A stretch of 64,000 nucleotides of DNA from Rhizomucor pusillus. Lineage: Eukaryota > Mucoromycota > Mucoromycetes > Mucorales > Lichtheimiaceae. Under the pieces are notes generated by a model. That model was not told the DNA's origin and made no database searches. It worked only from the letters and a program-made list of their open reading frames with translations. Positions 1 through 64,000 of the stretch are shown in pieces. The stretch lies in contig FWWN02000175.1 of NCBI GenBank assembly GCA_900175165.2, positions 33,052 through 97,051 of the forward strand, in the 5' to 3' direction. The first letter of the stretch is position 1. Every line of letters starts with the position of its first letter. The position numbers were made by a program, and so were the translations under genes.

Positions 1-3000
1 GTATTCTGTCAGACTTGAATATTTATCCCATTTTCTCCAAACGTATAGGTATTGTACTCGAGGCAAGTTGATGTCACCCACCGTGCATATCTCTATGTTT
101 CCCTAAAAACAGTTTTTGCGACCAACAGGATGTTATCTACGGTACATTCGGTGCCCTCGTCGCGGCGGCATACTGTTTCCTCGGTATGCATAGAATGTCC
201 TTGTTTCTGGTTCCGAATGCAGCGAGAGCTAAAAATGTCGTTCAAACCTTGTGTAGCAATGTACACCGCCGATTTGGCTCGAGATCCTAACAATCCCATA
301 CCCGTGCAACCCAAATCTAGCGGTGTACTCGTCGTGTACATGTTTGTGGGCATATTTTTCGTAACTTATATCCGTACAAAAATCACCAGAGGTATGATTT
401 ATTGACACGGAGTAGGCCAATGGAACCACGCTAAAATCTCTTTGTTTTCATCACGTAAGCAAATTTTGCTTGCATCAATGCGGGGATCTTGTTATCCGTA
501 AGTTTGACGCAATTGGATCGCTGTGCACAGTGTACCTAATCCTTTTGTAGTTTGGCTTGACTGATTCATCCATTATGAAAGGTTTCCAGCCAGCTGTGAT
601 TGTAAGTCCTGAAATAATGTCTATATATTTGAGGCGAGAATGTAATTTAACACTCCATGCATAGTGGGCATTTTTGATACCCATAGCCCTAGGCGGCGGG
701 ATTGCAGTTGCCGTATCAGGTCTGATATGGCCTGCAGATAGCATGAGTAACTACATGACCGTGCTTCTGCGAACTCTTGAGGGATACAACTCGTTCTTTA
801 AAACTCACTCCAACGGCTTCCTATCGAGATCGACTGGAGAATCTGTCAAGTCTACTTTATCTACGCTCCACCAAAGTCTGGATAACAGCACTCTTTTTCT
901 GATCGATTGCAAACGAGCTGTCCGTCGCGATATTTTATTCTCGCATCTCTCCGGCGAAGACGTTAGTGCCTTAACTCGCATGGTTAAGGGAATGCGAGCA
1001 TGTCTGCACGGTGTAGGTCTTGCGCAAATACTGCGAAAGGAACTCGATAACGCCAATAGCTCGGCTTTCGAAAATTTATCGGAAGAGCAAAGGGAAATAG
1101 AGAAAGATACCCTGGAGGAAGCTGTCCAAGAACTGCAATTTCTATTCCAACAGATATCTGATTCATGCTACAACGCGATGAGCGAATGTATTGGACGCTT
1201 GTCAGCTCTTCAAGGTCCTCCCAATCGCACACCTCTCAATAGTATCTTGTGGCCATTCCCGCGATTTTTTATTTCCTCCAAGTGTCCGGCTTACGAAGGC
1301 ACACGTACTGAACCCGAAGAATTGGAGGATTTGGTCGGGAAGCTAGATATCAGAGCTGGCAAAAGCGTCGAGAATTTGCTGAAGCTTCATCATCGCATCG
1401 GTGCAACCAGAACGTACGGCGGTCTCCATCTAATATCCATGTATCGATACAATCTCAAGATTTATGCGTGCAAAATGGCAGCACTCTTGCGGTTCGTCAA
1501 GGAGCTCGAACTAAAGCGTCAGAAGCGCCGCATCTGGTTCCCAACCAACAAGGCATTTCGAAAGTGGTTCCGATCGCGTGAGATTGATACAAACATGGGC
1601 GGGGATAGCGGCGATTATGCCCAGCAAGGTGCAGAGTTGACGCTTGTGCGAACAAACACACGCACCGACGCAGGGGCGTTGGATGTGGAAAATGCAAGAT
1701 CTTCGGAAAGCGCATTTGTCAAGACACCTGCGGGAAAACTATACTACCGCGATCCGGACGTTGACCCGCCGGCCACTGCAGCGCAAATATTTTGGGACAG
1801 ACTTTACAGTATCCGGAGATGGTTTGCCGAAGTAGATACGTTCTTTGCGTTTAAAACGGCTGCTGGCACTGTCTTGTTGGCGTTGCCTATCTATCTGCCT
1901 GAAAGCGCTGCTTGGTATTACGAATGGCGTGGACAGTGGGCTCTTATCACCCTTACGCTGTGGATGTTCCCTATGACGGGCATGTTTTTATACTCGTATG
2001 TTTTTTTTATAACTCTGGATAGCAACAATGACGCTTACTTGTTTATACAGAGTTCTCCTGCGTTTGCTTGGAACGGTATTCGGCGGCGTATTCGGTATCG
2101 TTGTTTGGGAAATGACTCAAGGGAACCCATACGGTATCGCAGTTGTCATGTTCGTCGTCTTTGTCATCTTTTTCTATCTTATGGCTGTAAAACCCACTCT
2201 AAGAGTGTTGTCCATCATGACCGTTATTACTATCTTACTGGTAACAAAAGCAGAAGGAAAGAACTAAAAAAAGAAATGACATTGCTAATTGGATGACTAG
2301 GTGGTTATCTATGAGCATAACTACGTAGTTGGTGCAGTTGAAGGCAATGATCCAGTGTGGACCCTTGCTGGCAAGGTAAATGCGGAGATAGAGTTTATCA
2401 AGAACGCTATTTAAATTAACAATATCTTTACAGAGAATGCTGCTTGTCGTGATTGGTGTCGCTGCGTGTGCTATCCTATCATTGATCCCTTACCCAGTTA
2501 CAGGGCGCGTTGAATTAAGAAAGCGTTTGTCTCAGACCATCCGCGATATTGGCAAATTATATGGTATCCTTGCGGTCCATATGGTACAACCCAATCTGGC
2601 TTATCAAGAGGCAACTGCGCAGCAGGCTAAAGGTTTCCGGAAACTTGCACTCAATATTCGACGACAAGTTGCGGACGAACGCAGTTTCCACAAGCTTGCT
2701 GTTTTCGAGCCCCCGCTTCGAGGCCGGTTCCCAAAGGAGAGCTACGAGACGATCCTTGAAAAAGTGGACAACATGGCCGATCTGGTGTTTGACATGGTGA
2801 GTACTTGGAAAAAAGAAAAGATTCATGTCTCTTTTTTCTAAACGAGTGGATCAAAAAAGGGGCATGTCATTCATGATATCACTGGACCCTGGAGACAACA
2901 GATTGCCTCGACTCTTACAAGCGAGCGTAGAGATTACGTAAGGACACAAAAGCTTATTGTATACTTTGCATGCGCATTAACACTATCAACGCTTGGTCAC

Positions 3001-3299
3001 TTTAGCTTGCATCTATCATGACAACACTTAAACTTTTATCCGCTACCTTGTCCGCGAAAATGGCGTTGCCGCCGTATCTGATTGCACCTGGTGAAGCTCG
3101 AGAGCGGTTCAGCAGAGCACTCGAACGCAACATTCGACTTCGTATTGAGGATATCAACAATCCATCGTTCCTTCCATATACTACCTACGTTGTGCTCAGC
3201 GCTACCTTTGTCACGGAGCTGCAAGCTTTGCTCGAAGCAGTTGAAGACTTGGTGGGCATCGAGGATCCCGAAGAATGGCTGCGCCAAAACTATTATTAA
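1..3299 (+). CDS. DUF2421 / aromatic-acid-exporter-like membrane protein, 5' part outside window
   Basis: This is the 3' part of a multi-exon gene for a large membrane protein of the fungal DUF2421 (brefeldin-A-sensitivity-related, ArAE/fusaric-acid-resistance-like) family. Family members have two hydrophobic helical bundles separated by long soluble regions and are thought to act as exporters of organic anions. The sequence shows exon-like segments near 130-390 (including PIPVQPKSSG, typical of the family, followed by a hydrophobic stretch), a long open segment about 674-2000 with hydrophobic helices near its start and end, a second membrane bundle near 2050-2270 and 2437-2510, and C-terminal soluble exons at 2437-2780, about 2850-2940 and 3018-3299. 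Stop codons between these segments coincide with GT...AG boundaries. The 5' exons lie beyond position 1. Substrate is unknown; family assignment is fairly safe, exact exon borders are not. Confidence 0.75.
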
Positions 3300-3671
3300 A
3301 TTCGTTCTGTGTACCATGTTCTTGTTCAATGATGACGAATAATTCATTTACATTATCCTTTTCGAGTTTCTTGATGCATTATCTATAGTAGCACTTGGAG
3401 CGGAAAGAGCAAGAGCAAGGCATAAGGACTTCACTTGTAGCATATAAGGACACGCATTATAGCTGCTTGTAATTTGATAATTTCAGTACATACCTCAAGA
3501 TTTCTTAGCAGACATCCTGCTGGGACAAATCGATCTATACATCAGACTGTCGCCGGCGCGGGATTGGTCAGCAAGTGCAATTGCGTGCTTGTGTGTCATC
3601 GGGGTTTCCTCAAGAGGTGTGTGCGCTCCTTCTGACAGGCACCGACTTAAACCTTTTTCCCCACACTTGAA
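3300..3671. other. Intergenic region upstream of cysteine synthase
   Basis: No coding segment recognised. It carries the 3' end of the membrane-protein gene and the presumed promoter of the cysteine synthase gene, whose ATG is at 3672. Confidence 0.5.
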
Positions 3672-5013
3672 ATGAACCCTCTCCGTGCATTTGCTCGAGC
3701 GTATTCCACTGTACACCCTGGCGTCCGTCCTGGAGTAAGTTCCTTTGAGGCTTACCTGGCTTACGTCCGAAAGCAAGCTAAAGCGATTCATTCTTTAGAT
3801 CACCAACGGTTTCATTGGCGCCATTGGAAACACACCTCTCGTAAGTATATCTAGAGATAGGCAGATAGAACTTGCGAGATCAATGCATGCCGGAATAGAT
3901 CCGCTTGAACCGTCTCAGCGAGGAGACTGGCTCTGAGATCCTTGCAAAGGCTGAATTTATGAACCCCGGTGGTTCCGTCAAGGACCGTGCTGCCTTGTAT
4001 GTCGTCAAAGATGCCGAAGAGAAGGGTCTTATCCGTCCAGGAGGCACTGTTGTTGAGGGTACCGCTGGCAACACTGGTATTGGCTTGGCTCACGTCTGCC
4101 GTGCAAAGGGCTACAAGTGCGTGATTTACATGCCAAACACTCAGGTACGGCCTTGCCGTCTGGATGCAAAATAGGATTATGCAATTGACGTTTAGGTTGT
4201 ATCTAGTCTCAAGAGAAGATCGATCTGCTGCGCATGTTGGGTGCAGAGGTATACCCGGTCCCTGCTGTCGCCTTCGACAACCCGCAAAACTACAACCATC
4301 AGGCACGTCGCCACGCCGAAAACTTAGAAAATGCAGTGTGGACCAACCAATTCGACAACATTGCCAACCGCCGTGCACATATCGAGACAACTGGTCCGGA
4401 GATTTGGGAGCAGACTGAGGGCACTGTTGACGCCTTTACATGCGCCACTGGTACTGCTGGTACGCTCGCCGGCACTGCTCGCTTCTTGAAGACCAAGAAC
4501 AGTAACGTCAAAATCTACGTTGCTGATCCTCCCGGATCTGTCTTGCACAGCTACTTCCAGAGCGGTGGCAAACTCTTCGAGCGCGAAGGAGGATCTATCA
4601 CCGAGGGTATCGGTCAGGGTCGTATCACGGATAACATGGCGCAGGATGTCGATCTGGTCGATGGCTCGTTCCGTATTCCTGATGAGGAATCCATCAGTAT
4701 GTTGTACAGATTGCTTGACGAGGAGGGTATTTATGTCGGCGCCAGCTCCGCGTTGAATGTGGTGGCTGCTACCAAGGTTGCCAAGGAACTCGGCAAGGGC
4801 AAAAAGGTTGTTACCATTCTTGCTGATGGCGCCTACAGATACCAATCTCGATTGTTCAGTAAGTTTTGCACACTGCTGCATTGTTACCTGCTGGGATTGA
4901 TCAAACTGACAAATTTACCTTTTTACCTTTATCCAGGCCGCAAATGGTTGGAATCTAAGAAGCTCGATACCGCTATCCCCGAGCACCTTCAAAAGTACAT
5001 TGTTCTTCCCTAG
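3672..5013 (+). CDS. Cysteine synthase (PLP-dependent, mitochondrial-type)
   Basis: Exons 3672-3734, 3799-3840, 3899-4144, 4207-4858 and 4937-5013 join to 359 residues. Cysteine synthases make cysteine from O-acetylserine (or a related activated serine) and sulfide. The protein has an N-terminal stretch rich in Arg/Ala with no acidic residue ([14 protein letters not shown]), which looks like a mitochondrial targeting peptide. It then has the PLP-lysine motif GGSVKDRAA, the substrate/phosphate loop GTAGNTGIG and a full fold-type II catalytic core ending in a short C-terminal tail. GTAGNTGIG and the tail resemble the fungal mitochondrial Mcy1/YGR012W-like branch more than the bacterial CysK type, but that branch call is from memory. 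All introns are GT-AG and phases are consistent. The enzyme would give the organism a sulfide-assimilation step in mitochondria. Confidence 0.92.
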
Positions 5014-5151
5014 ACATCTTGGTTCTTATTCTGTGCAGCATAGATGTAAAAATATATACATATACATGCTTAGTTTTGTGACTTGTTTGTCTACGGTCTT
5101 GAAAGTTATTTGCTGAGTGTGCTTTTTACTTTCCAACTCTGTGCCGATTCA

Positions 5152-5745
5152 ATGGGCAAGAAGAAGAATGCCAAGGACGGTCCCAGTCAACAACATTTGC
5201 AGGCGTACCAACGCATGAACTTTCTTCATCAGGCGGCAGTCTTAATGACAACGATTGTTGAACATAATTCAAACGATAGCCAGCGACAACCATCACGATC
5301 GAAGCATGTGTGGCAAGGCGATCCCAAGGGGTCACTTGCTCCTTTAGGACGATATTACAACAACACGATGAAGAAAATTAGTAGGAAGCTTGTGTCACGA
5401 GTGTAATTACAGAAAGTTATTTTTCAACACCTTTGTTGTCAAGTACTTAATAATTCTGTTTTACAGTGATCCAAGTATCAAGAGATCCGTGTGTAAACGA
5501 TGTGACACAACTTTGATACCCGGCAGAACTGCATCTGTGCGCATTACATGTAAGTAATCGTTTGCTCCTGAAAAGGTACAAAGGGTAGTTGCTAACATTG
5601 GCAAACAGCTCGACCGCAGACCGCCACTGTTACTCAATGTAATATCTGTGGATGTACAAAACATCTGCTAGCTGGAAAAAAACACGAGCTCTTTAACGAG
5701 AAAAATGCTTTGGAGCAGCTATTAAATGATGATAAACTTGATTGA
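5152..5745 (+). CDS. RPR2: RNase P protein subunit Rpp21/Rpr2
   Basis: Exons 5152-5402, 5467-5549 and 5609-5745 give 156 residues. The protein belongs to the Rpr2/Rpp21/Snm1 family, a zinc-binding subunit of nuclear RNase P that helps mature the 5' ends of tRNAs. The first exon holds the helical N-terminal part (LHQAAVLM region). The second begins DPSIKRSVCKRC and the third contains CNICGC, so the four zinc-ligand cysteines come as two CxxC pairs split between exons 2 and 3, as in the family. Length fits the 150-170 residue norm. The first intron uses GTAATT at 5403; that choice of donor is fixed by reading frame. The stop codon lies only 26 bp before the ATG of the next gene. Confidence 0.85.
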
Positions 5746-5771
5746 ATCCCCACCTTTTTCCTTTTGTCAAT

Positions 5772-7724
5772 ATGTTTGCCAATGACTGGGCAGCTTCGCC
5801 CAATGGGTTCTCATCGCCATTCGACGAGAATCCTTTTGCATCGTCTCCTAGGAATGAGGTAGCCAGTCAAACGCAAATGCGATTGAAAGAGAGAAAAAGA
5901 AAAAGTATAAGAGTTTGCGCTTATCAGGAAGAACTAGTCGTTTGAGCAGGCACCAACGTCACCCTCGATACCTGTAGAATACAGCGACAGCAATGGCGAC
6001 CAACCACAACAGCGCAATGCTCACGGACGGTACATGACCATTCGTGTTAGCGATCCACAGAAACAGGCTGGCAGTTTAGGAGTAGGGTCGTATATCACCT
6101 ATCTGATAACCACCGAGGTCAGTCTATTGAGTATATGTAAACAGCCCTCTTATCAGACTGCGCTGACACTGCCAGTCGCAGACCAACGTGGAGACGTTTT
6201 CCTCAACTACACCTAGGCCTGTTCGCCGACGTTTCCAGGATTTCGTCTGGCTCCATCGGGCACTTTTGCTTGAATATCCAGCGTGCGTCGTGCCGCCTCT
6301 CCCGGAGAAAAATCGGATCGGTACGATATATCTTTGTTGGGTGCGAATAACCAACCCCTGCTATTGATCAAAGAATATGCAATCTAGGCTACGTGAATGG
6401 TGGGCGGTTTGACGAACAATTCATAGAAAAGCGACGACTAGGGTAACATCTCAAATCAGCATGGATAACGGTAATGATATTCTGATCCTTTTTGCGTGTT
6501 TTATGCAACCAGTCTGCAATGGTTTTTGGATCGCGTATCGTCTCATCCGTATCTACAAGCATCGCAGTGCACTCGTATATTTTTGGAGTCAGTGGATTTT
6601 GTGAGTTGTACCCTGAATCAGTACAAGAGCCGCTGATTCATAATCCCAATCTACATAGCAAAACGACAAACGGGTGCATGAAGCACGATTTCCTGATACA
6701 GGGTCTTTGTTAGAATCATTTGGAGATGCATTGATGAACGCATTTAGCAAGATTCAAAAACCAGATCAGAGGTTTTTGGATATGAAGGATTATGTCGATA
6801 AATTTGAAGATAACCTCAAGCACATTGAAAAACTATACTCTCGGATAAGCAGTCGCCAAGAGGGTACGATCTTACACGATTTCTTGAAAGATTGTCGCTC
6901 ACTGACTCCACTCCGTCGCAGATCTCGTACAGGATTACAAGAATTTTGCATGGAGTGTTCGTGAGATATCAGCAATGGAATCCGATATTGGTCTACCGCT
7001 GCGACAGTTTGCAGAGACAACAGAGTCTTATGCGAAATCAATGAAGGACATGGTGAGAGAATGCCAAAATGATATCCATGTCGAGTTTACTAACAATAGT
7101 CAAGACCAGGAAAGAAAATATTCTGTTTATGAATGATATTCATGAGTTATTGGCTTACTGCGCTGCAGTCAAGGTATACAATGACTTGGCGAAGCTGATA
7201 ATGTCAAGACATTTACACTAATGTTAAAAAATAGCAAACATTGCAGAAACGGGATGAGAGCCAGATCGACTTTGAAGAGCTCTCCAAATTTTTACAGCGG
7301 GCAATTGAGGAGCGAGAGAGAGTAGGCGTCAACCCAGTCAAGATTGCCGAGTTGGATACCAAGATACAAGAGGTAGGTAGGAAAATAGTAATGTCCGAGC
7401 AAAGAGATCTAACAGCATCTTCTTCGCAGCTGGAAACCGAAGTAGCACGAACAAGCGATATTACGAACGGTTTTTCTACGCAAATGACTGAAGAATATGA
7501 ATTTTTCCAGCGATCCAAGACAGCGGAACTCAAACAGAGTCTAAGTGCATATGCTGACAGCCGCATAGAGTTCTATTCTAATGTGAGCTAGTTACTAGCT
7601 AATCTTGCATTTATCAGAAATACTCATATGGTTCAAATAGGGAATATCGCAGTGGGAGGCAATTCTACCTGTGCTCGAGCGGATGGATGTTGCCGAGGAT
7701 ACGATCCAGGAAACTCTAAAGTGA
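5772..7724 (+). CDS. SNX4: Sorting nexin Snx4 / Atg24-like (PX-BAR)
   Basis: Multi-exon gene for a PX-BAR sorting nexin. The first exon starts MFANDWAASPNGF and ends at a GTAGCC donor near 5858; the next (about 5951-6118) leads into the PX domain with TIRVSDPQKQ. Later exons contain RRRFQDFVWLH and VVPPLPEKN, the core PX motifs for phosphatidylinositol 3-phosphate binding, followed by GGRFDEQFIEKRR and LQWFLDRV. Segments at about 6655-7590 are long amphipathic helices of a BAR domain, and the last exon ends EDTIQETLK with a stop at 7722-7724. Snx4 retrieves cargo from endosomes and acts in selective autophagy. I chose 5772 as start because it is the first ATG after the upstream stop. Some small exon borders in 6200-6650 and 6850-7250 are approximate. 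Confidence 0.83.
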
Positions 7725-8477
7725 AAACCAAGAGAATCTCCATTTTCATGTATACCAATTAAAAGCATATTGCAATGTAAATAAAGCGTTCCCATTCAAA
7801 TTCCTAGAGATATCCGTTTCGTTTAATCGTGACAGGTATAATCATTTCTTGCATTGATGTTGGTACCCATAGTACCACAAGTTTAAATATGGATCTGGGT
7901 GTTTAAGTCTTGGATCGGCGCAGCGGAAAATTTTTTCTCTTCACGGAAGTACATATTCAGCGTTGTGCGATTCTACCGGCTTCGCTGTAGTTTTCTTTCA
8001 AGAGGAAGATTGATCTTTAACTTCCATGTCGACTTTCTGAAACACCACAGAATAGTCGATACTATAAAAGACCGAAATGTCAAAAAATATGTAATATGAT
8101 GCAAATGAAAAAGAATTCGATACTACTTGCACAAGATCGGGACATTCCTTAGATATAAAAAAGAAGAAGATCACAGAATTTTAAGAATCGAGCATTGTTG
8201 TCTATATGATGCTAGCACTGCTGAGGTGGACGATCTGGACCATTAACATGGATGTGTATCTTGATCGTCATCCATTGCTATATCGGTGAAGCTGAACGTG
8301 ATACATACTGTAAGCAACTGCATATTCCGGGCGCAAATGGAAACATCCATTGGGTGGCCTGGAAGTTATTTCATGTGCAGTTGCAGCGTTCATGCATATG
8401 ACACTGGCGCTTTATTTTTTCTTCTCCCTATTGGATTGTTCTCTGGTTTCTCTTTCCTTTATTCCTTGAATTCTCAG
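7725..8477. other. Intergenic region upstream of the CaM-kinase gene
   Basis: About 750 bp, AT-rich. A methionine-initiated open stretch at 8286-8477 runs in frame into the kinase start, but it is hydrophobic and unlike the kinase family N-terminus, so I treat it as 5' leader. Nothing else recognised. Confidence 0.45.
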
Positions 8478-9987
8478 ATGGGCATTCTTACCGCACTTGA
8501 TACACTTGTTAATGGATTTGCACCCAAATCATATGAAAAGAAAAGATGCTACAGATTTGGTAACGTGCTAGGTTAGTGTCGTGAGTTCGTGTGTGTTTGC
8601 AATATCCTTTATTCAATGTCTAAAGGCTGCGGATATTAGGAAGTGGCGCTTTCGGATCAGTAAAAAGGGCTACTCGAATATCTGACGGCCGAGAGGTCGC
8701 AATCAAGATCATTCCAAAACGCAATGTCAAAGATCGTCAGGGCATGGTTTACGCAGAAGTGAAGATGCTTCAAGGTCTAGAACATCCAAATATTGTAAAG
8801 CTGTATGACTGGTTTGAGTCTCGGTAGGCCCTTTTTCATTCACAGTCGGATCAGGAACTGACTGTAGGTTCTATCTTACCTTTCATCGTTAGAGAAAAAT
8901 TCTACCTCGTTTTCGAATTGCAAGTTACAAATGCTCCCTATATTCGTGCATTCTTGAACTCATACTCTTCATTTAGAGCGACGGGTGGCGAACTGTTCGA
9001 ACGTCTATTTGAACGGGGCAAACTTACCGAGAACGACGCTGCTAATGTTGTGCGCTCCATCCTATGCGGTCTGGAGTATTTACATAACCACAAGATCATT
9101 CACAGAGGTAACAACATCTGCATCGCCGGACGAGGGATATCCACTTATTTTCTAAATGCAAAAGATTTGAAGCCTGAGAATCTTCTCTTCAAAAGCCAAG
9201 ATCCTGATGCCGAGCTTTTAATTTGTGATTTTGGGTCAGTGCGCTTGGCAACATCCTCCGCCATTTGCTGACAAGAGTATTTTATACATAGTATCGCGAA
9301 GCTGGACGGAGATAACTTACCATTGCATACTGTGTGCGGTTCGCCGGGATATGTTGCTCCAGAAGTCTTTTTAAAAAAGGGATATGGTTCGGCGATAGAT
9401 ATTTGGAGCGCTGGGTAAATACAATTGGGTAGACACAGCGTAGATCACGTTGATTTCGTTTTAACGGCATTGTGCGTGTTCATCCAGTGTAATCGCGTAT
9501 ACTCTGTAGGTATTTTCAAGATAGGATAAGAAGATACATCTAGTTGTTGACCAGTTCCTTTGTTGCAACCCAGACTCTGTGGTTACCAACCTTTCCAGGC
9601 AGAGGATATGCCTGAGCTAATCAACGAAGTAACAAATGGAAGATATCAGTTCCATGAACGGTATTGGCGCAACATAACAGTGGATGGCAAGTAAAATAAT
9701 TCTTAGGCATTCTCCATTGTGAAACAATTTGCTGATACGCTCCTACAGCCAAAGACTTTGTGCGCCGTTTATTGACATTGGATCCGAGCAAACGACCAAC
9801 AGCTTCCGAAGCTTTGAAAGACAAGTGGCTCGCCAATCAATCACCTTCCAACGTTGGTTTGCTTGAAACAGTTTGGGAAAACTTGCAACCTGGGCAAAAG
9901 TTACGCACCGTAGTAGGTGTAATCAAGGCTATCAATCGATTCCGCGATGTTGCAAACGATAGACAAGTAGAAAATAATGATGCATGA
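8478..9987 (+). CDS. Calcium/calmodulin-dependent protein kinase (CaMK I-like)
   Basis: Nine exons (8478-8571, 8640-8823, 8893-8919, 8977-9107, 9165-9234, 9292-9414, 9488-9505, 9574-9686, 9749-9987) join to 332 residues, the usual fungal CaMK length. The kinase domain fills about residues 25-285: glycine loop [16 protein letters not shown] lysine, IIHRDLKPENL catalytic loop, DFGIAKLDG, and a GSPGYVAPE activation segment end. The C-terminal [16 protein letters not shown] stretch is a basic amphipathic helix like the calmodulin-binding/autoinhibitory segment. It would phosphorylate serine/threonine in response to Ca2+/calmodulin. Two introns (8920-8976 and 9687-9748) need GC donors to keep frame, and one exon is only 18 nt. 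The stop codon is one base from the COQ3 stop on the other strand. Confidence 0.92.
8920..8976 (+). other. GC-AG intron, 57 nt, in frame and stop-free
   Basis: Donor GCAAGT, acceptor TTTAG. Splicing gives the canonical FELATGGELF of CaM kinases. Retention would insert 19 residues without a stop, so alternative isoforms are possible. Confidence 0.75.
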
Positions 9988-9988
9988 C

Positions 9989-10941
9989 CTAATGTTTCTT
10001 TGCTGTTAAAAAGTAATTGACTTCAAAAGATTCTATGCCGCAAGGTGTCGCGTCGCTAGTATCTGAAATCCACCATTTACGTTTCAAAGGATCCCAGTAG
10101 ATTCCACGCACATCCTGCACACTCCACTCTGCGCCGAGAGATTCAACGCCGCTTTTGAGTTCTCGAGTAGTTATATATTTTGACCAATCGTGCGTTCCGC
10201 GGTGGACCAGTCGAAGAATATCTTCGGCGAGGAAGACGGTGAGCAAGTAAGATGTGACCGTTCGTGACATCGTCGACATGAACAAGTGTCCTCCAGGTTT
10301 CACCAAATCGGCACAGGTGTGTAAGAATTGCATAGGGTTGCTAACATGCTCAATAATCTCCATGGCCATCACCGCATCAAAGGCTTCTTTTTTCTCCTTT
10401 ACGAGTTCCTCTAGAGAATATGTCTCTGTAAGTCATGCATTTTACAGCAACGCTGAGATGTATGCCGCTGCTGTTGCTGCTTACCAGCAGTTGTATTTCG
10501 GTATTCGAGTTTGCCAGGTCCTCGCCACAACCGCGGATCTTGGCGTGCATGCACTTGAGCTGTTTTGATATTGTCAGAAGATGCGTCGGCACCCACAACG
10601 TTTGCACCAAGTCGCGTCAATGACTTTATTCAGATATTAGCACAATAAATTCGTCGAGCCTCATTCCTTATTCCATTTACCTCTGATAAGAACCCGCCAC
10701 CGCAACCTATATCGAGCATATTTAAGCCTTGGAACGGCTTGGAAGACTCCGGGTCGACTCCAAGCTGCTTGCGCACGTAACTTACACGTGCAGGATTCAT
10801 GATTTGCAGCATGCCAAACTCGCCATCGGGATCCCACCACTCGGCTGCTTTCTCGCTGAACTTTTTAATTTCGCTTGCATCGACTGTAGAGAAACATCGG
10901 TGCAACGACCTCGCTTTCGTCAACACAGGCCGCAAAAACAT
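9989..10941 (-). CDS. COQ3: Ubiquinone biosynthesis O-methyltransferase COQ3
   Basis: Exons (minus strand) 10941-10681, 10623-10485 and 10425-9989 join to 278 residues. COQ3 carries out the two O-methylations of coenzyme Q synthesis on the matrix face of the mitochondrial inner membrane. The start MFLRPVLTKARSLHRCF is a good mitochondrial presequence; an upstream TTG-initiated extension is ignored. Motifs: AAEWWDPDGEF near the N-terminus, SAM-binding motif I MLDIGCGGGFLSE, acidic motif NVVGADAS, and AMEIIEHVSNP, all characteristic of the UbiG/COQ3 family. The C-terminus contains GIYWDPLKRKW and ends in TAKKH. Both introns are GT-AG. It is convergent with the CaM kinase, the two stop codons being separated by a single base. 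Confidence 0.93.
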
Positions 10942-11272
10942 TTTGTCAGCTGGCCCAGATGCAATTCGAAACCTCTTGACAAAATCTGCCAAATTTTTAA
11001 ACTCCAGCTACTTTGTAGAGACATCAACGCGGTGTACTTCCACAGCTTTATGCAATGTTTTCCTTGACGGTTTGCTGCATACTAGTGTAAACGTCGATAG
11101 CATAACGACACTAAAATATGAATAAATGGGACGGTGAAGGAATTCTTTGATTGCAAAAGCAATAACCGATTGAAAACAGCGTGCATATAAAAAGCGCGTG
11201 TATATCCTCCCATCCAAAACGCACTTAATACATCGTGAGATTATTATTGCTTTGGCGTAAAAAATCAATGTA
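10942..11272. other. Intergenic region, COQ3 promoter / TLP 3' flank
   Basis: 331 bp containing the presumed COQ3 promoter (minus strand) and the 3' flank of the thaumatin-like gene. No coding segment recognised. Confidence 0.45.
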
Positions 11273-11980
11273 TTATGGACAAAAGCTGACAATGTAAGAT
11301 GGTGCATGACAGGCGTACACGCTAAATGCATCATCGAATGCATAAGTATATACGTCAGAGCAGACAGCTTTGATAGCTCGGGAAAAATGGTTGCTAGTAC
11401 ATGTCTCTGGGGTGCTGTGTGCGCCGGTGCAGCAATACTCGTCTTGACGATATCTTGAACACGCGCTTTGACAAGCAGTCCAGGTTTTGCCCTCTTGGAA
11501 CCGGAGATCCGCGGGGCAATCAGGCATACTACTACAGTACGTGGCTCGACAGTGTCGCGGGTCGCTTGATACAGTGTGATCCTGTTCGAGTTTTGTGGGC
11601 TCTACACGGAGTGGTAGGTTGTATCCATCAACAAATGAAATGTCATAGTAATCCACGTTATTCGCTCCAGACATTTTGAATTCTGCAAGTGATGCCGGAT
11701 TATGCGCACCAGCTTGCAGGCAGTTTTCAGGCGGATGGCAAGATTCTTGCGCCCAAACACGTCCTTCCCAGTCATCTTCAACCGTTATCGTCTTATTTGA
11801 CTTGGCAAGCAGAGGAAAGACCTTCCCGTACGGCTCAGTGTTTGTTTGATAGGTTGCATGCAAGTCGTGCGAACAGAGATTCCGGATAATAATGTCCTTC
11901 GCGGCAGCCATTGTTAAGGTCAGTAGCACGACAGGTAAGTAGAGGAGCATTGTAGATTTCAAAAAATTAAAATGAAACAA
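11273..11980 (-). CDS. Secreted thaumatin-like protein
   Basis: Single-exon gene of 235 codons. After a hydrophobic signal sequence (LLYLPVVLLTLTMAAA) the mature protein shows the thaumatin/PR-5 fold markers: an N-terminal beta strand with NLC, GRVWAQESC, a SLAEFKM segment, DYYDISFVDGYNLP, many cysteines (about sixteen in the mature part) and a C-terminal FCP. The cleft residues of the thaumatin REDDD motif (Arg in GRVWA, Glu in LAEF, Asp residues in DYYDISFVDG and later CSDVYTYAFDD) appear present. Known family members bind or cleave beta-glucans or inhibit fungal growth; in fungi a role in the organism's own cell wall is plausible but not shown. A second ATG at 11950 starts closer to the hydrophobic core and could be the true start. 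Confidence 0.88.
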   Translation of the reverse strand: MFHFNFLKSTMLLYLPVVLLTLTMAAAKDIIIRNLCSHDLHATYQTNTEPYGKVFPLLAKSNKTITVEDDWEGRVWAQESCHPPENCLQAGAHNPASLAEFKMSGANNVDYYDISFVDGYNLPLRVEPTKLEQDHTVSSDPRHCRATYCSSMPDCPADLRFQEGKTWTACQSACSRYRQDEYCCTGAHSTPETCTSNHFSRAIKAVCSDVYTYAFDDAFSVYACHAPSYIVSFCP

Positions 11981-12131
11981 AGGAAAGAAAGAAGGATGCC
12001 TTTGATTTATTGAGATTCATGTGTGTACTCTACAATCAAATAGGTAACCATTTACAGATATGCGATTTCGAGGCCTTTTAATTAAAGGCCCCCTAATTAT
12101 GTCCTTTGAAAAATATACACATGGATGATGG

Positions 12132-15100
12132 TTAGTCACTATCTGCATGCTGTTGCTGATGATGGTGATACAGTCCTGCGAACGGTGCACGGATCTGTCT
12201 AAACACAGACCACTCGTCAGGTACCATGAGGAAGTACCGCTCCATTGCTTCTCGGAACCGGATACGGTACTGTCTAGGAGACACAATCGTCGGTTCTTTA
12301 CCGCCGCCGCCTAGAATACCGGATTCTTTCACCCAGCTTTCTAGCTTTTTATCCCAGGTAAACGTGCGGATAAAGTCTGTAAATATGGGCAAATTGAGGT
12401 TCTGCACTTTTGATGCCTTAGACTCCATTGATCATGCACACATACCGACAATGCCTACGACTAATTCCTGTCTTTCTTCATCGATGCCGACAAGTAGGGA
12501 GTAATCCATAACATTGCTGTTGCCAAGGAACAACGTGTCGTTGTGAAGTGAGCTGCGTAATATTTCTTTGGAGTGTGTGCGAATGAAAAGGGGTGATTGG
12601 TATATTACTATGTGTATTCGTTAGTTTGTAATAAATATTGATACATTGATATAGTAACTTACATTCAACCAGATTTTCGTCGAGGAGAACTTCGTCTTGC
12701 TTTCCCGTGGATTGTACATGCCGATTACGCATGGAGCCCTTGAGATCAAATATCTAAATCATATTTTCAGCCAAACCTCCTATTTTCTTTCGCGTTCCCT
12801 TAAAATGGCAATAATGTACCTTTTTGACATTGCGCTGGTAAAATAAATTTTCCATGACCAGCACATCCATATGCATTGATTTGCCAGTAGCTGAGTTCTT
12901 AAAACCGATGCTGTAGAAGCCAAAGATCTTTGCAAGCACGGTTGGCATCTATGCCATCATAAGGTAGTTTATATATGTATACATCGAGTAAGCATCAAAA
13001 GCAATGGCTTACTTCTCGGAAAAATGCATCAGACATATAGTGGAAATATGCCGGCGCGAACTTGAGGAATGCATCCAATTCGAAACGGGATAGTTGTTTC
13101 ATCAGCAGTCGATCGTCCTTAGTTTTTAGGAAAGCCGATCCAGACTTGCCACCGGACGAGTCCCACTTTAGACAACTTGCAAGTGAGTAGATATAGCTCT
13201 CGTCGCAGCCGCAATTTCGGCGAAGCGCATCAAATTGGTCCACAAAGAAAATCTTGCAGAAAAATCGAGTGCTGTCCGATCTAAAGTCTGCGGAATATAC
13301 GAGTCAAAATGTCGTCCTCCCACTATATACTTCTTTGGATACATACTAAAGCCGATGTGGATGCCCGATTCTTTGAGCAAAATATCCTTGATATCACCTG
13401 GTGAAGCCATGGTAGCAGTTTCGCTCGCAGTTTCATGGAGATCTACACTCGGATTATCGTCGAAAGACAGTTCAGAGGCTGAGTCAGATGCACCATTCAT
13501 GTGTGTTAGATAATCTTGACAGCTTAAGGTATATGCAATGATGGTGCTAGGCTCGTCTTCACGGACAATAACCGGGGAATCTGGAAATATATATTCTGAT
13601 CGTTGCCTATCGCGCTACAGTTAAATGCGCCTGAATGATTACCGGACGACCTATAAAACTTACAAAGGGTATTCCAGTGGCAATAGGTTCGCAACACCGC
13701 TGTCTGTTAGGAAGCTGGTTATCGTCTTCATAAACGAACTCTTCTCCGGTTGCGCTTTGACATCTTGCAAAGTTGTACGTCTGCCACTTGGTCCCTGGCC
13801 TTCTTCGGCTTCCTCTCCTTCAGGTGCCGGTCTCACATCAGAAGAAGATATACCAGCTACCATACTTACATGAGGCGGATCCAGTAAATCAACGGCTAAT
13901 GGAGGTAGCCGCTCAATTTCCGTTCCAAAGCCCGTGATAGCTTCTGCCACGCCATCATAACGTTGAGAAAAGAAAGAAGGTGGTCGCGTATTAGCATTAA
14001 CTCTTTCTGCATACGGCGCCAGCGGCGAAAAGTAGTCAATTGGCGCTTCCCGCTCGTCATCCAAATCACCAACTTCATCTTCCATATTTTCTTTGACTAG
14101 ATCGTTCACACGAGTGTAAACCTGCATCGATGTCTTTTTGCGTGGTAAACGCGAGCGGAAATGTCGGTCTCGCGCAGTTAGAGCTTTACGCAGACGCTTG
14201 CTTTCTGATTCACCGCGCGACGGTACATGCAAACTGCTATGTCTTGTGGCACCAAGAGGAGAAGGCTGCAACCGATCTGCATTGGAGCTGGATCCCAGTA
14301 ATACGCTGCTGTATCGGTAATGTGGAGGGATGTTTCTTTGCCGTGAGATATGATCAGAGTCATCGATCATAAATGGTCTATTTACTACATTTTGTAAAAT
14401 AGATTCATTCCATGGTGGTGATACTTTTGTACGGATATGATGACTGCCTGGAAGGAAGACAGGTATACGTGAAGGAGTCGTGGCAGCGGCAGCTGAAGTA
14501 GACAGGACAGCTGATCTGGACTTTTCCGGTTGGTCTTCGTTCCTCAACTTGGACCTTAACTCACGCAATAATTCCAGAGATAGACGGCGTTTAACTTCGG
14601 GGCGCAATAAGGACCGGCCTTCTTGTTCCGATTTCCAATCTTCTTCTTGCTTGCTATCGTTGTTCGGCGACGGTAAAAGTTGAGGCAACATACGAGGTAC
14701 CAGCAACTCTTGATCGTAACGAACTTCATCCTCCAATTCGTTTCCGAGAAGCGGCAAGTCTGTCACTTCTGTCGCTCTCTTTGTCCTCTCTCCACCTGTG
14801 ACTTCTGGTAATTCTTGAGGGAATACCTTGCGTAGATTGGCTGTGATTTTTCGCAATTCCAGTTCAGGTTGTAGATACTCCCGCACAAGATTCGCGTACT
14901 CTTCATCCCAACGTTCGATATGCTGATAAAGGATCGTCCTTACAGTCCAGTTGATGGTCAAGGTATCCGTTGACTTTGTTGTAGCATACACATTTTGAAT
15001 GTATTGCAGTACTTGCTTCTTTTCGCTGTCGCAACGCTGCGACATTTCTTGCAATTCTGTCTTGCATTGTTCAAGTCTGCTAGGATTTACCAGATAAAAA

Positions 15101-18100
15101 GGAAATGCTTTGTTACGCTCCACAATGGACTGGTAAAACTTGTTTGTTTTGGTGCGCAAGTTCTTGGCATCTTCTTCTTTCTGGTTGATCTGCACTTGGC
15201 TCAGTATGAATAGCTTCATAGGTGGAACTGCCACCTCCAATAAATCGATCGGATCATACAGGAACCGAACCGCAAAGTCCTTGTATCCAAAATATCGAAC
15301 ATGATGCTCGCCAATATCGTGAGGGCATATATCTGCTCGACAATATACACCCTTTTGATAGAGACAGATTTCCAGGAATTTGCCAAAACTATAGCTGTAC
15401 GTATTCTCTGACATTGGTATAACGGGCGTCGGCTTTTCGCATTGTCGACAATAACTCCACATTAGAAGCTTATCCGACATGCCAGGCTGCGGGCAAGGAA
15501 ACTTTTCGATCATGACGTTGATGCGGGCGCTACCATGCGCATAAGATCGATAATGGTCCAACACCTGATGCTCGCACATTGGGGAAGGACATAGCTGAAG
15601 GGCATCCTCGCAGAGTTCAACTAGGTAATCACCCAGAGTCATATCAGAAGGTTGGCAATAGTATTCAAACATCCGGACTTCAGGTCCTTGGCAAGGCACT
15701 GTCGTCACCGTACAGACATTGGAATATAGCACCACTATGTTCTGGTGATAGAATGGATTAATGTAATCCACACTTTCTTTGAGGTATGCTTGCCATGCAC
15801 GAAGTAGATGATTTCGCTTAGCAACCAAATGCTCGTATTCTGCGTCCATAACAGGTTCCCGCTGTGATATATCTATCACCGGCTTTGTTGGAGACGAAGG
15901 TACTGTGCCACTTTTACGAGCAGCATTCATGGCTGTGATTTTGTTGTTCGTTTCGATCAGCTGCGTCAATACGTATGGCTGCGGGAAGACCACAAACTGT
16001 GATGCCGATAATATTGTATCTTCGTATAGCTTAGAAAATCCATCCAATGAACTATCCTGCGCCTTTGTCTCTGAATCTTGACTCGTCGATTCTGCGGATT
16101 CTGGCACTAGTGGTGAGCGCTCTCTCTCGACATCGCTTTCCAGGCCGCGATTCTTTGCAAAGGAGTCACGTAAAAGTGAAGTCTCCAGCTTGAGATTATG
16201 CACCACGAACACCATAAAGTCGATGAGACGCTTCAAAAGCTGGAGTGTCTCGCTCTGCGCACCTCGAAGGACGATGGTGCCTCCCAAATCCGGCTGGCAA
16301 TCATCAAAGATAAGAAACGTCTTTCGTCGATTCGGTAACCAATCGTGGATAATTGTTCGAATTTCAAATGTGCCGCATTGACCAAACGATAAGCCTGCTG
16401 AGTGTAAGTTCTCTACAGACTGCACGATGCTTGCACGGGTACAACGTGCTACAGCTTGTATGACGCTGTACTTGACATTGTGGATTACAGGAATATTCTT
16501 CTCTAGGAGGAACTCCAGAGCCAAACGAGATACCGTCGATTTGACAAGCAGTAGCGATGGTCGCAAAGCAGCAATGCGCGCCACCAATTTCTTAATATGT
16601 TCCCGTTCCTGCGCAATCATCGGTTCGATAGACATTAGCTGATTCTCCATCTCAACGCGCGAATAGTCAAGCGAGAAAAGTAGTATCAGTATCCTCGGCT
16701 GCGAGATATTACGGACCATTGCTTTGTGTGCTACGTTCTTGGAGCACATGACACCTTTGACGTAGAAGCTATCGGTTGGTAGTCCACCTGGGATCTTCTT
16801 AATCTTTACGTAATGTCGGATATCCATATCGTCCCCTGAGCGCACGTCCGGTCGTACGTTGTCCGTTACTTTGAGCAAGAGTTTCATGATGATGTCCTCC
16901 CATTGCGTCTTCTCTTGCGCCGACAAAGCCGAAAAGCTCTCATCCGCCATAAGCTGTTTCAGCATTTTTCGAGCGTGCATGACAGCGCCGTAGCTAAGTT
17001 CAACATTGGGTGGTGGCGCTGATATCCGTCGGTGCCGAGGTGTCAGCAATCGATTTTTGATGGCATGGTCCAAAGGATTGAGAGCGTATCTATCCTCCAG
17101 AGGTGAAAGGAAAGGACTTGGCGACCATCCTTCACTTTGCAAGAATTCCGATTTCGGCAGATTCGTTGTCGATATATGCATACCTTTTTGCCGAAATGCT
17201 GCTCGCCCCTTTTTACTGCCTCCAATGCTCTGTCTACGGAACGATACAGACCGTTCTGGATTGGACTGTCCACGTAGTTCTTCCGTGCGTTTATCTCTTA
17301 GTCGGAAATCATATGCTTCATCGTCGCTACCTGCTGATTGACGGCGACCATTGGCTGCTAAAACGCCTTGTGAGTTGTTTGATCCACTTGAAGGTATACG
17401 TAAGGATGACCCTCCTCCCGGGATGCTCGAAGATGATCGACTCCAGAATTCCTGCAGCATATCATTTTTTATTTCTTCCTCGTCGTCGTCTCGTCCGATG
17501 AATGGAGATAGCACGCCTTCTGTCACGAGAGTTCCTCCTCCTCGTCCCGTTGTTAATGAGTTCGTTGCCGAGTTGCCACGAAGAGGTGCCGTCGGACTAT
17601 TCGTAAATCGAATGTCATCTGCCGTCATGGAGGAAAGTGTGGTAGATCGTGGTCGCGATTTCAGGAAGGAGGAACCAGCATCCAAAAGTCGTTTGCTAAA
17701 GCTGCCTTCAGCAGCAGGAGAATTAGATGCCTCGATCTCGTTTCCATTACCTGCTGATATTGATCCGGAACGGGACGAATTTCCTGTGGTCTTTTCAGCA
17801 GACGATCCAAGGTACCGGCTCGAGTCTGATGCTAAAAGTTCGACTGCGACGGTAGTAGAATGTCCATACTGGCTCTGAGACTGCTTTACAGCAGCTGTGG
17901 GTATCTGCATTTTTGGAGCTGCGATTGGTGGAGGCTGAGACGGTATAACTGCTTGGTATTGATTATCGTTGGATACATCCTCTTCCGGCTGGCGAACTAC
18001 TGAAGTCGAAGACATGGCGTCCGCAGTGTGGCCCATCAAATGCTCTCGATAGCAAAAGTTGCAGACTCGCACTTCACCCTTCTGCTTGTATAACTTGCCC

Positions 18101-18905
18101 GAGATCGTATGCGATGCGCATTTGCCGCAAAATATTTGTCCTAGAATATCTCAATTTTTAAGCATAGTATTCAATAGAGTATTCAGATCGCCTTATATTT
18201 TTTACCACATATTCTGCAATGGTGCCTTCTTCGCAAGACGTTGAAAGGCTTGTGACATTTGTAGCATTCTTTGCATTGTTCATCTGGCATCCAAAATTCC
18301 TTGTCTGACTTTTGTCCTCGCAACCGAGCAATTATGCGGCTGAGAGAATGCGACGTGGATATGGAAAAAGTAGTTGCCACAGACTGGGTGTCGCTGTCGG
18401 CGGATGGAGGCCGATAGATAGGCACACTGAGAGGCAGGCTATCGTCAGCAGCAGGTGGCGGCTGATTATCCTGTGAATGTCGGGTGACTGGAGCATGTTC
18501 CTCTGCTTCTTGATTAACAGCTGCTGCCACTGCAGCTATCGATGCTGATGATGAGCTATTTGTGATAGTTGTTGTGCTGTGAATACTAGAGGACGACGGA
18601 AAGTTGACGACGACTGAATCTTTACACGAAGCCGGCGGCGTAGGGGATGTGACATAGATTTGTCTTTTTGCGCCTTGTAGCAAGGATGAAGATCCCGCAG
18701 GTTCGCCGGTATAGCCATCGATTGAGCTACTGGATGCTTGGCTCTTTAGCGCTGGCGTGGATACATCGTTTAACGGGTCTTGAGACCCTGACATGGCAGT
18801 TTTGAACTTTGTGAAGAGTTTCGACAGCAGTTTCTCTTCTGCCTCCTCCGGCTCTGTAAGCTCAAAATCGAAGCTTGTCAAGGTCCTAATGTCGCTGTCG
18901 GCCAT
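12132..18905 (-). CDS. FAB1: 1-phosphatidylinositol-3-phosphate 5-kinase FAB1/PIKfyve
   Basis: Eight exons (18905-18206, 18140-13664, 13606-13343, 13280-13013, 12948-12820, 12753-12663, 12607-12446, 12376-12132) join to 2111 residues. Fab1 makes PI(3,5)P2 on vacuole/endosome membranes and controls vacuole size and traffic. A FYVE zinc finger (about residues 210-275) is split by intron 1: [10 protein letters not shown] is in exon 1 and GQIFCGKCA in exon 2. The 4.5-kb second exon holds low-complexity Ser/Pro-rich linkers and the Fab1-type chaperonin-like (CCT) domain, with [18 protein letters not shown] and GQCGTFEI. The last seven exons, with the end of exon 2, form the PIP kinase domain, including EQFDALRR-like [46 protein letters not shown] and [13 protein letters not shown]. 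No DEP domain was seen. Exon lengths sum exactly to whole codons. Confidence 0.95.
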
Positions 18906-19920
18906 TTTGTAACGACGTACAAAACATGGCAGCTCTTGCCGAGAATGAGCACGGAAGGAAGGAAAGTAAGGATCGTCGGAGGCCGTGTTACCCGATCTGG
19001 GAATCTGAAATGTTTCACCATTCAAGGCGTACAGTTATGCATTGCCCACTGTCAACGCGTACGCACAGCGCCGTCGTAATCAATTTCTCTATTATTCATA
19101 ATTTTAGTATATCACTTGGTACCGATCTTTACCTGATTAAATGTACAACCTTCTTCGATTTTCTTGATATGAAAATACCGGTAAACGATGAATTGCTGGA
19201 TCGCCACAATTTAGCATATTTTCATCCCTGAAAATCTCCTGCTTCTTTTTGTTCTACAGATGAGATTTGCGACATTCAACATCGGACAGGATAGCTGCGC
19301 CGTGTCTGTTAGTAATGTGTACTCGGGAAGTTGCGCATTGGTCCAGGCGCACATTAAACCAAGGATAGTATCAATTTCCCTACGCAAACTGTGTCACTTT
19401 TTCACTGTCGCGCCTAGTACATATCTGGATCCAAAGATAACTCTGTCTAGAGGTCTACTGAAATAGATTACCGCAGTTGAAACATCAAGTTCTTACGGTG
19501 TTGTGATAACTTACTGCGGTCAACAAGTCTATTGTTTTCCCGCTCGTAGCGGGGACCACGGATCGTGTCGGGGCAGGGCAGATGCGGGCAAAAGGGAAAG
19601 GAAAATGGATAAAAAAATACATTTTGAAAGGGGGCGGCGCACCAGCAGGCACCACCCGGGACGGAGGGATGCTTCTACATATAGAGAGGAGACTTGCTTG
19701 GATAGAATGATATGCACTTGCAAGCAAAAAATACTTGTTTTTTAATAGAGTCTGTGTCTAGTGATTTTATTAGCAATTCACGCAGCAGCTGCGGCGCTAC
19801 AGGTGGACGTCATTTTTGGAACCACATATAAAGGGACAGATCTGCAGGGCGGCATTTTCAAACCTTAACATTCCTTTTTACCCTTTTTCTTCCTTACTAT
19901 CGAACATTCCATCTCAAGTC
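18906..19920. other. Divergent promoter region FAB1 / unknown gene
   Basis: About 1 kb between two divergently transcribed genes. No convincing coding segment. A TATA-like element (19827-19832) and an adjacent GACGTCA-like sequence (about 19807-19814) lie close to the rightward gene. Confidence 0.5.
19827..19832 (+). promoter_or_regulatory. TATA-box-like TATAAA
   Basis: TATAAA lies 89 bp before the ATG at 19921, with a CRE-like GACGTCA about 15 bp further upstream. Its position downstream of the in-frame upstream ATG at 19816 argues that 19921 is the real start. Confidence 0.5.
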
Positions 19921-20598
19921 ATGTCCCAATCCTATAAGGACAGCGAACAACACTTAGAACCTACCGTAGCTTTTGCTGAAAGCGTTGCATCAACTAACGA
20001 TAACGACGAAGCTGTACAAGCCCTTTTATCCAATTCCGACAACTTCCCTCCACTGCCTTCGACCTCTGCGACAGTTGACGATTGGGAGCTTGTTTTGGAG
20101 CACGCACATCCGGATGACTGGGAACATATTCAGGACCCATCTATATCGTCGTTTGCAGAAGCTGCTGAACAAGCCGGTGTGGAACACGATCCTGTACCTC
20201 GGAGCAAGTTTGTGACCTACAGCATGCCTCCCAAGAAACCAAGACGAAAGCAAGCATCAAAGGAGGAAGCAGAGGGTGATCACGAAGACGGCGAGTATGA
20301 CGGTGGCGCTGGATTTGATGAGTTCAGTGTTTCCAAAATGGCAACTGCTCAAAAACGTCGCTCTGGTCATTTTGCGAATCAGCGTCGACAACGATCAGCC
20401 AAGGTGCAACTAGAACAGTCTTGCCGTCAGATGGTTCGTGATTCATCAGCTGATGAGCAGGAACAAGATGAAGAAGCTAGAAAACATAAGCAGCAGATGC
20501 AGATGCGCAGTGCTCTCCAATCGATTCCAAAGCGTCTGTATCAGACCAGGATGTCACGAAAGCAGATGGCAATGCAACTCTTGGAGCAGACTACTTGA
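19921..20598 (+). CDS. Hypothetical protein, acidic N-terminus and basic C-terminus
   Basis: Uninterrupted 225-codon gene that I cannot assign to a family. The N-terminal third is acidic and contains DDWELVLEHAHPDDWEHI, a tryptophan/aspartate-rich repeat-like segment. The middle has a lysine-rich PPKKPRRKQ stretch, likely a nuclear localisation signal, followed by an acidic patch. The C-terminal third is rich in Gln, Arg and Met and predicted helical (for example KRRSGHFANQRRQR and MSRKQMAMQLLEQ). An upstream in-frame ATG at 19816 would add 35 residues but precedes a TATA-like element, so I prefer 19921. No introns, signal peptide or membrane segment. Codon use and lack of stops support a real gene; function unknown, nucleic-acid binding is only a guess. 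Confidence 0.7.
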   Translation: MSQSYKDSEQHLEPTVAFAESVASTNDNDEAVQALLSNSDNFPPLPSTSATVDDWELVLEHAHPDDWEHIQDPSISSFAEAAEQAGVEHDPVPRSKFVTYSMPPKKPRRKQASKEEAEGDHEDGEYDGGAGFDEFSVSKMATAQKRRSGHFANQRRQRSAKVQLEQSCRQMVRDSSADEQEQDEEARKHKQQMQMRSALQSIPKRLYQTRMSRKQMAMQLLEQTT

Positions 20599-21070
20599 GA
20601 GCTTAACCTCGAATAGCAGCCATCCATCAATTAGACGAGTCACGCTTCCCATTACGTGTCCTTGCTATACGATCCATTTCGTCATTCCTAATTATGCACT
20701 TGCATCATGACATCCATACCCAGCTCTTCTCTCGTCACCCATCCTGCACGTTCCTGCAAACATTTCTTTATCCTGATTGAGACGAATAAACAAAGAATCT
20801 CGCAGCGATTGGGAAGAATAGAAGTTAATGCACAACTTTGTGTTCCCGTACCACCTTTGATAACGGTCATGCATTTCTCCAACTCAGTAAGAATGAGAAT
20901 TCGAGAGTCCCGTGCACGCTCGGCGCACCGCCTTTCGAGGACAAAGTACTGAACATGCCGACCAGACCGGTATTGATGGAAAAGGCAGATGTCTACCTTG
21001 TTATAAAGCATTAGAGCAGACAGAAACTTCGAATTTGATACTTTTGTTTATTTGAATAAGATACAATACA
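20599..21070. other. Convergent intergenic region
   Basis: 472 bp between two convergent genes. Open stretches on both strands here lack splice-site support and family resemblance; nothing recognised. Confidence 0.4.
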
Positions 21071-22379
21071 TTATAAGTCGTCATAAGTAGTCAAGGGGCG
21101 ATCTATCGTCGGTTGCGATGTTGACGAAGCTAAGGGATCTAAATGATTACATTTAGTAATAAGCGACAATCCGCAGCATTCTATTCACATACTTGAAGGA
21201 GTTGCGTAGGGCGCATCCAAATCACCAGGATATGTCTGCATTTCTTCTTTGGCAAAATTGCCGTCTAACAAATCAATGTTAATTTTAAGTCTCTAATTGC
21301 CATGCACATTGCGGGAGCTCTTCCATACCTTCATCCGTCCAAGGTATGTTTCCAAATCCGTACTGGTTTCGCTCAGGCAATTTAGCACGGTTCACTTTAT
21401 CCCAGGTTAAAACAACTCTATTCTGCCAACAAGGATCAACAATGAAGAACATGCAAAGCTTACCTCGAATGTGCCGTCGTCCGAAAAGCGCACCATCCAT
21501 GGCCTGTATGGCATCCAGAGCACTCTCTTTATCCTCGTACGTCACAAATCCAAAACTACAGTTACTGTTAGTCTCGAGTTCGTTTGTCCAAATGATTATG
21601 ATCTACATACTCTTTACCCTCAACCACTTTAACTTGCACAATGTGTCCGAATCGTTTGAATGTTCGTTCAAGACTGTCAACAGAGACATCCTCCAGGTCG
21701 CCAATGTATATTTTCGTCGGATGAAAATCTGTATCGATGTAACGTCCAGCATTTTCATAGGGCTACGATGAGCAATAAGTAAAACAAAACAGGTTATAAT
21801 CCGTGAAAAAATTCCAGCAGAGATTGCTTACGTTACGAGATCCTCTGCTATGTCTGTGAGATGAATAATGGCGGGTACTTCCATAGCTGGGTCGTCTACT
21901 GTATCTCCTTCGCCGATCTTCTTCTTCCTCTGAGTCTGACGGATAATAGGACGAGCGATGGTGACGCCTGTGACGAGGTGGAGATGGCGACCGAGGTCTG
22001 TACGAGTATCGACGATGATGATGCTCATACTCGTCTTCCTCGTCGCGTTCTGACGAAAACTTTTGTCGACGTCGCTTAACTCTGCCAAACTCGTCTAGTT
22101 CCTCCTCCTCGTCACTTTCTTCTCTCTCTATACGTCGTTTCTCTCGAGGTTTGTCATTCGTGCTAAATCGATCTCCCTTAGAATTATGCTTCCGGTTGTC
22201 GGTGCAAAGAATTTTCACCAACCTGTTCTCGACATTGCTAACCGAACTGTCTTTCACCTTTGTATCCTCCACAGCGCCGGTCTCCTACTGTTGATCAATA
22301 TCCTAGTCGTCAACGAGTCGGTTTTAAAAATTAGTCATACCTCTCGATCCTTTGTGTGCACCTGCTCAGCTTGTGCCAT
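21071..22379 (-). CDS. RS/acidic-rich RRM RNA-binding protein
   Basis: Seven exons on the minus strand: 22379-22341, 22284-21832, 21762-about 21625, about 21572-21464, 21394-21329, 21264-21193 and 21138-21071, giving about 314 residues. The N-terminal half is low complexity: EREESDEEEELDEFGRVKRR, a His/Arg/Tyr-rich tract and RS/SR dipeptides typical of splicing-related proteins. One RRM follows, with RNP2 as KIYIGDL and RNP1 as SFGFVTYE, then NRAKLPERNQYGFGNIPW and a short tail ending TYDDL. It probably binds pre-mRNA, but I cannot name an orthologue. The junction inside the RRM between exons 3 and 4 is uncertain: the frame needs an acceptor at CTCGAG (21573-21578) with one of several weak donors. 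Confidence 0.75.
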
Positions 22380-22927
22380 GGTGGGCCGTCTGTGAGAAAC
22401 GAAAAAAGAAAAAAAAAAAATGGGCAGTCGTGCGTGGATTCTGCCAAAATCAGCTCGGCGGACCTTCACTGACCACAGTATGAATTTCTTCCATTCAAAT
22501 CTATCCAATTGGTAAAGTTTCAAAGTTGTATTTTGATTCGACTTCGAGATGCATATAGTTTGGCCGTTGTATTTGTGGACTCAAAGTGCATTGTGCGAAG
22601 CTGTAGCGAATGGCTTCAAACAGAGACCTCCCAAGATATAACAAAATCAGAATGAACTATCATACGTGATGGATATGTATTAGAGACATGGCTACGGCTT
22701 CTTCATGTAGAAGATCATTCGTCAAAGTGTATACTACTTATTGCTGCAACATTTGAGTGATCTTTTATTTTCCAAGATGTTTACTTCTCTCCTAATTGGA
22801 ATATTGGAAATGCTTGGTCGACTATACTTCTTGCTTTGTGTTTTAAATTGCGATTAAATATATGCATGAATCGAAGATGTCGCGATGTAACATTTTATCT
22901 CGATAATCATCGTGAGAGGTATATAAT
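22380..22927. other. Intergenic region upstream of the RRM gene
   Basis: About 550 bp, AT-rich; presumed promoter of the RRM gene (minus strand) and 3' flank of the cofactor B gene. Nothing else seen. Confidence 0.4.
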
Positions 22928-23920
22928 TTACATCTCTTCGAGCTCGTCATCTGTATCCATTAATTTCTCCTCTGGAAAATCGCCCACTGTCACCTTTGAA
23001 GGACGGACGAATGCGCCGTACTTCGGTGGACATGTAAAATATCTCTCTCCTTGCACACTGCCATCGTTCTTTCCTAAAGGTTCATCGTACTGCACACCGA
23101 CCCAAATGCCGGGCTGGAACTGCGTAGTGCCTTGTACGAGATAGAAATAATTTCTCAATATCTCATTGAAAAAGTTATTCACTGCGTGGAGCTCAACTTA
23201 CCGATAAACCTTACGGTACCGCGACGTTTCATTTGGGCATCCTCGGTCAATTGCACTTCGCAGCGATCGCCCACCTTTATGCTTTCCGCTGCTTCTTTAT
23301 TCTTACGCTCGAGTTCTGCCATCTGCGCAATCGCCTCGTCCGAAAAACGTCCGAGCTTGTGTCGCTCCTTGTATGCACGTACAGTATCTGGACAGACACG
23401 AGTCAGATCTGGATATTTTGCTCGATCTACGCATAGGTTAAAAAATGTACCTGACCGCTTGAGATATTCTTCCTCTGTCAGCTCGAACTTTTCAACGAGA
23501 GACACATCTGTGTACTGATTTTTGATTCTGTTTGGATTGGTATCAATGACCTATAAAAAATTGGAAAGCAACTGCCTGTCAGTCAACATGCCATTTGGAA
23601 ACTCCAAGTTCGAGGTTGGAGACTTGCGTGGAGACGCATGAAATTTTCCACGGGGTATGAACCGAGCATACGAGACTCATCGTCGAGTGTACCAAGCAGA
23701 TTCTCGCCTTGGTACAGATTGAGTTGTTGAGTGTCAGCCGGGATGCCCGTAATGGGCTCAAGTTTATACTATAGAGTGAATCTACAGTGAGCATAGGTAA
23801 TCTCTGGTCGTATCCAAGTGATCCTTGCACCTTCAGCTGAGATATAGTCCAGCCCTTGTCAAGTCTTCGCTCAGCATTGATATTCTCAGGAGTCGTGACG
23901 ATGACAGTAACAATTGACAT
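22928..23920 (-). CDS. TBCB: Tubulin-folding cofactor B (Ubl + CAP-Gly)
   Basis: Exons 23920-23831, 23768-23628, 23550-23451, 23387-23202 and 23130-22928 give 239 residues, the normal size. Cofactor B (Alp11/Alf1) binds alpha-tubulin during folding and, with cofactor E, during dimer dissociation. The N-terminal ubiquitin-like domain includes [20 protein letters not shown] and [20 protein letters not shown] and [11 protein letters not shown] follow, then a helical linker. The CAP-Gly domain is near residues 155-225, with [18 protein letters not shown] and [13 protein letters not shown], and the acidic tail ends DELEEM. Intron 2 (23551-23627) needs a GC donor: the exon ends at MRLH and GCAAGT follows. 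The start lies 52 bp beyond the stop of the dipeptidyl peptidase gene on the same strand. Confidence 0.94.
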
Positions 23921-23972
23921 TAGGCAAGTATGTAAGAAACGTGGCAGAAGCAGCTGGTGTAACCACCTTGAT

Positions 23973-26283
23973 TTATTCGAGATTTTCGCGCTCCACAAAA
24001 CTCTGAATCATTCCTTTGGCAGAAGGTTCGTACTCACGCAAGACAACTTTGCCGTCCTCAATGAGAGTATTACCCTGTACGAATTGTTTCCGTGGTTGTT
24101 TGTTCTTGATAACGATATCACGAATTTCATTCCATTCTTCAGGAACGCTTGTAGCTTCCAAGTAGAAACGAACGCCATTCTCCGCATCTGCGGTAGCCTT
24201 GTACACTTGCAGCTTGGAAAGTAGATCGGCTACTGCTGGTGCACCAACAGACCGTATTTTGGATCGATCCATACGAAGTTCTAGTCCTGCTTCACCAGTT
24301 CGCTCAAGGGTTAGGAAACCGTGGCCTGCATTTAGCATGGTTCTAAAGATTGCGTATCGTGCTTGCACGTGAGCTTGTCCCCACTACGTTGCAAGTGTGT
24401 ATGATTGAGTCTCTCAGCACAAAAAAATTCTATATCTCCTTACCTTCTTTGCAGACATATCGTAGAACTCAAGACCGACCAGGCCAGCTCTAGCCATATT
24501 CAAGTACATAACATATAGAACGTTTTCAGCTTCCTGATCGGTGTAACCAAAGGTTTCCAATATATCCGTGTGATGACCTAGGGTCAATGCTATGCACTCT
24601 GCACGGCATTCCTCGTAACTAGAAGAGACGGCTTCAAATAAAGAATTGAAAGTTTGCCCTGGTTTGTACCATGTCTGCACAGGAGTATTCGTCAACGGGT
24701 TGATGGTCTTCTCTTGATCAAAGTTGAGTCTGCCGTCGGCATCTTGCTCAAACAATTTTCCTGTGCCGTGGCCGAGCTCGTGGGTACCGACTTGTACTTC
24801 AAAGGAAGGGTTACGATATTTGCGATACAGTTCGAGATCCTCAGGTGCTATGAATGGGAACTTTTCATTAGGTGCCTGGGCAGAGATCACGTTGCCTAGG
24901 GACACATTCTTGGACCCCAAGACTTGGGTAATGTTCTGATAATTAGGGATATTGATTCCCGCAGGAACTCCAGAGGTAGCAAAGGCAAGCACCTCAAGAG
25001 ACGTAAAATCCGGCTTATTAATAGTCTGTCGTTCAAACTCTTTCGACCAAGGCAACCGCGACACAAATTGAGGGGCGCGATCCACGAGGTTCGCAAACTT
25101 TCGTGTCTGTTCCTTGTTTACCATCGCGACGAACCCCTCCCACTCTGCACGAACACCGTGGGGATCCCGGTAAGTTTCAATGAAGCCGAGGTTAGTTTCG
25201 ACAGCCGGCCCGATGTCATGGAGCCAGTGGCGCTGCGAGTCCATATGTGCCTCAATGGATCCAGTAATGAAAGACTCGTGATATGCGTCTAACATCTTCT
25301 GTTGGTGTTCGTTGGCTGCATATCGTTTAGCTTTGGCGACATTTTCCGCTGCCTTGGCCATTTCCGCTTTGAAATCGCCGTATATAAGCTTTAAAGGTGT
25401 GCCATCCATATCCAAATCCTTTGAGTCTTCGACAGCTGAGGCAACTAGTAGACGGAAGGAACCACTGTCATCTTTGAACAATCTAAGTAGCAAATCATCC
25501 ATCAGCGTATTTCATGAAAATGGTACTTTTTGACAATCTTCGGCATACCTCGTGTTGAGTGCATTGATACTGTTCTTATCCAGGAAGGCCTGCACGTTAG
25601 CGATGTCAGCTTTTGTAACGTTGGAGGAATAATAGCCAGACAAATGGCCATCTTCAGGATATCCGATCAAGTTTCGCGCAGCAGGTTCAATGCCGTAAAT
25701 CTCATCCTGGACTTTTGTAAATGCATCGGCGCACCCACGAGCGGCGGCAATCTTTTGGAACTCGGCAGCTGCTAATCTTGGCACGAACTTTTCATCGCCA
25801 AACGACTTGTAGTTGCTCAGGTTACCGAGGAACTGACCGCAATATTGCATAAATTGCTCAAAAGATTCCTGGGACACGCCGCTACCAGTATTAGATTATC
25901 AGTAAATTGGGTTTGGATACGGCAGCCAACCAAAAAAGAACCGCATTCATGTACCTGTCCTTTTCAAGACATGCAACGTCCACCATAGCACCATCGTCGC
26001 CTGTAAAGATCTTTAGAATCAGGTCATAAATCTTTACAGCAGCAGGATTAGTAGTTTCAAGTATAACTCGTGTTCCTGCAAAGGATGCGCGGGCCATGTA
26101 ATGAGCATAGTGTTTCTCCTTGTCCGAAAGAGTGTCGAAGAAAGGTTTTGCCTCCAGGCGGGAGTAAGGCGTCTGTTCCTCAGCAAGGTAGCGAGTGTGC
26201 AGGGATTGCGACATTTTGAGCTTGGTACAAAATTGCGGCCGGGCTAACTGTAAGAGTACCCTCCCGGTCAAGCTGCGCAGCAT
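23973..26283 (-). CDS. DPP3: Dipeptidyl peptidase III with HELGH zinc motif
   Basis: Exons 26283-25955, 25881-25549, 25482-24444 and 24383-23973 join to 703 residues, close to the family norm. Peptidase family M49 enzymes remove dipeptides from the N-terminus of short peptides in the cytosol. Landmarks: DFTSLEVLAFATSGVPAGIN, NVSLGNVISA, the zinc site at 24768-24782 and the second zinc-ligand segment SSYEECRAECIAL with its Glu. The zinc site reads VGTHELGHGTGK, one residue shorter than the family HELLGH (HEXXGH); the reading frame is intact on both sides. The N-terminal 23 residues (MLRSLTGRVLLQLARPQF...) before an internal Met resemble a mitochondrial presequence, so dual localisation through two starts (26283 and 26214) is possible. 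All introns are GT-AG. Confidence 0.93.
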
Positions 26284-27599
26284 GTCCTTTCAGTAACACT
26301 TGGTCCCGGCGCGAGACAGAAAAGGAAATTTTTACATTTTTCGCTGTCTGCGGTCAAGTATCGGAGAATACGGGAAACATTTTTGCCTGCCAATCGCTGG
26401 GGAGAAAAGGAGTCTGAGCGATAATTTTACCCATCAAAACATTTGAGCGTCTATTTACGATCTCCCTCAAGTAGTCTCATAAGGGACACTGAGAACACTT
26501 TTAGGATCTGTAACGATACACGGTGCATTTTGGGGGATTAGTAAAAGATAGTAACATAAACGTGTAAGAAGGAAACAAGATTAACTTTATGTCCCGGGCT
26601 AATCGGATAAAACGTGTTGTGCATCAGTTTGATGAAAAATCTGTCTTGTCAAGCTCAAACAAGGTGGTCTGATGTTCGGCATCCACTCATGAACCTTCGG
26701 AAAATGTGCCGCACAGCCGTGGAGCTATTCTAAGTTGGGCTTAGATCGTGGTGATAAACATGCAGCCACCACCAATGCTGAAAGAAGGGTTCACTAATGC
26801 TCCTTGTGCACCCATTAATAAAGGGTTGATTTGCTAATCAACTCGAGGCTGTTAACAGATCGCCGTACAAGAGCATGAAATTGAGGCGCGTTGTCGTTCG
26901 ATTCTCGCCCCCAAATATCCTGGTCTCCGCGACATTTGAATCGAGAATTCATCAAGCTGTCGTGACACCAATGGCGGTGTCACCGCTGGTGCTAGAAAAT
27001 CCCGGCGGACAACGTGCTGACAAACCGCTTTGGCAATTGTAGCCAAATATATGAATTGCAAAATTTTATTTCCATGCTTAATTGACATCTCCCATCAATA
27101 AATGGATCTGCGTCCTAGACTATTTGCAGCTAGAAAGCGGGGTGAAAAAGATGCAGAGATCTTTCTTTCTACGCGGAAAAAGAAAAGCTCTCTTGTCGCG
27201 CTGCTGTGCTGTGCACTGCACTTGGAATATCAGGTGTGTCAGCAGAGTAGCCTAAAAATAAAGATGACTTTGATGGCACCACTGCTGCTGCCCGAGATTC
27301 CGCTTACTGTAAAGGTGCGTTAATTAAATCCAGTCAGAGAAATCAAGAGAACCGAGAACAAATGAAAAGTGAACAATCAATAATAATAGTAGCCAGTTCC
27401 CCGGGCCCCAATCGCAGCTTGGTTCAAATGGATTATTGCCTTTACTATTATCATCCATTTTTTTGCCCGCTGATCTTTCCCTCCCCCCATTGCTAAGAAA
27501 AAGACGTGTAACTATTGAGATAAATAGAAGCGCACGTTACAATTGTTTTCCTGTCTCTTTTTTTCCCCTTCGCTTCCCCTTCATTTTATTCTCTTTAAC
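26284..27599. other. Long divergent upstream region of homeobox and DPP3 genes
   Basis: About 1.3 kb without a supported gene. It is unusually long for this window and probably carries regulatory sequence for the homeobox gene. Pyrimidine-rich tracts (near 27470-27590) lie just upstream of the homeobox ATG. Confidence 0.5.
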
Positions 27600-28079
27600 A
27601 TGCTCTCTGTCGCCAATATGTTAAATCAAGACCAGCAGCCTGTGCTGCTGAGCAATCTCACAAACGATAAGCCTAAGGAAACGCCACGACGCCGACCGTC
27701 CATCCTGGATATCAATAATCTTTTATGCTCTGACGAAAGAGAAATAAGCCCACCTCCTATACTGTCGCCACCCTCGCCTTCATCAACTTCTTCGTCCTGC
27801 TCCGAATTGGATGCTTGGCACGCTGGTTCGTTCCAAGCTGAGGATAACTCCAAGAAACGCAAACGGACCGCAAATACAGACAAGAAAGTCAAGCGCAGGC
27901 GCGCTACACCTTATCAACTTCAAGTCCTGAACAAGGTCTTTGAGCAGACCTTCTTTCCTTCGACCCAGCTGCGGGCAGACTTGGGTCAGCAGCTCGGTAT
28001 GAGCCCGCGCACCGTCCAAATCTGGTTCCAGAATAGAAGGCAAGCCATGCGAATGCGTGAACGCCGCAAGAAGGATTAG
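27600..28079 (+). CDS. Homeobox transcription factor
   Basis: Intronless gene of about 159 codons from the ATG at 27600 (a second ATG is at 27618; an earlier one at 27543 would add a hydrophobic leader unlike any homeobox protein). The C-terminal 60 residues are a canonical, non-TALE homeodomain: KRRRATPYQLQVLNKVFEQ for the arm and helix 1, a LGMSPRTVQIWFQNRRQ recognition helix with Gln50 and Asn51, and a basic tail that ends the protein. The N-terminal part is Ser/Pro-rich with ILDINNLL and a KKRKRTANTDKKVKRRR nuclear localisation signal. It should bind TAAT-type sites in the nucleus. Target genes unknown. It faces a Rua1-like regulator gene. Confidence 0.93.
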   Translation: MLSVANMLNQDQQPVLLSNLTNDKPKETPRRRPSILDINNLLCSDEREISPPPILSPPSPSSTSSSCSELDAWHAGSFQAEDNSKKRKRTANTDKKVKRRRATPYQLQVLNKVFEQTFFPSTQLRADLGQQLGMSPRTVQIWFQNRRQAMRMRERRKKD

Positions 28080-28420
28080 CGCGGTATTACCGCTGGTTCC
28101 TATTAATCTGGATCTATTCCCCATTCATTGTAAAACCATTTGCATTACCACACCCCACCCCCACTACAACTATTGGCATCTCTAGTTAGTCTTTTTAAAC
28201 GTCGCAGAGCGCTGTTTGATGTACTTTAATTGCACCTTTTTAACCGAAACAGAATACACCGCCACCTTTCCTTTTCACAAGTAAGAAGTTTAATGTGGTT
28301 ACCATATATACAGTACGCAAAGGAGGAGTTTGCAAAGGGAAGGAAAGAAAATAAAAGGATAGACGCTCACACGAACAAAGCAAAGCAAATGCGATGTGCA
28401 AAGAATATATGCAAGATCAT
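28080..28420. other. Convergent intergenic region
   Basis: 341 bp between the stops of the homeobox and Rua1-like genes; 3' flanks only, nothing recognised. Confidence 0.4.
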
Positions 28421-30355
28421 TCATCGTCTTTTGGAGGACGAGTCACCTTTGGGTTTGTGATATACGTGGCACTGTTTAAAGACGTATGGTTATTAAAATG
28501 ATTAGCGGCGATTTTACTTCGGGAGAGAATTGTATTTAGTACCTTATGGGCATGGCGATACCACAATACGCTGTTTTTTCGCTTGTTGTTGGTGACAGGA
28601 ACCCACTGTCCGCACTGGTGGCAAAGCCCCTCCATCACATCTTGATCGATCCAGCGTTTCTCCAAAGGTTGAATGAATTCTTTACCTGACACTGACGAAA
28701 TTCCATGAAAGAATTGCTTGTGATACCAGTAGGCGCTATTTTTCAGTTGCAACCATTTTCCAGGTTTGCAAGTATCACAAAGTCCTTCTTTGGCTTGTCC
28801 GTTGTACCGTACCCACCGCGGCGTGTATTGATCGTCAGGGAAACGAAGCTTTTGTTTCCGTGGCCGCGCTTCAGGATCTCGTCGTGCAGCCTCCACATCC
28901 GCAGCAGCCATGTCAGGGAAATCAGGGTCACCGGGATCAATGACATACTCGTCTTCATCGTCAGCTTTGTTTCGTCTGCGTTTTGTACCACGTGCAGCAG
29001 ACTGTCGTACAGCTTGACTTTGCAGCGTTGTTCCAGCAGCGGACCCTGTCGCCGGCGTATGCACGTCACCGATCCGCGGCGAGTTGTAGAATGGATCAGG
29101 CTGCATTAGCATAGCAATCGGTTGCGGAGCTTGCTGACGAGGATGCGGTGAATATTGCGCCATGTAAGGGGTTTCCTGATCACTCTGATTCCTTTTCACT
29201 GCAGACTCCTGATGGTACGGATCGTAGAAAGGACCTTGATAGTGTTGCTGAGATGATCCATAGTAGGCCATGGAGGGAAAAGTCCCAGAAGTGTAAGGAG
29301 ATTCCTGTACTGACGGTGCAGACATTGGATGTTGTGTATATTCATACAGTTGAGAATATCCTGATTGGTTATTTGAAGATCTGCTCGCCAAAAACGTTCC
29401 ATCCTGTGTCCACGAGAGCTTCGACGCTTCGACAAATGGAGGTTGCTGTTGCTGTTGCTCTTCTCGTCGCTGCTGCTGAGGTGCGCCACTTACCAAATTT
29501 GGCAATAGATCGGACCTCGCGAGAAAAGATTGAGGCATGGTGTTCCAATTCATGTTGACATCATACGAGTGTCTTCGCACGGTCTCGTTTTCGGCTGTTA
29601 GATTTCCATTATCGTCCGTCATCCAAGCACTCTTGTTCCTAGTTTGCGATGTCACAGACATGTCGTCCTGCCAAGCTCGATTTCCTGAGCAAAAAAGTAT
29701 GGGGTTACAATCATTATGCGCATAAATTTAAGCAATCCACTTGGCTCGATATAAAGGAGAATATTCTCTACGCGATCACAACCCACACCACTGATTTCTC
29801 TCTGTCAAAACGATACTTACCTTTACTTTGATGACCATCCTTTTCAAGTCGATTAAAGTTCGCCAACAACATGGCAGCCTCTATCGAGTTGCGCGGCTCA
29901 GACAGGTGTAAACTCAACTGGTTGCTTTCGCTTTGTATCTCGAGAGGAAGACCTAAGACTGCTGGGCTGCTTTTCCGCTTATCATTTTTCGTAAGAAGCA
30001 GAGCTGGGTTGACTGACGCAGCGTTCTGGGTCATATTGCCGGTATGCTTAAGCGCGGGGGTCCCCGATGGCGCATAGCCTGATGAGGCTTCCAAAACTTG
30101 CTGCGTGGTGATGGGCGGAAGACCGTTCTGAATCAGTGGTTCTGTAGAAGTTGTAGATTCGTATTCGGGTATTGTTGGTAGCGCAGATGTAATGCTGGAA
30201 GGTGTCAACATTGCCGGGTGATCCCGCTCAGTGCTCTGCAAATCAGGCGAAGGCGACAGTTTGAACTGATCGTCGACGGATGCATAGTGAGAAACCCGCA
30301 CCGCTTCAGACCGAGGTAAGTTTTCTGCTCGTGGTGAATAATCGTGAATATTCAT
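28421..30355 (-). CDS. Rua1-type transcription regulator (DUF4451 C-terminal domain)
   Basis: Exons 30355-29821, 29684-28543 and 28471-28421 join to 575 residues. The first two thirds are low complexity (Ser/Thr/Pro/Gln-rich, with a run of glutamines near 29440-29475), as in fungal transcription factors. The C-terminal domain is a cysteine/histidine-rich module: LCDTCKPGKWLQLKNSAYWY, HKQFFHGI, GLCHQCGQWVPV and WYRHAHKCHVYHKPK, matching the DUF4451/Rua1 C-terminal domain of regulators such as Ustilago Rua1. The last His/Cys pair is completed only if the intron 28472-28542 is removed; reading through would replace it with an unrelated tail. The start at 30355 is the first ATG after an in-frame hydrophobic stretch I consider untranslated. 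Target genes unknown. Confidence 0.85.
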
Positions 30356-31510
30356 AAAGAGAGAAGAGAGAAAAGAGAGAATATGCTTAAAAATTAAAGA
30401 CTGGGAAGGGTTGGAGCGATTGATTTGCAAAATTGGTCAAATCAGGTAACACCGAAATCTACCTTGAGTGCATTACGGAAGAAGACTAACATCAACATTC
30501 TTTTTCAGTATATCGACTCTATGCTGCTATATGCGAATTTATCATATATCGATAGAGGATTTCTAATCTCTGTAGCCATAGAATATACAAATAATGCTGT
30601 CCGAAACAGCAAGACGTGCACTCATCGACATCAATGTGGCTTCAAAGTAATATATTACGAGCCATACTACTTTTGACCAACATCAAGCTCGGAAATTTCT
30701 ACTATATCTGCTGCTTTGCATGTTGCAAGTTTGGAAACGATGCTTCATTATTGATGGCAACCTCGCAGCAAGCAAATTTGCTATCAAACGATCGAATTAT
30801 TTCAGGAAAAAACCTCATATGCATATGTACTTCATTGCCAGTATTTTGCCAGTATAAATCTTTGGACTGGATCAGCGATGCTTCCAAGTGAGGCTTCGAA
30901 GAAAAAGAACCAAAGGAACCAGGAAGAAGTTTCATGTTCGAGTTTTCGTGATGCAATCCCCGAAATTTAACTCAGAACCAATCAAATGTATGGGCGTGGT
31001 CGATGCTTTTTTCTGGCCCCGTTTTCTTTTTTTTTTTTCCTTTCGCTCTTGCACTCTTCTCCTCTTTTTTTTCACAAACCTGCAAAAAAGTTTCAATAGC
31101 CGACTGACCTTGTTTTTTCAAACTTTTCGCAAAGCCTCCAGCGTCTCCGGGAATAAACAAACGGTAAGCTTTTTTATACTTTCTTCCTATCCGTACCCTT
31201 TTAGAAAAAAATGATAAATGCTTGGCGACGTGACGTTCAATCTGGCCTACTTTCAACTTCGACGTTGATACGGTTGATACCTGGCGATAACGTATACAGC
31301 CTTTTTTCTTTTCTGGGCGTAAACGCAAACAGCTGCCGTATGACTGGAATTGGGCACTCGCGTCGCCGAAAATAATTTTTTTATTCGTCACCTACCCCCT
31401 TTGTCAACTTTGGGCTCGATCGTCACGAACTTGAATGCTCATCGTCTTACTACTATTCTATAGTTTACATTTTATCTACCTATTTGCCTGCACTTACCTC
31501 GCCCGTTGTC
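30356..31510. other. Divergent promoter region, Rua1-like / BET protein
   Basis: About 1.15 kb with homopolymeric T tracts near 31020-31080 and no supported coding segment. Presumed promoters of both divergent genes. Confidence 0.5.
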
Positions 31511-33675
31511 ATGGCAAACGGAATCGATCACCAAGTCATGTCCTCGGAAACAACTGAGATGGAGTAAGTGTGGAAGAGTGCTGAGGGTGAGAATTGAGGA
31601 GGAGTCGAAATGAATCTCAGATGGAAGATGACGGGGGGCTGTGTGGGAAACGCGTGAAACGCGCGTATTAACGCTGTTATATTTCTTGCAGTCCACAAAA
31701 AATCACAGACGCACCTTCAACTATGCCGAGTACTGGACCCGTAAAAATGGAGTCTGTTTCTACACCCACTAATGGAACACAACCCACGAACACCAACAAA
31801 GAAACTCAATCACCTACTTCACCGCAAACAGCCAAAGTCAAATCACAGGTAGATGTTTGCAGGAACGCTAGAGTCAAGAAAGTACAGAGTTATTAAACAT
31901 TGTTTTTCTTTCATCTCTAGAAATCACGGACCGCCTCTCCTGCTCCATCCATACCCTCTGGCCACACCAACATGACTCGGGACCAACTGAAATACAGTGC
32001 TGCAATTATGCGCAACTTAAAAAAACACAGAGACGCTACACCTTTCCTCAACCCAGTGGATTATGTCAAACTAAATGTTCCTGACTATCCAAAAATTATC
32101 AAGTATCCGATGGATCTGAATACTGTCGATCGTAAATTGAACAACTGTGAATACGAAAATGTTGAAGATTTCATAGCGGACGTACGATTGGTGTTTAGCA
32201 ATTGCTACAAATTCAATGGTCCTGAAGCCATGATCTCCATGCTGTGCCAAAATGTGGAATCTGCGTTTGAGAAGAGTCTGAGACAAATGCCACTCTCGAA
32301 GGAGGTGAGACCGGTAGTCTTTGATAGAGAGAATTAGATGGATTATTCTAAACTATATCAAATTTTGTCAGCCGTCGTCACCGGGTCCTTCGATGTCTGA
32401 TACCAAAGATAGATCCGGACGGAAAAAGAGCAAGGGAGGAACACCTCCTGCGGCTTATCGACGAATTTCCGAAGACGGCCGGCCTAAACGCGAGATCCAT
32501 CCTCCCCCTTCAAAGGACTACCCAGAGCCAATGACGAAACGTCGCAATCCGCGCAAGAATGATGCTCAAATGAAATTCTGTGCTCAAGTCCTGCGCGAAT
32601 TGCGTAAAAACAAGTATCGAAATATTAATTACCCATTCCTTGCACCTGTGGACATTGTTGCGCTTAATATCCCAGATTACCCGTCTATAATCAAGCACCC
32701 CATGGATATGTCGACTATTGAACGGAAGCTTAATGAAGGAGACTATGAAACAGCAGAGGACTTTGAAGCCGATATCCGATTGATGTTTAACAACTGCTAC
32801 ACCTACAACCCTCCTGTAACGCCGGTCTATAAGATGGGAAAGGAACTTGAAAGTATATTTGATGAGAAATGGAAACAAAAGCCTGAACCGCAGCCTGTGC
32901 AGCCTGAGAAGCGAAGGATGGATGATTACGATGATGAAGTTGAATCTGACGATGAATGTAAGTCTTGATGTTGCTACTATAGGTTGTAGAAAGTAGATAC
33001 TTAGACTCTGTTTGATTTTAGACCGTGATAATCAAATTGCAGAACTGGAGCGATCATTAGCGACGCTGACGCAAAAGTTAGAATCCATCAAATCTGGTAA
33101 ACGCAAGAGAACCGAGCGAGGAGGCTCAAAGTCGGGAAGAAGCAGACCTTCTGGCTCAAGAGACAGAAAACCTGCTGCCGATAAGCGACGGCGTACAAGC
33201 AAGAACAGAGAGGAGGAATTACCGGAATTCACATTCGAGCAAAAGAAGGATCTAAGTGAACGCATCAATAATCTAACTGGCGATCGATTGAACACTGTTG
33301 TCACCATCATCCAGAACTCCATGCCAAATTTGGATGGCCAAGGGCAAGAGGAAATCGTACTGGATATTGATTCCTTAGACCGCCGCACATTACATCAATT
33401 GCATGAATTCGTCACTGGCAAAAGTCTCATCCCACAGAGGAAGCAATCGATGGCAAAAGGAGGAAGAAAGCATTACTCTGAACAAGCTGCTGATCGAGAG
33501 ATTCAAGCGCTCAAGGGAGCTTTGCAAAAATTCAATGGTAAGCTATTGGACATGATAGATGTTGCACTGTAAGCTAAACTAACACGCTGAAGGTGCAGAT
33601 AACTCTTCAAGCGAAAGCGATTCAGAGAGTTCATCAGGTTCTGATTCGGATGATTCTGGCAGCAGCTCAGATTAG
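31511..33675 (+). CDS. BDF1: BET-family double bromodomain protein (Bdf1-like)
   Basis: Exons 31511-31563, 31692-31848, 31921-32304, 32372-32957, 33022-33537 and 33593-33675 give 592 residues. BET proteins read acetylated histone H4 and assist transcription initiation. Bromodomain 1 lies near residues 90-190 ([18 protein letters not shown], with the acetyl-lysine-binding Asn in NCYKFN). Bromodomain 2 lies near 265-365 ([19 protein letters not shown], Asn in NCYTYN). A basic linker KRKRTERGG is followed by the NET domain (about 458-530; [16 protein letters not shown]) and a Ser/Asp-rich C-terminal tail encoded by the last exon, typical of BET proteins. All introns are GT-AG. Confidence 0.95.
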
Positions 33676-33945
33676 ATATTCTTTATCTCCTCTTACTTAT
33701 CACCCTACCCTGTCTCCCCTGTTCTGAACAGCTTGTATGTTGCTTTCTTCTCTCGTTTTAACATAGCCCTCTCAAGCATGCACATTGCACACATTGATCA
33801 TATAAGTGACTGGTCTCTGATTGCTATGACGATTGGCTGTTCAGGTATTGTAAATGAGTAACATTCCTTTTGTTTGCCGCAAGTTGATCTTATCCAGGCG
33901 ACAGCCTTAATTAATGGAAACTTTTACTAAGAGTGCTTTTCTAAC

Positions 33946-35047
33946 CTAAAAGGTTTCATCGTCGTATTCATCATTGTGGTGATGAGCGGGTATATCCTCA
34001 TTCTCAGGAGGCACTTCAAAGCCTTCCTCGGTGCTGTACAGGATATTCTGTATATCCTTGAGAATCGGTGTCTCGATGTTCTCTTGCTGTTGAACATCGA
34101 GCTCTTCTTGGACGAGGATCTCGATATCACGCAGTTTGCCAAAGTAAAAATCGCGCTCCTTCTCCAGCCCATCTACAGTCAGCTTGAGTTCTGAGATCTG
34201 CTTGTTGAGTTCAATGATCATGGAAGCAGACTGGTTGTCCAAGGTGCTTTGACTTGCGCTTCCAGAGGATACACGGCCAGAGGCTGTGCGGCTTGTCGCG
34301 CGAGCTGATTACATGCGTGTGGTCAGAAGCCACGCTCTTAGGCATCCATCTGTAACCCGTGCCTGTCTTACCAGCTGCAGGTGCTGCACGTCTAGTCGCC
34401 GTGCTGCCAGTAGTAGATCGAGTGGTGCCTGTTGACTTGCCACCTCCCTTGCGTCGAGCTAAAGCATCGTACGATCCTCCGGGGTAGTTTTGGTCCCAAA
34501 AGCGTTTGATCCATTGCATAAACTCGAGGTTATCTTGGAACTTGCATTTTAAAAGCTTGTCTACAGGCACAACCTAGTTCAATGTCAGTCAGATCTTTTG
34601 CTCCGAGGCATCGCCTATCATATGTGTAAAGATGGAAACCTTATCGATCCTAAACGTACAGACTATTCAAATTATGCCCTTGCGGATGTACAAGTTTCTT
34701 TACACTTACTTGTGCTTGGTGAAGGTATGCTGGAGTATTTTGTAGTTACTGACGTACTCGTATTCTTGCTTGGTATCAAACTTGACTTTGTTCATATGAA
34801 CATCACCTATACATAACAGTCAGCGCTGGTATTAGCAGATCAAAGAGAGACCTTGCCATAGATGGAGTCCATGATTTGACAGTATGCAGCGCCTAAAGCC
34901 AAGAGAGAAAGAGATGAGTTTACAGATGTACGTCGTCTTTGGCACTTCTCGGTGTGTCGTACCTGTGCCAGCTTGCTCGACCTTTGTGTAGTTGAGCTGA
35001 AGCAGATCATTGAGCCAGGCAAGGAGTTCTGTTCTGGATTCACCCAT
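33946..35047 (-). CDS. EB1 microtubule plus-end tracking protein
   Basis: Six exons (35047-34963, 34892-34857, 34806-34710, 34649-34640, 34573-34372, 34304-33946) give 262 residues. EB1 (Bim1/Mal3) binds growing microtubule ends and recruits partners. The N-terminal calponin-homology domain includes [57 protein letters not shown] and [14 protein letters not shown] Ser/Thr/Arg-rich linker follows. The EB-homology coiled coil (about 175-235) has [20 protein letters not shown], and the acidic tail ends YDDETF. Intron 2 (34807-34856) requires a GC donor to yield YGDV, and exon 4 is a 10-nt micro-exon coding IDK. The tail ends in Phe rather than the common Tyr of EEY/DEY motifs. Confidence 0.94.
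34640..34649 (-). other. 10-nt micro-exon of the EB1 gene
   Basis: Exon GATCGATAAG is bounded by TTTAG and GTTTCC. It restores the reading frame (phase 2 in, phase 0 out) and supplies the IDK of the conserved KHKIDKVVPVDKL segment. Confidence 0.8.
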
Positions 35048-35570
35048 CGTAAAGAAAAAAAACGAAGGAAAGCAGGGTGCAATTGGTACAGCGATCGAAA
35101 AAGTGTTACACGCGCTTTTCAAGGGTGACTTTTTCACCGACGCAGCACGTTTTTCAGGGCATCTCCAACAACGTGTTTCGCGTATTTTCCCGGAATGTTG
35201 TTAAGTCCTTCAGGGCTGTTCAGCGTGCTTGATTCCTCTTTCGTCTATTTCTTTCTGTAGCATGAACATCCGGGCGTAGGAAGCCGCGATAACAGGTTTC
35301 CAGAACCATCACATATATTCATTCCATCTGCTTCTACTACTATCATGCTCTATGTGTATTAGATTAAACAATATACATATTGTTACGTATACGAGTCGCA
35401 TTCGTATAACGTGGGCTATATTGCATTCATTTTTTGTGAATTCTACATCAATCGCGTCAAGACCGATCGTTCGTTCGGCTGTCGAAACTGCATCCAATCC
35501 TGCAAGCTTGGATTTTTTAGAGTCTCGCGCTGCGTTCCTTTACTTCTCTATATTTTACAGTTTCTCCCCG
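35048..35570. other. Divergent promoter region EB1 / importin beta
   Basis: About 520 bp between divergent genes; nothing coding recognised. Confidence 0.45.
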
Positions 35571-38500
35571 ATGGGTTCAGAAATCATTGTGAAAATCGAT
35601 CAGCTGTTTGCGGACACGCTTTCACCAGGTATAGCTGTCCCCGATCGTAGGTTTGGATCTAGTTGCTTAACGGAAGCAGATCACAATGTCAGGGACAAGG
35701 CAACAAAGGAACTGGAAACTTTGGCGCGCGATGACTATGTAAGTTAGGATAACAATGCGACTCGGGTACCACTTGCTCAGTATTCTGCTTGCAGACCCAG
35801 TTTGCACTGCTGACCTGTCAACAGCTCGCGAGCGCTGAAGCGGAGGAACCTATTGCTATGGCAGCCGGTTTATGCTTGAAGAATTCTCTAACGACCAGTG
35901 TACGAGATGCCAATTGTTTCGATATATCAATGAAACTTACAAATGAAGCAGGACTTTGTGCCGACTGAGGAGCAAATCTCGCGGTGGATGTGGGTCGAGC
36001 ATGGTATTCGAGAGATAATAAAGCACGGGGTAAATTATGTGATAGTCTCAAGAAAGATTTGGTCGGCTAACCTAAAATTCAAAAAAGGCTCTGGCAGGAT
36101 TGATATTACCGCGGCCGGCAGTAGCCAACACGGCGGCTCAGGTACTGTGAACACCACATATACGACGGGAGCTTGAATAGGAAACCTTACCAAAAGCATA
36201 GGTGTTAGCCGCAATAGCACACATAGAATTGCCGCTTGGTCACGGTGTCGATATTATTCCATTCCTTGTAAAGAGTGCAGAAAGTGGAGACCCAGTCATA
36301 CAGCGAGCAGCGATGCGGACGATTCGATATTTATGCGAGGGTGGTGTAAGGCATCCATCGAAATCATGATAGCGTTCGTAAGTTTCAACAGCTAACTGAA
36401 GCTATCAAGAACCCGGCAGGTCTTGCACAATACATAGGAGAACTGCTGAAAGCAGTGGTAGAGGTGGCACAGAAATCAGCATCGAGGTATGTTATGGTTA
36501 GAGCGAGACGATGGACATCAAAGTATTCACGACTAGAGGGAGCAGTGCCGAGGTGAAAGTTGCTGCTCTGAATGCATTGACCAGTGCGTTGGAATATATC
36601 AAACCGAATTTCGAGTCAGAAGTAAGATATTTTGCTCATTTGAATAGACGAGGGCATCCATCTCAAGCTCGAGATTCCACGTAGGGTCAAAGAAATTATA
36701 TTATGCAATTACTATGCGAGTCATGTCAGCATTCTTCCACAGAAGTCCAAGCTGCAGCTCTTCAATGTCTTGTTCGAGTAATGCAACTTTATTATGATAA
36801 AATGAAGCTCTATATGGATCGTGCGTTATTCCCCGTAAGTAAATGCACCGATTTTCAAGAAATTATTTAGCTATATACTAACATATATCTTAGCTTACAA
36901 TCACGAGCATGAACAGCAGCGAAGAGACTGTCTCCATGCAAGCTATAGAATTCTGGTCGACTATATGCGAGGAGGAAATTGAGATCAAAGAGACAATCCT
37001 GGATGTACGGTATACATCGCTCAGTAAATTCCTTCTCTTGCTCACGAAGAAATAGGCGGCGATGAGTGGCATGCAGCCCGATCAAATAACCTTTCAATTT
37101 GCTGAGCTGGCACTCGCGGATGTAATACCGGTTATCTTATGGCTGATGAACAAGCAAGAAGAAGAGCAGGACGAAGATGATTGGAATGTATCGATGGCTG
37201 CAGCAACGTGTCTATCCCTGTTCGCTCAATGCACAGGCAACCTTGTTATCGGACTCATAGTGCCATACGTTGAGACGAATTTGCAGAGCCATGATTGGAG
37301 GGCTCGAGAGGCAGCCGTGATGGCTTTTGGTTCAATATTGTATGGTCCAGAGGAAACGGTTTTAGCGCCGCTGATCGACCAAGTAAGTATTTTTCATCTG
37401 CATTCTTCTCCATATTCCGAGCCTATAATTATTCTGTATCTTGCCTTTGTTTTCAGGCATTACCTTTTATTATCAAGATGATGCGCGATCCGGTGGTTAT
37501 GGTTAAAGATACCGTCGCCTGGACGCTAGGGCGTATATGTGAACTAATGCCACAATGCATCAAACCGAAATTCCATCTGAAAGATTTGGTTTCTGCGCTC
37601 ATTGGTGGCCTAAATGATAATCCGCGAATCATCAACAACTGCTGCTGGGTAGGTACCTGGTAGTGCTGCTCCTTGATAGATCAAGTGTGCTAATAACACG
37701 TATTTCTCTCTAGTCACTCATAAATTTAGCAGAACAATTTGGCACAGCATCCGGCACAGGAGCGTCAACGAATCCCTTGTCTCCATACGTGGATAAATTA
37801 CTAAAGACTCTTTTCGATGTCGCTAAGAAACTTTCAGATAATCCAAGCAGCCGGACATCGGTGTATGAAGCTGCTGGAGCCGTGGTGCAGCACGCTGCCA
37901 ACGTGTGTACGCTGTCAAGTATATAAATGGAATGGCAAATTAACCCGGATTTTCTTGTTAGGATTGTGTATATAGCGTACAGTGGGCGACTAATACCACA
38001 CTGGAGAAACTAGATGCTTGTCTCATAAAAGAGGTATGTGAATATAGTTTAAAGGAAGTTTCAAACAATGCTAAGGTTAAGCGACTTTTCAGAAAGAGCT
38101 CATTGGCGGCGATGATCGCATGGAGCTTGAAGACCTGGAATCCAACTTATTAGGTTTATTGGCGGTAAGACGAACCACATGATGTGTTTATATCAGGGCA
38201 CTTAAACATTATACAAGTGCTGTATTCGAAGGCAAGGTCAACAAATCATCTCGCTTTCTGATAGCATCATGATTGTAACTACACAGCTACTCAACTCGAA
38301 GCAAACATCAGTCGCAGAGGATGCTTTCCTCGTCGTGGGTGCGCTCATCAGTGCCCTCGAGACTGAATTTCTACAATATGCAGAATCTTTTGTTCCCCAT
38401 CTCAACAATGCATTGCAGAATCTCGAGGACTACCGGCTGTGCCTGGTAGCTGTTGGAGTTATTGGCGACTTATCCAGGGCACTGGATGCTCAGGTTGCCC

Positions 38501-39238
38501 AGTACTGCCCGACATTTATGCAGCTTTTGGTGGCAGATTTACAAAGTTCCGTTCTCCATCGTTCCGTCAAGCCCGCTATCCTCTCCATATTTGGTGACAT
38601 TGCTCTCGCTATTGGAGATCAGTTCCTACCGTATTTGGAGGTTGTCACCATGGTGCTGAAGCAAGCAGGTTCTATGCAAGCCGATGAAAACAACATTGAT
38701 ATGATCGATTATGTAAATAGCCTGTATGAAGGTGTCATTGAAGCGTATATTGGTATAGTACAAGGCCTGCGAGGGTCTCAAAATGGTAAGTAATTTTCTT
38801 GAAAAAGCATAAACGTTTCAGAGATTTTGCGTAGTAATGTTCGAACAGTTTCCAAGTTTGTCCCATACCTCAGCACTGTCGTGAACTTTTTATCATCAGT
38901 CACTCGTGCGCCACATCGACCCGAATCTTTGGACAGAGCAGTCGTTGGATTATTAGGGTAAGTTGTAAAAGGATGGCTATAGTCACAGAGTATTTGTATA
39001 CTAAAACGAGATAACGCAGCGACCTGGCAGAAACATACCCTGAGGATGTGCGACGACCATTTTCAGCAACTTGGGTTTCACAGATCATACGCGAAGTAAA
39101 ATCAAACCGGCACTACAGCCAAACTACAAAAGACGTCGCACGATGGGCCAAAGAGGTAAGGCGACATGTTTCATGCATTGATTGAACTACAAGGGTTTAA
39201 TGTACCCTTCACAGATGGTCAAGCGCGCAAGCCCATAG
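35571..39238 (+). CDS. KAP95: Importin beta-1 (karyopherin Kap95)
   Basis: Nineteen exons join to 872 residues, the family length: 35571-35628, 35680-35738, 35795-35899, 35952-36029, 36088-36141, 36202-36345, 36392-36486, 36546-36621, 36685-36834, 36894-37004, 37056-37382, 37457-37648, 37714-37902, 37962-38033, 38093-38164, 38218-38785, 38849-38957, 39020-39155 and 39215-39238. Importin beta carries importin-alpha/cargo through nuclear pores and releases it on RanGTP. The protein is a chain of HEAT repeats; recognisable parts are AAGLCLKNSL, AAIAHIELPLG, RNYIMQLLCE, AIEFWSTICEEE, the acidic EEEQDEDDWN loop, MAFGSILYGPEE and VKDTVAWTLGRICEL. Every exon ends at a GT donor and the phases agree throughout. 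It is the most intron-dense gene here. Confidence 0.95.
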
Positions 39239-39750
39239 TATATATATACACACACACCATGCATTTATGTTCTATCACAACACAACTCGCATACCCAATT
39301 CAAATTTTAAATGAATAAACATTCTTTTTTTAGTTTCAAAGCAACAAATGTACAAGTGACAAACAGAGCTATTGGCATTATTCACAAAGCGTGTCGTTCG
39401 CCGCGTCATTGTTGCTCATTCGATGTTGAGCGCTTATTTGCTTCTGGCTCTCATCTTTCTTCTCTTGGCTTTAAGGCGTCTCTGGCGTTTCTTTCTCCAT
39501 TTATCTCTCACTGTTTACATGTTGTATGATGAGCATCATGACTCACGATGAACGGATGGATGGATGGATGGATAACTTACTTTTGATTGATCAGCGAGAA
39601 ATACGATTGTCCACAGCATGGCAACCGCCAGTGCCCAAAAAAGGTGGCGGAGTTTGCAATGTGACTTTGTCGCTGGCTGAGAGAGAGGGCTTTGGGTTCA
39701 ACTCCAAGCGCGAGCCCCGCACGCTCACCACATTTTTCTGCACGTTTCTA
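39239..39750. other. Region between importin beta and RNPS1 genes
   Basis: About 500 bp. It includes a GGAT tetranucleotide repeat near 39554-39572. An open stretch from 39526 runs in frame into the RNPS1 exon, but its sequence is not RNPS1-like and I treat it as 5' leader. Confidence 0.45.
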
Positions 39751-40792
39751 ATGTAAGTATTGATGATTTAGATGCTACTTTACCAACAATGATTGACATT
39801 CAAGTAGGGCTTCGGGTTACAGCAAGTCTCCGTCGCCGCCACGCCGCAGACGTCGATCGTTGTCGTACAGCCGATCGCGTTCGCCGGTACGCAGTCCTTC
39901 TCCTCGTGGACGTTCGCCGCGCAAATCGCTTCTGCCTGACGGCCACATCATTCTAGTCACCAACCTGACTCGGAACGTTACAGAGGAGCATGTTCGTGAG
40001 ATCTTTTCACAATATGGTACCATACGCGAAATTGACTTTCCATACAACACGCGATGTACGTCCTAAATAGAACTGAAGTTGCAGACTCGAATGATTGAAC
40101 ATTTTTGACTTAATTTTCTATAATCTTGCAGTGGACACGAATCGAGGCAAGGCTTACATTGAATATGAAAAGAAGGAGGATATGGAAAAAGCAATCAGCT
40201 ATATGGATGGGGTTAGTTCTTCAATAAGCGAAAAATTTGCAAGTATAGATGATCTTACGAATTTATTCATTATATAAAGGGTCAACTCGATGGTAAGCGA
40301 CTTGATGTAGTAATCTCTCGCCGAAGATCGCCTTCCCCTCCACCCCGACGTCGATGTAAGCTTCAAAACGTATTATTTTAAAGTATCATGCAAATCACTA
40401 ACTCCACGTTAGCACCATACTCGCCTCCGCGTTATAGACGCGGTCCGGGCCCACGAGGTCCTCCTTCTCGACCGCTTCCGCCTCGACGTTACGGCGGAGA
40501 CAGATACTATGGTGGCAGACGCTCGAGATCTAGAACACCGCCCCGACGTGGCCGTCGTTATTCGTCGTATTCTCGCAGTCGATCGCCCAGCCGTGGACGG
40601 AGTTACTCTCGAAGCCCTAGCTACTCTCGAAGCCGCAGCTACTCCCGCGGTCGAAGCTACTCCAGAAGCCCTAGTTATTCCAGAAGCCGAAGTTATTCAC
40701 GAAGCCCTAGTTACAGCCGTTCCCCATCTCCTCGTCGCAGACGCAGTCCAAGTTACAGCCGCGGACCTAGCCCGCCTCGTTATAAGCGTTAA
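39751..40792 (+). CDS. RNPS1-like SR-related RNA-binding protein
   Basis: Exons 39751-39752, 39808-40055, 40132-40211, 40280-40355 and 40413-40792 give 261 residues. RNPS1 joins the exon-junction/ASAP complex and influences splicing and mRNA decay. The first codon is apparently split: AT at the end of exon 1 and G at the start of exon 2, producing [15 protein letters not shown]. The single RRM includes [42 protein letters not shown] and [11 protein letters not shown]. The C-terminal 130 residues are Arg/Pro/Gly-rich and then a tandem SYSRS-type RS repeat (40560-40780). An alternative is initiation upstream from 39526 or 39535, which would add an unrelated N-terminal extension. RS phosphorylation is expected from the family. 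Confidence 0.85.
40560..40780 (+). repeat. Tandem RS-coding repeat in RNPS1-like gene
   Basis: Imperfect repeats coding [21 protein letters not shown] units, a coding minisatellite that could vary in copy number between strains. Confidence 0.8.
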
Positions 40793-40846
40793 CTCATATG
40801 AGCAGGAGGTCTTTATTACTTTTTCCTGTTTTCTTTTTTCCTTGCT

Positions 40847-42912
40847 TCAATCCAAGTAAATGGATAGCCGATCGACAACTTGATTCATTGATGGTCTCTG
40901 TATATTCAACCAGCATCAGAAAACCGGGACAGATGGAGACCAACGTATTAATAAAACTATCGTTACCTTTAAGGGGTTACCATTCCACATTTCTGTGATC
41001 AAAAGAAGCAGCCTTCGAGGATAGAGATTAATAAGCTTTGACAGAGGTGGACGCTCATCCTTGTCTCTGACGAGAGTGTAAATTGCGTGAACGTTTAAAT
41101 CTTGATATGGGTATCCATATTCTCCCCATGTTAGGATTTCCCAAAAGATCAGCCCGCACGCATACACCTTTGATAATTTCAGCTTGTATCATTTGCAAAA
41201 AGAAATTTATGCTTGATGCCTTACATCGACCTACCGCAATTTCGCTTGAGTTGACAGGAGTATTTCAACCTTATTTATTCGTCTTACCTTTTCCGTGTAG
41301 CTCGGATTGGATGACCAGAATTCCGGTGCTAAAGTGTGAAAGTTCGTCATTGTCTGGATGTTTACCCTATTTCCCGTAAGAGCTGGACTTGCCTTGCCAA
41401 TTCGGTGTACCGCATTGAGTATGCATAAGCGCGCTCGCCTTTGGTCTGATGCGTGCCAATCCAAAATCATTCACTTTAGCTCTGTCGTCGGCAGAAATCT
41501 AGCATTTCGGTAACGTCGGAGGCGACGATGTCAGCAATAGACATATAACCGTGCTTGTATACATACCAGAATATTCATAGATTTAAGGTCCTACATTCAA
41601 GGAGCAGTAGTTGAGTACAAAAGGGACCCGCTCCATCCACATTGAAACTTTTATGGATTGCATGACACATACCCTGTGAATAATGGATGGTCTGCAAACA
41701 TACATTTAACAATAAGATTTAGCATATGGATGGACTATTCAAATTATACATTGTCCGAGCCATCTGCTCACCGACCTTCGTCCATGCAGGTAGGAAACAC
41801 CAAAGGCTATATCGTGCATGTATCTGACCTATTTGGTAATGTCATCCGAATGTTTACTTGAAGGACCGTGTGATCTATTTGTTGCGCCTTCTCCTTTACC
41901 TGTTGCGGAAAACTCGGTTTCTGGTATCGCCGAATGACATCAAATAGATCTCCTTTTGTGCACAGCTCCGTGATGATGCATAGATGTCTTGGGTTCGTGC
42001 ACACTCCAATGAAGCGTATCACGTTCTCGTGTCGAAGCTGTCTATTTCGCTTCTCAGTTATATACATATTCCGTATCACATGTAAAAGATGAGATGCACG
42101 GAAGCATCCTAGAGAAAGCACCACTCACTTTAACACCTTGATCTCGTGCTTCATGTCCTCAAGATCCACTTCGCTAAACTGGGCAATTCGCAGCTCACCG
42201 ATCGCCACTGGTTCCTATTGTTTCTTTTTTAATTATTTTCTCACATAGAGATGCTTGTACCTTTTACTGAGCATCTCTCACGTCTTACTTACTCCTTTGT
42301 AGACGCCTGTGATCATCGGAACCATTGAGGTTAGCTAGACTGTTGTGCGACGTAACAACGCAATCTTTTTCCTTCATTTACAAGGCTGCGACTAACCTGC
42401 GTAGCAATCTTTGAAACCTCCACTTCCTAGCTTTGCACCGATCTCTAGATCGCTGTATGGAATGTCAAACTTGAGATCGTCGTCCAGAAACAGCTCTGAG
42501 AATCCACGTGAGTTTAGTTCCTCGATGCGCTGCTGCTCGGCAGTCAGCGAAAGCGTAGGAAGGTCAAGCTCGGGCGTGAAAAGCTGCGGCGTAGATGGAG
42601 CAGGTATAGGCTTCGTATTGAGTTTCTTTGGACATATCCATTGTCAGCACCAGCGTCGTCGTATCATTACAAATTGCACATGCATACCCAGAACATCAAC
42701 GCATTAATCAAGTCCGTCTTTGAGCCCTCGGTGGATATTCCTCTCTCCTGACAGTACTGTATCAAGTCTGCAAGGACCATCTTGTCAAGATCAGCATGCT
42801 CTACCCTCTGATATAGACGTTCAGATTACGTGACCAATGTCAGGGATAAAGATAGTAATTATTCTCGTACCTCCAGGGAATAATCAATGTGTCTATTGAT
42901 AGTCCTGAACAT
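40847..42912 (-). CDS. SAP-domain protein kinase, tyrosine-kinase-like fold, WNK-like lysine
   Basis: Fourteen exons (42912-42871, 42807-42688, 42625-42397, 42306-42293, 42214-42129, 42041-41900, 41828-41776, 41691-41673, 41590-41567, 41498-41393, 41328-41288, 41230-41225, 41167-40967, 40897-40847) give 377 residues. A SAP-like helix-turn-helix (MVLADLIQYCQERGI, then GSKTDLINAL) at about residues 22-52 suggests DNA/chromatin contact. The kinase domain (about 112-365) has glycine loop KLGSGGFKDCYAG, RQLRHENVIRFIGVC, IIHRDLKSMNIL, KVNDFGLARI, GTPNWQAPEFW, EKVDVYACG and NPLKRPSMNQVV, a TKL/MAP3K-like pattern. The beta-3 motif reads VAIGEL, with Gly where the VAIK lysine should be, while a lysine follows Phe in the glycine loop, as in WNK kinases. 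One intron (41329-41392) has a GC donor, and micro-exons of 6 and 14 nt are required by frame. Confidence 0.85.
41225..41230 (-). other. 6-nt micro-exon of the SAP-kinase gene
   Basis: Exon GTCGAT is bounded by GGTAG and GTAAGG and flanked by two 57-nt introns. It encodes the VD of EKVDVYACG, a near-invariant kinase subdomain IX sequence. Confidence 0.75.
42293..42306 (-). other. 14-nt micro-exon of the SAP-kinase gene
   Basis: Exon GCGTCTACAAAGGA, between ATCACAG and GTAAGT, encodes GVYKG, joining the glycine loop to EPVAIGEL. Phase 1 in, phase 0 out. Confidence 0.75.
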
Positions 42913-43481
42913 GGCAGCAAACTAGGACTAGAAGCGAATGATAAAGTAAAGAAAAGAACAAGCACGTTGGTGCCACCGCTCGAAAACTCTAAAAAAGAGA
43001 TGGTCGTCATGTGAGCTGTTATTTGTCCACGGGTTCGAGACCACAGAGTTGCCCGCTGGAAGAACAACACTTCTTCTCCTATCGATGGCAGCATCGCAAT
43101 GGTCTGGAAGTTATGCGATGCTTGCCAGATACTGGATAAAAAAATTGCGAGTTCTCATTTTGGTAGAATATCCTTTGCTTCTATACTCCTATTCATTTAT
43201 GCAACCACCTTGTCGTAATCCGCAAAAATTAAGTTCTTAGCTTCAGATAATGTATTATTCATCTATTGCGAGTGCATTATTTCACTATAAAATGCTAACA
43301 TACATATTTTCAGACTTAAAATTATAGATGTATTGAATCTCGATATATATATATATAGCGTGTTTTCCAAGCATTATTGTATTGTTTTAAAGAATTGATT
43401 CGGAGCAGAGGCCTCTTAATCCCACAACTTCGCATCAAATAATTTCGGTCTGCTTCAATTCAGCAGTCGGCTTCTGCAGAC
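42913..43481. other. Divergent promoter region SAP kinase / SNAPC1
   Basis: About 570 bp, AT-rich with an AT dinucleotide run near 43342-43358. No coding segment recognised. Confidence 0.45.
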
Positions 43482-44724
43482 ATGTCAGCTAGACCCAACT
43501 CAAGTCTACTGTGCTACACCGATGTAGTACGGATCAACAACTCAAGACAAGGAATTCAGGGACAAGCGATTGAACGCGATGTGGATCTATTGCTTACACT
43601 GTTTGTCGCGGTAAGACTTCTGCCAACTTTGAATTGTCTTGTTCGATACTGACAGATCTTTAGCAAGAAAAGCACGATTTCAGTAACTTTGTAAATGCAT
43701 GGAGAAAGCTCGATTTTGCAAGCATACACTACGCGTGCATGTATCCTGAAAGTCGAGAGGCTTTCATGCAGGCTATTTACGATGCTATCTTGGGTAGGCA
43801 CTTTTCGTTTCATGTCCGTGCGTGGACAGTCTTCCAGTACTGACCCGATAAAGACCATTTCGGCTCCAACATTAGGGCTAAAAAGATTGGCGTTATCTAT
43901 GCTCTGTATTTTATGTACAAGACTCAGCCCTCTGCTTTGCCAACCGCATATATACGCGTAACAATGGGTAAGAATACCGATGGATGCCCACTGCCGGTGC
44001 TAACATCAGATGACCTGGTGTCTGTTACAGAAACGTACAGTGCGCTGATCGACTATTATGAGTATTGTGTCCTATCGGGCAGAACAGATCTCATAAAGGT
44101 TGCTTCCGTAATTTATGAGATGAAGATGGAGTATGCTATTTGCATCGTTGCCCGTCCAGCTATGATGCCAGCCAACCACAAGGAAATCGCAGAACTTGAA
44201 AAGAATATCAAGTAAGTCTTGTTTCAGATTAAAGATGGATGCGAACGTTTTGGTTCATTGTCGTGCCATTACAGATTATTGGAGGAAATCCGAGATTTCA
44301 AAAAGAAAAAATATGCAAATGATGCTGTAAGATAGCTCTATCCAAGCTGCCGCAAGTATGATACACTAATGTATTTTATATACATATATAGCTCGGAAGT
44401 GTATTATTCAGCGATGCTCATGGAGAATACATACAGGTGTCTAAGAAATATCAAGCACTGAAAAATGCCGCCCTCAAAACGGCTAACGCCAAAGTTATCG
44501 CACGCAAAATGTTCAGGAAAAAGACGACAATCAATACAAATGATCTTAGAGATGTGGAGAAGACGCTGCGCAGTAGCGTGCTATCAGCAAATGAGTACGA
44601 TTTCTTAACGACGTTGAAGGAAGCCAAACACGCACTGCTGGATACGCGACTTCGAAGTTTGGGAGGGGCAGAATTCACGTCGGATTCTCTATCAAATGAG
44701 CCCCAAGGAAGCTCATCGCGATAA
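43482..44724 (+). CDS. SNAPC1-like subunit of the snRNA-activating protein complex
   Basis: Exons 43482-43610, 43664-43793, 43854-43967, 44010-44211, 44275-44326 and 44392-44724 give 319 residues. SNAPc binds proximal sequence elements of snRNA genes and starts their transcription by Pol II/III. The N-terminal half matches the SNAPC1 (SNAP43) domain: RDVDLLLTLFVAQEKHDFSN, FVNAWRKLDFASIHYAC, SNIRAKKIGVIYALYFMYKT and PTAYIRVTM. A helical segment with RKMFRKKTTINTNDL and a Ser-rich end follow. The acceptor for exon 3 (AAAG at 43850-43853) was chosen because the nearer AG would shift the frame out of the conserved domain. The 42-nt intron 43968-44009 is in frame and stop-free, so it could be retained. 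Confidence 0.75.
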
Positions 44725-44897
44725 TTTCTGGATGTCCTCCACGATAGGAACCTGTCCGCAAAAAAGCATCAAACAAAAATTGTAACGTGCATGTATACCA
44801 TTCATACTTTCAATTAAACGCATAACATTACCTGGCCTGCGGTGGCTTTTTTAAGGCGAGATTTTCATGCAGCAGGCCTATTGCATCTATTTTTCAA

Positions 44898-45997
44898 ATG
44901 GCAGAGAACATTAACGTGGAGGACTGGCAGGGTGTCTTTCGGACATCCCGTACAGACTATGTGCCTTCAGAGTATACAGCTTCTGAAATCGGTCCCAAAG
45001 GTAGGGTAGCAGTTATATGCTAGTAAGCATTATTCGTTCCTGACGGTCATTTTACCTATTCCAGAAGAGGAAGACTGGGACGATTGGGAGAGGGAGGATA
45101 AGTACGATGCAGATCCCAAATGCTTATTCTGTGAACAGACCTTTGAGATGCCCGAGGATGCTTTTGCACACTGCAAAGACGTTCATGGGTTTGATTTTTT
45201 GGCGGTTAAGCGGTCACTAAGTAAGGCTCTATTGCACTCTGTTTCTTTTACTGCTACATCCAATTGATAATTCTTTTCGTTTTCTTGCCAGATTTGGATT
45301 TTTACAAGTGCATAAGAATGATCAACTACATTCGTAAACAAGTATGATTGAGTTAATCAAAAGAAAAAAGATTATAATCTAATCAATTGTATAGGTACTC
45401 TCGAGACCAGATCTCGCAACCACAAAGGAGTTTGTTCTGACTGGACAGGAAGATTTCTGGGATGATGATGAATTGTTGCAACCTGTAATGGAAGACGATG
45501 CTTTGCTTTTTGGTATGAAATTGGTACATACTAGGTTCAAGATTGTTACTTATAAATCATACGTTGGTAGCATTCGAAGAACTTGAAATCGATGACGCGG
45601 AGGCCAATGAAGAGAACCAGGTTACAAAGTCCAACTGTATGTCATCATTCATCCTGATTTATAGATTTTCAAGAGGCTAATGGAGGTTTTACAGTCGACC
45701 TATCAAGCATAAAACCATCGACTGATCTGGAACGGTATTTGCTCAAGATGCTGCAGGCTGCTGAGGAAAAGAATGTGGAGTTACAACGACAGTTTGATCA
45801 ATACAAAGCGCGTGTTCAAAATACCTTCTTGAATATCTTGGCCGATGATGGAAGGTAATGCTGATGCGGATATCTTTATGCATGTATGGCGCTTACTCAA
45901 TCATCTCTATCATCACAGCGACCGCATGCTTGCACAGCTTGGTATTAGCGATCATAGGCCCACCGACACTGCAAACTTTGCAGGTTCACGACGATAG
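44898..45997 (+). CDS. PRMT3-type C2H2 zinc-finger protein lacking a methyltransferase domain
   Basis: Exons 44898-45000, 45065-45220, 45292-45341, 45395-45512, 45571-45636, 45695-45854 and 45919-45997 give 243 residues. The first 170 residues match the N-terminal region of protein arginine methyltransferase 3: acidic EEEDWDDWERE, the finger CLFCEQTFEMPEDAFAHCKD with the second His in VHGFD, NLDFYKCIRMINYIR, FWDDDELLQPVMEDDALLF and an acidic stretch. A coiled coil (RYLLKMLQAAEEKNVELQRQ) follows, and then the protein stops where PRMT3 would continue into its SAM-binding catalytic domain. No methyltransferase motif (VLDVGCGTG-like) occurs in any frame before the next gene at 46167. In PRMT3 this finger recruits ribosomal protein S2. 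Whether this is a natural short protein or a truncated gene is open. Confidence 0.75.
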
Positions 45998-46166
45998 CAT
46001 GTTTCTGTATAATACACATTGCATACTCTTTTTCATTGATCTAAAAGAGAAATCACATAAACGGATAATCACGAAAAATGAATTTGGTGGTTTTCATGCT
46101 GGGCAATGTTCCGCCAATGAATTCAGCAGCGCCCGGCGCATTGAGAGGCACTCCACTTTGTCCTAC

Positions 46167-47731
46167 ATGAACCACATTAAAGGCGAACAACTCATTGACC
46201 TCGAACAACCACTTGTAAAAGTACGTGGCTCCATTCCTAGAGTACAACATTTAGCTCTGCTGGAGTCTTAGGAGAGAACCAAGGACTAAACGTTGCATTT
46301 AGGTTCCATATGAACAATTACGAAAATCGGTAAAGTACTCCAACAAACACCTTGAAGTCCAAATCGGCAACATCCTGGACGGCATAAACCGTTGCAGCGA
46401 AGCCGCGGCACGTAACGAGGTGACGCCGGCGCAAGCAGCAGAGACGATGGATCAGCTGCTGCAACAATTGGAATCTACAAAGCGAAAGGTGGGTGTCCAT
46501 GGTTATGGTTCAAGACCGTGCAGCTAGAGTCATTGACCATGTATACTAGCTTGAAAAATACTGGAATGAGGAGGCATATCATACCAAGAGATTAAAAGCG
46601 CGTATATCACATCTGAACGAAATATCTCACGTTACCTCTGTAAAAGCTCCGGAATTCCAACACTGGAGCAAAGTGCGGCTGAATCGGGTGATTGTGGACT
46701 ATCTTTTGCGCGAAGGTTTAACAGAAACAGCACGACGTGTAGCTGCAGAAAGCGACGTGGAGGTAGGGATAGGTAATATGTTGGTCTATTCATGCAACGT
46801 GCTGATGTATTCGGATTAGGATATGGTGGATGTGCAGCTTTTTGCACAGTCGGAAAAAGTAGAGGAAGCATTGAGAAATCACAGCTGCAAGGAATGCTTG
46901 CATTGGTGTTCAGAAAACAGATCGTCTTTGAAGAAACAGAATGTAAGTATTGTGCATCCTTGCACTGATTCATAAATCTCACCCAGCTCCCTACAGAGCA
47001 CCTTGGAGTTTAATTTAAGGCTCCAAGAGTATATAGAACTTGCGCGAGCAGGAAAAGGTTTAGATGCCATTCAATATGCACAAAAGTACTTGTCACCATG
47101 GCAGTCTACAGAGTTTAAAAGAATACAAGAAGCGATGGCGCTTCTTGCTTTCAAAAGTGACACAAAGTGTCAACCGTACAAGGTAGCTAGGAACGCGAAG
47201 AAATTACGGTGATTTGTACTGAATGGTCACCGTACAGGATTTGTACGATCCAAGACGCTGGGATGAGCTTGTTGCACAGTTCCGCGCCGATAATTACAAA
47301 CTTTGTTCCCTAACATCGCACCCACTACTGGCAATAACGCTTCAAGCTGGCTTGTCAGCACTCAAGACACCTCAATGCTACCAACCAGGCAATCGCAACG
47401 TCCACTGCCCTGTTTGCGATACTGATACCTTAGGAAAACTCGCTGAAAATCTACCTCTAAGTCACCATGTAAACTCTACAATCGTCTGCCGCATTAGCGG
47501 TAAAATCATGAACGAAGATAACCCTCCTATGCTTTTGCCAAACGGCCAAGTATATAGCTTAGAGGTAGGTGCCTCGGATGTTGACCGTTGCTTGCTTTCC
47601 AAGAGAATATCTCACACGTGTTGATGTAGGCTCTTCAAGAAATAGCGGCAAACCATGACGGAATCATTACGTGCCCAAAGACTGATGAGACATATGAACT
47701 TTCAGACCTGAGAAAGGTCTTTATTTCCTAA
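46167..47731 (+). CDS. FYV10: GID/CTLH ubiquitin-ligase subunit GID9/FYV10 (MAEA homologue)
   Basis: Seven exons (46167-46220, 46303-46488, 46550-46762, 46820-46942, 46997-47182, 47238-47564, 47630-47731) give 396 residues, equal to animal MAEA. The GID/CTLH complex ubiquitinates gluconeogenic enzymes and other targets. The N-terminal coiled coil starts LEQPLVKVPYEQLRKSV. A LisH motif (RLNRVIVDYLLREGLTETA, about 119-145) is followed by CTLH (DVQLFAQSEKVEEAL, then LRLQEYIELARAGKGLDAI) and CRA regions. The degenerate RING (CPVCDTDTLGKLAENLP, then STIVCRISGKIM and ITCPKTDETY) ends at RKVFIS. The start is fixed by the conserved LEQPL segment only 18 codons long in exon 1. All introns are GT-AG. 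Confidence 0.95.
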
Positions 47732-47952
47732 AACTTCCCTTTTGTAAAGATGAAGAATAAAGGACATGGCAAAGAACAGATGATGTTATCCTTTCCTTCT
47801 GCAGTTTCAAGTCATCGATGCAGGTAGGATAATAATGAAAAAAGGTTTTATAGATAGTCAACGTTGCAAATATTATCTTACATATGTTCTATATGAAATA
47901 TATTAAAAAACTAGAAATACAACAAGGTTTTTCTTGTAGATCGGATCATTTT

Positions 47953-50132
47953 TTACTGAGCCTTAGCGGCGCGGATTTCACGGGCTTTCTTTTCGGGATC
48001 AGCCATGGCGTACCAAATAATGGTTCCGATACCGATGAGTGCAGCGATAATACATGCAGCCATAGCACCCTTGCCCTTTGCAGTGAAACCATCGTAGATC
48101 AGTGTAACGCCGGATGGTGCACCAGACAGGTCTAGTCCATCCTTTCCTGCAGCGTTTCCAGTTGCAGAGTAACCGCCTGCAGTGCAGATATCCTCAAAGG
48201 CTTGAGGCAGCTTAATACGTTCCTGGGCAACTTCGGGAGCTTCAATAAACACAGCAGCGAGACCAGACTCCAAATGCCATTCGATGTGACAGTGGAAGAA
48301 CCAGGCACCGGGATTATCAGCGCGGAAACGAATGATAGTGAAACCTCCTGAAGGTACTTGCACAACGTCGCGCTGAACTGGGTTATCGAGATACCAAGTG
48401 AGGTTGTTATCCTGAGAGCCATCATAGACGCCTTCGCCTCTTGCGACAATTTGGAATACGTGACCGTGCAAATGGACTGGGCATATTTAGATAGGTATCT
48501 CTTGTAAAGTTCATCGCCGTCGTATAAAATAACTTACATGGATGGGCATTTGCATCGAGGTTGTTCAGAACAATTTCAACCATATCCAGATGGTTGAGAA
48601 TGAATGCCTGACTCTGAGGGCCATAAACTTCTGTGCTGTAAGAATAGTTGCCCTGGAACAGCATAGTGTTGAGAGATGGTGTCTTTGGTGGTAGATAGGG
48701 AAGGTCGTTGAACATGCCGCGGTTAATACCATCGGTTGTTACTTGGAAATCGACGGTCAAGTTTACACGATGATCGGGCGCCACGGCAGCAGCTGGTTCC
48801 AAGCAGGCCAGTTCGATATCGTCGAAGTCGGAATCCATACCAATATCCGTGCTGGGACCAAAGTTGTTGTGGCTCTTGTCGTAGTAGATAGGAGCAGCAA
48901 GGTCTACGGAAAATCATACATTAGTAAGACACTTTCTCGCTGCAGAAATGAAAACTTGGCATACTGTATTGCAGATCATCGGGCAAAGTGTCAAACATGT
49001 CTGTACCCATATCAGCACGGAGGTAGTAGTTTGTGTCTGTAGTGTTCTTGGCCGTGACAAGGACAGAAATACGCTGAGCAGCAGTCAAATAGAAGCTTGA
49101 AACTGTCTTGCGGGCAGTGTCGACCTGTCAAGAGATCCAGTCAGCAAAGACGGTTATCAAGCTATTAATGTCACGCGCTTAACTTACGCCATCAACTTCA
49201 ATGATATCCATGGTGTGATTATCGATGCTGATGTAGAACATGGAGAAGCCAGACATGTTGATGAATCGAAGGCGATAAGTCTTTCCAGGTTGGAAGGTCA
49301 GACTGGCGTTTGCATTATCCATAATCAAACCAGAGTCGGGAACGGGTTCAGCACCAGTAGGGTTGTAGACACTCAAGAAATCATCCAGTAGATCGGTGCT
49401 TTGACCATGATACCAGTCTAAATTTACGATTAATATAACGACACAAGATATTCTGGTTTTCCAAATTCTAACGATCTACGTACCAGATACAGTAACAGTT
49501 AAATCTTCGTCATATTCATAAGCTTCTTTGGTGTTGTGAAGAATGAGAGGTGCTCGCAGACCATCAAGGTATTGACCCTATTATCGGCTGTGAGACTCTT
49601 GTTGCCGTTGCTATATTTTATCCTATTCTCTTACCATGTAGTGACCGTGGATCCAGTATGAGCCGTGTTGAGTGATGTTGAATTCGTAAGTCAAGTTGTA
49701 ACCGGGGGGAATAGGGCTGTTTTTTTTCCGTCGAGTAAATATTCAGGGCGATAACAACTTGCAATCGACGTTTAAATAGCTTACCATTGGGTGACCATAC
49801 TGGGACCATCCATGTAGCCGGTGCCATTCTGGAACATACCGTGAGCGTGGAGTGCAGTGGGTACGTCCAAGCCGTTGTATGTGTGGATAACCAATGTGTC
49901 GTTAAGTGTTACTTCAATAGGCGGTGGTCTACATTGACGTCTTAGTTATCAAAAAAAATTTTCTTTCCAGCATGAAATAGAAAACTCACGGCCATGTTCC
50001 GTTTACGCCTATGACACGACGCTCGTACAGATTGTCCGGGTTGGCGGTAGCGTAGGTGATGTTCCACCAATGCTCTACGCGCGCTGCGCTAGCGACGGCA
50101 GGCGCTAAAAGTAGCAGAGCTCGCAGAAGCAT
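47953..50132 (-). CDS. Fet3-like multicopper ferroxidase, membrane-anchored
   Basis: Eight exons (50132-49990, 49928-49785, 49716-49635, 49577-49484, 49417-49188, 49124-48965, 48903-48538, 48476-47953) give 580 residues. Fet3-type multicopper oxidases oxidise Fe(II) outside the cell so that the permease Ftr1 can import it. A signal peptide ([15 protein letters not shown]) is followed by three cupredoxin domains. Copper motifs are [33 protein letters not shown] and [17 protein letters not shown]-terminal hydrophobic helix ([20 protein letters not shown]) with a basic cytosolic tail is the Fet3 arrangement, laccases being secreted without it. WIHGHYMGQYLDGL resembles ferroxidases more than laccases. 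No FTR1 gene is next to it. Several sites for iron-sensing GATA factors lie upstream. Confidence 0.92.
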
Positions 50133-52840
50133 AATTTACGTTAAAGAGCAGAAGCCAAAACAAAGACCGCTTTTTAGTCTTTTTATCCCAAACGGCAGCG
50201 GCAAAGTCTGGCTGGAGTGGATAAAAGTATCTGATTAATGCTAGTTTTGGGAAATTTTTGGGTTCAACCAGTGATCTCCGATCCTTTTCCTCTGACCCTG
50301 TATCTGATAAAATAACTTTTTTTGTCGAAATCAGGGAAAATGTATCTGATCAGCAACCTCGGAGCGTAGATCAACGATACTAAAAACTGTAATCATTGTA
50401 TCTCATGTGAGCAATATATCCGGAGATGCTTCCGCGCGCTAGTTTCGCGGCGGATCAAAGCGAGAATCATTCCAAGGGACTCGAAGATCATACAGACAAG
50501 TAATCAGATTTCATGAAAAAAGCTGATCTTTTTCTTGTAGCATGATCCGTTCCTCTCGGAAAGTCTCCGCTTCACAGCTCCCAAGTGAATCAGCAGATGC
50601 AAGTTATCTGATCTGGAAAATGGAACTTTAAGAAGTCTAAATCTCAAGACAAAATCTGGTGGCTTCCGGTAACCCGGACAACGGCATCAAAGTGGAGATG
50701 CACATATAGACTCGGATTACACTATGTACCCATATGTATACCCCTATATAGCTCAGTTTTTTTACATAAGAGCTTACAACGCATGTCTATAGTATGCCAT
50801 ACCTTTTTTGTTGTTGCCGCTGCGAAGAACGTGGCTTGAAATAGCGTGTTTGGGATATGTCAAATCTGGGAGCTTTGCTTCTTGTCTGTGCGGATGAGCG
50901 TATTTGCATCGCCCATCGTACGTCAATGTTTATCAGGCACCCGTGTCCTCGAATAGATGTCAGGACCGGGAAGCGTCAACACATGACAGTCTTGCTTCCG
51001 GGATTGGTTTCTACCGAGCTTCCTTGTTTGTAAGTGCTTTCTGGACTTTGGCTGCCCAAACAAAAGCAGACGCGGTGTTTATGCTGGGCATCCTGCGGTA
51101 CCTTGATCCTGCTGGTTGCAAGAAAGAAATGACAATGGCTTTCTTTCAGGTTCCTTTCCAGTTTAAGGAAACCGAAATCAGCATTTTGGAGTATCTTGAT
51201 TGCATGCAACATAGCACGTGAATATCTAATCATGAACGATAAGCAACAGTTCTCTGCAGCTTATCTTAACAAGCTTACCATAACATCAACTTTTCCTAGG
51301 GATGCGGCGTAGTACACGTCAGTTTGCCGCAGTGATCCCGTTTTAATTATAGCTATCAAAAAATGAGTAAAAAAGCTTGGTATGCTAGAATCCTCTATGT
51401 ACTTGTTCCTGAAGAATATGAAGTATACTGAATCATATTGAATGGTATTTATCAATAGAAAATAGGCATGTACATACCATGAGATTATCCGCTGCAGCCG
51501 AGGAAAGGAGAAGTTCTCCTTTGCAATTCCTTGTGTCCTGAGATCAAAAGATGTATAGGGAACTGCAAGCGCCGTGCACCTTCTTATGGATCCAGGCGGT
51601 CCTAATTATGTTCTCGATGGAATGTCTGCGTAGCTGGAGATCAAGAAGCTTTGCACCTGCAATGATATATTGTCAAAAGTGGGATACCTTATTAGCACTC
51701 GATTAGAGTTTGCTGTAAAGGATTGAGGTAATGATTGAATGAAAGAGCAGAAGTACCAGGCACTGAACACTTCGCCTTTAAATATGCATGCAGGATAATT
51801 GAAGGAGCGAAGATCCTATTGGAGGGCAAAAATTTCTCAAACTTCTTAGATCAACACCCAGAGCATCCCACAACGATGCTGTGCAACACGCTGCTGGTCT
51901 AAAAATGATTTACGATGCTGTTTTCTGTGCAGATTTTAGGATTGGTAAATCGTTCTGGAAGGTAAACATCGGATGATATGTTCAGTAATGTGGATCCCAT
52001 ATAGTCATTGTTAGTAGTTATCAGTGGAGATAGTCAGTAAAATAGCTCGCCTCTGGTTAGCAACAACACAATGTAGTTCTTCTTCCAATATGCAGATCTG
52101 TTATAGGGAAGTCTCTCCGTCACCATATGCAAGGTTATTTTTACATATGATGCGCCTCTCGGAGGACTACCCAGTCATCTTTCGAAGTGTGGCAAACAGC
52201 ATGGTTCAAACCTTGATATGATATCCTTCCGTGTATTTCACTGCTTTTATGAAATTTTCAATCGTATATATGCAATGCTACATCATTTGTGCCATTGAGA
52301 GAGCCAAAAGCCTTGAGCTACGGATTACCTGAAATGGGCTCGATCAGCAAGGGTGAGAAGAGTGACAAGGATCTGCAGCGGAATATCCAGTAGAGGAGAG
52401 TTTTCTAAATGACGAGAGGCTCACTGGACAGCGGTATCATCCGTTACTGCTTTCAAGGTGCAAATTTGACTTTTAGCAATTGTGCTTAATTGATGTATCG
52501 TATTATGTGGATATCGAAAGACTTTCGATGTCTGCGTGAGAGCAGCGATCTTGTGAGGATTGCAAAGCTTTTGAATAGCGAACGCCACAGCAGTTCGATG
52601 ACACTGACATGGATGATTATAGATATCTAGACTCGGATCCTGTTATTATTATGTCAGTCTGATCTGAAGATCCTTGCGGCGCGAAACTTGTTACTACGAA
52701 TGTGTTTGCCCCTTTCTGAAAGATGTACACAGGGACGGTGACCCCTGACCGCGTCTCCCTTATTCTACCGAAAAGGATGTCGAACAAGACTGACTCCCAC
52801 CCTATTCAAACATCTCTTCTCATTGAGTACTACTTTGCAC
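50133..52840. other. 2.7-kb gene-poor region, possible ankyrin-gene remnant
   Basis: The first 500 bp are the ferroxidase promoter. Beyond that no full gene can be built. Short minus-strand pieces resemble ankyrin-repeat fragments (YYAASLGKVDVM near 51270-51325, GELLLSSAAADNLM near 51480-51520), each ending at a GT donor, but stops and frame changes interrupt the rest. It may be a decayed ankyrin-repeat gene or chance similarity. Confidence 0.3.
50228..50612 (-). promoter_or_regulatory. Cluster of four TATCTGAT (ATCWGATAA-like) sites upstream of the ferroxidase
   Basis: TATCTGAT occurs at 50228-50235, 50301-50308, 50343-50350 and 50605-50612. The copies at 50302-50310 (plus strand) and 50604-50612 (minus strand) match ATCWGATAA fully. 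That is the known site for iron-responsive GATA repressors of the SreA/Urbs1/Fep1 type. They lie 96-480 bp before the ferroxidase ATG. Direct binding is inferred. Confidence 0.6.
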
Positions 52841-55334
52841 ATGATGGATAATCAAAGCAACTATCAATGCAAGTATTATATCGAGACTGGAAGCCCTGCG
52901 GCAAAACTAATATTGGACACATGCAGCCCCCACTGCGCGCTTCAGCATAAAGGGATCCAACTCTCGCCGCTCTCTTGTCAATGTCTTTGGTGTTGGAAAT
53001 AAGAATACGTCCTCAGGCCAAACTTTGAAACCTCACAAGTCAACTCCATCGCTTTCTCGAACATTATCCATCAGCTCCAAATCTCATGTCACCAAGCTAT
53101 ACAACACAGGCGCCATCTCACCATCGTCCTGCCCGTGGGGAACAAAACCAAACGAAGTATATATATTAAGCAGACATGCCGAGCAACAATCATCCAAACC
53201 GAGTCTCGGCAGCCGAGCCTCGTTATCTGCTGTTTCCTTACTGATACCATCTTCTGCAACTGAAAATGAAGGTCTGTCACCTGACAGACCGAGAGATAAA
53301 ACACAATTGAAGGATGTATTTGGGAGGTTCGTGAATGGTAAGTTATCCAGTTCTGTCTCTTTGCATGCATGTAATGAACGACCTAAAAACTGGGCATTGA
53401 AGGTTTGCTTCCAAGTCATACACAGACGCCGTCTTCGCCTAGCAGCGGGAGCAATAAATCCATGGATATATCTTCTCCTTACAACACACGCCACGTTACT
53501 CACGTTGGATTCGATTCAAGCACCGGCGAATTCACAGGTCTTCCTAAAGAATGGAACACTCTGATTAAATGCAGTGGCATCACAAAGAAGGAACAAGAGC
53601 AGAACCCGCAGGTAGATGAACAAATGCTCAAAGTAGCTCGCATTGATTCTAATAAGTTCTGAAATTGCTGATTCAATATAGGCTGTCATTAAAGCTATCG
53701 AGTTCTATCAGGAAACACATGGCCGAAGCAGCGAAGCTGTCTGGCAGAAGATACCAAAGGAGAAACCGTCCATGCCCGATTTTTCTGCAATGGGGCAATC
53801 CAAAGGCGATATCTCTCCGCCCGCTAAAGCTTCCTCCGAGAAAGACACCTCCAAAGATCACCCTCGTGCGAGTCTTTTGGACTCACGAGCCCGTGAGAAG
53901 AGGGTAAAGATAATCGTTCCTTAACTTGAAATAAGACGAACATGCGTCAAAAGATTATTTGGTTATCTGATCTCGCTTCTCCATGTAGGTCTCTCGTGCG
54001 TCTACAATATGTAGTAAGTGGTGTCGTGAACAAGGCGCATTGTTTTGCTTCCCCTGATCTGACACAAATAATGTCAATCCAGACTCTGTGCAACATACGA
54101 TGGACCGGACTGGACAGCAGCAGCAGCAGCAGCAGCATAGCTCGCCAAATGTTGACTCTAAAGACACGAGTGTAGAGGAAGCTAAAGACAAGGACACCAA
54201 AGAGACAACGGTTGCAGCCGCTAGTGCAAACTCATCCTCAGTAGCCAAACCAACGACGATAACGCCTCAAAAACGAATTTCTCGCACTCCTCGATCTTCA
54301 AAAAATAGCGATGTGATTCGACGGCTCAAGGAAATATGTATCCTTGAGGATCCTACCAAAGTCTACACCGACATGGTTAAGATTGGACAGGGTGCCTCTG
54401 GAGGAGTGTATACAGCACGTCGATCCGGAAAACATGAACAGCCCGTGGCTATCAAGCAAATGAATTTGGAGCAACAGCCCAAAAAGGAACTCATCATTAA
54501 CGAGATCGTCGTCATGAAGCGTTCCCAGCACGGAAACATTGTCAACTTTATCGATTCGTATCTTTGGAGAGACGATCTATGGGTGGTTATGGAGTATATG
54601 GAGGGTGGAAGCCTTACAGACGTTGTCACCTGCAATATGATGTCCGAGGAACAGATTGCAGCTGTCTGTACGGAAGTACTTAAAGGATTGCAGCATTTAC
54701 ACTCGACTGGAGTTATCCATCGAGATATCAAGAGCGATAATGTTCTTCTCAGTCTGGAAGGAGACATCAAGCTTAGTAAGTTTCATGGCTATTATCTTGA
54801 CGAGCCGAATTTGCTGATAGTTTCCTTAAGCCGACTTTGGATTCTGTGCACAGTTAAACGACAGTCAATCTAAGCGAACAACTATGGTGGGCACACCTTA
54901 CTGGGTGAGTCACTACCCTGAAACAAGTCAAGGCTTCCGGATTTGTGTTTTTTTAACGTCGATCGTTCTGCTTTTTGGTTTTGTTACAGATGGCTCCTGA
55001 AGTCGTAACAAGAAAGGAATATGGACCGCAGGTCGATATCTGGTCTTTGGGTATCATGGCCATTGAAATGGTTGAGGGCGAGCCGCCGTACTTGAATGAA
55101 AGTCCTATCCGCGCTTTGTACTTGATAGCCACCAACGGCACACCAGAACTGCAAAGCCCAGAGTCCCTGAGCGACCTATTTCGAGACTTTTTGTCACAAT
55201 GCCTGCAAGTGAATCCTGAAAGGAGGCCTTCAGCTTCTGAGATGCTGGAACATCCATTTCTGGCTAAAGCTGATCCATTATGCTCATTGACACCACTCAT
55301 CAAGGCCGCACGGGAAAGCTCTGGTCGAAACTAA
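52841..55334 (+). CDS. PAK/Ste20-family p21-activated kinase
   Basis: Exons 52841-52872, 52946-53337, 53403-53611, 53682-53903, 53989-54010 (or 54013), 54083-54775, 54831-54904 and 54990-55334 give about 662 residues. PAKs are activated by Cdc42/Rac and control polarity and MAP-kinase signalling. The Ser-rich N-terminus leads into a CRIB domain (about 164-205: [20 protein letters not shown], then [12 protein letters not shown]) and the family segment [15 protein letters not shown] glutamine run precedes the kinase domain (about 387-640): [64 protein letters not shown] found no PH domain between N-terminus and CRIB, so it is Ste20/Pak1-like in layout although the CRIB resembles Cla4. The first exon is the least certain part; its intron has a good ACTAAT branch site. 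Confidence 0.9.
54115..54135 (+). repeat. (CAG)7 coding repeat in the PAK gene
   Basis: Seven perfect CAG codons encode a polyglutamine run in the linker between CRIB and kinase domain. Confidence 0.9.
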
Positions 55335-55889
55335 GTCAGCAAAACTCTCCTATTATTGTCACCTTTATTTTGTTTCATTTGACCACACATAGTTTCACAA
55401 ACGTCTCTTAGCTATACTGTTAATGATTTTAGTATTAAAAGGTTGAGCTTACTTGTAAGTGTGCTAAGAAGAGCCCGCGTTATGCATGCTGTAGAAATTG
55501 CCGCCGAATAGCTTGTCGGAAACGTCAGATCAGTGGTAAATGTCAGAGACGCTCGTCAAATCCTAGCAACGGTTATTAATTAATATCAAGCAACAAGCCA
55601 TTCTTGCGCCTCGTATTACCCCGGTGCAACAACGCGAAATTGCATACGTCGTGGAAGTTTGACTGTAGGCTGAGCTGCAAAACCAACTCAATCCAGGCAC
55701 CCATTCGAAACGCAGGAGGGAAAAGCGCGGAAATGCCCTTTTTTCCAGGCAACTCGACAGGTCTGGTGACGGCTGCCAAAAACTTTTCGTTCAAACTTTC
55801 TATTCTTTTCGAAACAGCAAACTACTCATCTTGGTACACGAGTTGAAAGTGACGGAGACCAAGCGCTTGTTTTAATCGGCCAAAACGCA
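55335..55889. other. Intergenic region upstream of kinesin-3
   Basis: 555 bp between two genes on the same strand; presumed kinesin promoter. Nothing coding recognised. Confidence 0.45.
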
Positions 55890-58800
55890 ATGAGTGGCGG
55901 AGGGAACATCAAGGTGGTCGTGCGTTGCAGACCTCTCAACTCAAGAGGTACGGCTTTCTTTGTATAGGAGCGCAATGTAAACCAGTCTTGACACGAAAGG
56001 AAACGCCAGAACTCTCTCGCGGCGCAACGTGCCTGGTGCGTATGGACGGCAACCAGACCATACTCAGCAAGCCTGGCAACCCAAACGACCAAAAGGCGTT
56101 CACCTTTGATAAATCATACTGGTCAGCCGATAAAAACGACCCAGATTATGCAGATCAAGCAACGGTTTACAATGATCTTGGCCGTGAACTGCTCGATCAT
56201 GCATTTCATGGATACAATTGCTGTATCTTTGCATGTATGTATTTGAGATTTTTGAATCGAAAGCTTAAGGCACATTAATCACGGTTTGAATTAGATGGAC
56301 AGACGGGATCAGGAAAATCATATTCTATGGTACTCAGTTACAGAACTTTAAAAAGTTAATTAGCTAGCCAGTCAGAGAAACTGAGACATTTCATTAGATG
56401 GGATACGAAGACAAAGGTATCATTCCACGCACATGCTTGGAACTCTTCACTCGAATCGAAAACGAGACAACAGAGGAACGAACATTCCAGGTGGAAGTAT
56501 CCTACATTGAAATTTATAACGAAAAAGTCCGTGATCTCTTGAACCCGAGAAACAAGGGCAACCTTAAAGTGAGAGAGCATCCCAGTCTTGGCCCTTACGT
56601 TGAAGATCTTTCAAGATTGGCCGTTAATTCCTATGAAGATATTGACCACCTAATGAGTGAAGGAAATAAGGTAAACTAAAGTATGATGGTTGAAGAAAAA
56701 AAAAGAAAGTCCATCTAAAGCGCCATCGGAAAGGCACGAACAGTGGCTGCAACCAACATGAACGAATCTTCTTCGAGATCTCACGCAGTGTTCACAATAT
56801 TTCTGACGCAAAAGCAAACCGACAGGGCGGCCAAACTATCTTCTGAAAAGGTGGCGAGAATAAGGTACTTAAATCCTGGGAATGCGATCACATCAAGAAA
56901 CTTATGGGATCAAAATAGTCTGGTTGATCTTGCCGGTAGCGAGCGTGCAAACTCGACCGGCGCAACGGGTACGCGTCTCAAAGAGGGTGCCAACATAAAC
57001 AAATCCTTGACGACACTCGGCAAGGTCATTGCGAGTCTAGCAGAACAATCAAATACCGAATCCGGAAAACGTAGCAGCAAGAAGCCAAAGGAAGCGTTCA
57101 TTCCTTACAGAGATTCGGTAATAGAATCCTAAACATCGTAATTTGCGTATGATGTATTGACATTAATATATTTACTGCTTAGGTATTAACATGGCTGCTG
57201 AAAGATTCGTTGGGAGGCAACTCCAAAACTGCCATGATCGCGGCTATCTCGCCTGCCGATTACGACGAGACCCTCAGTACGCTCCGATACGCAGATCAAG
57301 CCAAGAAGATCAGAAACAAACCTGTTGTGAACGAAGATCCAAATGCAAAGCTCATAAGAGAGTTGAAACAAGAATTAGATGCGTTGCGCGAAACTTTGAA
57401 AGTTTATGCACCAGAAGAAGTTGGAAAACTGCTATCCAGCGAAAACAAAGCCGGTCGAATCGAAGCCATAAAAGCAGCAGCAGCAACCCCGCAGCCAAAA
57501 GAACCACAACGCATCGTCTTCCCAGGTCTAAACGGCGAAGTCAAAGAACTGACGAAAGAAGAGGTTGTAGATCAACTGCAATTATCAGAGAAATTATTGA
57601 ACGAACTCAATGAGACATGGGAAGAAAAGCTCAGCAAAACAGAACGAATTCACAAAGAACGCGAAGAGGCGTTGGAAGAACTCGGTATTATGGTCGAGAA
57701 GGGCAACGTTGGAGTGTATACACCCAAGAAGGCTCCGCATCTCGTCAATTTAAAGGAGGACCCACTCATGTCCGAGTGTCTCGTGTATAAGATCAATCCT
57801 GGAGAAACTCGTGTAGGACGTCTAGAAACATCAGATGCACATATTCGACTGAGCGGACCAAACATTCATGACAAGCACTGCGTATTTAAGAATATAGACG
57901 GCACTGTTACGCTTCATCCGAATGAAGGAGCGATGACTATGGTGAATGGCATGCGCATTTTGCAACCAAAAGAGCTTCACAGCGGATTCCGTATAATTAT
58001 TGGCGATTATCATGTCTTCCGCTTCAACCATCCAGAAGAAGCTCGAAAAGAACGTGATTTACAACGAACAGGGTCCGTGCGATCATCGGTATCTAGCAAA
58101 CGCGAACATTTTGACGACCAAAGCCGGCCTGGATCTCCAGCAATTGCAATAGATCAGGAAAGCGTTCTGACAGAAGTAATTGATTGGAATTTTGCTCGTC
58201 GAGAGGCCGTCCTTAATCACTACAGCAACGAGTTTAATTTTGGAGGTCTCAGCGACGAAGATCTGGAAAAAGTTTTCGACGATATTTCGAAATTACGGCT
58301 GATGCGAAAGAGAACATCGGATATTCGCACAGATATCGACGATGACAGTATCTCGAGGACGTCCATGTCCTCATTCCGAATGGGAACAGTCTCGACAGCA
58401 CCAACTGCTGCAGAAGACGTAACGGATACCCTATCCATTGATATCGGTCACTTGACGACGGATACCGAGGAGCTCTTGCGGCTTGCTCGGGAAGAAATGC
58501 AGCAACGCCTCGAGCTCCAAAAACAAGAATACGAAGAGCGTATTCGACTGGTTGAGCAAGCAAACGTGCAAAGTCAAGACCTGGAGGAAGAAAAGAGGTC
58601 CATGGAGGAGAAGCTACAGCATGTCAAGGCAGAAATGCAAAAGTTGTTGGATGATCAGAAGAAAGTATATGAGTCAAAAATTAAGCGTATATCACTGCAT
58701 CTACCGCCTGGCGTCAGCCCTCAATCGCCATTATACTCGCCCATAGGCGCAGGTGGCCAGATGGAGCTAGCACGCACGGCGGTCAACAAGTGGCGCTCGC

Positions 58801-61513
58801 TGCGTTATGTTTCCATGGCAGAGGCTATTTTATCAAATGCTATTGTGATCAAAGAAGCCAATGTGATTTCCAAAGAGCTCGGCAAGAACGTGGTGTACCA
58901 ATTCACCGTCGTGCACGATGATACCTCAGCAAATGCGGTGTCGTTCTGGGAGTCTGCATCCGCCTTGCAGCCATTCGGACGACAAGCAGATAAAAGCCTG
59001 ATTGCAGAAACGAAGCCATGCATTGGAGTCGTGGTGATGGATATACAGCACCAAGTTAGCTACATATGGTCACTGGATAAGATCAAACAGCGGCTGCAGC
59101 TGATGCGCAGTTTATACGATTTCTCTGAAAAGCCGCAACTCCAGCAGTATTTCAATCGGGAGGATCCATTTTACGAAAATCCTTGCCCTCGTTTCACACT
59201 AATCGGCTTGGCGCGACTCCCTATTCGTAACTTGGCATTCCAAGTGCCTATCGAGAGCGTGGTGGATGTTATCTGTCGAAACACAGGACGGGTAATGGGC
59301 CAAGTGAAAGTGCTTGTCGCTCCAATTGCACGCTCAGTCGCACGTCAGCTACCTATCAATGACAATTCAAAACATCTCGCATGCTTTTTACATATTGGAC
59401 AGCAGCTCGTGTTTGAAGTTCGGATTTTGGAGCTGATTGGTGTTTCTGAGAAGGACTTTACGCTAGTTCATGCTCAGTTCCACCTAGCAGCACTGCATGT
59501 GGAGGCCGCAGACCGAGTTTACGCAACAGATCCAACAAGCAATTTCGGTGATTCCGTCGTGCGCTTCAATCATTCGCAAACTATATCACTCACTGTCACT
59601 GCCGATATATTGCAGAACATACTGCATGGAAGCCTAGTTATAGAGGTCTTTGGACGCGCGCAGCCCGACTTTCTGTACGACAAATTGGATTCGGATGCTG
59701 AACGAGAGCAGCAGATAGATACTCCATCAATTCGACGGTTGTCAAACTTGTCTGCATTGGAAGAAATCAAAGAAGAAGAAGCCGACAAAGGAGATGATAC
59801 ATTAGCGCCAGTAAACCGTTTGCTACAGAGACGTCGAAAAAGCGTCATTGATAGAACGGATCCTACCGAAGGACTATTGTTTGAGGAGCGACATGATATC
59901 ATTGCTTGGATCAAGATACTGGAGCTGACGCCTCAAGGGGAATACTCACCGGTCGCAGTGATATCCCAGGATGCATCTGATCCAGGTTATCTATCTTTAC
60001 GACAAGGGTTGCAACGACGAATCCAACTGGAACTCGTACATGATTCTGGGCGGCAGTTCACCTGGCATACTATCAGCAACGTTGTGATCAGCAAGGCTCG
60101 TCTAGTGGATAACAACGGCAATGCTATTGATGCCAGTGACGAGAGCAGCAGCTGCGCCGATGTATGTGTGCAGCTGTTTCCAGAACAAACGAATGAATAC
60201 CGCAAAAATGGCACTGGTATCCTGTGTGCCCAAGGCAGCTGGGATAGCTCCCTTCATGGATCACAGATCCTTAACAAGACAACTCCAGCGAATCAGCGAG
60301 TGCTCGTGACCTTGTCGTGGCAAGTTCAATGCGATCGTTGCGTAGCACCGCTTCAATTCAAGACAGAAATTGCGCTCAAAATCTACAGCCGAGACTCAAA
60401 CGCCAGCGATAATCTTGGTGTGCTACGCAGTTTCCTTGCAGGCTCGACACAGCGAAAGACCCGAAAACTGAGGAGTATATTTGTTGCGCATCTAAAGCCT
60501 CCAGTTACGAGACACGCCAAAGACCTGTGGCGTCTGAATACAGCTACCAAGTACGTTCGTGGCGAAGAATTTTTGGGACCTTGGAAACCGCGAAGCGTTT
60601 CTCTGGTCAATGATTATCGGGAAGCCCGCCGCAAGATGCTCCTTCGCGAAGCAGTCTCTGCGACAAAACATAACCTCGTTTTGTGGGAGCGCCAGCACAG
60701 CAGGGCCAACAGAAACAGTCAAATAATTGATCTGGACGCTGCAAAATCAATACCGGACAAATTTGACAAGGACGCTCTTGTACGTAAAGTGATAGGCCAG
60801 TGGATCTCGCAACCAGATAGGCTACCAGAGGTAATCTTTCATATATATATGTATACAGGGCTTCCCGCAGATATATGTCTAACATCAAATGCTTGCTTAT
60901 AGATCGTAATATCCCAGGAACCTCCTGAAGTATTTTCTTCGCCGCAGACTCCTAGTCCGGAAGACGGGCCGGAAGGAACTGCAAAGTTAAATGCACAAGT
61001 TTACAGTGTGATTCCGAGGTATGTAAAGAAAGCATTTCTATAGCAATACTCAAACTGAGCGATGACGATTGCAGCGTCACTACTACGAAAAGAGGATATC
61101 TTCTACAACCCAAGAATGGCGGCGAGGAATGGATCAAACGATGGTTTGTTCTAAAGCGGTATGTTACCTAGAACAAGCTGCATTTGAAATTACAGTTATC
61201 TGACAATAAGGTGTCAGCCCTTACATCCTAGTATATGAAGAACAATCAGAAATCGAGGAGCTGGGGATGATGAATCTGAACAATGTTCGAGTAGATTATA
61301 AGAAGGACCTAGAGGATCTGCTTCAGGCAAGTTTTGAGCAAGACAAGTGACCGTCTCAATTCTAACCAGTCCCTTAATACACAGCGTTCGAACGTATTTG
61401 CGGTGTATACATGCAACAATGCTTATTTGCTTCAAGCACCCGATCATTCCGATATGATCGATTGGATATCCAAGATCGATCAGTTCTACCCTGTGGATAA
61501 ACTGGATCGTTGA
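55890..61513 (+). CDS. Kinesin-3 motor (KIF1/UNC-104 type) with FHA and PH domains
   Basis: Exons 55890-55947, 56010-56234, 56295-56329, 56398-56670, 56734-56864, 56919-57117, 57183-60830, 60903-61018, 61075-61158, 61218-61326 and 61385-61513 give 1668 residues. Kinesin-3 motors carry endosomes and vesicles toward microtubule plus ends. The motor domain (about 1-360) has [14 protein letters not shown], the P-loop [11 protein letters not shown], switch [12 protein letters not shown] and switch [12 protein letters not shown]. The neck and FHA domain (about 503-600: [27 protein letters not shown]) follow. Coiled coils and a long KIF1-type region sit in the 3.6-kb exon 7. A C-terminal PH domain ([34 protein letters not shown]) would bind phosphoinositides on cargo. 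Intron 10 (61327-61384) has a GC donor (GCAAGT), fixed by frame. Confidence 0.95.
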
Positions 61514-64000
61514 TGTTTATAGACAGATTTTGTATACCTCCCTTCTTTTTGCGTTTATATATTATCTACTGTATTCTAATGAATCCTTTTGGTGATTGTG
61601 TTTACAGAATATTGTTTTTCACGAGATATCTACGTCTTTGATTTGGAAGACAGCTGGAAATGTCGACAGCAAATCTATGCACGCATAGTTCAACACCATT
61701 AAGAATGGTGATCTTTTGAGTATGAATATACATCTAGGCAAGTCTTTCAGGTATTTGACAAACGAGCTGGGAGGATTGGAACAATAGCCTTGATGGGTCT
61801 CCACATCATTTGATACGCTACTGAACGCAATACATAAAACAAATTGTTCATGTTCTAGAGATCCATATGCGATGTTGCGATGCTGGAGCACAGGAAAAAT
61901 AAATTTACCCATTCACTCATCGATTTCTAACGAATCTGTTTCATTTATACCTTCTTGCCCAATTTCATTGTCACAGTCATCATCGAAGTCATTAAAAGGA
62001 TAAGCGGACCGTTCCATAACCTGCTACGTTTTTTTTTTTTTTGAGGATATGACATACTTCCACCCACTAGTTTCTGCCTTCTTTCCGTGAGCTTCTAGAC
62101 AACCAGTTTCCAGAATAATAAAGATAGTTGGTTTAAGTGGTTTGCTGGCATCGTCTGTGCATAAACAAGTCAATCAGCGCTGCTTGTTGATCGGAAGTCT
62201 ATTATTCCAGCCAATCCGGTCACAACGTGGCATTTTGGAGACTTCGCTGCGTATGTAGCCACCACAGTTTTCTATGTTTTTGCTAAAACAAGATTGATGG
62301 TATTTATCAAATTCGCTGTACTCTCATATGGAATTACCATATTTTACTGCCTGCCTTCCATCTCTCTACTTTATACGTCTTGTCTTGCGTTTTGGAGGGT
62401 GCTGCGAGCGACAACTTGACAGAGTCCAGCATCGCAGCAGCCTGTTCTCCTTCCAGTCAGGGCCGCTTCTTTGCCGACTATGAGAGCTATGATGATTATC
62501 ACACTTGAAACTTAGGTCCCAACAAGATTACGGACGCGTATTCCAATCATGGCTACTGCAGCTTTACGTTTTCTTGGGAGCTATGTCAAAGGTTCTTCCA
62601 ACAGCTCACTTTCATATTGCAACTTGTTGAGAGCCAGGCTATTCCTGTCAAACATACTCTCTTTACTGCGTAGCCTGCTTCTCAACATTGATGTTAATAT
62701 ATATATATATATATATGCTATTTTCCTCCACCTCCATTGCCGTAAAGCCTTTGAGTACTGTCATTTTCCTTTTTTCTTTTTTTTTTCTGAGCATCGCCTC
62801 TGTCAAATTCCTTGGGGAGGGCGATATCACATGACTATGAAACATTTTTGTTCTTGTCTTACCAATCCAACTTTGATTCCTTTACTCTTATATTTCATAG
62901 TTGAATGTATGTTCTTGATGCAAGATTCTGTTTCTTCAGCTTCCAAGGAATTCGTACGTACTCGCCACATCTCTGTACGACAATTATGCGCCGACTTGTC
63001 GTGCAACGTGCACGTGCACCTGCCAACGTCAATTCAAACACCGTCTGTCATGCAGATATCACAACTGCTCTTCGTCGCCGCGTTGGCACGAAAATGCTAA
63101 GCAGTACGGCTTTGCTCTCTTGATGCCATCCAGCTTGGGGTTGTCGGCGGGTACACTGTGAAGATTGTGAGTCAGAGTAAAGAGCCTGTTTCGTCTGGTC
63201 ATTACGCAACGAGGTGCTCAAAGAAAAATGTCTGCTCCAACGTTTGGAACATGAAGACAACGGAGCAATAGACGAAGACCGTTTCAAAGGCGATATGATA
63301 GACTATCAAAAGGAAGATTTTGTGCAGTTACAGAAGTTTTGTCCATAGACGCGTTTATAAACACGCTCGTTCGTCGGCACTGACTTGAAGGATAAAAGCT
63401 GCTGCGATGCTGGACTCTGTCGAGTTGTATCTCGCAACACCCTCCAAAACGCTAGACAATGTAAAGAAATGGAAATTACGTCGTTCATGATCAAAAAGCA
63501 GAAGGGAGGACAGGCTTTAAAGCCAACAAGATGGCGACGTGAACAAGCGCTTTCATGATCACGTACACATGCGAAAAGCAGGGACAGTTACATGATTTGT
63601 GTTTATTCCTTCTTAAGAAAAGTTCAGAGCTATGGCGACTGCTCTTAACATTGAGTCAAGGCAATGAGGTGTTAAAAAAATTGGAACTTTTGTCCTCTTG
63701 CCCCTTACCGCTTCGCCACCTTTCTCACCATGAGTGAGACCAGTGNATCCCCCGTGCAAGTCTGGTGGCCAGCCTCGTTGCAAAGCCTGGCTGTTTATTT
63801 TTTTGTTTTCATGAGCCTGTGGTAACATTTCCGCATTTCGGCCTATCCTTGGTATCATATGAGAGCTGAGCAAATTTTATGACATGGGGCAGTTCAAAGG
63901 TATCATTTAGTACGGCATATCGAGGTAGTTACATTGTAGCAAAGTCTCGAAGGCGTCAATTTCGTTGATGTTCCTCGTGGTGCGTCCATTGTGTCGGTCA
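61514..64000. other. 2.5-kb gene-poor region at the window end, possible transposon debris
   Basis: No gene can be built. It holds a T14 run (62029-62042), an AT dinucleotide run (about 62697-62716), and an undetermined base at 63746. Two plus-strand stretches look protein-like: 63208-63348 (acidic, helical, ends QLQKFCP) and 63413-63490 (DSVELYLATPSKTLDNVKKW, faintly like the hAT transposase dimerisation motif). These may be remnants of a DNA transposon. Confidence 0.35.
62697..62716. repeat. AT dinucleotide microsatellite
   Basis: About ten AT units in gene-poor DNA; a simple repeat with no inferred role. Confidence 0.85.

Follow-up and report, generated by a model that had tools for sequence, protein, structure and literature searches.

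The 64,000-nucleotide stretch of Rhizomucor pusillus DNA that was analysed (the window) carries a multi-exon gene for a protein kinase of the tyrosine-kinase-like (TKL) group with a SAP domain at its N-terminus (Table 1). The spliced product of the 14-exon model was identical over its full length to the public R. pusillus protein P0001, which was found by a protein search. The splice junctions of the model are GT-AG throughout, except for one GC-AG intron starting at 41392. The conserved protein requires both this intron and a 6-nt microexon. One intron splits the HRD motif between Arg235 and the catalytic Asp236.

The original prediction described a kinase fused to a SAP domain, with a glycine in place of the lysine of the β3 VAIK motif and a lysine in the glycine loop. 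The spliced model confirmed these residues at the predicted codons, and Pfam placed the SAP domain (27.9 bits, with the cut-off at 23.9) and the kinase domain (residues 114-372) in one protein. The HRD, DFG and APE motifs are all present alongside GSGGFK and VAIG. In the AlphaFold model, Lys126 is the first residue of β2, which is the place where Lys233 of WNK1 and Lys91 of protein O-mannose kinase (POMK) sit. Chance or a misread gene as the source of this arrangement was ruled out by the identical public protein, together with conservation in 262 of 262 family members.

Table 1. Position of the kinase gene, its motifs and the neighbouring ORFs in the window; the neighbouring ORFs were interpreted by eye.
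Feature	Position	Strand	Residues and exons	Basis or reading
SAP-TKL kinase gene, Rhizomucor pusillus	42912-40847	minus	14 exons, CDS 1134 nt, 377 aa	Spliced model
SAP domain	42697..42792	minus	Residues 20-51, exon 2	Pfam PF02037, E 1.7e-6
Loop lysine codon (GSGGFK), PKA Gly55 position	42412-42410	minus	Lys126	Spliced model
β3 codon (VAIG), VAIK lysine position	42199-42197	minus	Gly141	Spliced model
αC glutamate codon	42143..42145	minus	Glu159	Spliced model and family alignment
HRD motif	41588..41678	minus	His234-Arg235, exon 8 (41678-41673); Asp236, exon 9 (41590-41588)	
DFG motif	41460..41468	minus	Residues 254-256, exon 10	Spliced model
6-nt microexon	41230-41225	minus	Val-Asp of the subdomain IX DVY motif	Also in P0001
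Convergent neighbouring ORF	39797-40792	plus		Resembles a Tra2-like splicing factor (RRM and Arg-Ser repeats)
ORF	38206-38793	plus		Resembles a piece of importin-beta
ORF	45010-45267	plus		Acidic stretch and C2H2-type finger, resembles the PRMT3 N-terminus

Conservation of the two lysine sites

Relatives were collected by three protein searches (the best 120 of 436, of 665 and of 343 matches), giving 281 different proteins including P0001. When these were aligned to one kinase HMM, 274 of them formed a single family, which we call the SAP-TKL family, and the other seven (P0156, P0157, P0164-P0168) were canonical TKL relatives. The early-diverging fungal members named among the listed matches came from Mucorales, Endogone, Mortierellomycota, Glomeromycota, Calcarisporiella, Kickxellomycotina and Dimargaritales, and further named members from Thamnocephalis (P0108), Basidiobolus and Massospora. 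The family is found in all three basidiomycete subphyla (Agaricomycotina, Ustilaginomycotina and Pucciniomycotina), including Cryptococcus, rusts and smuts, and in the aphelids Amoeboaphelidium and Paraphelidium, the latter read from a transcript label. Ascomycota and chytrids did not occur among the named entries of the best 120 of the 436, 665 and 343 matches.

Position 126 was Lys in all 262 family members in which both sites could be read, while the canonical VAIK lysine was found at position 141 in none of them (G 119, A 73, S 67, C 3). The 262 are the 274 members without four apparently misannotated proteins and eight that are gapped at one or both sites (P0024, P0064, P0071, P0089, P0111, P0114, P0132, P0137). 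The misannotated ones are P0155, in which an apparent retained intron comes after GGFK, P0151, which is truncated before the loop, and P0108 and P0068, in which β3 is garbled. The seven canonical relatives showed the reverse arrangement: all have Lys at 141, and position 126 is Gly in four, Ser in two and Ala in one. Both lysines together occurred in none of the 281 listed proteins. A homologue with VAIG and no loop lysine, which the original prediction had named as pointing to a pseudokinase, was absent from the 274 listed family proteins as far as the sites were readable.

The other catalytic residues were kept as well. Asp236 was conserved in 264/265, Asn241 in 265/265, the DFG Asp254 in 270/271 and the αC Glu159 in 268/269 of the readable members. 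The misfits, which were retained in these counts, are P0035 (His for Asp236), P0107 (Glu for Asp254) and P0108 (Arg for Glu159), and we read them as apparent gene-model errors. The whole alignment has 282 rows, among them the window protein and the canonical relatives; position 255 was readable in 279 rows and was Phe in 277 of these. In alignment A1, comprising 49 of the 274 members picked at under 80% identity, Lys126, Glu159, Asp236, Lys238, Asn241 and Asp254 were invariant. The catalytic loop is nearly always HRDxKS in the family, and at least 90% of the A1 sequences have Ser239. Two other basic sites of the N-lobe were nearly kept, namely Arg144 (Arg/Lys in 252/262) and Lys119 (Lys/Arg in 253/262), and Lys126 was the sole invariant Lys/Arg position of the stretch 112-149 in the 262 members. 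The exchange is thus kept in all clear relatives, from mushrooms and moulds to aphelids, and for this reason it looks ancient and working rather than broken. The prediction is well supported to this extent: the family has a WNK-like active site within the TKL group that is ancient, conserved and probably active.

The genome of R. pusillus itself was also compared. We picked 20 other kinase loci with near-complete N-lobes among the listed part of 159 genome matches; the loop lysine was found in none of them and the β3 lysine in 18. The two loci lacking the β3 lysine are L038, which has Arg there and a degenerate catalytic loop, and L040, whose loop contains a stop and whose alignment is doubtful. 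A DNA pattern for GxGxFK had no match in this genome; it demands Val at the place of Cys128 and does not span introns, so that it misses even the window gene and tells little about a WNK here. L038 (G000:C106:20100-21100) reads VAIR at β3 and HKDLRSHN with a degraded DFG, and it is likely a true pseudokinase or a pseudogene.

Placement among the TKL kinases

The β3 VAIK lysine is a general feature of kinases and does not define the TKL group. The prediction of a TKL kinase was supported by sequence, fold and tree. In a profile search, the top rows among the best 60 of 1282, a tandem EGFR chain aside, were CTR1, B-Raf, TNNI3K and MLT, and a search of structures found a TKL fold match for the window kinase. 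WNK was absent from the 50 rows listed for each of two fold searches, which is no evidence of absence. The overall sequence, the fold, HRDLKS, DFG and APE are common to CTR1 and RAF-type TKLs, but these kinases retain VAVK and have Gly at loop position 55. On the family HMM, CTR1 scored 250 bits, BRAF 213, WNK1 175 and EGFR 146. The seven canonical homologues scored 245-288. The alignment underlying this HMM consisted mainly of the family but also contained these seven, and because of this only the outside sequences give a fair comparison.

Two trees were compared. The first (54 rows) recovered the family as one clade (99/96), and the join to canonical TKLs was weaker (74/56), as was the branch keeping WNK1 outside (88/41). 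This set contained the long rows L031 and EGFR, and L031, an own-genome kinase, was sister to the family at 56/0. The second tree (48 rows, with 35 of the 274 members) was made with the two trait columns removed; P0166, EGFR and eight own-genome kinases were left out, and TNNI3K and three own-genome STE-like kinases were added. Here the family was again one clade (100/99) and joined the canonical TKLs other than BRAF (94/90), while a branch with 96/74 (not starred) parted the family and the TKLs, including BRAF, from WNK1 and STE kinases.

The family also shares a fungal origin and a tyrosine-kinase-like character with FslK, a group of fungi-specific kinases near the tyrosine kinases. The consulted parts of PMC3937382 describe FslK from Agaricomycetes and chytrids, without Cryptococcus, Ustilaginomycotina and Pucciniomycotina. 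Membership in FslK was excluded by distribution, as the SAP-TKL family occurs in Cryptococcus, rusts, smuts, Mucoromycota and aphelids.

Predicted active site and its alternatives

From the observed residues, their co-conservation, the spread of the family among the listed matches and its TKL affinity, we consider it likely that the gene encodes an active, SAP-targeted Ser/Thr TKL kinase whose ATP lysine moved from β3 to β2 independently of WNK. In this mechanism the N-terminal SAP domain would tether the kinase to DNA or chromatin. The ATP-contacting lysine at the start of β2 (Lys126) would replace the one of β3 (Gly141, the PKA Lys72 position). Lys126 would reach over from β2, touch the α and β phosphates of ATP and pair with Glu159 of αC, and the small residue at 141 would make room for it. 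The HRD Asp236, Asn241 and the DFG Asp254 would work in phosphotransfer as in ordinary kinases. The swap would have taken place once, prior to the separation of the aphelids and fungi listed, and independently of both WNK and POMK.

WNK kinases control blood pressure; they sense chloride, with the DLG motif forming part of the chloride site, and phosphorylate OSR1/SPAK-type kinases. Like WNK1, the SAP-TKL family has the lysine of its GxGxFK loop at PKA position 55 and a small residue other than Lys at β3, and, as in WNK, the αC Glu, HRD and APE are kept. The WNK1 sequence of PDB 5w7t has its loop Lys at the same place, together with DLG and HRDLKC. On the other hand, the family differs from WNK in its TKL affinity, in having DFG rather than DLG, in HRDxKS and in the SAP domain, and its β3 residue is Gly, Ala or Ser as well as Cys, whereas that of WNK is Cys. 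The relevant parts of PMC1821047 state that the WNK lysine at position 55 is required for catalysis and call WNK the only functional ePK family without K72. The same parts propose that the positive charge shifted from 72 to 55 in the CAK-chloro subfamily of CAK eukaryotic-like kinases. CAK-chloro differs in belonging to those kinases and in having Arg instead of Lys at 55, Met at 72 and no αC Glu.

POMK is a later and highly aberrant case of a moved lysine. As in the SAP-TKL family, its lysine stands at the start of β2, and it has Ser at β3, as do 67 of the 262 members. In the consulted parts of PMC5142810, POMK is described with Lys91 at the start of β2 and Ser at β3, and loss of the human counterpart of this lysine abolished activity. 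HRD and DFG have migrated in POMK and the αC Glu is lost, according to parts of PMC5142810 and PMC10211241. The SAP-TKL family, in contrast, keeps the αC Glu and standard HRD and DFG motifs, and POMK phosphorylates a sugar.

Pseudokinases commonly lose a catalytic Asp, the Asn, the DFG Asp or the αC Glu. The SAP-TKL protein could be one of them and bind ATP or serve as a scaffold on DNA, its loop lysine being structural or binding something else; the β3 lysine is missing from every readable member, and parts of PMC4718504 report nucleotide binding by some pseudokinases whose motifs are altered. We regard this as unlikely, given that Asp236, Asn241, Asp254 and Glu159 are each retained with at most one exception and that an invariant loop lysine, combined with β3 drift among small residues, is the pattern of WNK and POMK. 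It could also be asked whether the loop lysine is equivalent to that of WNK at all, as another basic residue might contact the phosphate and Lys126 might be regulatory or substrate-binding. Arg144 and Lys119 are basic in nearly all members, and ion-pair partners can shift, as described for POMK in parts of PMC5142810. Still, neither site is invariant as Lys126 is, and WNK and POMK provide a precedent for the loop lysine, which makes this explanation highly improbable.

A further alternative is shared ancestry, in which the family would be a divergent, TKL-looking branch of WNK and the lysine moved only once. The loop position is the same as in WNK1, and a constrained clade of WNK1 plus the family lowered the log-likelihood by only 6.2 to 6.4 and was not rejected (AU p 0.214 and 0.204), in tests that rest on one WNK sequence, itself a long branch, and are limited by long branches. 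Against this, the HMM ranks CTR1 and BRAF, though not EGFR, over WNK1 although it includes the shared lysine, the DLG and HRDLKC of WNK1 differ from the DFG and, in almost all members, HRDxKS of the family, and WNK1 was separated in both trees, also when the trait columns were dropped. We therefore consider a common origin with WNK quite unlikely. Convergence with WNK had been part of the original prediction. In the best trees WNK1 groups neither with the TKLs nor with the family, with weak to moderate support, while the joint clade costs little likelihood. An independent move of the lysine is accordingly favoured, because of the TKL affinity and of DFG instead of DLG, but not proven.

A bolder version of the active-kinase reading, which we find rather doubtful, would make the family a second conventional kinase family unrelated to WNK. 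Its lysine would have moved before the split of aphelids and fungi, the kinase would be active and DNA-tethered, and the vacated space at β3 would form a pocket through which an ion or metabolite regulates the kinase. The pocket is modelled on the back pocket of WNK for chloride, and the β3 residue is always a small one. If this were true, fungi would own a chromatin-bound, ligand-sensing kinase.

The SAP domain and significance of the family

SAP domains are associated with tethering to DNA or chromatin. Pfam detected the domain at E<=0.05 in 28 of the 49 scanned family members. A SAP-like stretch aligned in many further members, and nothing aligned there in several, e.g., P0121, P0122, P0126 and P0133. 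The presence of the domain suggests that the kinase may be tethered to DNA or chromatin. By eye, the basidiomycete proteins P0184 and P0262 (the latter from Coprinopsis cinerea) have long acidic and Lys/Arg-rich N-terminal regions before the SAP domain, as chromatin proteins would be expected to show, and a possible extra SAP-like helix pair ahead of it. In parts of PMC5604158, Laccaria 299583 is reported as an unconventional nuclear activator from a trans-activator screen, with 'TKL-ccin' as best match, and its authors expect false positives; parts of PMC4082614 likewise label a Coprinopsis fruiting-body gene TKL-ccin. TKL-ccin is a label, and neither gene could be mapped to the SAP-TKL family.

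In searches of open-access full text, we found no account of fungal TKL kinases in which the lysine has moved. None was present in the consulted parts of PMC3019232, PMC7586955, PMC10890143, PMC10211241, PMC4718504, PMC1821047, PMC5142810, PMC4082614 and PMC5604158. Fungal TKLs were counted in PMC2838846 and PMC5052723, and the moved lysine is not raised in the consulted parts of either. A term search of the whole text of PMC3937382, which deals with a different fungal lineage, gave no mention of WNK or lysine.

A TKL family with an invariant loop lysine and otherwise standard motifs would repeat the migration of the active site cleanly and independently. It would turn the question of why position 55 works into a testable comparison of Cys in WNK, Ser in POMK and Gly, Ala, Ser or Cys in the SAP-TKL family at β3. 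Annotations that would class these proteins as pseudokinases merely because the VAIK lysine is absent could be corrected as well, and attention is drawn to an uncharacterised SAP-kinase that many fungi possess, mushrooms and Cryptococcus included.

Two members differ from the rest in other respects. Furculomyces boomerangus P0112 is annotated as RNase P p30 (Pfam PF01876) fused to the SAP-kinase, which may be a fusion of gene models. Calcarisporiella thermophila has, besides P0023, a second and longer member, P0120, which joined the basidiomycete clade (99/91, second tree), hinting at an old duplication.
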